A stretch of DNA of 36,477 nucleotides from a virus. Both the position numbers and the translations under genes were made by a program. Below, piece by piece: positions 1 through 36,477 of the stretch (position 1 is the first letter of the stretch; the number at the start of each line of letters is the position of its first letter). The DNA is taken from IMG/VR virus record IMGVR_UViG_3300017727_002076, positions 1-36,477 of that record; one strand, written 5' to 3'. The notes under the pieces were generated by a model, which was not told the DNA's origin, did no database searches, and saw only the letters and a program-made list of their open reading frames with translations.

Positions 1-342
1 GAAGAAGTATGGATCACAGAAAGAGGTACAAGTTTTGGATACAATACTTTGGTTGTTGATTTTACTGGGATTCAGTATATGCTTGACTATTACGATGTAC
101 CTGTTGTTTTTGATGCTACCCACTCTGTCCAAAAACCAGGAGGAATGGGGAAATCGAGTGGCGGTAATCGTGATTACGTTCCAAGTCTTGCTCGTGCTGC
201 CTCTGCTATGGGCGTTAAAAACTTCTTCCTAGAAGTACACGCAGACCCTTATAATGCTCCAAGCGATGGTCCTAATATGTTAAAGTTAGAAGATTTTGAA
301 AGGACAGTGAATGACATCTACCGCTATTCTTATACCAGCTAG
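1..342 (+). CDS. kdsA: 2-dehydro-3-deoxyphosphooctonate aldolase (KDO-8-phosphate synthase), 3' part
   Basis: The frame is open from base 1, so only the last 113 residues are present; the start lies outside the window. KdsA condenses phosphoenolpyruvate with arabinose-5-phosphate to make KDO-8-phosphate, a precursor of the LPS inner core or of capsule linkers. Visible family blocks are [42 protein letters not shown], and [16 protein letters not shown] near the C-terminus. These are the conserved end of the TIM-barrel active site. The last 32 bases overlap kdsB, which does the next committed step on KDO, so the two are translationally coupled. A phage copy suggests alteration of surface sugars in infected cells; that role is inferred. 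Confidence 0.93.
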
Positions 343-988
343 ATATGGTAGCACACGTTTTTCGGGTAAGCCATTAGCTGAGTTAGATGGTGTTCCTATG
401 ATTAGGCGTGTGTATGACGCTTGTACAGCGTCTAAGATACCAACATACGTGCTTACTGATGATATGCGAATATACGAACTGTTTGGTCCTAACAAGTGTT
501 GGATTGAACAAACAGATTACGATAATGGTACAGAACGATGTGCAGGAGCAATTAAGTCTTCTTTATTTGATAAGTATAATCAGTTTATAAATGTACAAGG
601 TGACATGCCTGATGTAACTGTAGAGATGATTGAAAAAACTGTTTGGCATTTAAAAAACTATTCTGTTACTACCATGTGTGCTATGATGCCAAAGGAACAA
701 CAAAATGATCCTAATACTGTTAAGCTAGTAAGAGCTTCTGATAAATGTTTATGGTTTGGAAGAGGTATGACAGGATATGGTGATTGGCACTTAGGAATCT
801 ATGGATACAAACGGAATGTACTAGAAATGTATCCTAGTTTGACAGGTACTCGTGAAGAGCGTACCGAGAAACTAGAGCAACTGCGTTGGTTAAAGAATGG
901 ATGGGATATCGGTGTATTGCCATGCGTGTTTAACGGAGTTGAAATTAATACACCAGAAGATGTGAGGATATGGAATGAAAGCAGGTGA
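311..988 (+). CDS. kdsB: 3-deoxy-manno-octulosonate cytidylyltransferase (CMP-KDO synthetase)
   Basis: A protein of 225 residues. KdsB activates KDO with CTP to CMP-KDO in the cytoplasm. The nucleotide-binding N-terminus reads [15 protein letters not shown] (residues 8-22), followed by NGTERCAGA (72-80) and the metal-binding NVQGD block (94-98), as in the KdsB family. The protein is slightly shorter than the usual 245-250 residues. The usual NGTDR motif is NGTER here, a conservative change. It starts inside the end of kdsA and is followed by a sugar cupin and a cytidylyltransferase, so it belongs to a glycan cassette. A related CMP-sugar synthetase specificity cannot be excluded. Confidence 0.9.
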
Positions 989-999
989 GGATGTGATAA

Positions 1000-1170
1000 A
1001 TGGCAACATTCGATAAGCACTTGTCAAATGCGTGGCGGCGTAACTGGAACAGGATGAATAGTTCTGAGGGCAGTTGGCACAAAGAATATATCGATGGTGG
1101 ATATGATAAACGCATGTCATTCCCTGAGTTTAAAAAGATGAAACGAAAAAAAGCTAGGAAAAAATCATGA
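1000..1170 (+). CDS. Small basic hypothetical protein, 56 aa
   Basis: ATG at 1000 runs to TGA at 1168-1170, overlapping the ATG of the next gene as ATGA. The protein is rich in Trp, Asn and Lys, with an NAWRRNWNRMN stretch early and a strongly basic Lys/Arg tail. No family is recognised. The tight coupling to the cupin gene, and the absence of any other use for these bases, support it as a real gene. Its position inside the glycan cassette says nothing definite about function. Confidence 0.6.
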   Translation: MATFDKHLSNAWRRNWNRMNSSEGSWHKEYIDGGYDKRMSFPEFKKMKRKKARKKS

Positions 1171-1550
1171 AAGCAGGTAAAGTATGGGGTACGACACAAC
1201 TCATTGAAGCAAATGGTGCTTTAGAGTTTCATCGTATTGAAATGGACGAAGGTGGTGTTTGCTCGAAGCATTTACATCGTTATAAATGGAATGGCTTCTA
1301 TGTTGAATCTGGTAAAATGCTTATCCGCACATGGCAGCGTGACTATGATCTATGTGATATTACGATTCTCAATGAAGGTGACTATCATAAAGTTAAACCT
1401 GGCCTCTATCATCAATTTGAATGTCTTCAAGAAGGCGTAGCTTATGAGTTGTATTGGGCAGAGTTTAATCATAATGATATTGAACGTGAGACTGTTGGTT
1501 ATCATATTGATGATCAAGATGAAGCATACATCAAACATTCATCGTCATGA
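1167..1550 (+). CDS. Cupin-fold protein, mannose-6-phosphate-isomerase-like
   Basis: A 127-residue single-domain cupin. It shows the metal-site pattern H.H (CSKHLHRYKWNGFYV, residues 33-47) and a downstream G..H (KPGLYHQFE, about 77-85). This suits a small sugar-phosphate isomerase or epimerase-like cupin. In this cassette, between CMP-KDO synthetase and a nucleotidyltransferase, a role in nucleotide-sugar or sugar-phosphate conversion is likely but not proven. It overlaps both neighbours by 4 bases (ATGA). It could equally be a sugar-sensing or non-catalytic cupin. Confidence 0.75.
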   Translation: MKAGKVWGTTQLIEANGALEFHRIEMDEGGVCSKHLHRYKWNGFYVESGKMLIRTWQRDYDLCDITILNEGDYHKVKPGLYHQFECLQEGVAYELYWAEFNHNDIERETVGYHIDDQDEAYIKHSSS

Positions 1551-1978
1551 CTGTAGGTATCACCTTTAGCACATTTGACCTGCTTCATGCAGGTCATATT
1601 GCTATGTTAAGAGAGGCAAAAAATCATTGCGACTATCTGATATGCGGATTGCAGGTAGATCCATCTAGAGATAGAGAAGGTAAGAACCCACCAGTTCAAA
1701 GCCTAGTCGAGAGATGGACTCAACTACAGGGTGTTAAGTATGTGGATGAAATAATTCCTTATGAATCTGAAAAAGATTTAGAAGACATCTTGCAATTGTT
1801 TGAAATACATGTTAGAATAATCGGAGAAGAGTATAAAGATACTACCTTCACAGGCAGAAAGATATGTGCCAAAAGGGGTATTGAGATAAAGTATAATAAA
1901 AGAGATCATAGATTTTCCTCTACTGACTTGAGGGAAAGAGTATATGACAAAGAGCTTATGAAGGAAATAATAAGATGA
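1547..1978 (+). CDS. Cytidylyltransferase of the TagD / RfaE C-terminal type
   Basis: A 143-residue protein of the HxGH nucleotidyltransferase superfamily. TFDLLHAGHIAMLREAK (residues 9-25) is the HxGH motif, and FSSTDLRERV (about 123-132) matches the ISSTxIR block that binds the nucleotide phosphates. Known members make CDP-glycerol, CDP-ethanolamine or ADP-heptose. The length fits glycerol-3-phosphate cytidylyltransferase. Next to kdsA/kdsB it probably activates a polyol phosphate or sugar phosphate for a surface polymer; the substrate cannot be read from the sequence. It overlaps its neighbours by 4 bases. Confidence 0.87.
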   Translation: MTVGITFSTFDLLHAGHIAMLREAKNHCDYLICGLQVDPSRDREGKNPPVQSLVERWTQLQGVKYVDEIIPYESEKDLEDILQLFEIHVRIIGEEYKDTTFTGRKICAKRGIEIKYNKRDHRFSSTDLRERVYDKELMKEIIR

Positions 1979-2904
1979 AAGAACCTGAACTGCAACCTGT
2001 AGTAAAACGCAGAGAGCAAAACTTTAAACTAGGTATTATTGGACATGGTTTTGTCGGTAAGGCCGTAGACTATATTTTCTCTACAAACTCTGTTGAGAAG
2101 TTCATTATAGATCCAAAGGTTAGTGATAGCACACTACAAGATCTTTGTGCATGGCAACCAAACTGTGTGTTTATTTGCTTGCCCACACCTGCATCTGATG
2201 ACGGTGGCATTGATACTAAGGCTATTGATGATGCTGTGATGCGTTTAGTAAATCAGACTGATGCATTTATTGTAATCAAATCAACTGTCACACCTGATGT
2301 TATTGATCGTTTATCACGTATCGATGGACGTATTGTTTATGAGCCTGAGTTTTTAAATGAGAGTAATGCCAAAGAAGGTATGACTAATGCACGTTATAGA
2401 ATCTTTGGTGTACAGCAGCAGGAAGCAGCATCCCACTTAGAAGGATTATACAACTACTTCTCTTTGGCTAACCCTGCACAGACTATCACCATGTCTCCTG
2501 TAGAAGCTTCATTCTTCAAATACACTGTGAACAACTATCTTGCTATGAAGGTTACATTCATGAACCAACTCAAGAAAGTTATGGATGATTTTGGCGGTAG
2601 TTATAATCAGTTGTCACGTGCGTTGATGGCAGATCAGCGTATTGGTCATAGTCATATGAAGATCCCTGGTCATGATGGACGTGATGGTTTTGGTGGAGCA
2701 TGTTTTCCAAAAGACCTGTCTGCATTTATTAACTTTATTGATAATAAAACTGATCAGTCTTCTGAGATTTGGCAAGTAGTGCAAAATCTAAACAATGAGA
2801 TACGCAGTGAATACGATTTAAACGATAGAGAAAGAGAACAAAATGTCAATTATGGACAAACTGAAGAAGAACAGCAAGATCAAGACAACGGAAGTTCTGA
2901 CTAA
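1975..2904 (+). CDS. UDP-glucose/GDP-mannose dehydrogenase-like protein lacking the C-terminal domain
   Basis: A protein of 309 residues. The NAD-binding Rossmann motif is GIIGHGFVGKAV (20-31). ICLPTPA (67-73), KSTVTP (102-107), VYEPEFLNES (121-130) and the catalytic-cysteine block GGACFPKDLSAF (240-251, Cys243) are all present. Bacterial UDP-glucose dehydrogenases are about 400-450 residues and end in a UDP-binding domain. That third domain is absent here, replaced by a short Glu/Gln/Asp-rich tail that overlaps uvsX by 62 bases. The enzyme would oxidise a nucleotide sugar to a uronic acid for surface glycan. Missing UDP contacts make the substrate uncertain, although the active site looks intact. 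Confidence 0.85.
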   Translation: MKEPELQPVVKRREQNFKLGIIGHGFVGKAVDYIFSTNSVEKFIIDPKVSDSTLQDLCAWQPNCVFICLPTPASDDGGIDTKAIDDAVMRLVNQTDAFIVIKSTVTPDVIDRLSRIDGRIVYEPEFLNESNAKEGMTNARYRIFGVQQQEAASHLEGLYNYFSLANPAQTITMSPVEASFFKYTVNNYLAMKVTFMNQLKKVMDDFGGSYNQLSRALMADQRIGHSHMKIPGHDGRDGFGGACFPKDLSAFINFIDNKTDQSSEIWQVVQNLNNEIRSEYDLNDREREQNVNYGQTEEEQQDQDNGSSD

Positions 2905-3898
2905 ATCTAAGTTCTTTAACGAAAAAGAGATGGTTCCTACAAACGTGCCCATGATGAATGTGGCACTATCTGGTTCTGTTGATGGTGGGCTATCTTCAGG
3001 TCTAACAGTTCTTGCAGGACCATCTAAGCATTTCAAAACATCCTTTGCTCTGATGATGGCTTCGTCATATCTAAAAGCAAAACCCAATGCTGTGATGATT
3101 TTTTATGACTCAGAGTTTGGTTCACCTCAGGCATACTTTGATCAGTTTGATGTGGATACAAGTCGTGTACTGCATGTACCTATTACCAATGTAGAAGAGT
3201 TAAAGTTTGATCTAGTTGCTCAGTTAGAAGGTCTTGATCGTGATGATGAGGTTATTATTATTATCGACTCTATTGGTAACTTGGCTTCTAAAAAAGAACT
3301 AGAAGATGCAAAGGATGAGAAGTCAGTTGCAGACATGTCACGTGCCAAAGCATTTAAGAGCTTGTTCCGCATGACTACACCATACTTGACTATGAAAAAC
3401 ATTCCAATGATTGCAATCAATCACACGTATAAAGAGATTGGATTGTTTCCAAAGGATGTTGTATCTGGTGGTACGGGTATCTACTATAGTGCAGATAACA
3501 TTTGGATTATTGGTAGACAGCAAGATAAAAAAGGAACTGAAATACAAGGATATCATTTTGTTATCAACGTGGATAAAAGTAGATTTGTTAAAGAGAAGTC
3601 AAAGATTCCTATCACTGTGTCTTGGGATGGTGGTGTCAAACATTATTCTGGCCTTCTCGATTGTGCTCTTGCTGGTGGTTATGCTACTAAGCCTTCCAAT
3701 GGCTGGTATGCTGTGGTTGATCAGAAAACTGGAGAGCTTGGACCTAAAGTACGGTACGATGCCACTCTTGATGAATCTTTCTGGAATCCAATCTTTGCTG
3801 AAACAGATTTTAAAGATTTCTTAAAGAAGCAATATCAGATTGGTCATAAATCACTAGTAGATATGGATGAGATTGTGGTTGAGGAAGTGACACAGTGA
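2843..3898 (+). CDS. uvsX: UvsX-like recombinase (RecA family)
   Basis: A protein of 351 residues. UvsX forms filaments on single-stranded DNA and catalyses strand exchange in recombination-dependent replication and repair. Walker A is AGPSKHFKTS (58-67), the GPSK..K form used by T4 UvsX rather than the GPESSGKT of bacterial RecA. Walker B is EVIIIIDSIGNL (136-147). IPMIAINHTY resembles the L1/L2-adjacent strand, and GG.G.YYSADNIWII is typical of T4-like versions. The N-terminus overlaps the end of the dehydrogenase gene by 62 bases. The ATGA-type overlap with the following ORF suggests coupled translation. Confidence 0.93.
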   Translation: MSIMDKLKKNSKIKTTEVLTKSKFFNEKEMVPTNVPMMNVALSGSVDGGLSSGLTVLAGPSKHFKTSFALMMASSYLKAKPNAVMIFYDSEFGSPQAYFDQFDVDTSRVLHVPITNVEELKFDLVAQLEGLDRDDEVIIIIDSIGNLASKKELEDAKDEKSVADMSRAKAFKSLFRMTTPYLTMKNIPMIAINHTYKEIGLFPKDVVSGGTGIYYSADNIWIIGRQQDKKGTEIQGYHFVINVDKSRFVKEKSKIPITVSWDGGVKHYSGLLDCALAGGYATKPSNGWYAVVDQKTGELGPKVRYDATLDESFWNPIFAETDFKDFLKKQYQIGHKSLVDMDEIVVEEVTQ

Positions 3899-4176
3899 AA
3901 CAAGATATTGACTACGAACTTATCCCCGGGAATAATGATCATTGGAACATTAGAATTAAGACAGGTTATTACATAGAAACAGTATTTAATTTTGGCGAAC
4001 TTAAGGTCGGAGAAGATGGTGAGACACTAACATTTACGTCAGATGTTGTGTCTGACGTTCTTGGTGAGGATTGGAAACCTCATGAAGATATTGATTGGCA
4101 TCATACCACAGGAGAAATATTGTATGACATACTAGAACAACAGGTAGCTAAGACTGAAGATGAACAAACGGATTAA
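3895..4176 (+). CDS. Hypothetical acidic protein, 93 aa
   Basis: GTG-start ORF overlapping the uvsX stop (GTGA) and followed by a 17-base overlap with the next gene. The protein is acidic, ends EDEQTD, and contains alternating hydrophobic strands (WNIRIKTGYYIETVFNFGELKV), suggesting a small beta-rich fold. No family is recognised. In T4 the recombination mediator UvsY is about this size, but T4 UvsY is mainly alpha-helical and this sequence does not look like it. The function is left open. Confidence 0.7.
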   Translation: MKQDIDYELIPGNNDHWNIRIKTGYYIETVFNFGELKVGEDGETLTFTSDVVSDVLGEDWKPHEDIDWHHTTGEILYDILEQQVAKTEDEQTD

Positions 4177-4867
4177 CACTAAAGACCCTTTTTCATACCG
4201 TGGTGATCTTCCACTTAAAGGTATTAATGGACAAGCCTTTAAGCATTTCGATGTTGATGCTGATATGTCAAGGATTGATGAAGAAGTCTGTAGAGCACTA
4301 GCCAAAGCTGATTTAGACTTTATACCAAATGTGTATGGAGATAAGCCACCAGATTTCCCTGATGAAAAGGGTAGGCCACCTCTTGAAGATCCGACTATAC
4401 CTAATCAGGAAGGCATGAGTACTCAGGAAAGTAGAAAATATCGTATTTTTAAAAGAAAGATTGATATACCTTGGGCATGGGCTATTCCACTAAAGCCTAA
4501 TAGGTTTAAGACTAGAGATCAAGATATTACTCCTTGGGCAAGTATTGCAGATCAGACACCTTACACTAAGCACGTGATTGAAAATAAAATGCCTTTTAGT
4601 GAAGTTGGTAGGGTTATGGTATATGGATCATGGGCAGGGTCTTCTGTTCCTTGTCATATAGATGAGCCTGATGGTCCATATAAACTTCATATCAACTTTA
4701 ATCCGAAACATTATAGACCTGTTTATGTGTGGAATCCAATCACTAAAAAGAAAATATATAAACCTAAAGATCATATTTTCTATACATTTAATATATTAGA
4801 TTATCATGGGGTTGACGCTGTTCCACATTTCAGCTATACTATAAGAGTCGATGGAAAGTCAAAATAA
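4160..4867 (+). CDS. Putative 2OG-dependent oxygenase, aspartyl/asparaginyl hydroxylase-like
   Basis: A protein of 235 residues. The C-terminal half reads like a double-stranded beta-helix hydroxylase: VPCHIDEPDG gives His166-x-Asp168, DYHGVDAVPHFSY gives the distal His (216), and YTIRVDG supplies Arg229 for 2-oxoglutarate. Family enzymes hydroxylate Asp/Asn or other side chains using Fe(II) and 2OG. The N-terminal 100 residues are Pro- and Asp-rich with no recognised domain. It sits between uvsX and the helicase, where phages often keep accessory oxygenases of unknown substrate. The assignment rests on the H-x-D...H...R pattern only. Confidence 0.6.
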   Translation: MNKRINTKDPFSYRGDLPLKGINGQAFKHFDVDADMSRIDEEVCRALAKADLDFIPNVYGDKPPDFPDEKGRPPLEDPTIPNQEGMSTQESRKYRIFKRKIDIPWAWAIPLKPNRFKTRDQDITPWASIADQTPYTKHVIENKMPFSEVGRVMVYGSWAGSSVPCHIDEPDGPYKLHINFNPKHYRPVYVWNPITKKKIYKPKDHIFYTFNILDYHGVDAVPHFSYTIRVDGKSK

Positions 4868-4877
4868 TGGTTAGTGT

Positions 4878-6251
4878 ATGATAAATTTAGAACAAGTAAT
4901 ATTACGTCACCTATTAACAGATGAGCCTTACATGCGTAAGGTTCTTCCTTTTGTGAAACCAGAATATTTTCAAGGAGTATATAATCAACTATTTAAACAG
5001 ATTGTGAAATATGTAGCCAAGTACAATAAGCTTCCTACTCAAGAAAGCTTAAAGATTGATATTGATCAGAGTGAAAAGTTTAATCCTGATCAGTATACTG
5101 CTGCACTTGAAATACTTCCAATCATATTTGATAAAGAAACTGTCAAGGCCAATGATAAGTGGTTAGAAGATAACACTGAAAAGTGGTGTCAGGATAGAGC
5201 GATACATAATGCTATTATGGAGTCTATCTCCATCATTGATGGTAAGCATAAGGATCTTACTAAGAACGCACTCCCTGATCTATTGACCAAAGCCTTGGCA
5301 GTTTCTTTTGATGCGAACATTGGACACGACTATGTGGACAATGTTTCTGATCGTTATGATTTCTATCATGAGCAAGAAGAACGCATTCCATTTGACTTAG
5401 AGTATTTCAATAAGATTACTAAAGGTGGATTGCCTAACAAAACCCTGAATGTTGCACTAGCAGGTACAGGTGTGGGTAAATCTTTGTTCATGTGTCATGT
5501 TGCTGCTGATGCTATGACACAAGGTCGCAATGTGCTATATATTACAATGGAAATGGCAGAAGAACGTATTGCTGAACGCATTGATGCAAACCTATTAGAC
5601 ATACCTCTTGATCAACTAGAAACTCTATCAAAAGAAATGCTAGTAGACAAAGTGCATAATATTGCAGGTAAAAATAATGGTAAACTTATTGTAAAAGAAT
5701 ATCCAACAGGTTCAGCGCATACAGGTCACTTTAGAGCATTACTGAATGAGCTTAAGTTAAAAAAAGACTTTGTACCTGAGATGATCTTCATTGACTATCT
5801 CAACATATGTGCATCTAGTCGAATGAAAGGCATGGGGGGATCAATCAATTCGTATACTTATATTAAGGCTATTGCAGAAGAACTACGTGGACTCGCAGTC
5901 GAGTTCGAAGTACCGATTATCACTGCAACGCAAACGACTCGTAGTGGTTACTCTAACTCAGATGTTGGGCTTGAAGACACGAGCGAGTCTTTTGGACTAC
6001 CCGCAACAGCCGACTTAATGTTTGCTTTGATTTCAAGTGAAGAGCTAGAGTCACTTGGTCAGATCATGGTGAAGCAACTCAAGAATAGGTACAATGATCC
6101 TAGTAGCAATAAAAGGTTTGTAGTTGGTGTTGACAGATCAAAGATGAAGTTGTTTGATGTTGATGATGCTGAAGGTGGACTAATAGATGATACAGCAACC
6201 TTTGATAAAACAGACACTGCTGAACGATTTAAAGATTTTAAGATGGAGTAA
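4878..6251 (+). CDS. Replicative DNA helicase, DnaB / T4 gp41 type
   Basis: A protein of 457 residues. It is a 5'-3' hexameric helicase unwinding DNA ahead of the phage fork, probably with a primase encoded elsewhere. Residues 1-150 form the DnaB N-terminal helical domain (INLEQVILRHLLTDEPY). The RecA-like ATPase domain follows, with Walker A ALAGTGVGKS (193-202), ITMEMAEERIAERI (222-235, DnaB motif H1a), Walker B MIFIDYLNI (302-310) and ITATQTTRSGYSN (motif H3). KNRYNDP matches the arginine-finger region of gp41-like helicases. It stands 10 bases after the oxygenase and 3 before a tiny basic ORF. Confidence 0.93.
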   Translation: MINLEQVILRHLLTDEPYMRKVLPFVKPEYFQGVYNQLFKQIVKYVAKYNKLPTQESLKIDIDQSEKFNPDQYTAALEILPIIFDKETVKANDKWLEDNTEKWCQDRAIHNAIMESISIIDGKHKDLTKNALPDLLTKALAVSFDANIGHDYVDNVSDRYDFYHEQEERIPFDLEYFNKITKGGLPNKTLNVALAGTGVGKSLFMCHVAADAMTQGRNVLYITMEMAEERIAERIDANLLDIPLDQLETLSKEMLVDKVHNIAGKNNGKLIVKEYPTGSAHTGHFRALLNELKLKKDFVPEMIFIDYLNICASSRMKGMGGSINSYTYIKAIAEELRGLAVEFEVPIITATQTTRSGYSNSDVGLEDTSESFGLPATADLMFALISSEELESLGQIMVKQLKNRYNDPSSNKRFVVGVDRSKMKLFDVDDAEGGLIDDTATFDKTDTAERFKDFKME

Positions 6252-6254
6252 ATA

Positions 6255-6374
6255 ATGGCACTAAAAGGTTTAACATTTAAGAAGAAGACAAGTATTGGCA
6301 AACGTAACGTGAAGATGTCTTCTATGAATAAGAGTAAAAAACGTAGTTACAAAAAGAATCGAGGTCAAGGTTAA
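6255..6374 (+). CDS. Tiny, highly basic protein, 39 aa
   Basis: ATG at 6255 follows the helicase stop by 3 bases, and its TAA overlaps the thyX ATG as TAATG. Roughly one third of residues are Lys or Arg, and the C-terminal part is almost all Lys/Arg/Ser/Asn. The composition suggests a nucleic-acid-binding or charge-neutralising peptide. No family is recognised. Perfect nesting between two conserved genes supports that it is translated. Confidence 0.6.
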   Translation: MALKGLTFKKKTSIGKRNVKMSSMNKSKKRSYKKNRGQG

Positions 6375-7075
6375 TGAAGGCAAGACTTATATCATATAGT
6401 CAACCAGTAAGACATGTTCACTCAGGTGATCTTGGTATTATGGGTTTGGATAACATTCAAGACTTAATTGCATATTGTGCTAGAGTTTCTAATCCTTCAA
6501 ATCAGGCGAATACTAAAACCACACCAAAGTTGTTAGACTATTTGATCAAGTATAAACACTGGTCACCATTCGAAATGGCTTCTATTTGCATTGAAGTTGA
6601 AACTACACGTGATATTGCTAGACAGTTTTTGAGGCATCGTTCATTTTCATTTCAAGAGTTTTCCCAAAGATACGCTGATATTAGAGACCTAGATAATAGT
6701 GTTGTAATCAGAAAGGCAAGATTACAAGACCCTAAAAATAGACAGGCCAGTGTTATTACGGACAATACTAGCTTACATATTGCTTGGGAACAACATCAAC
6801 GCAACGTATGGAATTCTGCCATGCAAGCATATGAGTGGGCAATCGAAAATGGAATCGCAAAAGAACAAGCAAGATCGGTACTACCAGAAGGTAATACGAT
6901 CAGTAGGTTATATGTTAATGGTACTGTTCGCTCCTGGATACATTATGTCGAGTTACGTTCAGCTAATGGGACTCAAAAGGAACACGCAGACTTGGCGGTG
7001 GAAATCGCCAGAGGAATAAGTGATATATATCCAAAAGTAATGGAGTTTGTAGATGACGGAACTAGTACTTCGTAA
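6374..7075 (+). CDS. thyX: FAD-dependent thymidylate synthase
   Basis: A protein of 233 residues. ThyX methylates dUMP to dTMP using methylene-tetrahydrofolate, FAD and NADPH. The diagnostic ThyX motif RHRxxSxxExSxRY is present as RHRSFSFQEFSQRY (87-100); the usual Asn before the Glu is Gln here. Further family blocks are HWSPFE (62-67) and ARSVLPEGNTI, followed by a WIHYVELRS.NGTQKEHADLA C-terminal block. It is expressed with the helicase and works with the class II ribonucleotide reductase at the right end and the MazG pyrophosphohydrolase in nucleotide supply. It overlaps the next gene by 23 bases. Confidence 0.95.
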   Translation: MKARLISYSQPVRHVHSGDLGIMGLDNIQDLIAYCARVSNPSNQANTKTTPKLLDYLIKYKHWSPFEMASICIEVETTRDIARQFLRHRSFSFQEFSQRYADIRDLDNSVVIRKARLQDPKNRQASVITDNTSLHIAWEQHQRNVWNSAMQAYEWAIENGIAKEQARSVLPEGNTISRLYVNGTVRSWIHYVELRSANGTQKEHADLAVEIARGISDIYPKVMEFVDDGTSTS

Positions 7076-7724
7076 TCAAAGTATACTTGATCAGTTAGAG
7101 TATGTAAAATCAACTATCGTTAAGAACCAAGATGTTTTTAACGATAGTAATGCTTTATACTCTCCATCTGATGCAATAACTGACGGTGAGAAATATTTAT
7201 CTTTAGATTATCTTAAAAAGCACATGAGTAACCCTGAGGGCGCAAATCATCCTATGGAGCATTATTCTAATCCAGTTGAACACGCCCATACAGAAAACCC
7301 TGATAACAAAGAGTTGGAAGATATTTTCAAGTTTTCAAGAGTTGAACTTATACAAGAACTTGGTGCAAACGATAATGCAGTTTTTCTATACTATCCTAAA
7401 GGTGGCTTTGTTGGTTGGCACACTAATGAAGCCAACTCAGGATATCAGTTTATATTTTCTTGGTCTGAAAAAGGTGATGGCTATTTTCAATACTATGATA
7501 AGAAAACTCAAAAGGTTGTAAGAATAGAAGACAAGGCAGGATGGCAAGCTAGATACTATCACTTTGGTAAAGATGAGCCTGATCATTGTTGGCATTCTGC
7601 ATACACTAATGTACCACGTATTACTATTTGTGTTCTCTTTAGATGGTGGGATAAGCCACATTTAAAAGATCAAATCTTGGCTATGAAAGATCACCTCACA
7701 GAAGAAATAGAATCGGAGATTTAA
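7053..7724 (+). CDS. Putative 2OG-Fe(II) oxygenase with an H-x-N variant motif
   Basis: A protein of 223 residues. The second half has the cupin-like hydroxylase layout: GFVGWHTNEANSGYQFIFSWS supplies His123 with Asn125 where Asp or Glu is expected, DHCWHSAYTNVPRITICVLFRW supplies the distal His181 and Arg189. The surrounding strands fit 2OG oxygenases found in marine phages. If Asn125 is the second ligand position, metal binding would be weakened or altered, as in Fe/halide enzymes that replace this acid, or catalysis may be lost. The substrate is unknown. It overlaps thyX by 23 bases and directly abuts the next ORF. Confidence 0.6.
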   Translation: MTELVLRNQSILDQLEYVKSTIVKNQDVFNDSNALYSPSDAITDGEKYLSLDYLKKHMSNPEGANHPMEHYSNPVEHAHTENPDNKELEDIFKFSRVELIQELGANDNAVFLYYPKGGFVGWHTNEANSGYQFIFSWSEKGDGYFQYYDKKTQKVVRIEDKAGWQARYYHFGKDEPDHCWHSAYTNVPRITICVLFRWWDKPHLKDQILAMKDHLTEEIESEI

Positions 7725-7958
7725 ATGGGCAAAAAACTTTCGACATATTATCATGACAATGAAGAAGAATATTGTGAAGTACATATTGACTTAAAAGAAG
7801 AACTATTGTATATTAAGTACTATAAGATCGATTCGGCTAAGTGGTATCATCAAGAAGATTTTCGTGGTAAGGCTATGCGATATGTTGAAGATGCTGCTGA
7901 GAATTGGGCTTTAGGTATAAAACAAATAGATCCACATTATGAAGGAACTTTACTTTGA
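7725..7958 (+). CDS. Hypothetical protein, 77 aa
   Basis: The ATG immediately follows the preceding stop codon, and the TGA overlaps the TTG start of the next gene. The protein is acidic and rich in Tyr and Trp (CEVHIDLKEELLYIKYYKID, then AKWYHQEDFRGKA), compatible with a small alpha/beta fold. No family is recognised. It is in one operon with thyX, DUF3310 and MazG. Confidence 0.72.
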   Translation: MGKKLSTYYHDNEEEYCEVHIDLKEELLYIKYYKIDSAKWYHQEDFRGKAMRYVEDAAENWALGIKQIDPHYEGTLL

Positions 7959-8182
7959 CAGATATGGTAAACTCGCCATCACATTATGCTAGTACTGATA
8001 TTGAAGCGATTGATGCTATTGAGGCTATGACAAAAACTATGTCAGGAGCCATTGCACCACACGCTGCAAATGTCCTAAAATATGTGTGGCGTTGTGAACG
8101 TAAGAACGGCCTTGAGGATATTGACAAGGCACTTTGGTATTTAAACAGAATGAGAGATAGGTGGGTAGAGACACATCCATGA
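7955..8182 (+). CDS. DUF3310-family protein
   Basis: A protein of 75 residues. VNSPSHY near the N-terminus and NVLKYVWRCERKNGLEDIDKALWYLNRM are the hallmarks of DUF3310, small phage proteins sometimes annotated as nucleotide kinases without biochemical support. The TTG at 7955 overlaps the preceding TGA (TTGA) and lies 7 bases after AAGGAA, which favours it over the ATG at 7964. The gene overlaps mazG as ATGA, consistent with an operon for nucleotide metabolism. Confidence 0.85.
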   Translation: MTDMVNSPSHYASTDIEAIDAIEAMTKTMSGAIAPHAANVLKYVWRCERKNGLEDIDKALWYLNRMRDRWVETHP

Positions 8183-8541
8183 CTAATGTATTTAAAGATA
8201 TTGACACATTCCAAGAAGCATGTGATCAACAACCATCACCCGAAAACTACAAGATGTATTTGACTCTGATTGATGAAGAGATGGATGAGTTATTAGAAGC
8301 TGTTGCTGCAGACGATAAGGTCGAACAGCTTGATGCTTTGATTGATATCCTTGTTGTTACTATTGGTGCTATTAGGGCAGGTGGTATGAACGGTGAGGGT
8401 GCATGGAAAGAAGTCATGGATACAAACTTTGCAAAGATTGATAAGGAAACTGGCAAGGTGCGTAAGCGTGAAGACGGTAAGGTTCTCAAACCTGAGGGTT
8501 GGAAGGAACCACAACTTGAAGAGTTCTTATATTGGACTTAG
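8179..8541 (+). CDS. MazG-like nucleotide pyrophosphohydrolase
   Basis: A protein of 120 residues. The all-alpha NTP pyrophosphatase motifs are LIDEEMDELLEA (EExxE) and VEQLDALIDILVVTIG (ExxD). They are followed by KVRKREDGKVLKPEGWKEP, a tail common in phage members. It would hydrolyse (d)NTPs or a ppGpp-like or modified nucleotide to the monophosphate. The ATG at 8179 overlaps the previous stop as ATGA and is preferred over the in-frame GTG at 8161. It is the last gene of the early operon and is followed by a terminator. Confidence 0.87.
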   Translation: MTNVFKDIDTFQEACDQQPSPENYKMYLTLIDEEMDELLEAVAADDKVEQLDALIDILVVTIGAIRAGGMNGEGAWKEVMDTNFAKIDKETGKVRKREDGKVLKPEGWKEPQLEEFLYWT

Positions 8542-8547
8542 AAATAA

Positions 8548-8572
8548 AGGGGGTTGACAACCCTCTTTTTTT
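8548..8572 (+). terminator. Intrinsic terminator with a promoter -35 box in its loop
   Basis: An 8-bp stem (8548-8555 with 8559-8566, one G-U pair) with a 3-base loop is followed by a T run to 8572. It lies 6 bases after the mazG stop. The loop and the flanking stem bases contain the TTGACA of the next promoter, so terminator and promoter share the same bases. Confidence 0.8.
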
Positions 8573-8582
8573 ATGCTAGTTT
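8554..8582 (+). promoter_or_regulatory. Sigma70-like promoter TTGACA-N17-TAGTTT
   Basis: TTGACA at 8554-8559, a 17-base spacer made of the terminator arm and T tract, and TAGTTT at 8577-8582, followed by GATTCTGTAA as at the other early promoters of this phage. It drives the nuclease-like gene and dam. The -10 is weak compared with the TATAGT copies. Confidence 0.7.
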
Positions 8583-8609
8583 GATTCTGTAACATGAAAG
8601 GTTTATATT

Positions 8610-9485
8610 ATGATTCTACTTGACGCTAAAAGTTTTGAAGATCGTTGCGACACTTTGCTAGAGAGCCGTGGTATCTCAGGTCATACTGCTGCAGATCGTT
8701 TTTGTTCTGATTTTAAAGCATACATGTTTTACTTTCACTACAAGGGTATAGGTGATGCAAACCATACAATGTGTCTTCTAGAAAATGATGACAATCTTAC
8801 AGATTCAAATATACTCAATACAAACTTTCGTTGTTCACTAAATGCTCTGATCAGTGGACCTTTGCGGTGTGATCCTTTGTTCATGGCTATATTCCCTATT
8901 CTTATGGACAACAACGGTAAAGGTATTGGTGCTGCAGAACTAGCATTACCTCTTATCTTTAGTGACTATCGTTTTGCAAATAAGAGTGATGGTGTTTTTG
9001 GTGAAGATAATAAAGTTGAAATCAAAAAGAATGGCGCTAGTCTGAAGCCTGTCAAGTCAGGTATCACTCACAAGGGTTTGGTTGATACACTAAATAAAAA
9101 GTATTTCAATGGTACTCAACCCGGTATGCGTGATAAGAAAAAGTTTGCTGCCCATATTGCTCAAGTAAAAGATAGTTCAGTCTATGCTGATTACTTTGCA
9201 GAACTTTATGTCGGTTGTGACACTACTGAGCTTGCGGCCCATGCACAAGTGTGCTATGATGATCCTGAAGCTTTCAACACTGCAGTTGGTGAGTTTGCAT
9301 TGGCACAATATCAGTCGGTTGACGATTGGAACAATATCATATATATTGACCATAAGAAGTTAGAGATTGTGAACATTGCAGATACTTCAGATGTTTCAAA
9401 GTTAGGACTAAAGTTTACTCCTAAGTTTGTGCGGAAAGGTGATACACAAGCTATTGCAGACGGTTATGTTAACGTAAGGATTTAA
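8610..9485 (+). CDS. Putative PD-(D/E)xK nuclease
   Basis: A protein of 291 residues. GKGIGAAELALPLIF (103-117), SDGVF (126-130) and KVEIKKNGASLKP (135-147) form an E...D...ExK arrangement (Glu110, Asp127, Glu137, Lys139) like the restriction-endonuclease fold. The GxxE helix and the EIKxNGAxL strand match nucleases seen in phages. The rest shows no recognised domain. It is transcribed from its own promoter and lies one base upstream of a Dam methylase, so the pair may be a compact restriction-modification unit or a host-DNA-degrading nuclease with a protecting methylase. Fold and role are inferred from motif spacing only. Confidence 0.55.
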   Translation: MILLDAKSFEDRCDTLLESRGISGHTAADRFCSDFKAYMFYFHYKGIGDANHTMCLLENDDNLTDSNILNTNFRCSLNALISGPLRCDPLFMAIFPILMDNNGKGIGAAELALPLIFSDYRFANKSDGVFGEDNKVEIKKNGASLKPVKSGITHKGLVDTLNKKYFNGTQPGMRDKKKFAAHIAQVKDSSVYADYFAELYVGCDTTELAAHAQVCYDDPEAFNTAVGEFALAQYQSVDDWNNIIYIDHKKLEIVNIADTSDVSKLGLKFTPKFVRKGDTQAIADGYVNVRI

Positions 9486-9486
9486 T

Positions 9487-10383
9487 ATGAAGCCACTATA
9501 CATGTGGGCAGGGGGAAAGAACAAGATGATCCCCAAGTACCTAGAAACACCTAATATTCCTAAGACAGGCTACGACACTTTTGTCGAGCCTTTCTTTGGT
9601 GGTGGGGCTATGACTATATGGATATATAAAAACTGTCCTGATGTTAAGAGATTTGTAATCAATGATGTCAAGCATGAGATCATGGGGATATACAAGGCAA
9701 TCAAAGAAGACTGTGAGTTGTTCTTAAAACGAATGGACGAACTCAGTGCTTTATACTTACCTTTGGACAAGGCAGGACGTAAAGCTTTCTACTATAATCT
9801 TAGGACAGAATACACTACAGATTGGACAAAGTGGTCATACACTGTAGAATCTGCTACGCTATACTTTCTTATGAAAACTGCATTTAACGGTATCTGGCAG
9901 AGCACACAAGCCGCACAGGGAAGGTTTGCTACTCCCTGTGGGTTACTCAACCAAAAAGACACTGTATACGATAAAGAGAATGTTTTAGAGTGGAATAAGT
10001 TTCTTCAGTTGGCAGATCTGTATCATACTGATTGGCGTAGTGCATGTGCAAATATTAGAGGCAAAGCATTCTACTTTATGGACCCGCCCTATAGAGATAG
10101 CTTTACTTCCTATGGTGGAGTGTTCAATGATATAGAGCATACAAAACTGATAGATTTCTGTAAGCAAAAAGATAAGCAAGGTGATCTTGTATTCTATTGT
10201 AATAGGGATGACTCAGGTGATGGTTTCTTTGATGCCAACAAAGGTTCGTTATCAACTCAAAACTACGATATAAAATATACTGCAGGTAGACGTAAGACTA
10301 ATGACGATGGTACTAAGAGCGCCAAGGCAGCAAAAGAGATTTTACTATATAGTTCTAGGTTAGCACCAATAACACTATGTTAG
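9487..10383 (+). CDS. dam: DNA adenine N6-methyltransferase, D12 class (Dam-like)
   Basis: A protein of 298 residues. The N-terminal YMWAGGKNKMIPKYL block is typical of D12-class methylases. The AdoMet-binding motif is FVEPFFGGGAM (32-42) and the catalytic motif IV is DPPYRDSF (199-206). A class member methylates adenine N6; T4 Dam recognises GATC, but the site here cannot be read from sequence. It starts 1 base after the nuclease-like gene stop, so the two are co-expressed. It could protect phage DNA from the host or from the neighbouring nuclease. Confidence 0.92.
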   Translation: MKPLYMWAGGKNKMIPKYLETPNIPKTGYDTFVEPFFGGGAMTIWIYKNCPDVKRFVINDVKHEIMGIYKAIKEDCELFLKRMDELSALYLPLDKAGRKAFYYNLRTEYTTDWTKWSYTVESATLYFLMKTAFNGIWQSTQAAQGRFATPCGLLNQKDTVYDKENVLEWNKFLQLADLYHTDWRSACANIRGKAFYFMDPPYRDSFTSYGGVFNDIEHTKLIDFCKQKDKQGDLVFYCNRDDSGDGFFDANKGSLSTQNYDIKYTAGRRKTNDDGTKSAKAAKEILLYSSRLAPITLC

Positions 10384-10392
10384 GAAATCGAT

Positions 10393-10629
10393 ATGTATAC
10401 AGTAGAGATGGATCTAGATGAAATAGAGATTACTGTATTAGATGATACAGGAAGGTGCGAAGATGTTAAAGTCTTCTCATATGATGAAACTCTTTATATA
10501 AGACAGTTCAATGAAAAAAGAAATAAATGGGATTTGATCGTAATGACTCCTGAGATGTATGCAGAGCTTATGGAAGCGTGGCAATCTCCCGAAGGATCAT
10601 TCGTAACTAATCTTTCTAGAAGTTTTTAG
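10393..10629 (+). CDS. Hypothetical acidic protein, 78 aa
   Basis: An acidic N-terminal half with alternating beta-type residues (VEMDLDEIEITVLDD) is followed by a helix (MTPEMYAELMEAW). AGGAAA precedes the ATG. No family is recognised. The stop codon TAG is immediately followed by the reverse-strand stop of the converging gene, forming the palindrome TAGCTA with no intergenic base. Confidence 0.68.
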   Translation: MYTVEMDLDEIEITVLDDTGRCEDVKVFSYDETLYIRQFNEKRNKWDLIVMTPEMYAELMEAWQSPEGSFVTNLSRSF

Positions 10630-11106
10630 CTACCATCTACCTTGGGAGACACCTAACCAATATACAACACCGCACATTGTAGCTACAGCTAAAAGTGTCA
10701 ATAAGATGCCGACAATCCAAGCAATAATATTCTCTTTCATCTCTTGAGCAGCATATACAGCTTCTTTCTGTTCTTTTCTCATTACGCCTTCCAGGTGTAC
10801 TATTTCTTTCCAGGCAGATGGACCATATACGGCTGAAATATAACTGCGTAATTCTTCACGCATCTCATCGGCCTTCTTTTTGTGAATCCAAACTTCCATA
10901 GCATTAGCCTGAATACCGCCACCAAGCTTTTTATACCAAGGTGGTTTGTCAGCTTTTGCAGCAGCAAAATCTAAATCAGATATCGCTTTACCCCATTGTC
11001 CTAGTTGCCCAGCCATGTCTTGAATATCTTTGCCAGTGGATATCATTGTCTTGATAGAATTAAACGCACCTGTAGCTAAACCGATAGCCGTTATTGGATC
11101 TATCAT
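10630..11106 (-). CDS. Minus-strand membrane-anchored hypothetical protein, 158 aa
   Basis: The protein begins MIDPITAIGLATGAFNSIKT, has a predominantly helical centre, and ends in one transmembrane helix (IIAWIVGILLTLLAVATMCGVVYWL) with a short basic tail. AGGAGA lies just before the ATG, and a T4-like late box TATAAATAG lies 24 bases before it. The layout suggests a late gene for a virion or envelope-associated protein. It is not identified as any named T4 protein. It runs against the neighbouring early genes. Confidence 0.75.
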   Translation of the reverse strand: MIDPITAIGLATGAFNSIKTMISTGKDIQDMAGQLGQWGKAISDLDFAAAKADKPPWYKKLGGGIQANAMEVWIHKKKADEMREELRSYISAVYGPSAWKEIVHLEGVMRKEQKEAVYAAQEMKENIIAWIVGILLTLLAVATMCGVVYWLGVSQGRW

Positions 11107-11130
11107 ACTCGTTCTCCTATTCCTTCAAAC

Positions 11131-11139
11131 CTATTTATA
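11131..11139 (-). promoter_or_regulatory. T4-like late promoter TATAAATAG
   Basis: Reads TATAAATAG on the minus strand, identical to the T4 late consensus TATAAATA plus G. It lies 24 bases upstream of the minus-strand ATG at 11106 and 10 bases from the divergent TTGACA box. Recognition would need a gp55-like sigma factor, which is not in this window. Confidence 0.7.
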
Positions 11140-11149
11140 AAAAAGAGGC

Positions 11150-11178
11150 TTGACATTAAGATAAAAATGTCGTATAGT
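11150..11178 (+). promoter_or_regulatory. Sigma70-like promoter TTGACA-N17-TATAGT, leaderless
   Basis: TTGACA at 11150-11155, a spacer of exactly 17, and TATAGT at 11173-11178. The expected start of transcription, 7 bases after the -10, falls on the A of the ATG at 11185, so the message would have no leader. Confidence 0.8.
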
Positions 11179-11184
11179 GATTCT

Positions 11185-11397
11185 ATGATGAGAACAGTAC
11201 ACTACGTAGGTTTCAGAGGTGATGAGTATGCGAGAGCGCATAGGATCTTTGGTGGACCTGTAATGATACACAGAGACTATGATGATAGAGTTTTCTCCGA
11301 AGTCGGAGATAGTGACGTAGTTATCTTTGGTCCAAAATACAAGTATTGCCCTTATGTATGGGATGCAAGTGCTGTAGATAAGAGGTACACACATTGA
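11185..11397 (+). CDS. Hypothetical protein, 70 aa, probably translated from a leaderless message
   Basis: The start is placed at the ATG pair 11185/11188 because an upstream in-frame ATG at 11167 lies inside the promoter. No Shine-Dalgarno sequence is present and transcription should start at the ATG. The sequence VHYVGFRGDEYARAHRIFGGPVMIHRDYDDR resembles small proteins I associate with phages and alphaproteobacteria, function unknown. The second half (DSDVVIFGPKYKYCPYVWD) looks like a Rossmann-like strand. The TGA overlaps the next TTG start (TTGA). Confidence 0.7.
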   Translation: MMRTVHYVGFRGDEYARAHRIFGGPVMIHRDYDDRVFSEVGDSDVVIFGPKYKYCPYVWDASAVDKRYTH

Positions 11398-11654
11398 ACC
11401 ATTTAACTAAACAACAGCAGGAGACTGCAGTGATTGCCATGGAAGAGATGGCAGAGTTAACTCAAGTGCTATCCAAACTTATTAGGTTTGGGTACACCCC
11501 TGACAAAGATGATCGTCTCATTCAAGAGATGGGTGATGTTCGTCTGATGATAGAACTGTTGCATGATACATTTGGTGTGTTGACTAATGACACATATGAT
11601 GCTATGATGCGTAAGCGAAACAAACTTATGAAATGGAGTAGTCTATATGAGTAA
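11394..11654 (+). CDS. Second MazG-like (all-alpha NTP-PPase) protein, 86 aa
   Basis: AVIAMEEMAELTQVLSKLIRFG (EExxE helix) and LIQEMGDVRLMIELL (ExxD helix) are the two metal-binding helices of the MazG/dUTPase-like all-alpha superfamily. The TTG start at 11394 overlaps the preceding TGA and lies 8 bases after AGAGG. The next in-frame ATG (11438) would remove part of the first helix, so TTG is preferred. It is distinct in sequence from the MazG at 8179, so the phage has two such enzymes. The substrate is unknown. Confidence 0.75.
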   Translation: MNHLTKQQQETAVIAMEEMAELTQVLSKLIRFGYTPDKDDRLIQEMGDVRLMIELLHDTFGVLTNDTYDAMMRKRNKLMKWSSLYE

Positions 11655-11862
11655 TCAACGTGCAGGTAAATGGAAACCAGCAGCTATGTCTGATGGTAAC
11701 AATGACATGAAGTTACGCAACTTCTTTCGTACAGCCGCAAAGGTTGTAGAAGAAGACACTGATGCACAGTTCTTCTTTGAGCAAATCGTTGAGCACATCA
11801 ATGGTGGTGGTAATCTTCTTACGGATGACCCTGTAGCCATCCGTAGGATCTTGGGTGCTTAG
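11647..11862 (+). CDS. Hypothetical protein, 71 aa
   Basis: It overlaps the MazG-like gene by 8 bases. Residues 20-60 form an acidic helical stretch (LRNFFRTAAKVVEEDTDAQFFFEQIVEHI) and the C-terminus is DPVAIRRILGA. No family is recognised. It converges on a minus-strand gene with stop codons overlapping by 3 bases. Confidence 0.65.
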   Translation: MSNQRAGKWKPAAMSDGNNDMKLRNFFRTAAKVVEEDTDAQFFFEQIVEHINGGGNLLTDDPVAIRRILGA

Positions 11863-12275
11863 TCTCCTTTAGGAGCCTTACCTTTTGAGTATGCCTGTGC
11901 GCCAAAGAACGCAGCTACCAAACCTGCAATAGCAACAAAGTAAGTCGGGGCAATATCTCCGACTATTTTTGCAGCACTTTCAATACCTAGCACAGATGTA
12001 ATCATAATGAGTACAGGGTAAAGAAGCATGCCCCACAGAGCGAACCATGCCATAGATCTAATCTGATCTTCCTTGGCATCTTCGTTCTCTTGCATCTTCT
12101 TTTTGTGTTCCCACTCTGCTATTTCCTTGGCACGTGCCATTTCTTCATCAGTGATAACACCATCCCCATCTGCATCTAGATGAGCATAGATGCTATCAGC
12201 TTGCATCATTTTAGCTTCTTGTTTTTTAGACTCTTTAGTTGCCATTTCTACTCCAAACGCATTTTGGTCAGCCAT
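11859..12275 (-). CDS. Membrane protein with an EF-hand-like calcium loop
   Basis: A protein of 138 residues. DADGDGVITDEEM is a textbook EF-hand loop (DxDxDGxxxxxE), preceded by a Lys/Gln-rich helix and followed by a charged helix. The C-terminal half has two transmembrane segments (MAWFALWGMLLYPVLIMITSVLG and YFVAIAGLVAAFFGAQA) and a basic tail. The ATG at 12275, 7 bases after TGAGGA, is preferred over a TTG at 12287. It overlaps the upstream minus-strand gene by 8 bases and shares its late promoter. A holin-like or virion/envelope role is possible; the sequence does not decide. Confidence 0.75.
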   Translation of the reverse strand: MADQNAFGVEMATKESKKQEAKMMQADSIYAHLDADGDGVITDEEMARAKEIAEWEHKKKMQENEDAKEDQIRSMAWFALWGMLLYPVLIMITSVLGIESAAKIVGDIAPTYFVAIAGLVAAFFGAQAYSKGKAPKGD

Positions 12276-12525
12276 TAGATTCCTCAATGACTAATACTTC
12301 TTGTGACGAACCGCCACCTGCCATTACAGCTTCGCTAAACTCTGCTGCTGCCCAAGTCATTACAAGTATTCCGACTAGCCCAATAGCCACCCATTTCATC
12401 TTCATATCATCTACGATCATCTTAATGCCGATCATCTCGTTTCCTAGAACTCTAAACTGCAGTTCCATTTTTCCCTCAGGGGTATCTTCATCTCTAACTA
12501 CATTAGGTAATTTTTCTTCAGCCAT
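12268..12525 (-). CDS. Small single-pass membrane protein, 85 aa
   Basis: A charged N-terminus of about 45 residues is followed by one transmembrane helix (WVAIGLVGILVMTWAAAEF) and an acidic tail. AGGAGA lies close before the ATG, and a TATAAATAA late box lies 22 bases upstream. It is the first gene of a two-gene minus-strand late operon. Size and topology would fit an antiholin or a small virion-associated membrane protein; the function is not assigned. Confidence 0.72.
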   Translation of the reverse strand: MAEEKLPNVVRDEDTPEGKMELQFRVLGNEMIGIKMIVDDMKMKWVAIGLVGILVMTWAAAEFSEAVMAGGGSSQEVLVIEESNG

Positions 12526-12547
12526 TTCATTCTCCTACATATTTTTA

Positions 12548-12556
12548 TTATTTATA
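12548..12556 (-). promoter_or_regulatory. T4-like late promoter TATAAATAA
   Basis: TATAAATAA on the minus strand, 22 bases before the ATG at 12525. It mirrors the box at 11131: the same divergent arrangement with a TTGACA promoter 11 bases away and very similar connecting sequence. Confidence 0.65.
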
Positions 12557-12567
12557 AAAAAAGGCTC

Positions 12568-12596
12568 TTGACATTAGGATAAATATGAAGTATAGT
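12568..12596 (+). promoter_or_regulatory. Sigma70-like promoter TTGACA-N17-TATAGT, near-leaderless
   Basis: TTGACA at 12568-12573, a 17-base spacer, TATAGT at 12591-12596. The predicted transcription start (about 12603) is 3 bases before the ATG of the wall hydrolase gene. Confidence 0.78.
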
Positions 12597-12605
12597 AGAT
12601 TCGTA

Positions 12606-13088
12606 ATGAGCAAAAAAACAAACATAATAAGCGGATTAATGTCCATGGCAGTATTAACAGGTGTTGTTGCTGCAGCTATCATGAGCGTACCTATTGTAGA
12701 TGTTAAAGAGCATGAATGTCTTGCCTTGAACGTCTATCATGAATCTAGAGGTGAACGTGTAGAAGGTCAGATAGCTGTTGCTCAAGTCACGATCAATCGT
12801 GTAAATCATAAAGAGTGGCCTTCTTCTATTTGCGAAGTAGTTTACCAACCGTATCAGTTTAGTTGGACCCATCTAATTAAAGACCCATCTCCAATAGAAG
12901 CTAAAGCGTGGAATAGCGCCAAAGTTATTGCTAGAGATGTTATGATAGGCAATGTCGAAGATCCTAGTTTAGGGGCAGTCTTCTATCATGCAAATTGGGT
13001 AAACCCTGATTGGGCAGATCAAATGGATCTATCTAAGGTTATTGGTAATCATTTATTTTATACATGGGATGGAGTTTGGGATGACTGA
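12606..13088 (+). CDS. SleB-type cell wall hydrolase (likely endolysin)
   Basis: A protein of 160 residues. An N-terminal hydrophobic segment (about residues 8-31) could be a signal-anchor. It is followed by CLALNVYHESRGERVEGQIAVAQVTINRV (38-66), the core of the Hydrolase_2/SleB family, with the catalytic-type Glu in YHESRGE. SleB-like enzymes cleave peptidoglycan glycan strands. The N-terminal membrane segment suggests Sec-dependent export, as in SAR endolysins. The start is set at 12606 because an in-frame ATG at 12585 lies inside the promoter. With the spanins at 32226-32961 it would make up part of the lysis system, although its early-type promoter is unexpected for an endolysin. Confidence 0.85.
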   Translation: MSKKTNIISGLMSMAVLTGVVAAAIMSVPIVDVKEHECLALNVYHESRGERVEGQIAVAQVTINRVNHKEWPSSICEVVYQPYQFSWTHLIKDPSPIEAKAWNSAKVIARDVMIGNVEDPSLGAVFYHANWVNPDWADQMDLSKVIGNHLFYTWDGVWDD

Positions 13089-13266
13089 TACGGTTCCTAT
13101 TGAACTAGAATGTTGGATGCTGAAATGGGGTATACTGTCTACAGAAGATAGATATAGTATATACGGTAGCAACGCTGATGTTGTATGGCCTGAGGTCAAA
13201 GAAGATTTAACTAAAGTATCAAAAGGATGGAAACCAAGTTATGACGGAGAAGAACCCCCCTTCTGA
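13081..13266 (+). CDS. Hypothetical protein, 61 aa
   Basis: The ATG at 13081 follows GGAG by 7 bases and overlaps the end of the hydrolase gene by 8. The protein is acidic and aromatic (ELECWMLKWGIL, then VVWPEVKEDL). No family is recognised. It overlaps the DUF1289 gene by 26 bases. Confidence 0.6.
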   Translation: MTDTVPIELECWMLKWGILSTEDRYSIYGSNADVVWPEVKEDLTKVSKGWKPSYDGEEPPF

Positions 13267-13492
13267 TATGTTTGTATCTCCTTGTCAAAGCAAATGTCAA
13301 CTAGATGCTTTTACAGGTGAGTGTATAGGATGTGGCAGAACTTCGAAAGAGATTGCCACATGGACTAGAATGACGCACTATGAGCGTATGCAAGTAATGA
13401 AAAGGCTTGGCTATGGAAAACGAACTACAACGCAAAATAGAATGGCTAGAGAAGCGACACGAAGAAACGCACTTAACGGTAGAAAGGATTGA
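13241..13492 (+). CDS. DUF1289-family cysteine-rich protein
   Basis: A protein of 83 residues. SPCQSKCQLDAFTGECIGCGRTSKEIATWTRM carries Cys15, Cys19, Cys28 and Cys31. The spacing and the CxGCGRTxxEIxxW ending are diagnostic of DUF1289, small presumed Fe-S or zinc proteins common in proteobacteria. The Arg/Asn-rich tail is extra. Its presence in a phage suggests acquisition from the host. It overlaps both neighbours. Confidence 0.85.
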   Translation: MTEKNPPSDMFVSPCQSKCQLDAFTGECIGCGRTSKEIATWTRMTHYERMQVMKRLGYGKRTTTQNRMAREATRRNALNGRKD

Positions 13493-13619
13493 GCAAGATC
13501 GTAGGCTTGATCGAAGTACCAAGGCACAAACCCTCCTTCGACAAGCTAAAAAAGAAAAGCTTAGATTGAAGGATCATATTGCATGGATGAAAAAACTAGA
13601 AAAGAAGCTAATCGACTAA
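13413..13619 (+). CDS. DUF465 / YdcH-like helical protein
   Basis: A protein of 68 residues. It is a two-helix coiled coil: ENELQRKIEWLEKRHEETHL, then LRQAKKEKLRLKDHIAWMKKL. The K.KLxLKDxI element with an earlier L..xH is characteristic of DUF465 (YdcH), small alphaproteobacterial proteins of unknown function. The ATG at 13413 is preferred over the TTG at 13407, with AAAGG upstream. It overlaps the DUF1289 gene by 80 bases in another frame. Confidence 0.72.
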   Translation: MENELQRKIEWLEKRHEETHLTVERIEQDRRLDRSTKAQTLLRQAKKEKLRLKDHIAWMKKLEKKLID

Positions 13620-13783
13620 ACTGGATAGTCAAGGGAATGCTTATTCCTGAATCTGAAAGTGACTTTGTTGTAGAACAAATACATCATTCTTATTTCAAAA
13701 GAAAATGGGGTAACCATGAGAATGGAGTTCACGAAGAAGGTTTCGAAGAAGCGTATGAAGCTAGAAGAGCGGAAAAAGGGTAA
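13583..13783 (+). CDS. Hypothetical charged protein, 66 aa
   Basis: It starts within the end of the DUF465-like gene (37-base overlap). The middle (MLIPESESDFVVEQIHHSYF) is mixed and the C-terminus is an acidic helix (EEGFEEAYEARRAEKG). No family is recognised. Its 3' 68 bases are also used by the ORF at 13716 in another frame, so one of the two may be longer or shorter than shown. Confidence 0.5.
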   Translation: MDEKTRKEANRLNWIVKGMLIPESESDFVVEQIHHSYFKRKWGNHENGVHEEGFEEAYEARRAEKG

Positions 13784-13865
13784 GTGGGTACTTTTAGACA
13801 GTAACGATAAAGTTATTGTCATAACAACTGATAAAAAAATCATAAAACGTATTGTATCTAAATAG
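13716..13865 (+). CDS. Small basic protein, 49 aa
   Basis: ATG at 13716 (or 13722) to TAG at 13865. A Lys/Arg-rich N-terminus is followed by two beta-type segments (WVLLDSNDKVIVITTD, KKIIKRIVSK). The 82 bases after 13783 have no other gene, which supports it. No family is recognised. Confidence 0.45.
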   Translation: MRMEFTKKVSKKRMKLEERKKGKWVLLDSNDKVIVITTDKKIIKRIVSK

Positions 13866-13873
13866 GACTAAAA

Positions 13874-14356
13874 ATGAAAAACGAGGGAAAGAAACTTTGG
13901 AAAAAGGTAAAGAAAATGGATCTAGGTAATCCCGCAATCACGGCTCTAGTAGGGCTTGTTATTTTTTATATCGGACTTAAAACATTCTCAGGTGGAATGA
14001 AGTCTATGGGTAATATGGAACATCTAACTTGGTTTCTTGGTAATCCTTTGTACATGTTCTTTGGTGGGATAGCGATGACATTATTGTGGCAGTCATCATC
14101 ATTATCTACTACTGCTATCATTGCATTAGTCGCATCAGGTGCCTTACCACTTCCTGCTGCCATTGCCTGTGTTCTTGGAGCAAACCTTGGTACAACAGGA
14201 ACCATTTGGTTAGCAGGATTATTCGTATCAGATGGTATGCCAAAAGGAGACACACTTAGGATTGCTATGGCACATACTGGTATGAACTTATTGATGGCAT
14301 TAATGCTATTGCCTTTCGTAGGACGCATTGCTCAACTTCTAGCACGTGTGACATAA
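13874..14356 (+). CDS. Na+/phosphate cotransporter-like protein, single repeat
   Basis: A protein of 160 residues. The repeat signature of the Na/Pi cotransporter family (PF02690) is clear: LLWQSSSLSTTAIIALVASGALPLPAAIACVLGANLGTT (residues 70-108), with QSSS (73-76) and GANLGTT (102-108), then AHTGMNLL (133-140). Four to five hydrophobic segments and a Lys-rich N-terminus are visible. Cellular NptA/YjbB transporters contain two inverted copies of this repeat in 300-550 residues, whereas here there is one. It could work as a dimer or modulate the host transporter. Phosphate is a classic limiting nutrient for marine phages, so a role in phosphate uptake is plausible but inferred. Confidence 0.78.
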   Translation: MKNEGKKLWKKVKKMDLGNPAITALVGLVIFYIGLKTFSGGMKSMGNMEHLTWFLGNPLYMFFGGIAMTLLWQSSSLSTTAIIALVASGALPLPAAIACVLGANLGTTGTIWLAGLFVSDGMPKGDTLRIAMAHTGMNLLMALMLLPFVGRIAQLLARVT

Positions 14357-14378
14357 TAACCACATAAAATAATAAGCT

Positions 14379-14409
14379 AAAAGGGGGGTTGACTATACTC
14401 CCCTTTTTT
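14379..14409 (+). terminator. Intrinsic terminator with the tmRNA promoter inside it
   Basis: AAAAGGGG (14379-14386) pairs with CCCCTTTT (14400-14407) around a 13-base loop, followed by T residues. The TTGACT -35 box of the tmRNA promoter lies in the loop, repeating the design seen at 8548. Confidence 0.78.
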
Positions 14410-14417
14410 GATATAAG
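14389..14417 (+). promoter_or_regulatory. Sigma70-like promoter TTGACT-N17-TATAAG for the tmRNA
   Basis: TTGACT at 14389-14394, a 17-base spacer, TATAAG at 14412-14417; predicted start near 14424, just upstream of the tmRNA acceptor piece. Confidence 0.72.
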
Positions 14418-14486
14418 TATATCTGTAAACGTTGAAGCAACGTAGACACATACTGGACTTGGGGGCAGTACCCAACGCTTCCACCA

Positions 14487-14551
14487 TAAGCACACTATTG
14501 AGGCAGCCCACATAGCGTAAGAACCTTGTTAACATAAAGTGTGTTTATGAT
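14487..14551 (+). other. tmRNA intervening segment removed during maturation
   Basis: Sixty-five bases between the encoded CCA and the first G of the coding piece. Its ends pair: 14486-14495 with 14539-14548, 10 bp with one G-U, extending the acceptor stem. This brings both processing sites to the base of a hairpin, as expected for permuted tmRNA precursors processed by RNase P at the 5' end of the coding piece. Confidence 0.72.
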
Positions 14552-14634
14552 GGGGGCGAACTAGGATCGACAGGTGTGAAAGTGAAGTGGAGTTTACCGT
14601 GGTGACTGACGATATTAGGTCAACCAAACTAAAT

Positions 14635-14679
14635 GCAAACGATAACTTTGCACCATCTGGTTACGCACTAGCTGCATAA
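14635..14679 (+). other. tmRNA tag reading frame (ANDNFAPSGYALAA)
   Basis: The resume codon is GCA at 14635 and the stop TAA at 14677-14679, giving a 14-residue tag. The ANDN start and the ALAA end are the ClpXP-type degradation tag pattern of alphaproteobacteria. The upstream bases around the resume codon lie after a candidate PK1 stem (AGTTT/AAACT). Confidence 0.9.
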
Positions 14680-14746
14680 CACAGGGGGTTGGCTACTTAC
14701 CTAGCAACAGAAAAGTAGCAGATTAACAACTAAGGGAACGAAACAT

Positions 14747-14983
14747 ATGGAAATTCTAACAAAGGTAAAATCGTGGGCAAGCAATCTCGCTGATGTAGGT
14801 ATCAGCATTGCAGCTTTGATGATCGTAGTAGAAGTACTAGGTCTTGGAGCTATCCCATTTTTCCCTGAAACAAGTGTAGTCGCTAATGTAAGCGGTATGC
14901 TTGGCACTCTAGGCGCTGAAGGTCTAATGGGCTTGATCGCTATCTGGGTTCTATATGCTATCTGGAACAGATCACAAACTTAA
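14747..14983 (+). CDS. Small two-pass membrane protein, 78 aa
   Basis: Two hydrophobic segments (VGISIAALMIVVEVLGLGAIPFF and GLMGLIAIWVLYAIW) flank a Gly/Ser/Val linker, with a short charged N-terminus and a basic C-terminus. AAGGGA precedes the ATG. The topology would fit a holin or a small envelope protein; no family is recognised. It follows the tmRNA and probably shares its promoter, with the coding piece of the tmRNA cut from the same transcript. Confidence 0.75.
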   Translation: MEILTKVKSWASNLADVGISIAALMIVVEVLGLGAIPFFPETSVVANVSGMLGTLGAEGLMGLIAIWVLYAIWNRSQT

Positions 14984-15001
14984 AATAAGGAAAGAAAAAT
15001 A

Positions 15002-15394
15002 ATGAAAATTGCAGCAATCACAGCAGCAGCACTATTAGCAGCAACATCAGTCTCAGCAAATGAGATTGGCGCAACAGGCATCACTTGGGGTGTAGAATCA
15101 GAAGCAGCATTCACAATCAATGATGCGGCTGGTAATTCAGTAGAGGATTTCGGTGTAAAGATTACTCCTGAAATCGGATACACAATGTTCGGTATCGGTC
15201 TTACTGCTGATATGGATCTGCCTGTGTATAACAACGAAGAGTTCAAGCTTGATGAAGCTTTCGACAACACGAAAATCAACTTGGGTGCAACATACGAGTT
15301 GTTTGGTGGACTTGAGTTGTTTGGCGAAACAACATGGGATGTAGACGCATCTGATACGGTAAGCTCAAAAGTAGGTGCTACCTTCGCCTTTTGA
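15002..15394 (+). CDS. Small outer-membrane beta-barrel-like protein with signal peptide
   Basis: A protein of 130 residues. MKIAAITAAALLAATSVSA is a clear Sec signal peptide cleaved before NEIG. The mature part (about 110 residues) is made of alternating amphipathic strands (TGITWGVESEAAFTIN, FGVKITPEIGYTMFGIGLTADMDLPVY, KINLGATYELFGGLELFGETTWDV) and ends VGATFAF with a C-terminal Phe, the BAM recognition signal of outer-membrane barrels. An 8-stranded barrel would fit. A phage gene for such a protein could mask the receptor (superinfection exclusion) or alter permeability; this is inferred. A terminator follows. Confidence 0.75.
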   Translation: MKIAAITAAALLAATSVSANEIGATGITWGVESEAAFTINDAAGNSVEDFGVKITPEIGYTMFGIGLTADMDLPVYNNEEFKLDEAFDNTKINLGATYELFGGLELFGETTWDVDASDTVSSKVGATFAF

Positions 15395-15432
15395 TATGCT
15401 ATATACTTAGGGTCACTACTTAATAAGTGCGT

Positions 15433-15458
15433 GAGGGGCCATGGTTAGCCCCTCTTTT
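15433..15458 (+). terminator. Intrinsic terminator
   Basis: GAGGGGC (15433-15439) pairs with GCCCCTC (15448-15454) around an 8-base loop, followed by TTTT. It closes the tmRNA / membrane-protein transcription unit. Confidence 0.85.
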
Positions 15459-15472
15459 CAATTTAGAGGTAT

Positions 15473-15970
15473 ATGATGCACATAGAAGTACTAGAAGAAA
15501 TAGACCATCAAAAGATTATATCAGAGGCTAACACAGTCAAAGTGATGTTGGAAAAAGGATGGTCTAATATTGGTCAAGTAGGAATTCAAGGACACAAGCC
15601 AAACCTAGATCCTATGACTGAATACAAATCTTCTATTGGTAGAGTAAGCAAGTTGCAATACCCTGAAACTTACTTCAAATACTCTTTGTTTGAGATCCCA
15701 ACTATAAACAGATTGATGGAAAAGTACGGGATGTTACGTACAAGGATTATGCAGAGTACTCCAAAGACTTGCCTGTCATTTCATCAAGATATGAGCAAGC
15801 GCATACACATACCTCTCATAACAAACGATGATTGTATGATGATAATAGAAGATAGGATTTATAACCTTGAAGTCGGGAAAGTATATTTAACAAACACAAC
15901 TCTACGTCATACTGCAGTAAATGCATCTATGAATTCGAGAGTTCATATAGTAGGATGTGTTTATAGCTAG
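15473..15970 (+). CDS. Putative 2OG-dependent oxygenase, aspartyl hydroxylase-like
   Basis: A protein of 165 residues. LSFHQDMSKRIHIPL gives His104-x-Asp106, and TNTTLRHTAVNASMNSRVHIVGCV gives the distal His146 and Arg156, the full Fe(II)/2OG set in a short double-stranded beta-helix. NLEVGKVYLTN before the distal His is typical of aspartyl/asparaginyl beta-hydroxylase-like proteins. This is the third such protein in the window and the most canonical. The substrate is unknown. The ATG follows AGAGGT; an alternative ATG is one codon later. Confidence 0.65.
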   Translation: MMHIEVLEEIDHQKIISEANTVKVMLEKGWSNIGQVGIQGHKPNLDPMTEYKSSIGRVSKLQYPETYFKYSLFEIPTINRLMEKYGMLRTRIMQSTPKTCLSFHQDMSKRIHIPLITNDDCMMIIEDRIYNLEVGKVYLTNTTLRHTAVNASMNSRVHIVGCVYS

Positions 15971-15979
15971 GAGATTATT

Positions 15980-16327
15980 ATGCTAAAGAAAATAGCGTTA
16001 GCGTTAGGGCTAATGACAACAACAGCAAATGCGGATATGATACAGATACAGGTTCCTTGTGATCCTTCGCCAGTAGTGTATGACTTAATGAGAGTGTATA
16101 AGAATGGGTTGCTTCTTCAGGGGCAAGGTACTATTAAGTCTGAAAAGGGTGACGTATTCACTTCTGCTACACAGATTTTTATCAATCAAGATACAGGAAC
16201 TATGGCAGTTATTATCAGTTTTCCAAATGAAGATAAGCCACCCATGTCTTGTTTGATAATCGCAGGGTCTAAGTTTGAACCTTATGGTGGACCGCAACCT
16301 TGGGATAAAAAGAAAGAAGATCTCTAA
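15980..16327 (+). CDS. Exported hypothetical protein, 115 aa
   Basis: The signal peptide MLKKIALALGLMTTTANA is followed by a beta-rich mature domain with two cysteines (about residues 27 and 90) that could form a disulfide in the periplasm. The C-terminus is charged. No family is recognised. It overlaps the next ORF as TAATG and opens a run of exported proteins. Confidence 0.72.
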   Translation: MLKKIALALGLMTTTANADMIQIQVPCDPSPVVYDLMRVYKNGLLLQGQGTIKSEKGDVFTSATQIFINQDTGTMAVIISFPNEDKPPMSCLIIAGSKFEPYGGPQPWDKKKEDL

Positions 16328-16503
16328 TGTGGGTTTTGTTGTTTGTATATCTTTATGATACAGTTCCGTATGTAGAAGTACACAGTCAACATACTTCTAT
16401 GATAAAATGTTTTCAAGCTAGAGAAGCTTTGGGCGCAGAGTTATCAGGTAAACCAGGTTACTTTCCTGATGGTCAACAAGCTTTGTGTGTTAGAAAAGTA
16501 TAA
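16327..16503 (+). CDS. Small hypothetical protein, 58 aa
   Basis: ATG at 16327 overlaps the preceding TAA. The sequence starts MWVLLFVYLYDTVPYVEVHS and ends GQQALCVRKV, with Cys28 and Cys55. The short hydrophobic start is followed by a beta and helix pattern; such proteins seem common in marine T4-like phages. Its own TAA is part of the late promoter TATAAATAG. No function is assigned. Confidence 0.62.
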   Translation: MWVLLFVYLYDTVPYVEVHSQHTSMIKCFQAREALGAELSGKPGYFPDGQQALCVRKV

Positions 16504-16507
16504 ATAG
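16499..16507 (+). promoter_or_regulatory. T4-like late promoter TATAAATAG
   Basis: Perfect TATAAATAG, 22 bases before the ATG at 16530. It includes the stop codon TAA of the upstream 58-aa ORF. It probably drives the exported-protein cluster 16530-20073 late in infection. Confidence 0.72.
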
Positions 16508-16529
16508 GAATAAATAGGGAGATTATATA

Positions 16530-17099
16530 ATGCTTAGAATGGTTATTATGATAGTTGCGTTTGTTGCCGCATGTGCTCCTGCACACGCACAAGAAGCTAC
16601 TGATGATGTTATCTACACAGATAATAATAATACGAGTACTGTGGATTCTAGATCCGACTCAACAACTAAAGTAATCTCTCCACCACCTTCTGCTATTTCT
16701 CCCTCTATCAATAGTGCCAACTCTGATCTTTGTACTGTTGGTGTATCGGGGGCAGTGCAAACTCAGATACTAGGTTTCTCTACAGGTCAAACCGTAAGGG
16801 ATATGAACTGTGAAAAACTAAAAAATGCTAAGACTCTTTATGACATGGGCATGAAAGTTGCAGCAGTTTCTGTGATGTGTGGAGATCCTAGAGTATTTGA
16901 TGCGATGATGAATGCAGGTACTCCTTGTCCATATGATGGTATGGTTGGAGAGGAAGCAAAAGCGGCATGGCTTGCCAATAAAGAAAATCAACCTACTGAG
17001 GTAGGAGAAAAGAAAGGTCTAGATCTAAGTGAAGACGAAAAGTCAACTCTTTGGGGCAGTGGCGTTGTTGCTGGTCTCTTCTTCTTACTGTTACTCTGA
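16530..17099 (+). CDS. Exported / membrane-anchored conserved phage protein
   Basis: A protein of 189 residues. The signal peptide ends CAPAHA before QEATDD. A Ser/Thr/Asn/Pro-rich linker follows, then a domain with cysteines in the pattern DLCTVGVSGAVQTQILGFSTGQTVRDMNCEKLK...AAVSVMCGDPRVFDAMMNAGTPCPYDG, a set I associate with exported proteins of marine T4-like phages. The last 20 residues form a transmembrane helix (SGVVAGLFFLLLL). The 3' 71 bases also encode the start of the next gene. The function is unknown; envelope location is likely. Confidence 0.75.
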   Translation: MLRMVIMIVAFVAACAPAHAQEATDDVIYTDNNNTSTVDSRSDSTTKVISPPPSAISPSINSANSDLCTVGVSGAVQTQILGFSTGQTVRDMNCEKLKNAKTLYDMGMKVAAVSVMCGDPRVFDAMMNAGTPCPYDGMVGEEAKAAWLANKENQPTEVGEKKGLDLSEDEKSTLWGSGVVAGLFFLLLL

Positions 17100-17943
17100 T
17101 GTAACGTATGGAGTAACCAACAACGCAGCAATCAATGGACTATCTTGGTCTATGGGTACAGTCTTGCCAGACTCGTCTGCGCCCTATGCAAGTCTTGACA
17201 TTAATGGATTAACTTACCAATACACTATGGAAAAAGATCCTACTTCTGATGCAAAGGTTCACGTGAGAAATGAAGATGCTATAAATGGTGGGTATGTTTT
17301 CGAAGAGACTGATGATTGGTCGGGAAGACATGGTGCAACCATTCGTAAGTATTTTAGGTTTCCATGGAGTAGTTCAATGTATTGGGGTGATGGTGAGTTT
17401 GCCTTAGAGGGTGAAGGTGAAGTCAAAGATCCCATCATGCTATATAACTATCGACTAGATATTGATGAACAAATGATGAAGTGTATGAACCCTCTTGCAG
17501 ATCCAAGTTGTCCTGGTTTTGCAGAGGCTTTGGCAAAATACCTAGAAAACTTACAGGAGCCTAGTACTGACGATCCTTTTTATAATGAGTGGGTACAGGC
17601 TAACCTCTCTTTAAATGAACAAGGTGAGGAAGACGATTTAGAGACTGAAGATAATACTAGGGATCAAGAGGAAGAAGAGGGGCAAACGCTTCAAGCACGA
17701 TTAGGTGGTGACACTACAATAGAAAAACTTAATACAAGTAAACAAGATAGTATGTTGGCAGAGTTAACATCAGTTGCTAACCTACAGCCATATTATCAGG
17801 TGAATATTGACGGTAAAGAGTACGAAGATGTTTTAGTTCTACAAGATAATGTTATATCCGATAATAGAAGAGCGTTGAGTAATTTAGCATCTGATGCTAA
17901 TCATAGAAAGATGGTTCGCTCACAGTATGATAGAGAACAATAA
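17029..17943 (+). CDS. Exported hypothetical protein, 304 aa, GTG start
   Basis: The GTG at 17029 opens a signal peptide (KTKSQLFGAVALLLVSSSYCYS, cut before DVTYG) lying within the 3' end of the preceding gene in another frame. The mature domain (YGVTNNAAINGLSWSMGTVLPDS...TYQYTME) has a beta-rich N-terminal third, a helical middle with two Cys (MMKCMNPLADPSCPGF), and a very acidic Glu/Asp-rich linker around residues 198-220. No family is recognised. The signal peptide decides the start: no other start gives an export signal. Confidence 0.75.
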   Translation: MKTKSQLFGAVALLLVSSSYCYSDVTYGVTNNAAINGLSWSMGTVLPDSSAPYASLDINGLTYQYTMEKDPTSDAKVHVRNEDAINGGYVFEETDDWSGRHGATIRKYFRFPWSSSMYWGDGEFALEGEGEVKDPIMLYNYRLDIDEQMMKCMNPLADPSCPGFAEALAKYLENLQEPSTDDPFYNEWVQANLSLNEQGEEDDLETEDNTRDQEEEEGQTLQARLGGDTTIEKLNTSKQDSMLAELTSVANLQPYYQVNIDGKEYEDVLVLQDNVISDNRRALSNLASDANHRKMVRSQYDREQ

Positions 17944-17956
17944 AGGAATAAAAATA

Positions 17957-18457
17957 ATGTTCAAATCTATTTTAACAATGAGTAGTATAGCACTAATGAC
18001 TACTGTAGCATTCGCAGAAAGCACTCCTATTATAGGCAACGTGTCATCAAAGTGTACAATCTGGACAGACACTGCAGGTGTTTATGGTAACCCAACTCCT
18101 GATAATCTGAGCACTGCTTCAGGTGATGGTGGTGTGCAGCCTGTCATTAGGTATGATGTATCCATTGCAGACTACTACACTGCAAAAATATCTTGGCCTA
18201 ATACATTTTCATCAAGCCCAAGTCTAGCAGACTCTCTTACATGGGATGGTGAAATAGAAGTACATAACACTTCAGATGCAGGTATGTCAGGGTATGAAGC
18301 GGCAAAGGTAGAGTATGATAATCATACTGAATATGATCTTAGCGTAGCAGGTTCTACGTGGTTTAAAGTCACTTCAACAGTTGACTATGGACAAGGCAAA
18401 TCATTGCCCGGTGGTGAATATACTGCAAATGTAACTGCTGAGTGCATTGCAGACTAA
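17957..18457 (+). CDS. Exported beta-rich hypothetical protein, 166 aa
   Basis: The ATG at 17957 follows AAGGA and begins the signal peptide MFKSILTMSSIALMTTVAFA. The mature protein is rich in Ser, Thr, Gly and Asp, with strands such as DYYTAKISWPNTF and YTANVTAECIAD and two Cys that may pair (KCTIW near the start, AECIAD at the end). It looks like an immunoglobulin-like or beta-sandwich domain. An upstream in-frame start at 17894 is rejected because it would hide the signal peptide. Function unknown. Confidence 0.75.
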   Translation: MFKSILTMSSIALMTTVAFAESTPIIGNVSSKCTIWTDTAGVYGNPTPDNLSTASGDGGVQPVIRYDVSIADYYTAKISWPNTFSSSPSLADSLTWDGEIEVHNTSDAGMSGYEAAKVEYDNHTEYDLSVAGSTWFKVTSTVDYGQGKSLPGGEYTANVTAECIAD

Positions 18458-18459
18458 AT

Positions 18460-18828
18460 ATGAAGTATTTTATTATTGCTTTGTTATATGCCTCTGTGGT
18501 TAATGGTCATGAGTTTACTCCAACTTATCCTAAGTTCACATCATCTTATGTAGACAATGTTGTGACAACAAGAATGAAGTTGTTTAACAAAAGAAGGGAG
18601 ATTTTATATTATGAGATTGGTGTATTTGATGTAGAGTGGAATGCGCTTTCATTTGCTTCTGAGACAAAAATAGTTAATGTTGAATATTTAGGTACAAAGA
18701 GTATAGATATATACATAAAGAACACTGATTTGGATAGAGTAGAATATATATGCTCTATATCTAAAATAATAAAAGGAACTGTAAAATCTTCAGGTGTAAA
18801 ATCTAAGATATGTTCTAGAGTAAAGTGA
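18460..18828 (+). CDS. Exported hypothetical protein, 122 aa
   Basis: The signal peptide MKYFIIALLYASVVNG is followed by HEFTPTYPKFTSSYVDNVVTTRMKLFNKRREILYYEIGVFD. That pattern resembles a chaperone/pilus-assembly-like beta domain seen in exported proteins of marine myoviruses. It ends in a basic Cys-containing tail (ICSISK, KICSRVK). The upstream GTG at 18442 is rejected because the signal peptide starts at 18460. The function is unknown; a periplasmic location is likely. Confidence 0.74.
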   Translation: MKYFIIALLYASVVNGHEFTPTYPKFTSSYVDNVVTTRMKLFNKRREILYYEIGVFDVEWNALSFASETKIVNVEYLGTKSIDIYIKNTDLDRVEYICSISKIIKGTVKSSGVKSKICSRVK

Positions 18829-18836
18829 GATGAAAT

Positions 18837-19247
18837 GTGAGACTTTTACCGTTGATATTTTTGGTGACAGGATCAGCAGTTTTTGCTGAGTCTAGTTCAT
18901 TGAACTTGGCACTTCCTAGTGTTCCACAAAACTATCAATCGGACAAGTTTCGTGCGGGTGAGTTAGATTGTTCAAATGCGATTGGATCTGCCACTAATCT
19001 AGAGTTTGGTGTTACAGGTCTCATCAGAGATGATGATCCATATAATAACAATAGAGATCCTTTATATAATAGTAACTCTTCAGATGTTGGTGTGTATGCT
19101 AGGATTACTATTCCGCTAGGAAAGAAAGCTAAAAGCCGTATTGATTGTAATCAGTTATATGAACTTGAACTTAAGAAGAAAAGATTAGAAGTTCTTAAAC
19201 TAGAGAACGAAATTAGACAGTTAAAAAAGCTACAGTTTGAGGATTAA
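18837..19247 (+). CDS. Exported protein with beta-barrel-like core and C-terminal coiled coil
   Basis: A protein of 136 residues. The GTG at 18837 opens the signal peptide ending AVFA, then ESSSLNLALPSVPQNYQSD. ELDCSNAIGSATNLEFGVTG and DVGVYARITIPLGKK look like barrel strands that also carry a Cys, and a long charged coiled coil (LYELELKKKRLEVLKLENEIRQLKKL) closes the protein. The arrangement suggests a trimeric envelope or virion protein. No family name is assigned. Confidence 0.72.
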   Translation: MRLLPLIFLVTGSAVFAESSSLNLALPSVPQNYQSDKFRAGELDCSNAIGSATNLEFGVTGLIRDDDPYNNNRDPLYNSNSSDVGVYARITIPLGKKAKSRIDCNQLYELELKKKRLEVLKLENEIRQLKKLQFED

Positions 19248-19250
19248 GAT

Positions 19251-19517
19251 ATGAACATTGAACTTACGCAACAGATACAGGCAGCTAGTTATGGACACCC
19301 AAAGGTATATCCTAACAGTGAAAACATTAAACCTCCTATGGAGAAAGAGCGTATTCGTATAGTGGAAGCTGCGACTCGTACTGAAATCAAGTTAAATCAA
19401 ATCAAAGAAGTAGAAGAACGTGCCAAAGAAATTCAAGCACTAAGGGAACAGGCAAAGAATAGATATTCTGCAGTGATGCCTTACACCGAAGGTGAGTACG
19501 TAGACATAGAGGTTTGA
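19251..19517 (+). CDS. Hypothetical helical protein, 88 aa
   Basis: It starts 3 bases after the preceding stop. The N-terminal part is Pro/Asn-rich and the central part is one long charged helix (VEAATRTEIKLNQIKEVEERAKEIQALREQAKNRY). No signal peptide, and no family recognised. It is co-transcribed with the exported proteins. Confidence 0.68.
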   Translation: MNIELTQQIQAASYGHPKVYPNSENIKPPMEKERIRIVEAATRTEIKLNQIKEVEERAKEIQALREQAKNRYSAVMPYTEGEYVDIEV

Positions 19518-19518
19518 T

Positions 19519-20073
19519 ATGGCAGAAGTAGAGTTTGGTGGATTAAAGTTTTCAGGTGGTAAGATGGTTGCACTTCTTACTGCACTATCGACATTGGGTG
19601 GTGCAGCATGGGGTGGTTTTGAAATCTATAAAGACTACATGGATATGAAAGAAATCATTCAAAATATTGACACTGATGCTATTGCTGCACGTAATGATGT
19701 TATTGAAACCAAACTAGATGAGGCTATCGATTATACCAGAGATATCAAATCAGGGTTGAAAGACGATATCTTCAAGCTTGAAGAGAACATAGAACGCATG
19801 GAAGATAAGGTAGATGAATCTGAGAACAGAATGAAAGACACTCAGGCATCTATTGAAACTACTCTTGCAGGTGTCAGAAAAGATCTAAACGATCAAAGTA
19901 AAGATGTAACCTCTAGCATCAGAGAAGTAGAGGCAACCGTTAGACTATCTGAAAAAGATGTTCGTAACGTAATGAAAGAAACTGTAAGTGAACTTGAAAA
20001 TAAAATGGATAGGCTAGACACTAGGCTAAATGAAAGATTACAAGAAGCACTCGACAACCCTCTTTCGGACTAA
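19519..20073 (+). CDS. Membrane-anchored coiled-coil protein, 184 aa
   Basis: A short N-terminal beta motif (AEVEFGGLKFSGGKM) leads to one hydrophobic segment (VALLTALSTLGGAAWGGFEIY). About 130 residues of continuous heptad-like coiled coil follow (EENIERMEDKVDESENRMKD, REVEATVRLSEKDV, ELENKMDRLDTRLNERLQEA). An anchored coiled coil could span the periplasm or belong to the virion. It is separate from the spanin pair at 32226. No family is recognised. Confidence 0.72.
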   Translation: MAEVEFGGLKFSGGKMVALLTALSTLGGAAWGGFEIYKDYMDMKEIIQNIDTDAIAARNDVIETKLDEAIDYTRDIKSGLKDDIFKLEENIERMEDKVDESENRMKDTQASIETTLAGVRKDLNDQSKDVTSSIREVEATVRLSEKDVRNVMKETVSELENKMDRLDTRLNERLQEALDNPLSD

Positions 20074-20088
20074 TCCCCAAAATAACAC

Positions 20089-20117
20089 TTGACATCAAGT
20101 TAAATAAATGCTATAGT
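20089..20117 (+). promoter_or_regulatory. Sigma70-like promoter TTGACA-N17-TATAGT
   Basis: TTGACA at 20089-20094, a 17-base spacer (TCAAGTTAAATAAATGC), TATAGT at 20112-20117, then GATTCTGTAA. Nearly identical to the copies at 20707 and 21394. Confidence 0.85.
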
Positions 20118-20141
20118 GATTCTGTAATAAGGAGACTCGCT

Positions 20142-20540
20142 ATGTTTGACTATGATACTTTCTCAGATCTTCACAAAGATGTTCACGGCTTTCGGCCTTC
20201 AGAAATCTTCATGAAAAATGTAAAACGTTTTTCTAATCAAGAGCGTGATGACCTGTGGGAAGCCCTCTGTGCTCAACTTGAAGAAAACACTAAAGCTGAG
20301 AAAGCTCAAGAAGAAGTTGATATTGCTAAGTTTGAAGCACGTATTCAAGACGTGATTGAACTTGGTGCTGGTAATCGGTTCAATGCTCTTCTTTGGATTA
20401 TAGGTACTGAAACCTTCTATCACATTCAGGATGTTGAGCATTTCGTTTGGGAGCAAGGAATTTTGTTTACCGACTATGGTAAGCAGTTAGTTAAAGATCT
20501 CGCAGAGATCGTAGAATATAAGGAATATGATTATGAATGA
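20142..20540 (+). CDS. Hypothetical acidic protein, 132 aa
   Basis: Preceded by AAGGAG and driven by its own TTGACA/TATAGT promoter, so probably early. Helical, acidic and aromatic-rich (VIELGAGNRFNALLWIIGTETFYHIQDVEHFVWEQGILFTDYG). No family is recognised. It overlaps the next small ORF by 8 bases. Confidence 0.72.
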   Translation: MFDYDTFSDLHKDVHGFRPSEIFMKNVKRFSNQERDDLWEALCAQLEENTKAEKAQEEVDIAKFEARIQDVIELGAGNRFNALLWIIGTETFYHIQDVEHFVWEQGILFTDYGKQLVKDLAEIVEYKEYDYE

Positions 20541-20703
20541 TGTATATTGGAAAGTTGAAGCGTTTTTGTTTAAAAACGGTAGTTATGAGTTACAAGAGTT
20601 TGGATCTGGATTTAAATACAAACAAGCTTGTAGCTATTATCAGTCTCTATACAATAGTAATGAGTATGCAATGCTCAAGATGAGTCGGTTAGATGGAAAA
20701 TAA
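20533..20703 (+). CDS. Small hypothetical protein, 56 aa
   Basis: ATG at 20533 overlaps the preceding gene; TAA at 20701-20703 is just before the next promoter. The sequence MNDVYWKVEAFLFKNGSYEL is beta-like and QACSYYQSLYNSNEYAML is helical, together a compact alpha/beta protein. No family is recognised. Confidence 0.58.
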   Translation: MNDVYWKVEAFLFKNGSYELQEFGSGFKYKQACSYYQSLYNSNEYAMLKMSRLDGK

Positions 20704-20706
20704 AAC

Positions 20707-20735
20707 TTGACATCAAGTTAAATAAATGCTAGACT
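20707..20735 (+). promoter_or_regulatory. Sigma70-like promoter TTGACA-N17-TAGACT
   Basis: The -35 and spacer are identical to those at 20089; the -10 is TAGACT (20730-20735), followed by GATTCTGTAA. It drives the metallopeptidase gene. Confidence 0.78.
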
Positions 20736-20761
20736 GATTCTGTAACCAGCGAGAGGTACTA

Positions 20762-21397
20762 ATGCTTATATATTCTTCAGATCAAAAAAACCTTATCGAA
20801 GCTCTTAAAAAAGACTGCTGGCATAGTGATTTGATCCAGAAATATTTAAACTATACAAAGTCTAAGCAGCGTGTGATCAAGACAGGTCGAACTGCTTGGA
20901 ATGATAGCGGTAAGTCTAAAACCTACAAAGCGGAATGGAAGTTCCAAGCCAAGTTCAAATATGACATTGTAGATTTCGACAACGCTAAAGAAGCTCAGAA
21001 GTATATGAAGCGTATACTAAAGTCTAAGCTTTGGGCTGAACTCTGTGGGGGTGATGCAAAAATCCCAACTCTAGATGTTATCAGTTTTCGGGGCCGCACT
21101 GCAGGTCGGGCCTATGGCTACAAAATCGAACTGTGTGCAATGAACGGTATGGACGCCTACACACTGCTTCATGAGATGGCACACTGTGCAGGTCACATGC
21201 ACCATGATGTATCGTTTCGCCAATGCATCTTACGGCTAACAAGTCGGTTCATTGGAGTAGAGGCTGCAAAGTTTCTCAAGAAGTGTTTCAAAGAACAGGG
21301 TCTGAAAATGTCAGTTCGCCAAGGACTGAAATCCCCTGAGGAATGGTTGGTAGGATACCAACGGTTAGCAGCAGCTAGAGAGAAAATAGCTGCTTGA
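20762..21397 (+). CDS. Zinc metallopeptidase-like protein (HExxH)
   Basis: A protein of 211 residues. YTLLHEMAHCAGHMHHDVSFRQ gives the HExxH zinc site (His137, Glu138, His141), with a likely third ligand among His145-His148 and a DxxF continuation seen in putative metallohydrolases of phages and actinobacteria, also reminiscent of SprT-like proteases. The N-terminal part is Lys-rich without recognised motifs. It has its own early-type promoter. A role in cutting host proteins early in infection is a guess. Its TGA stop lies inside the -35 box of the next promoter. Confidence 0.75.
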   Translation: MLIYSSDQKNLIEALKKDCWHSDLIQKYLNYTKSKQRVIKTGRTAWNDSGKSKTYKAEWKFQAKFKYDIVDFDNAKEAQKYMKRILKSKLWAELCGGDAKIPTLDVISFRGRTAGRAYGYKIELCAMNGMDAYTLLHEMAHCAGHMHHDVSFRQCILRLTSRFIGVEAAKFLKKCFKEQGLKMSVRQGLKSPEEWLVGYQRLAAAREKIAA

Positions 21398-21422
21398 CAT
21401 CAAGTTAAATATATGTTATGAT
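21394..21422 (+). promoter_or_regulatory. Sigma70-like promoter TTGACA-N17-TATGAT
   Basis: TTGACA (21394-21399) contains the TGA stop of the metallopeptidase gene; a 17-base spacer leads to TATGAT (21417-21422). It is the third near-identical promoter in 1.3 kb. Confidence 0.78.
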
Positions 21423-21449
21423 TCGTATGAACCCAAAAGGAGAATCACT

Positions 21450-21644
21450 GTGAACGACATTTTACAAGATATAGAACTGATCAAAGATTGTTTGATTAAC
21501 CTTGAAGAGGGTGCTTCAGATGAGCGCCGTAGTGCTATGTGGGCATTACAGGCTTTAGTGGAGCGTAAAGAGGCTCAAGTAGTAGAGTTTGAGTCTCAGA
21601 TGAATGAAGATGGTTACGCATGTAATCAAACTATGGTTGCTTAA
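21450..21644 (+). CDS. Small hypothetical acidic protein, 64 aa
   Basis: GTG start with AAGGAG 8 bases upstream. It consists of two or three acidic helices (ILQDIELIKDCLINLEEGA, RRSAMWALQALVERKEAQVVEFE). No family is recognised. It precedes the DUF932 gene in the same transcript. Confidence 0.68.
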   Translation: MNDILQDIELIKDCLINLEEGASDERRSAMWALQALVERKEAQVVEFESQMNEDGYACNQTMVA

Positions 21645-21655
21645 GGAGATATATT

Positions 21656-22627
21656 ATGGCACACGAAGTAGAAATTATTGATGGTCAAGCACAAATGGCT
21701 TATGCAGGTGAGCGCCCATGGCATGGTCTAGGTGTAGAGGTTCGCAATGATATGACGCCTCAACAGATGATGCAAAAAGCAGGTCTTGATTGGACGGTCC
21801 ATGAGGTTGAGTCCTATGTTGACTTTGAGGGTGACAAGATACCAACAGGTCAGAAGTCTTTGATCCGTTCATTGGATAAGAAAGTCTTAACTAATGTGGG
21901 TGAGGGTTGGAACCCTGTACAGAACTCAGAAGCATTCGACTTCTTCCATGAGTATGTCATGGCAGGAGATATGGAAATGAATACTGCAGGATCTTTGAAA
22001 GGTGGTAAAAATGTATTCGCACTGGCAAAAGTCAATGAGTCCTTCTCAATCAACGGTGGTGAAGACCAAGTGGACTCCTACCTACTGTTTAGCAATCCTC
22101 ACGAATATGGTAAAGCTATTGATATTCGTTTTACTCCCATTCGTGTTGTATGCAATAATACGCTCACATTTTCTTTGAACTCTCGTTCATCTAACTTTGT
22201 AAAGCTGAACCATCGTACACGGTTTGATGCCGACATGGTAAAGCAACAGATGGGTCTAGCGTCTGAGAAGTTTGCACAGTACAAAGATATGGCAGAGTTC
22301 CTGACCACCAAAAAGTTCTCTGTTGATGCATTGATCAACTACTACAATGAGGTATTTCCATATACCCACAAGGTTGCAGAAGCGCCTACCAAAGTAGAAG
22401 ATCTGTCAAAGAATGCACGTGAAGCCTATGCTGTATTAGAAACACAACCGGGTGCAGAATTTGGTGCAGGAACTTGGTGGCAAGCACTCAACTCCGTTAC
22501 GTACCTGACTGATCATAAGATGGGGCGTAACCCTGACTCACGTATGCAGTCATCATGGTTTGGTGTTAATCAAGCTCGTAAACTGAAAGCTGTAAACAAG
22601 GCTGTTGAGTATGCAACAGTCTCCTGA
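21656..22627 (+). CDS. DUF932-family phage/plasmid protein
   Basis: A protein of 323 residues. Family blocks are ERPWHGLGVEV (19-29), a central SYLLFSNPHEYGKAIDIRFTPIRVVCNNTL, and a C-terminal GTWWQALNSVTYLTDHKMGR, all typical of DUF932 (TIGR03299-type) proteins found on phages and plasmids. The biochemical function is unknown; these proteins often sit among anti-defence or early genes. AAGGAG precedes the ATG. Confidence 0.85.
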   Translation: MAHEVEIIDGQAQMAYAGERPWHGLGVEVRNDMTPQQMMQKAGLDWTVHEVESYVDFEGDKIPTGQKSLIRSLDKKVLTNVGEGWNPVQNSEAFDFFHEYVMAGDMEMNTAGSLKGGKNVFALAKVNESFSINGGEDQVDSYLLFSNPHEYGKAIDIRFTPIRVVCNNTLTFSLNSRSSNFVKLNHRTRFDADMVKQQMGLASEKFAQYKDMAEFLTTKKFSVDALINYYNEVFPYTHKVAEAPTKVEDLSKNAREAYAVLETQPGAEFGAGTWWQALNSVTYLTDHKMGRNPDSRMQSSWFGVNQARKLKAVNKAVEYATVS

Positions 22628-22739
22628 GGACAGTGATGGTGGTGGCGTTTATCAGGAACGCTACCACGAATATATATTGCGTAAGCTAAGAGAGGAACGT
22701 GAAAATGGCATACGATTGGTCCAAAATATACAAGGCTGA
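22611..22739 (+). CDS. Possible small ORF, 42 aa
   Basis: ATG at 22611 overlaps the DUF932 end by 17 bases, and the TGA lies 35 bases inside the next gene. The protein is charged with a helix (YQERYHEYILRKLREERENG). It fills the only gap between two genes. A clear Shine-Dalgarno is lacking, so the call is weak. Confidence 0.3.
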   Translation: MQQSPEDSDGGGVYQERYHEYILRKLREERENGIRLVQNIQG

Positions 22740-22941
22740 AGAAAATATTGAAATGCAGGTCACTGATTGGGTATATGAACATGTGCTCGAATATTTTGGT
22801 GTAGACGAAGTGACAGATCTGACCGAAGAAAATATTCTAGAAGTGCAAGCATTTTGGGATAATCTAAACGAATATAGTTGTATGAGTATAGGATATTCTA
22901 GCCTGATTAATAATTGGGAAGCTGAGAATGGTGAGATGTGA
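22705..22941 (+). CDS. Hypothetical acidic protein, 78 aa
   Basis: ATG at 22705 with AGAGGAA 8 bases upstream; the in-frame GTG at 22699 is less well placed. The protein is acidic and aromatic (VTDWVYEHVLEYFGVDEVTDL, SLINNWEAENGEM). No family is recognised. It overlaps the sulfotransferase gene by 14 bases. Confidence 0.68.
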   Translation: MAYDWSKIYKAEENIEMQVTDWVYEHVLEYFGVDEVTDLTEENILEVQAFWDNLNEYSCMSIGYSSLINNWEAENGEM

Positions 22942-23485
22942 AGATCTCAATGTTACATTTTTTCACGCAACAAAAAATGCAGGATCTAGTATTGAATACT
23001 GGTTAAAGAATAATGCAGATGGTGACGTGTATGATGGTGATCTCAGACATGCAGCACCTAAAGATACCGATGGTCTATTTGACGATTATGGATGGAGTTT
23101 CTGTTGTATAAGAAACCCTTGGGATAGAGTTGTTAGTTGGTACTTGTATTTCAAAAGACACAAGTTTTTAGATTGCGGTTTTGGAGAGTACATGAAGCAA
23201 GCTTCTGATAAAAATCTTAATGGTCTAAAATACGCAAGGTTTCCTGAACATCAAATATTTTATGTTAATAGGGTTGACTATTGTATTAGATATGAAAACT
23301 TAGTTGAAGATTTTAAGGTTGTGCAGAAGAAAGTAAACTGTTTTGAACCATTAGGTATCATGAATACTTCTCCAAATAAAAAGGGTAGGTATCTTGAATA
23401 TTACACTAAAGATGAATATATTAATATAGTCGGGGATTATTACAAAGAAGACTTTGACGTTATAGACTATTCTTTTGGAGATTGA
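22928..23485 (+). CDS. Sulfotransferase family protein
   Basis: A protein of 185 residues. FFHATKNAGSSIEYWL (11-26) is the 5'-phosphosulfate-binding loop, corresponding to the HxxKTAGTS of carbohydrate sulfotransferases. FCCIRNPWDRVVSWYLYF (58-75) is the 3'-phosphate-binding block with Arg62 and Ser70. The enzyme would transfer sulfate from PAPS to a sugar or other acceptor in the cytoplasm. It is smaller than typical Golgi-type relatives but keeps both PAPS sites. With the KDO and carbamoyltransferase genes it could decorate a surface glycan; the acceptor is unknown. Confidence 0.8.
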   Translation: MVRCEDLNVTFFHATKNAGSSIEYWLKNNADGDVYDGDLRHAAPKDTDGLFDDYGWSFCCIRNPWDRVVSWYLYFKRHKFLDCGFGEYMKQASDKNLNGLKYARFPEHQIFYVNRVDYCIRYENLVEDFKVVQKKVNCFEPLGIMNTSPNKKGRYLEYYTKDEYINIVGDYYKEDFDVIDYSFGD

Positions 23486-23486
23486 T

Positions 23487-23669
23487 ATGATTTTAATAAA
23501 TGATAATAACGAACCTGATCTACTTGGGATTATAGAAAGTAAAGATGACTTTGTTCATGTCAGCAAAATGGTTGATGTCATAAACAGAGATTTAGTCGAT
23601 TCTGGTTTTGATCAATATCAGTACAAAGCAGAGCGTAAAGGTAAGAAAGCTTATATCAGACTATTATAA
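23487..23669 (+). CDS. Small hypothetical protein, 60 aa
   Basis: ATG at 23487 is 6 bases after GGAG; an upstream TTG at 23475 is less likely. The sequence is mixed alpha/beta with an acidic first half and a basic end (QYKAERKGKKAYIRLL). No family is recognised. Its TAA stop is part of the late promoter TATAAATAG. Confidence 0.62.
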   Translation: MILINDNNEPDLLGIIESKDDFVHVSKMVDVINRDLVDSGFDQYQYKAERKGKKAYIRLL

Positions 23670-23673
23670 ATAG
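23665..23673 (+). promoter_or_regulatory. T4-like late promoter TATAAATAG
   Basis: Perfect TATAAATAG, 19 bases before the ATG of the structural protein at 23693. It overlaps the stop codon of the upstream gene, as at 16499. Confidence 0.75.
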
Positions 23674-23692
23674 TAGCAAAAAAGGTTTTCCT

Positions 23693-24409
23693 ATGGCTGT
23701 TAATAGATACTTTGCTAATACTCACCTAGCTGAGATGGTAGATATTTCTGCAGGTGAAGTTGTAGACGTACACAAGATCGACAAGTTTGGTTACAATAGT
23801 GCCGTAAGTAATACTTCCTATGAAACTATTTGGGATGGTAACAATCTTTACACCTATATCGAAACTGCAGGTACAGCCACGGTAACAAGTTCTAATACGT
23901 CAGCAGACAATGGTAGTACTATAGAGATAGAGGGGTTAGACGTAAACTATGATCAAGTATCTGAAACCCTAACTGTCGGTGGTTCTGCAGGTACAGTAGA
24001 GTTCTATAGAGTCTATAGGGCCAGCGTGGTAACACCAAATACAGGAACCGCTAATGTCGGTGCTGTGACAATCACTGTAGATAGTAAGAGTGCCGCTATC
24101 ATCTCGCCTGACCAAGGGCAAACATTGATGTGCGTCTACACTATCCCAAGAAGATATACAGGTTATCTTATTCAGTTAGATGTTGGCAGTTCAAAGGACG
24201 TTGAAAATACTATTCGAGTAGTAGTAAGAAACGGTTCAAGTCAAGCTTTCAATGTAAAAGCATTCCTGTCAAAACGTGGTGGTTTTTCAGAAAAAAACTT
24301 TAGGATACCTGTAGAAATACCTCAAAAAAATGATATAGAAGTCCAAGCACTTGCTTCTGCAACTAGTAGCATTAGTGCAGGATTTGAGTTAATTTTATGT
24401 AGAAAATAA
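23693..24409 (+). CDS. Putative virion structural protein
   Basis: A protein of 238 residues. It is beta-rich with many Thr/Val/Ser/Gly residues. The N-terminal VHKIDKFGYNSAVSNTSYETIWDGNNLYTYIETAGTATV and the later TGYLIQLDVGSSKDVENTIRVVVRNGSSQAFNVKAFL resemble a structural protein widespread in marine phages. Candidate roles are a decoration, baseplate or fibre-associated protein; the sequence does not decide. It is directly behind a late promoter, which fits a virion protein. Confidence 0.75.
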   Translation: MAVNRYFANTHLAEMVDISAGEVVDVHKIDKFGYNSAVSNTSYETIWDGNNLYTYIETAGTATVTSSNTSADNGSTIEIEGLDVNYDQVSETLTVGGSAGTVEFYRVYRASVVTPNTGTANVGAVTITVDSKSAAIISPDQGQTLMCVYTIPRRYTGYLIQLDVGSSKDVENTIRVVVRNGSSQAFNVKAFLSKRGGFSEKNFRIPVEIPQKNDIEVQALASATSSISAGFELILCRK

Positions 24410-24410
24410 C

Positions 24411-24439
24411 TTGACATCTGTGGCGAATCAGTGTATAAC
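24411..24439 (+). promoter_or_regulatory. Sigma70-like promoter TTGACA-N17-TATAAC, leaderless
   Basis: TTGACA at 24411-24416 begins 1 base after the structural gene stop, followed by a 17-base spacer and TATAAC at 24434-24439. The expected transcription start is the A of the ATG at 24446. Confidence 0.75.
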
Positions 24440-24445
24440 ATAAGT

Positions 24446-25666
24446 ATGACACAAAACACACACATGAATCATCTCGAAGATAAAGTACTCTACGGTGGTG
24501 TTGACGGTACACGTCAAGCCATCCTTGCTGTACGTGAACTAAAAAACATGTTAAAAGGAGATCAGCATGGAACTGTCTCAGTTAAGTGGGATGGAGCACC
24601 TTCCATCTTTGCTGGCATTGATCCTAGCGATGGGGTTTTCTTTGTTGCTAAGAAGGGAATCTTCAATAAGAGTCCTAAGGTCTATAAGTCTGCTGCAGAC
24701 GTGGACGCTGACACTAGTGGTGGTCTTGCTACTAAACTTAAACTTGCTCTCAAGTATCTTCCCTCTATAGGCATCACAGGGGTTGTCCAAGGAGATTGGC
24801 TGTTCGGTGCTGATGATCTATATTATGAAACCATTGAAGGAAAAGACTATGTTGCTTTCCACCCTAACACTATTGTCTATGCTGTTCCTGCTGAGTCAGA
24901 TGCAGCAAAAGCTATCACTACAGCCAAGCTTGGTATTGTGTGGCACACCTCATACAAAGGCGACTCCTTTGAAACCATGGAAGCAACCTTTGGCGTTGAC
25001 ATAAATAACTTCCATGAAAGTGACGATGTATTCTACATCAGTTCTATGATGGACATTAATGGAAGTGTTACCAATGAAAATCTTATTAAAGTATCTGAAG
25101 ACTTGTCTGAGTGTGGCAAACTCTTTGGTAAAATATCTAGCAACACGCTCAACAAAATCCAATCCCATGAAAAGTTACCGAGCCTCATTGAGCAGTTCAA
25201 CAATACCTTCGTCAGAAACGGACAAGGAATTGGAGATTCAGCAGGACATGTATCTAGCTTCATTGGATGGATCACATCACGGTTTCAAACAGAAATCGAC
25301 AAACGCAAAACAGCAAGGGGCAAACTTGTCCAACAAGAACTCTTGAATGATCTACTATCTTTTCTTAATAATGATACCCAATCTGACCTAAAAAAGATAT
25401 TCGATTTGCAAAAACATCTAGTTTCAGCAAAAATAAAAGTTATAAATACTCTTGATATTGTAAATGAAGTTAAAACTTTTGTTAAGACTGACAGTGGTTA
25501 CAAGGCAACAAAAGCCGAAGGTTATGTTGCTATAGATAAGCTAGGTGGTGACGCAGTGAAATTGGTTGATCGTATGGAGTTTTCATACAACAACTTTTCA
25601 CCGAATATTTTAAAGGGATGGGAAGAACCAAAAGGTAAAGTAGATGGCAAAGAAGTTAGACTTTAA
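24446..25666 (+). CDS. Divergent ligase / covalent nucleotidyltransferase-like phage protein
   Basis: A protein of 406 residues. SVKWDGAPSIFAG has KxDG (47-50), the ligase motif I with the nucleotide-accepting Lys. GVVQGDWLFG (112-121) resembles motif III (GE..G in RNA ligases). EGYVAID (358-364) followed by VKLVDRMEF (371-379) resembles motifs IV and V. The III-IV gap is long, about 240 residues, mostly helical, so an insertion is implied. If the motifs are real, it would be an ATP-dependent DNA or RNA ligase or capping-like enzyme; it could instead be an inactive virion relative. The ATG at 24446 coincides with the predicted transcription start; the upstream GTG at 24431 lies inside the promoter. 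Confidence 0.6.
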   Translation: MTQNTHMNHLEDKVLYGGVDGTRQAILAVRELKNMLKGDQHGTVSVKWDGAPSIFAGIDPSDGVFFVAKKGIFNKSPKVYKSAADVDADTSGGLATKLKLALKYLPSIGITGVVQGDWLFGADDLYYETIEGKDYVAFHPNTIVYAVPAESDAAKAITTAKLGIVWHTSYKGDSFETMEATFGVDINNFHESDDVFYISSMMDINGSVTNENLIKVSEDLSECGKLFGKISSNTLNKIQSHEKLPSLIEQFNNTFVRNGQGIGDSAGHVSSFIGWITSRFQTEIDKRKTARGKLVQQELLNDLLSFLNNDTQSDLKKIFDLQKHLVSAKIKVINTLDIVNEVKTFVKTDSGYKATKAEGYVAIDKLGGDAVKLVDRMEFSYNNFSPNILKGWEEPKGKVDGKEVRL

Positions 25667-26099
25667 AGATTTTTTAACTGTGGATTACACTCAGACAGGT
25701 GATCCACAGCTTGCTAAGAACGCAAAAAAGCGTAAGCAACATATTCCTACAGGTAATACAGGAGAGTCTGTAGAACCTGCAGACGAAGCGTTGAGCATGG
25801 CAGCTAGACGCAAAAAAGCAATTACCATGAAAAAAATACAAGCACGTCTAAAGGTTGGGCGTAAGAAAGCTTCTATGAAAGTTGCCGATAAAGGTAAGCT
25901 TGAAAGAAGATCTCGTAAGGCTGCACGTAATGCTATCGCTAAAAAACTCACAAAAGGTGTTTCTAAGGCAGAGTTGACTCCTGCAAGAAAAGCTGAGATA
26001 GAAAAGCGCCTAGATAAGATGCAAGGTAAGGTTAGCAGACTAGCTAAGAAAATGCTACCCAAAATCCGTAAGTCTGAACTAGAGAAAAAACGTGGGTGA
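25644..26099 (+). CDS. Very basic virion-associated protein
   Basis: A protein of 151 residues, about 30 percent Lys/Arg, starting 23 bases inside the ligase-like gene end. The N-terminus MAKKLDFKDFLTVD resembles the capsid-targeting starts of neighbours. The rest is a Lys/Arg/Ala-rich helix series (RSRKAARNAIAKKLTKGVSK, KAEIEKRLDKMQGKVSRLAKKML). A packaged DNA-binding or scaffold-core protein is likely. No family name is known to me. Confidence 0.72.
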   Translation: MAKKLDFKDFLTVDYTQTGDPQLAKNAKKRKQHIPTGNTGESVEPADEALSMAARRKKAITMKKIQARLKVGRKKASMKVADKGKLERRSRKAARNAIAKKLTKGVSKAELTPARKAEIEKRLDKMQGKVSRLAKKMLPKIRKSELEKKRG

Positions 26100-26101
26100 T
26101 T

Positions 26102-27571
26102 ATGATAAACAGATTTAGTCAGTTTCTTGTAGAAGAAGAAAAAACTGTATTTCTAACTATGGGTAGGTTTAATCCACCCACAATGGGTCATGGTATGCTA
26201 TTAGACAAGGTGTCTAAGGCTGCAGGTAAGAGTCCATATAGAATCTTTGTCTCACAATCAACAGATTCAAAAAAGAATCCTTTGACATATAAAGACAAGA
26301 TTAAGTTCGTAAGAAAAATGTTTCCAAAGCATGCTAGATCTGTGATGATGGATACTAGTGTGAAGACACCTATTGATGCAGCAGTAAAGTTGTACAATGA
26401 GGGCTACAAGAACATTGTGATGTTGGCTGATGCTGATCGTACTAGAGAGTATGAAGCTTTGCTCAACAAATATAATGGTAAAGAAGCACGTCATGGGTTC
26501 TATAACTTTAACTCTATGAAGTTTGTCAGTGTTGGTGGAAGAGATCCTGATGCTAAAGGTATTGAGGGTGTATCTGCAACTAAGCAACGTAATGCTGCAA
26601 AAGAAAATGATTTTACTACTTTTGCACAAGGTTTACCTAAGAACGTATCCAACAAAGATGCTAAAGCATTATTTAATGCTGTACGTAAGGGTATGGGTCT
26701 GAAGGAACAAACAGAGTTCAAGAATCATGTTCAGTTGTCACCTGTGTCTGATCTGAGAGAAGCCTATGTAAACGATGGACTGTTTGAGCAAGGCGATGAA
26801 GTTGTCATGCATAAACATGAGATTGTTGGCAACATCAAACACCTTGGGTCAAACTATGTTATCGTTGAATCCAAAGGCGAGACTTGGAGATGTTGGTTGA
26901 ACGATGTATCAAAGGTACACCCTAGTTCTGAGAATAGATGGCAGGAAGCCCCATACAAAGATCCCGGTGATGCAGGACTGAATGAAGAAAGACTTCCAGA
27001 TTATGGCACACCTGAGTCTACAGCAAGAGCTAAGAAGATTACACCTGGTCAAAAAGAAGCTTGTTGGAGTGGATATAAGCAAGTTGGTATGAAACCAAAA
27101 GGTGGTAAAATGGTTCCCAACTGTGTTGCAGAATATGGTGGTCCACCCATCTCAAGAAAGACTTATCTCAAGCAAGATCCTATGAAAGAGAAGTCTTCCC
27201 AAGATCCTGATATTAAGGATAGAGAAGGTACACAGCCTAAGAGATATCACTCAGGTCTTCAGAAGGCTACAAAGGTTGCACGTGATAGACACTTTAAGAA
27301 GCATGGAAAGAAAGCTGACAATGATGCGTCTGCTTATAAACCTGCTCCCGGTGATAAAACCGCAAAGACGAAACCGTCTAAATATACTAAAGTAGTTAAT
27401 AAAATGTTAAATAAAGAAGATGCTGTTCAAACAGCACGTAAGCGTATTGAACGTGAAAAAGACATGGAAAAGAAAAGTGACGCCAATCAAAAAGTGCGTC
27501 ATGATAAAATATTAGATAAAGCAAGAAGAGCAAGAATGCTCCGTAGAAACAAGGGTATTTCAGATGATTAA
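26102..27571 (+). CDS. Nucleotidyltransferase (HxGH class) with capsid-targeting-like start and long C-terminal region
   Basis: A protein of 489 residues. FLTMGRFNPPTMGHGML (17-33) holds the T/HxGH motif as TMGH, and GVSATKQR (156-163) is the ISxTxxR motif, both of the cytidylyl/NMN-adenylyltransferase superfamily. The N-terminus MINRFSQFLVEEEK resembles the T4 internal-protein signal (F..FL.E). After about residue 200 the protein turns into charged segments, including a CWSGYKQVGMKPKGGKMVPNC block and a Lys-rich tail. The enzyme may therefore be packaged and ejected; this is inferred. ATG at 26102 is used; a GTG at 26096 (GTGA overlap) is an alternative. Confidence 0.78.
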   Translation: MINRFSQFLVEEEKTVFLTMGRFNPPTMGHGMLLDKVSKAAGKSPYRIFVSQSTDSKKNPLTYKDKIKFVRKMFPKHARSVMMDTSVKTPIDAAVKLYNEGYKNIVMLADADRTREYEALLNKYNGKEARHGFYNFNSMKFVSVGGRDPDAKGIEGVSATKQRNAAKENDFTTFAQGLPKNVSNKDAKALFNAVRKGMGLKEQTEFKNHVQLSPVSDLREAYVNDGLFEQGDEVVMHKHEIVGNIKHLGSNYVIVESKGETWRCWLNDVSKVHPSSENRWQEAPYKDPGDAGLNEERLPDYGTPESTARAKKITPGQKEACWSGYKQVGMKPKGGKMVPNCVAEYGGPPISRKTYLKQDPMKEKSSQDPDIKDREGTQPKRYHSGLQKATKVARDRHFKKHGKKADNDASAYKPAPGDKTAKTKPSKYTKVVNKMLNKEDAVQTARKRIEREKDMEKKSDANQKVRHDKILDKARRARMLRRNKGISDD

Positions 27572-27794
27572 CTTTAAAAACCATATTGTTTTAGAAGGTA
27601 GCTTTGCAGATAAATCCAAAGCATCAGGAATATCTGTAGGCACTCTAAAGAAAGTTTATAACCGTGGTGTTGCAGCATGGAAGACAGGGCATCGTCCCGG
27701 TACTACTCCACAACAATGGGGGCATGCACGTGTGAATGCGTTTATCGCAAAGAAGAAAAAGGGTAATCTAAATCACGACAAGGATCTAGCATAA
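27564..27794 (+). CDS. DUF5824-family phage protein
   Basis: A protein of 76 residues. SKASGISVGTLKKVYNRGVAAWKTGHRPGTTPQQWGHARVNAF is the DUF5824 signature, seen in many phages. The start MINFKNHIVLEG resembles the neighbouring capsid-targeting N-termini, with a possible protease site after the Glu of IVLE. The basic C-terminus could bind DNA. It overlaps the upstream gene by 8 bases and the next by one. Confidence 0.82.
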   Translation: MINFKNHIVLEGSFADKSKASGISVGTLKKVYNRGVAAWKTGHRPGTTPQQWGHARVNAFIAKKKKGNLNHDKDLA

Positions 27795-29218
27795 TGTCAG
27801 ATAAACAAGTAGATGAAATTAACTTAAAAGACTTGTCGAAAAAAATTGCACAGTCTAGCGGTAATAAAAACGTTATTAAAGCCATGAAGCCAAGTGTTGA
27901 TAAAACGAAGAGCGATTTGGCTGCAATGCGTAAACGTTTGGATGCTTTGAAGGCAGGGTATGCTACAGAGAGTGTTGAAGAAGCTAATACTTATGTAGGC
28001 CAACGTGACAAGATGAAGATTGTTGATCGCAAGCCACATCCTGAGGGTGGTCATATTGTAACTTTGCAAACTAGAACTGGTAAAACTATCAAGCGGCGTT
28101 TGCATAAAGGTAAAGTTACTGATATGAATGAAGATCTACAGATTGATGAAGTTCTTGACACGCCAAAGGCAATGCAAAGTTATCGTGACAAAGCTAAGTA
28201 CAGTGCAGATCGTGCAGCAAGTTCTGCTGCAGCTAAAATTTTACGTGGTAAAGATAAAGACGGTAACAGAGCGGATCATTCTCCTGAAGTTAAAACTAGA
28301 GATAAACGTGCCAAGGGCTTAAAGATGGTAGATCGGAATGCTACACGTAAAGTATTTAAAGCTCTTCGCAAAGAAGAAACACAGATTGATGAAGCATCAA
28401 AAGAAGGCACAATCCGTATCATTGACTTAGGGCGTATGGGAAAAGGTAAAGGTTTCCAAGTACAACGTATGACCAAAGGTAAGTTTGTCGATCAAGGTAA
28501 GCCTTATAAATCTCAGAAAGATGCTGAGAAGGTAAGAAAAGATGGTCAACATTCTATGCAGTTTGAGGCTGCACCAAAAATCAAAGGTGATTGGCTAAAA
28601 AAAGAGCGTGAAAGAAATCGTGAGCATGATGCAGCGATGGGCCGTACAGCTACAGGGCGTAAGAAGCCAACACGTACTATGACTTCTACTCAGAAATCTT
28701 TGGCATCATTTCGTGAACAGATGGCAGAAGGTGGTATGAAGCGTATTGCTACTACACAATCAAATAAGATTGATCGCATGGCATCTGGTGATAAAAAAGG
28801 ACTAGAGACTTTCAAAAAGAAACCTACAGCTAAAGAAGCTTTCGAACCACACATGATGTATGATCCTAAGACAGGCAAGGGTTATAAGGCTGAGAAAGAA
28901 GCGGATCATTTACGTATGAAGAAAATGGGCTATACTCATGATAAGCCTGAGGTAAATGAAAAGTATAAGATTATGCACAAAACAATGTCTGCAGCATTAC
29001 AGCATGCTTACGATGAAGCTGAGAAAAAAGGCTATGAGGTTGACAAGGATGATATCGACAACAAGGTTGCAATGGGTCCAAGAAAACCATCATCAGGTAA
29101 AACAAACTCTTATAACTTAGGTCTATCTAAGAAAGGTAAGCCTGTAAAGCAAAAGCTACATGTCCAAGTGTACAACATGGATAATAAAGGCTATGAACTA
29201 AACATGTATGTGAGTTAA
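27794..29218 (+). CDS. Modular, Lys-rich virion internal protein, candidate polyprotein
   Basis: A protein of 474 residues built from basic modules separated by short acidic linkers: SVEEA (60-64), QIDEV (116-120), QIDEA (197-201), QFEAA (256-260), QMAEGG (309-314). The linkers fit the T4 gp21 prohead-protease consensus (I/L)xE followed by G/A at several places. Modules include a KH-like beta segment (KIVDRKPHPEGGHIVTLQTRTGKTIKRRL) and a helical RDKAKYSADRAASSAAAKILRGK unit. Proteolysis into several packaged peptides is possible but not shown. No family is recognised with certainty. Confidence 0.72.
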   Translation: MSDKQVDEINLKDLSKKIAQSSGNKNVIKAMKPSVDKTKSDLAAMRKRLDALKAGYATESVEEANTYVGQRDKMKIVDRKPHPEGGHIVTLQTRTGKTIKRRLHKGKVTDMNEDLQIDEVLDTPKAMQSYRDKAKYSADRAASSAAAKILRGKDKDGNRADHSPEVKTRDKRAKGLKMVDRNATRKVFKALRKEETQIDEASKEGTIRIIDLGRMGKGKGFQVQRMTKGKFVDQGKPYKSQKDAEKVRKDGQHSMQFEAAPKIKGDWLKKERERNREHDAAMGRTATGRKKPTRTMTSTQKSLASFREQMAEGGMKRIATTQSNKIDRMASGDKKGLETFKKKPTAKEAFEPHMMYDPKTGKGYKAEKEADHLRMKKMGYTHDKPEVNEKYKIMHKTMSAALQHAYDEAEKKGYEVDKDDIDNKVAMGPRKPSSGKTNSYNLGLSKKGKPVKQKLHVQVYNMDNKGYELNMYVS

Positions 29219-29221
29219 GGT

Positions 29222-29530
29222 ATGAAAACATTTAAGACATTCTTAGAAGAAAAAGATCCTAGACTTGCACGTGCAGGTGTATCAGGGTTTAATAAACCTA
29301 AAGGCACACCAAGTCATCCTACTAAGTCGCATATTGTTGTGGCTAAATCAGGTGGGCAAGTAAAGACAATCCGTTTTGGTGAGCAAGGTGCAAGCACTGC
29401 AGGAGATCCGAAGGCAGGTGAGTCTGACAAGATGAAAAAGAAGCGCAAATCATTTAAGGCTAGACATGCTAAGAATATTGCAAAAGGTAAAATGTCTGCT
29501 GCTTATTGGGCTGACAAGGTTAAGTGGTAA
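29222..29530 (+). CDS. Basic conserved phage protein with capsid-targeting-like start
   Basis: A protein of 102 residues. MKTFKTFLEEKDPRLARAG is close to the T4 internal-protein start MKTYQEFIAE, followed by GTPSHPTKSHIVVAKSGGQVKTIRFGEQGASTAG and KSFKARHAKNIAKGKMSAAYWADKVKW. The second block is a motif set I associate with a small protein widespread in marine T4-like phages. The high Lys/Arg/His content fits DNA contact inside the capsid. The function is inferred. Confidence 0.75.
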   Translation: MKTFKTFLEEKDPRLARAGVSGFNKPKGTPSHPTKSHIVVAKSGGQVKTIRFGEQGASTAGDPKAGESDKMKKKRKSFKARHAKNIAKGKMSAAYWADKVKW

Positions 29531-29537
29531 AATAAAA

Positions 29538-29816
29538 ATGGCAGAGACAACAGGCAAAAGATTAGATCGAATCGAAGAAAAACTAGATAAAATGGGTGAA
29601 GTACTTGTCACTCTTGCTAGGTTCGAAGAAAAGATGGATGCATATAATGATTATAGGCAAAACTCATGGGAACGTATGAACAAGTTCTCTGAGAAGCTAG
29701 ATAGAATTGAAAAAACTGTAGACGATAATGCACGTACAGTTCACACTATAAACAAGCTGTTCTGGGTAGTATTAATTGCTATTGCAGGATCAATCGCCGC
29801 TCAACTTATGGTTTAA
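29538..29816 (+). CDS. Coiled-coil protein with C-terminal membrane anchor (XhlA-like topology)
   Basis: A protein of 92 residues. ATG at 29538 gives the start MAETTGKRLDRIEEKLDKM. A coiled coil (RLDRIEEKLDKMGEVLVTL, EKLDRIEKTVDD) is followed by one C-terminal transmembrane helix (LFWVVLIAIAGSIAAQLMV). The topology resembles haemolysin XhlA-type, holin-associated phage proteins. A role in lysis or virion-membrane contact is possible. Confidence 0.68.
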   Translation: MAETTGKRLDRIEEKLDKMGEVLVTLARFEEKMDAYNDYRQNSWERMNKFSEKLDRIEKTVDDNARTVHTINKLFWVVLIAIAGSIAAQLMV

Positions 29817-29826
29817 GGAGAAACAA

Positions 29827-30630
29827 ATGGGCAATGTAACATCGAAGTTGATTGAGGCGTATGCAGAAGTCAACGAAAAAAAGAAAATGGACCCTGTAGG
29901 GCAAGCTGATGCAGATATCGATAACGATGGTGATGTAGATAAGTCTGATAAATATCTGCACAATCGTAGAAAAGCTGTTAAGAAAGCTATGAAGGATGAC
30001 GAAATGAATGAAGCATATGAAGCTGTCTGTAAAGAAATGAAAAAAATGCATGACGAAGGTTATGGCAAAAAGGCTATCATGGCAAAATATAAGCACATGG
30101 AAATGGCAACTGTTGAGAAACTATATGCTCAAACATGTGGCACAAGAGAAGAAGTCGAAGAGGATAGCAAAGCTGCACTTGCCAAGAAGTTAGCAAAGGC
30201 TTCTGCACCTTCTGAGAAGGGTAAGAAAGCTGTCACTTTGAAGAAAGCTCCTTTTGATATTCCCAAAGAAGAAAAGAATGAAGAAGAAATCATTATGAAT
30301 CCTAAGAAAGATAAAGATAAGAAGGCCAGCGCTGAAACAATGAATACTGAATCTGTTCTACCACCTGTATATACACGTATCATGGAAAATCGTGCAAAGC
30401 AGATGAAAGGCGCAACACCACCTGAAGGAATGATGGACAACTCTAAGTCATCTAAGGGTGCAATGGATATGGTTAATCAACCAAAAGAGATTAACGATGA
30501 TGACGAAAAAGGTCATGAAGATGCAAGCAAAGCAGGTAGAGTTGGACCAAGTGCCAAAGCACGTCCTGCTGATAATATGAAAGGTGACAAGAAGGTAATC
30601 CCTTCTGCAACCCCAATGAAAGGAAAGTAA
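29827..30630 (+). CDS. Virion-internal-like protein with calcium-loop (dockerin/EF-hand-like) segment
   Basis: A protein of 267 residues. ATG at 29827 is 6 bases after AAGGAG. The start MGNVTSKLIEAYAEVNEKK has a possible protease site after KLIE. ADADIDNDGDVDKSDKYLHNRRKAV contains a DxDxDGxxxxxD calcium loop. Helical segments (VCKEMKKMHDEGYGKKAIMAKYKHM) and a Lys/Glu-rich, low-complexity C-terminal half follow. It fits the family of packaged internal proteins in this cluster. No named family. Confidence 0.7.
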   Translation: MGNVTSKLIEAYAEVNEKKKMDPVGQADADIDNDGDVDKSDKYLHNRRKAVKKAMKDDEMNEAYEAVCKEMKKMHDEGYGKKAIMAKYKHMEMATVEKLYAQTCGTREEVEEDSKAALAKKLAKASAPSEKGKKAVTLKKAPFDIPKEEKNEEEIIMNPKKDKDKKASAETMNTESVLPPVYTRIMENRAKQMKGATPPEGMMDNSKSSKGAMDMVNQPKEINDDDEKGHEDASKAGRVGPSAKARPADNMKGDKKVIPSATPMKGK

Positions 30631-31038
30631 ATGATTAAAGCTCCAAAATGGTGTAGTGATGCAGTTCCTGTGGCTTCAAAAGGTTGGGTAAGTCCTAAGG
30701 GGGAACTAATGTCTTCCTCTAGATTTACTCAGGCGCAAGTAGATGAGTGGTACGGTACTATTGAAACTACTGCAGAAGAAGATATCCAAGAAGTGTTTGT
30801 TGCTGCTGATGATAAAGCTACTGTAGAGGGTAAGTGGGATGCTGCTGAAATGGATATGGCAAGCTTTGCGGCTGTATCTAAGGATGCAATGTCTTATGAT
30901 CACACTGATGAGGAAGACCTAGAAGCAATGACTAAACTAGAGTTAGAACTTCTAGGGCGTGAACATGGTGTCGAGTTAGATCGTCGCAAGTCAAAGGCTA
31001 CTTTAGTTGAACAGATGAAAGATTTGATGTCTAAATAA
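30631..31038 (+). CDS. Hypothetical protein with SAP/HeH-like C-terminal domain
   Basis: A protein of 135 residues. The N-terminus (IKAPKWCSDAVPVASKGWVSPKGELM) is beta-like, and the centre is acidic. The C-terminus (MTKLELELLGREHGVELDRRKSKATLVEQMKDL) has the helix-extended-helix pattern of SAP/HeH DNA-binding domains, with LGREHGVELDRRKSKATLV at its core. It starts immediately after the preceding stop. A role in head or DNA binding is likely in this virion cluster. Confidence 0.7.
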   Translation: MIKAPKWCSDAVPVASKGWVSPKGELMSSSRFTQAQVDEWYGTIETTAEEDIQEVFVAADDKATVEGKWDAAEMDMASFAAVSKDAMSYDHTDEEDLEAMTKLELELLGREHGVELDRRKSKATLVEQMKDLMSK

Positions 31039-31068
31039 AATCAATAAGGATTTTTATTTGGATGAGCA

Positions 31069-31437
31069 ATGAAACTATTTGAAACACTAGATGATAGCAA
31101 TATACTATTATATGCTGCTAAACATTATTATAAACCAAATGTAATAGACGCTGATGAGTTTTATGATGATCTTAAGAGATTCATGTACTTGAAGCGTCTA
31201 TTAAATCGTTATCATAATACAGGTGAGTTATCTGAAAGGCTTATATTAAATCATTTGATAGTTATATTTAATGTGTTTGATATTAACCCATCTTTAAAAA
31301 TGCTAGAGTATCATATGGAAAATAAATATTGGTCTACAATAAAGCCTTTTCTAATATTCTTAAGGCATATAAGAAATGAAGAATACACTGAGATAGAGAT
31401 GGATAAAACAGTAATAGAAAGACTGAGGGAAATATAA
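31069..31437 (+). CDS. Hypothetical phage protein (DUF7207-like)
   Basis: A protein of 122 residues. LLYAAKHYYKPNVIDADEFYDDLKRFMYLKRLLNRYHNTGELSERLILNHLIVIFNVF matches a helical protein recurrent in T4-like marine phages, which I recall as DUF7207. All-helical and soluble, with no catalytic motif. It overlaps the next gene by one base (TAATG). Location among virion genes suggests a head-assembly role, not established. Confidence 0.75.
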   Translation: MKLFETLDDSNILLYAAKHYYKPNVIDADEFYDDLKRFMYLKRLLNRYHNTGELSERLILNHLIVIFNVFDINPSLKMLEYHMENKYWSTIKPFLIFLRHIRNEEYTEIEMDKTVIERLREI

Positions 31438-32036
31438 TGGGTATCATCAAAAGAGCAGGTGATCTGGTATACACCTTCAGGTTTTTACGATTGCTTACTA
31501 CATCATTCGAAGATACAGAAGCGTTTAAGTTAGGCATCATTGACAAGGACGGTAAGAGGCAAAAGTCTTTTACTCTCGACAACATGGAAGATAGAGATAA
31601 CTATCGTAACTACTACACACCGTTTCATAGACTTGTCTTCAATATAAAAAAGATTATGGCAAAGGCACCAGGGGGTGGTAGTAAACTTGCTTCCTATGCG
31701 GCTGCACTATTTCTTCTCAAAGAAAAGTTTAGTATGCCTCAGGGTAAGATCATAGAAGCTTTAGATGTTCTTAACATAGATGAGACAGACTTTTTGACAG
31801 AGCACAGTGAATGGTTTGTATTGGAAGATAATAGACTATCGCCCGGGTCATATAAAGTCTTGACTAGTAAACTAATCAATGATACAATGGATGAAATGGT
31901 CAACGCTAGAGATAAGGTTAGAGTTAGTAATGACTGTTATCCTATAGGAGAAATCTTTGGTATAAATATATACGAGGTTACTCATATGAGAACCAACAAA
32001 AGTATTTACGTGTCGGTGGGAGAACTAGCACGATGA
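31437..32036 (+). CDS. Conserved phage protein, 199 aa
   Basis: MGIIKRAGDLVYTFRFLRLLTTSFEDTEAFKLGIIDKDGKR at the start and SKLASYAAALFLLKEKFSM / IIEALDVLNIDETDFL in the middle make a helical N-terminal part. The C-terminus (CYPIGEIFGINIYEVTHMRTNKSIYVSV) is beta-like. The pattern resembles a conserved hypothetical protein of marine T4-like phages. Function unknown. It overlaps the next ORF by 4 bases. Confidence 0.74.
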   Translation: MGIIKRAGDLVYTFRFLRLLTTSFEDTEAFKLGIIDKDGKRQKSFTLDNMEDRDNYRNYYTPFHRLVFNIKKIMAKAPGGGSKLASYAAALFLLKEKFSMPQGKIIEALDVLNIDETDFLTEHSEWFVLEDNRLSPGSYKVLTSKLINDTMDEMVNARDKVRVSNDCYPIGEIFGINIYEVTHMRTNKSIYVSVGELAR

Positions 32037-32233
32037 AAGAAGAAGCAATGACAACTGCAGATGCAGGTATTCCACAGGACACCAAGAACATGGGTCCAAG
32101 GGCTAGATTGCCTATGAATATACTGAGGCGCAAAATAGGTCTGCCAATAAATGTGACAGATCGTAGACGTAAAAAGGATAAAACTCCTAGACTGCTAAAA
32201 CAGTTTAGGCAGCATGTATATCAAAATGGCTAA
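32033..32233 (+). CDS. Small basic protein, 66 aa
   Basis: The region after TTADAGIPQDTKNMGPRARLPMNILRRKIG is strongly basic (VTDRRRKKDKTPRLLKQFRQHV). The TTADAGIP.DTKNMGP opening looks like a conserved phage motif, so the ATG at 32048 is a possible shorter start. DNA- or capsid-binding is likely by charge. It overlaps the i-spanin start. Confidence 0.66.
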   Translation: MKEEAMTTADAGIPQDTKNMGPRARLPMNILRRKIGLPINVTDRRRKKDKTPRLLKQFRQHVYQNG

Positions 32234-32645
32234 GTTATATTTAATTATTATTGTTATGGGTTTGTTGAGTGGTGTGGGTTATGGTGCCTACAACTATTAC
32301 TTATGGTCAGAACAAACCATATCAACTCTCAGAGAGAACAACGTAAAGCTTAAATCTGCTGCAGAAACTTTACAGGCAACTGTAGAGAGAATACAGGCAG
32401 ATCAAAAGAAAAATGAGCAGCTAAATAAAGATTTGACCAAGAGACTACAGCAATCGCAACAACACCTTGACAAGCTTAGAGGTGTGTTTGCTAAAATCGA
32501 TTTGACTATGGAGGCATTAACAAATGCACAAGGACTTGAAGACAGAGTTGACAATGCAGTCAACAAACTTATTGGACGTATCGAAAGTGAAACTACCCCT
32601 CCTTCTGATGATGCCGCTCCTGCTGATGGGGTGTCTGGGCAGTAG
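32226..32645 (+). CDS. i-spanin-like inner membrane protein
   Basis: A protein of 139 residues. ATG at 32226 gives a single N-terminal transmembrane helix (YLIIIVMGLLSGVGYGAYNYYL) followed by a long periplasmic coiled coil (TISTLRENNVKLKSAAETLQATVERIQADQKKNEQ). This is the topology of Rz/i-spanins, which with an outer-membrane partner fuse the two membranes at lysis. The downstream gene starts inside it in another frame and encodes a lipoprotein, the usual spanin pairing. A start at 32214 would add 4 residues. Confidence 0.8.
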   Translation: MAKLYLIIIVMGLLSGVGYGAYNYYLWSEQTISTLRENNVKLKSAAETLQATVERIQADQKKNEQLNKDLTKRLQQSQQHLDKLRGVFAKIDLTMEALTNAQGLEDRVDNAVNKLIGRIESETTPPSDDAAPADGVSGQ

Positions 32646-32961
32646 AGCACCTGAAGCTGAAGTTGTTCTTCAGACTGAATACGCCAAACAAAATATTCCT
32701 ATTCAAGAAAGACCAAAAGCGGTACAGTTTCCACCTGTCGATTGGTATGTTGTCACAGAAGATAACCTAGAAGAAAAACTAGCAGAACTAGAGCAAAAAA
32801 CTGGTAATGTAGTTTTCTTTGCTATTACTCCAAAAGGATATGAAAACCTAGCACTTGGTATTGCTGAGATGCGTAGGTATATCAAGGATACACAAGCTAT
32901 CATTGGATACTACGAAGACGCTTTAGCAGAAGAACCTAAAGAGGAAACCATAACTGAATAA
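32587..32961 (+). CDS. o-spanin-like lipoprotein
   Basis: A protein of 124 residues. The GTG at 32587 gives KLPLLLMMPLLLMGC, a short lipoprotein signal with lipobox LMGC (Cys16 lipidated). The mature part has a Pro-rich stretch (NIPIQERPKAVQFPPVD) and a helical C-terminal half. It starts inside the i-spanin gene in the +1 frame (59-base overlap) and extends beyond it, the Rz/Rz1-like overlapped architecture. Longer upstream starts (ATG 32524 or 32554) would put residues before the signal and are less likely. It is longer than lambda Rz1, which is 60 residues. Confidence 0.78.
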   Translation: MKLPLLLMMPLLLMGCLGSRAPEAEVVLQTEYAKQNIPIQERPKAVQFPPVDWYVVTEDNLEEKLAELEQKTGNVVFFAITPKGYENLALGIAEMRRYIKDTQAIIGYYEDALAEEPKEETITE

Positions 32962-34307
32962 TGAGATATTGTGGCATTAGTGGTGGTTTACATAATGCAG
33001 CTATAGCATTTGTAGAAGAAAATGGCGATTTAGGTTTTGTTGGAGAAAGCGAAAGATTTTCTAAAAGAAAAAATGATCCAACACTTCATTGGAAACTCAT
33101 AGACATGATATCGAAAAAAGATTCTGTGACTTGGTATGAAGATCCAAGTCTTAGAAAGAATCATTTGTATGTTAAAGAATATACTATTCAGGATATCGAA
33201 ACTCAAGTAAACACAAAAGTTGGTTGCATGACACATCACGAAAGTCATGCTGCATCTTCATACTATACAAGACCTTGGAGTTCAAGTGAAGATACTGTAA
33301 TGTTGAATATTGATGGGGCCGGTGAATATCAATCAGCAACAATATTTGACCACAACTTTAATCTATTACACGAAGAGGTTATACCAAAATCTATTGGTGG
33401 AGTATACGCTATGGCAACAAAGGCATTAGGTTATAAACCTTTAGAAGAAGAATATATCGTGATGGGGATGGCTAGTTTTGGCGAACCTTTTGATGTTGAT
33501 GTTACAAATGTTGAACTCTTAAAAAGTATAAAAAAAGAAAATGCTGCTGCTACAGTGCAAAAGTGGGCAGAACAAGAAATACTTAGACTAGCAAAGATTG
33601 CTAGAAAATATGGAAGCAAGCTTTGCTATGCAGGGGGTGTTGCACAAAACGTTGTTGCCAATTCTTTAGTTCGTGATTTGTTCGATGATATGTGGATAGC
33701 AATAAACCCTACGGATGGTGGTGGGGCTTTAGGTGCTGCTGCTAGAAGCTATGCTTTAGCCACAGGTAAAGACAAAATAAACTGGATAGATCCTTATCTA
33801 GGGTTTGAAAATGTATCTGATGTAAATCCAAAAAGAATTGTTGATATATTACTAAAAAATGCAATGTGTGGAGTTATTCATGGGAAAGCTGAGTTTGGAC
33901 CTAGAGCATTAGGAAATCGGAGTTTCTTGGCTAACCCTATATATGATATAAAAGATACTGTTAATAGGGTAAAGCGGAGAGAAGTTTTTAGACCATTCGC
34001 TCCTGCTATACTAGAAGAGTTTGCTGATGAATATTTTGAGGGTCCAATGAACGAGTACATGCAATACGTTTCAAAAGCAAAACATGACTATGAATCAGTG
34101 ACTCATGTTGATGGAACTGCTAGAGTTCAGATTGTAAGAAAAGATTGTAGATCTATCATAAGACCTATATTAGAAGAATTTTATGAACGTACAAAAGTTC
34201 CTATGTTACTAAACACTTCCCTTAATGTTAGAGGAAAGCCTATCTGTAATAATCGTTATGATGGTGTGCTATTTGAAAACACATACAAAGTTAAGGTTTT
34301 TGGATGA
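32961..34307 (+). CDS. Carbamoyltransferase (NodU/CmcH family)
   Basis: A protein of 448 residues. It transfers carbamoyl from carbamoyl phosphate through carbamoyladenylate to a sugar or other hydroxyl. Family blocks present are MRYCGISGGLHNAAIAFVEENG, GCMTHHESHAASSYY (88-102), INPTDGGGALGAAARSYAL, HGKAEFGPRALGNRSFLANP, REVFRPFAPAILEE and LNTSLNVRGKPI. Length is below the 550-600 of typical cellular members. It may decorate a surface glycan made with the KDO and uronate genes, or modify DNA; neither is shown. It starts on the last base of the o-spanin stop (TAATG) and overlaps the next gene by 4 bases. Confidence 0.9.
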   Translation: MRYCGISGGLHNAAIAFVEENGDLGFVGESERFSKRKNDPTLHWKLIDMISKKDSVTWYEDPSLRKNHLYVKEYTIQDIETQVNTKVGCMTHHESHAASSYYTRPWSSSEDTVMLNIDGAGEYQSATIFDHNFNLLHEEVIPKSIGGVYAMATKALGYKPLEEEYIVMGMASFGEPFDVDVTNVELLKSIKKENAAATVQKWAEQEILRLAKIARKYGSKLCYAGGVAQNVVANSLVRDLFDDMWIAINPTDGGGALGAAARSYALATGKDKINWIDPYLGFENVSDVNPKRIVDILLKNAMCGVIHGKAEFGPRALGNRSFLANPIYDIKDTVNRVKRREVFRPFAPAILEEFADEYFEGPMNEYMQYVSKAKHDYESVTHVDGTARVQIVRKDCRSIIRPILEEFYERTKVPMLLNTSLNVRGKPICNNRYDGVLFENTYKVKVFG

Positions 34308-35173
34308 TATTTTTTAATGGCTGTAGTTTCACATTCGGTGAAAAATATCGTGTGGGAATAAAAAATTTTGAAACGGAATACGAAAAAGTTGCTCAGCATC
34401 GAGGTAGATATTCAGTCGCATTAACATCAAAATTTAAGATGGAAGAATTTAATATTTCGTGTTCTGGAAAATGTAATAAAAGTATAGTCGATGAAACTAT
34501 TACGTATTTATTATGGGCATTGTCTCCTGATTCAGAATATGAAATACCTAGTAAGATTATATTACAGACTACAGACTTTTATAGAACATATGTTCCCGCT
34601 CCAGGGTTTCATACACACCATCGCATCAACGATTTAGAAGGTCAGCTTTCATGGGCGGGTAAGTATCGAAAGCTTATGATACATGCTGCAATGAAACAGC
34701 ATATGGAATATTATGGTTCACCTACTGAGTCCACAGCTTTGACAACACAGTATATCAATCCTCATACAAATCAAATAAGCGTAGATCGTAGAACTTGTGG
34801 TGATCACACTGGAACACATATGAGGTTTGAATTCGCCAAAAGTTTTTTACACTTACAACAAATATGTGAATCTAATGACATACCACTAGTTATTATGAAC
34901 TATTATCCTATCGGAAAAGATTTTTTTGAAGACCCATTATTCAAACTAATAAATTTAGATAACTGGTTACTTGAAGATCCTTTTGAAACTGGATTATATG
35001 AGCACTTAGAACACGAATGCTTTACTAAGTGTGAAGATAACTATCATTGGGAATCAGATGCTCATGCATATCAGGCAGATATATTAGAAGACTTTATAAA
35101 AAATAGAACTAAGATAAAAGTTAGAACTGATATCCGTATGAACACTGAAGAAATAATTTACGATTATACATAA
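34304..35173 (+). CDS. SGNH-hydrolase-like protein
   Basis: A protein of 289 residues. MIFFNGCSFTFGEKY is a block I motif (GCS in place of GDS, Ser8). DNYHWESDAHAYQADIL near the C-terminus supplies a DxH-type catalytic end. IPLVIMNYYPIG forms the central strand. SGNH enzymes are esterases or acyl/acetyl hydrolases and transferases. It is co-transcribed with the carbamoyltransferase through a 4-base overlap, so both may act on one glycan. Low conservation leaves the exact activity open. Confidence 0.68.
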   Translation: MIFFNGCSFTFGEKYRVGIKNFETEYEKVAQHRGRYSVALTSKFKMEEFNISCSGKCNKSIVDETITYLLWALSPDSEYEIPSKIILQTTDFYRTYVPAPGFHTHHRINDLEGQLSWAGKYRKLMIHAAMKQHMEYYGSPTESTALTTQYINPHTNQISVDRRTCGDHTGTHMRFEFAKSFLHLQQICESNDIPLVIMNYYPIGKDFFEDPLFKLINLDNWLLEDPFETGLYEHLEHECFTKCEDNYHWESDAHAYQADILEDFIKNRTKIKVRTDIRMNTEEIIYDYT

Positions 35174-35201
35174 AAATATTATTTTTTATTACAATATGTA
35201 G

Positions 35202-35230
35202 TTGCAAGATTCTTTCTTTTACTATATACT
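35202..35230 (+). promoter_or_regulatory. Sigma70-like promoter TTGCAA-N17-TATACT
   Basis: TTGCAA at 35202-35207, a 17-base spacer, TATACT at 35225-35230, in the only AT-rich gap at this end. The expected start is about 35237, giving a leader of about 75 bases before the reductase ATG. Variant -35, so moderate confidence. Confidence 0.55.
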
Positions 35231-35255
35231 ACACCAATCAGAAAAAACAAATTAG

Positions 35256-35280
35256 ACTGCTAGTTATACGGACTAGCGGT
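35256..35280 (+). promoter_or_regulatory. Leader hairpin before the ribonucleotide reductase gene
   Basis: A 9-bp stem (35256-35264 with 35272-35280, one G-U pair) and a 7-base loop lie in the 5' leader. No T run follows, so it is not a normal terminator. No cobalamin-riboswitch box is visible. It could affect message stability or translation. Confidence 0.45.
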
Positions 35281-35311
35281 ATTAACAACTATTTACTTAA
35301 AGAGGTGCTAG

Positions 35312-36477
35312 ATGCTCAAACTTGTCAACAACAATAGGGATAGAGACACAAGAAGTCTTATGTCCGAAACTAAATTTTATGAAGGATACAGTAGGTGGGA
35401 TGACACCAAAGAACGTTATGAAAGTTGGGATGAGTCTGTAAGTCGTGTTATGAACATGCACAGAGATTACTACAAAGACAAGATGACACCTGAACTTAAT
35501 CAGATGATCAATGAAGCAGAATCTCTTTATAAGTTAAAGTATGCACTAGGTGCTCAACGTGCTCTACAGTTTGGTGGAGATCAGTTACGCAAGCATATGA
35601 TGAGAATGTACAACTGTACATCAACCTATGCTGATAGACCACGTTTCTTTTCAGAGCTATTCTACGTGCTTCTCTGTGGCGCAGGGGCAGGGTTCTCTGT
35701 GCAAAAGCATCATGTGGAGAAGTTGCCAAATCTAGCTGAACGTAAGAAGCAAGCCAAGGGTTGGATTGTAGAAGATTCTGTTGAAGGTTGGGCTGATGCG
35801 CTAGGTGCGCTTATGTCATCATACTTTGTGGGTGGTGGACAGTTCCCTGAGATGGAAGGACGTAAAGTATATTTCGATTTAAACCAAGTGCGTCCAAAGG
35901 GTGCCATGATCAACGGTGGATTCAAAGCCCCTGGTCCTGAACCACTACGCAGAGCACTAGATAAGATTGAGCATATCTTACAGACTATTGTTTTATCAGG
36001 ACGTGATACTCTTAAGCCTATTGAAGTTTATGACATTGCTATGCATGCTGCAGATGCGGTTCTAGCAGGTGGTGTAAGACGTAGTGCGACTATCTGTTTA
36101 TTCTCACCCGAAGATGAGGAAATGATTAATGCCAAAACAGGGAATTGGTTCATCGATAACCCTCAAAGGGGCCGAAGCAATAATTCAGCAGTTATCGTCA
36201 GATCCGAAATCACTAGAGAAGAGTTTAAAAAGATTATGGGTTCGATCAAAGAGTTCGGAGAGCCCGGATTTTTCTTTGTCGAAGACAGAGATATCACGAC
36301 TAATCCTTGTGTTGAGATTGGCATGTATCCGCAGATTGATGGAGAATCAGGTTGGCAGGGATGTAACCTAACAGAGATCAATGGCGGTAAGTGTACAAGC
36401 CAAGATGAGTTCTTCAAGGCATGTCGGGCAGGAGCAATCTTAGGAACACTACAAGCAGGTTACACTGACTTCAAATA
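35312..36477 (+). CDS. Adenosylcobalamin-dependent (class II) ribonucleotide reductase, 5' part
   Basis: The ATG at 35312 follows AGAGG; 388 residues are present and the 3' end lies beyond the window. It reduces ribonucleotides to deoxyribonucleotides using a B12-derived radical, with no oxygen requirement. RMYNCTSTYADRPRFFSELFYVLLCGAGAGFSVQKHH (Cys102, first redox Cys), GGVRRSATICLFSPEDEEM, and the active-site block NPCVEIGMYP (Cys333) followed by GWQGCNLTEING are characteristic of the monomeric RTPR/NrdJ type. It supplies precursors together with ThyX. Dependence on host cobalamin is implied. Confidence 0.9.
   Translation, partial: MLKLVNNNRDRDTRSLMSETKFYEGYSRWDDTKERYESWDESVSRVMNMHRDYYKDKMTPELNQMINEAESLYKLKYALGAQRALQFGGDQLRKHMMRMYNCTSTYADRPRFFSELFYVLLCGAGAGFSVQKHHVEKLPNLAERKKQAKGWIVEDSVEGWADALGALMSSYFVGGGQFPEMEGRKVYFDLNQVRPKGAMINGGFKAPGPEPLRRALDKIEHILQTIVLSGRDTLKPIEVYDIAMHAADAVLAGGVRRSATICLFSPEDEEMINAKTGNWFIDNPQRGRSNNSAVIVRSEITREEFKKIMGSIKEFGEPGFFFVEDRDITTNPCVEIGMYPQIDGESGWQGCNLTEINGGKCTSQDEFFKACRAGAILGTLQAGYTDFK

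Follow-up and report, generated by a model that had tools for sequence, protein, structure and literature searches.

The window analyzed here, the whole 36,477-base stretch of an IMG/VR virus record, is a fragment of a T4-like marine phage that encodes a UvsX-like recombinase, a DnaB-like helicase, ThyX, a MazG-like protein, a DNA methyltransferase and an endolysin. Its DnaB is nearest to those of Kyanoviridae-type phages, namely C48C1 (66.5%) and, at about 62%, the cyanophages and Melnitz. A complete circularly permuted (two-piece) tmRNA gene of the alphaproteobacterial type lies at positions 14425-14722 (Table 1). tmRNA releases ribosomes that have stalled and adds a tag to their incomplete protein.

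Two Rfam models are matched over their full lengths in cmscan searches, namely RF01849 alpha_tmRNA (14385-14722, model positions 1-355 of 355, 110.5 bits, E=1.6e-29) and RF04321 tmRNA_permuted (14425-14679, model positions 1-213 of 213, 114.2 bits, E=8.8e-22), and ARAGORN independently predicted a permuted tmRNA (tmRNA*) with the identical tag ANDNFAPSGYALAA. The permuted two-piece organization and the alphaproteobacterial type proposed in the first-pass annotation are thus borne out: each feature that it named was found at its position, and the alpha_tmRNA scan that it suggested gives a strong match across both pieces. The folding-energy z-score (-1.59) is modest by itself, and the case for the gene is accordingly built on the covariance-model matches and the covariation seen in relatives. 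The acceptor stem comprises 7 pairs, including two G-U pairs, one of which is G3-U70, and the resume codon opens a short frame with a hydrophobic AA degron end (ANDNFAPSGYALAA followed by a stop).

Table 1. Features of the tmRNA locus (window coordinates)
Feature	Position	Strand	Basis or detail
Upstream gene, Na+/Pi-cotransporter-like protein	13874-14356	+	Pfam PF02690, 1.9e-15
Possible terminator of upstream gene, AAAAGGGG (14379-14386) / CCCCTTTT (14400-14407)	14379-14407	+	sequence
sigma70-like promoter TTGACT-17-TATAAG, predicted start ~14424-14426	14389-14417	+	
Acceptor (3') piece	14425-14486	+	Rfam match, sequence reading
P2, 5' strand / 3' strand	14425-14430 / 14592-14597	+	GTAAAC/GTTTAC
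T-arm, TTGGG-GGCAGTA-CCCAA	14459-14475	+	sequence; T-stem covariation
Acceptor stem, CGCUUCC / GGGGGCG	14476-14482 / 14552-14558	+	sequence; covariation
A73	14483	+	sequence
Encoded CCA	14484-14486	+	sequence
Intervening sequence, 65 nt, predicted to be removed	14487-14551	+	closing helix
Closing helix of intervening sequence, 10 bp	14487-14496 / 14538-14547	+	conserved in relatives
5' part of coding piece, including conserved GGATCGAC block	14552-14634	+	Rfam, relatives
GGATCGACAGG	14564-14574	+	sequence
PK1 hairpin, then single-stranded lead to resume codon	14603-14607 / 14618-14622	+	5 bp
Tag frame ANDNFAPSGYALAA, resume codon GCA	14635-14676	+	ARAGORN; viral relatives
Stop codon TAA	14677-14679	+	
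3' H-type pseudoknot	14688-14719	+	S1 14688-14691/14705-14708; S2 14692-14698/14713-14719
Downstream gene, 78-aa hydrophobic, probably membrane protein	14747-14983	+	often syntenic with tmRNA

Counted from the CCA end, the hexamers of the putative sigma70-like promoter stand at -98 and -75, coinciding with the hexamer peaks seen across 165 unique relatives (-97 to -99 and -74 to -76); this conservation of position supports the earlier proposal that the gene has its own promoter. A consensus scan of the plus strand for promoters and terminators found neither, the promoter having been missed because the scan demands a T at the last -10 position, and the possible terminator because its 13-nt loop exceeds what the scan allows. 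Within the loop of this possible terminator, which is retained in the related loci L035, L012 and L147, lies the promoter's -35 hexamer. The Na+/Pi-cotransporter-like gene, a possible phosphate-related auxiliary gene, lies directly upstream of the tmRNA in the window and is also found upstream in L035, L147, L205, L019 and L086; its identity in relatives is 83-100%. The 78-aa downstream protein had no match in Pfam or PHROG, and its gene is present in 21 related loci, with 59-100% identity where listed.

Covariation was assessed in 77 non-redundant relatives with the window's form, in comparison with shuffled sequences. The acceptor stem (99.8% paired versus 90% shuffled), the T-stem (100% versus 73%), P2 (88% versus 54%) and, in the 3' pseudoknot, stem S2 (74% versus 48%) all covary, with two-sided changes in 5 of 6 pairs of P2 and in 7 of 7 pairs of S2. 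Stem S1 of the same pseudoknot is indistinguishable from shuffles (70% versus 67%), and the guessed PK1 stem gives a weak signal (53% versus 45%). In the acceptor piece, a local ACGUUG/CAACGU hairpin was considered and found unsupported, being paired in 56% of cases in both relatives and shuffles. The helix closing the intervening sequence, of 10 bp in the window, averages 9.3 bp against 3.7 bp in shuffles across 153 unique sequences. Given that relatedness inflates such shuffle tests, most weight is carried by a compensatory change in a near relative: L035, 91.6% identical over 2.5 kb, has P2 strands GTTAAC/GTTAAC in place of the GTAAAC/GTTTAC of the window. The gene, its anatomy, its covariation, a promoter at a constant position and wide conservation among viruses are established here. 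Two-piece tmRNAs of phages occur widely across viral metagenomes and are under selection as RNAs.

The window tmRNA is not new in kind, as two-piece tmRNAs of marine phages were reported in 2022, but it is a member of a large phage lineage. In that survey 53 of 133 unique phage tmRNAs were two-piece, 50 of these being marine or aquatic, and the methylophage Melnitz was described with a two-piece alpha-type tmRNA and a glutamine riboswitch in a non-alphaproteobacterial, methylophilalean host (PMC9004378); a tmRNA database holds 79 bacteriophage tmRNAs (PMC11915505). Melnitz (MZ577095-MZ577098) resembles the window in being a T4-like Kyanoviridae phage with a permuted alpha-type tmRNA, a hairpin before the tag (ANDNYVPVDYALAA) and promoter-like hexamers at a matching distance, but it has a longer intervening sequence and other neighbor genes, and the 79% DNA identity between the two extends over 47% of the query only. 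We confirmed that a glutamine riboswitch immediately follows the tmRNA in Melnitz (L002 15356-15404, 52.8 bits); the window has no match to it at the gathering threshold. Phage C48C1, the nearest by DnaB, lacks a permuted tmRNA, and a search for a publication on it found none. The alphaproteobacterial two-piece tmRNA of the Caulobacter type (RF01849) shares with the window the gene order, the T-loop GGCAGTA, the GGATCGAC block, the pseudoknot after the tag and the spacing before it, whereas the window version is carried by a phage and its tag was not found in the bacterial chromosomes searched. Permuted alpha-type tmRNAs are likewise present in Roseobacter, Ruegeria, Phaeobacter, Rhodobacter, Mesorhizobium and Sinorhizobium phages (DSS3P8, DSS3_MAL1, MD18, RcXuper, RcSimone-Hastad, Cp1R7A-A1 and Phosso), although their DNA similarity to the window is confined to the short acceptor/GGATCGAC block and their tags differ. 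Most of the tmRNAs in this set of phages are unannotated in the deposited records (for example L275-L280, from Mesorhizobium, Roseobacter, Rhodobacter, Phaeobacter and Sinorhizobium phages).

The view in the first-pass annotation that the lineage of the host can be told from the tag was not supported. The tag family ANDNFAP[ST]GYALAA occurs in at least 119 viral contigs and in a single contig among 84,980 species genomes; plasmids searched for host tags gave no match. The sole genome match (NHBR02000136.1, L004) was binned into a flavobacterial (Muricauda) MAG, and its genes include a clamp loader, a sliding clamp and a RegA-like gene of T4-like type. As a separate standard tmRNA is present on another contig of the same MAG, this contig is most likely a misbinned phage. 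Melnitz also argues against reading the host from the tmRNA, having a methylophilalean host and yet an alpha-type molecule (PMC9004378). Searching with a pattern placed in the acceptor/GGATCGAC block, independent of the tag, recovered at least 120 matches, and among the matches listed 109 tags were readable, 86 of them distinct. Among these listed tags 83 of 109 start with ANDN and 90 of 109 end in LAA, the latter count being biased by a parser that demanded a terminal A or S, so that the constant AA ending arises partly by construction. By these counts the frame, the start and the degron end are conserved and the middle of the tag is variable. The tags of phage two-piece tmRNAs do not, on this evidence, identify the host.

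Taken together with established knowledge of trans-translation, the anatomy suggests how the gene most likely works. Transcription from the sigma70-like promoter would begin close to where the acceptor piece starts (~14425), and the precursor would fold such that the 10-bp helix closes the intervening sequence beside the acceptor stem. Host tRNA-processing enzymes would then excise this sequence to yield two RNAs, an acceptor piece with a CCA end and a coding piece, joined by the acceptor stem and P2. The product could be charged by the host AlaRS, as read from G3-U70 and A73, and be brought to stalled ribosomes by host SmpB and EF-Tu; no SmpB was detected with Pfam and PHROGs among the subset of ORFs scanned in this 36-kb fragment. 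Translation would resume at the GCA at 14635, appending ANDNFAPSGYALAA, and host proteases would act on the tagged protein. During infection the tmRNA would most likely supplement host trans-translation by rescuing ribosomes halted on mRNA that has been cut or degraded. The gene is real, and we consider it highly probable that it specifies a working phage-encoded two-piece tmRNA, whose expression and benefit to the phage we infer.

Other interpretations are less favored to varying degrees. Were the contig a bacterial fragment, the alpha type of the tmRNA would be that of the host's own gene, but the T4-like UvsX, DnaB, MazG and endolysin, the origin of the sequence in a virus record and the near-identical relatives on other viral contigs render this exceedingly improbable; these genes, along with ThyX, also sustain the original description of the tmRNA as phage-encoded. 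The tmRNA could instead be a passively captured host ssrA or a remnant of an attachment site, acquired through imprecise excision and devoid of a role. tmRNA genes often serve as integration sites, and a temperate-phage origin has been suggested for the Melnitz gene (PMC9004378). The completeness of the gene with its positioned promoter, the compensatory changes within the phage clade, the synteny that is stable in many phages, the selection evident across phages and the lack of an integrase among the window proteins scanned all speak against such a capture, which we regard as very unlikely.

A further proposal is that the tmRNA chiefly redirects tagging, with a phage-specific tag guiding nascent or host proteins to another protease or adaptor than the host tag would, for takeover or recycling of amino acids. 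Such recycling has been proposed for Melnitz (PMC9004378), and the absence of the tag from the bacterial chromosomes searched and the great diversity of the tag middles would fit. That diversity may however be drift, and the C-terminal LAA is a degron of the ordinary ClpXP type. Redirected tagging is a doubtful primary role, though less so than passive capture, and supplementation of host trans-translation is the reading that we prefer.

The structural element PK1 is usually thought standard in tmRNA. In the window it takes the form of a 5-bp hairpin that ends 12 nt before the resume codon and has a weak crossing stem, and it is called a pseudoknot by analogy with the Rfam model and because of its shared position. 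Alternative stems can be drawn in the PK1 region of relatives, with overall pairing barely above that of shuffles, and a generic hairpin search of this region gave a stem length of 4.87 against 4.64 in shuffled sequences. The distance between TCGAC and the resume codon separates the relatives into groups of 64-79 nt (68 in the window), 42-55 nt and 31-35 nt. In the long group the hairpin most often ends 11-12 nt before the resume codon. The short form (31-33 nt), which accounts for 9 of 109 members of the tag-independent sample among the matches listed, aligns with a 36-nt gap that spans PK1 and part of P2; P2 is nonetheless kept, fully paired and covarying, and in most cases its end lies 9-12 nt ahead of the resume codon. 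It is still matched by Rfam and was missed by ARAGORN in the loci inspected. The middle group (L130, L167, L175, L181, L203, L221, L227, L232 and L262) has a different P2 (for example GGTC/GACC) and, when read by eye, also looks to be PK1-less.

What is new here is that close relatives at the same locus lack PK1 and that the two forms have switched repeatedly on a phage gene tree. L147 has the terminator and promoter of the window and yet carries the short form, and L205, L019 and L086 carry it among the same neighbor genes as the window. Further PK1-less loci with a 31-33 nt spacing at the same locus include L239, L048 and others. On the ThyX tree the two forms require 7 changes, at least 3 of which are forced by starred branches, and the sisters L059 and L061 have opposite forms. 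Searches of isolate phages with short-form queries found no PK1-less tmRNA, and a PK1-like segment is kept in all isolate phages compared.

These observations raise the prospect, to which we assign about even weight, that uncultured marine T4-like phages harbor a tmRNA lineage that has repeatedly dispensed with PK1, with P2 taking its place 9-12 nt before the resume codon and both versions interchanging behind a common promoter at a single locus. Experiments in E. coli have put a hairpin or a single strand in the place of PK1, and tagging persisted (PMC3968760, PMC4236655). The PK1-less relatives are natural counterparts of these replacements, making the roles of PK1 and of the spacing directly testable. 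If this proposal is correct, these phages, whose tags have to date been encountered in viruses alone, would provide a naturally occurring minimal tmRNA and, with it, a natural test of the role of PK1.
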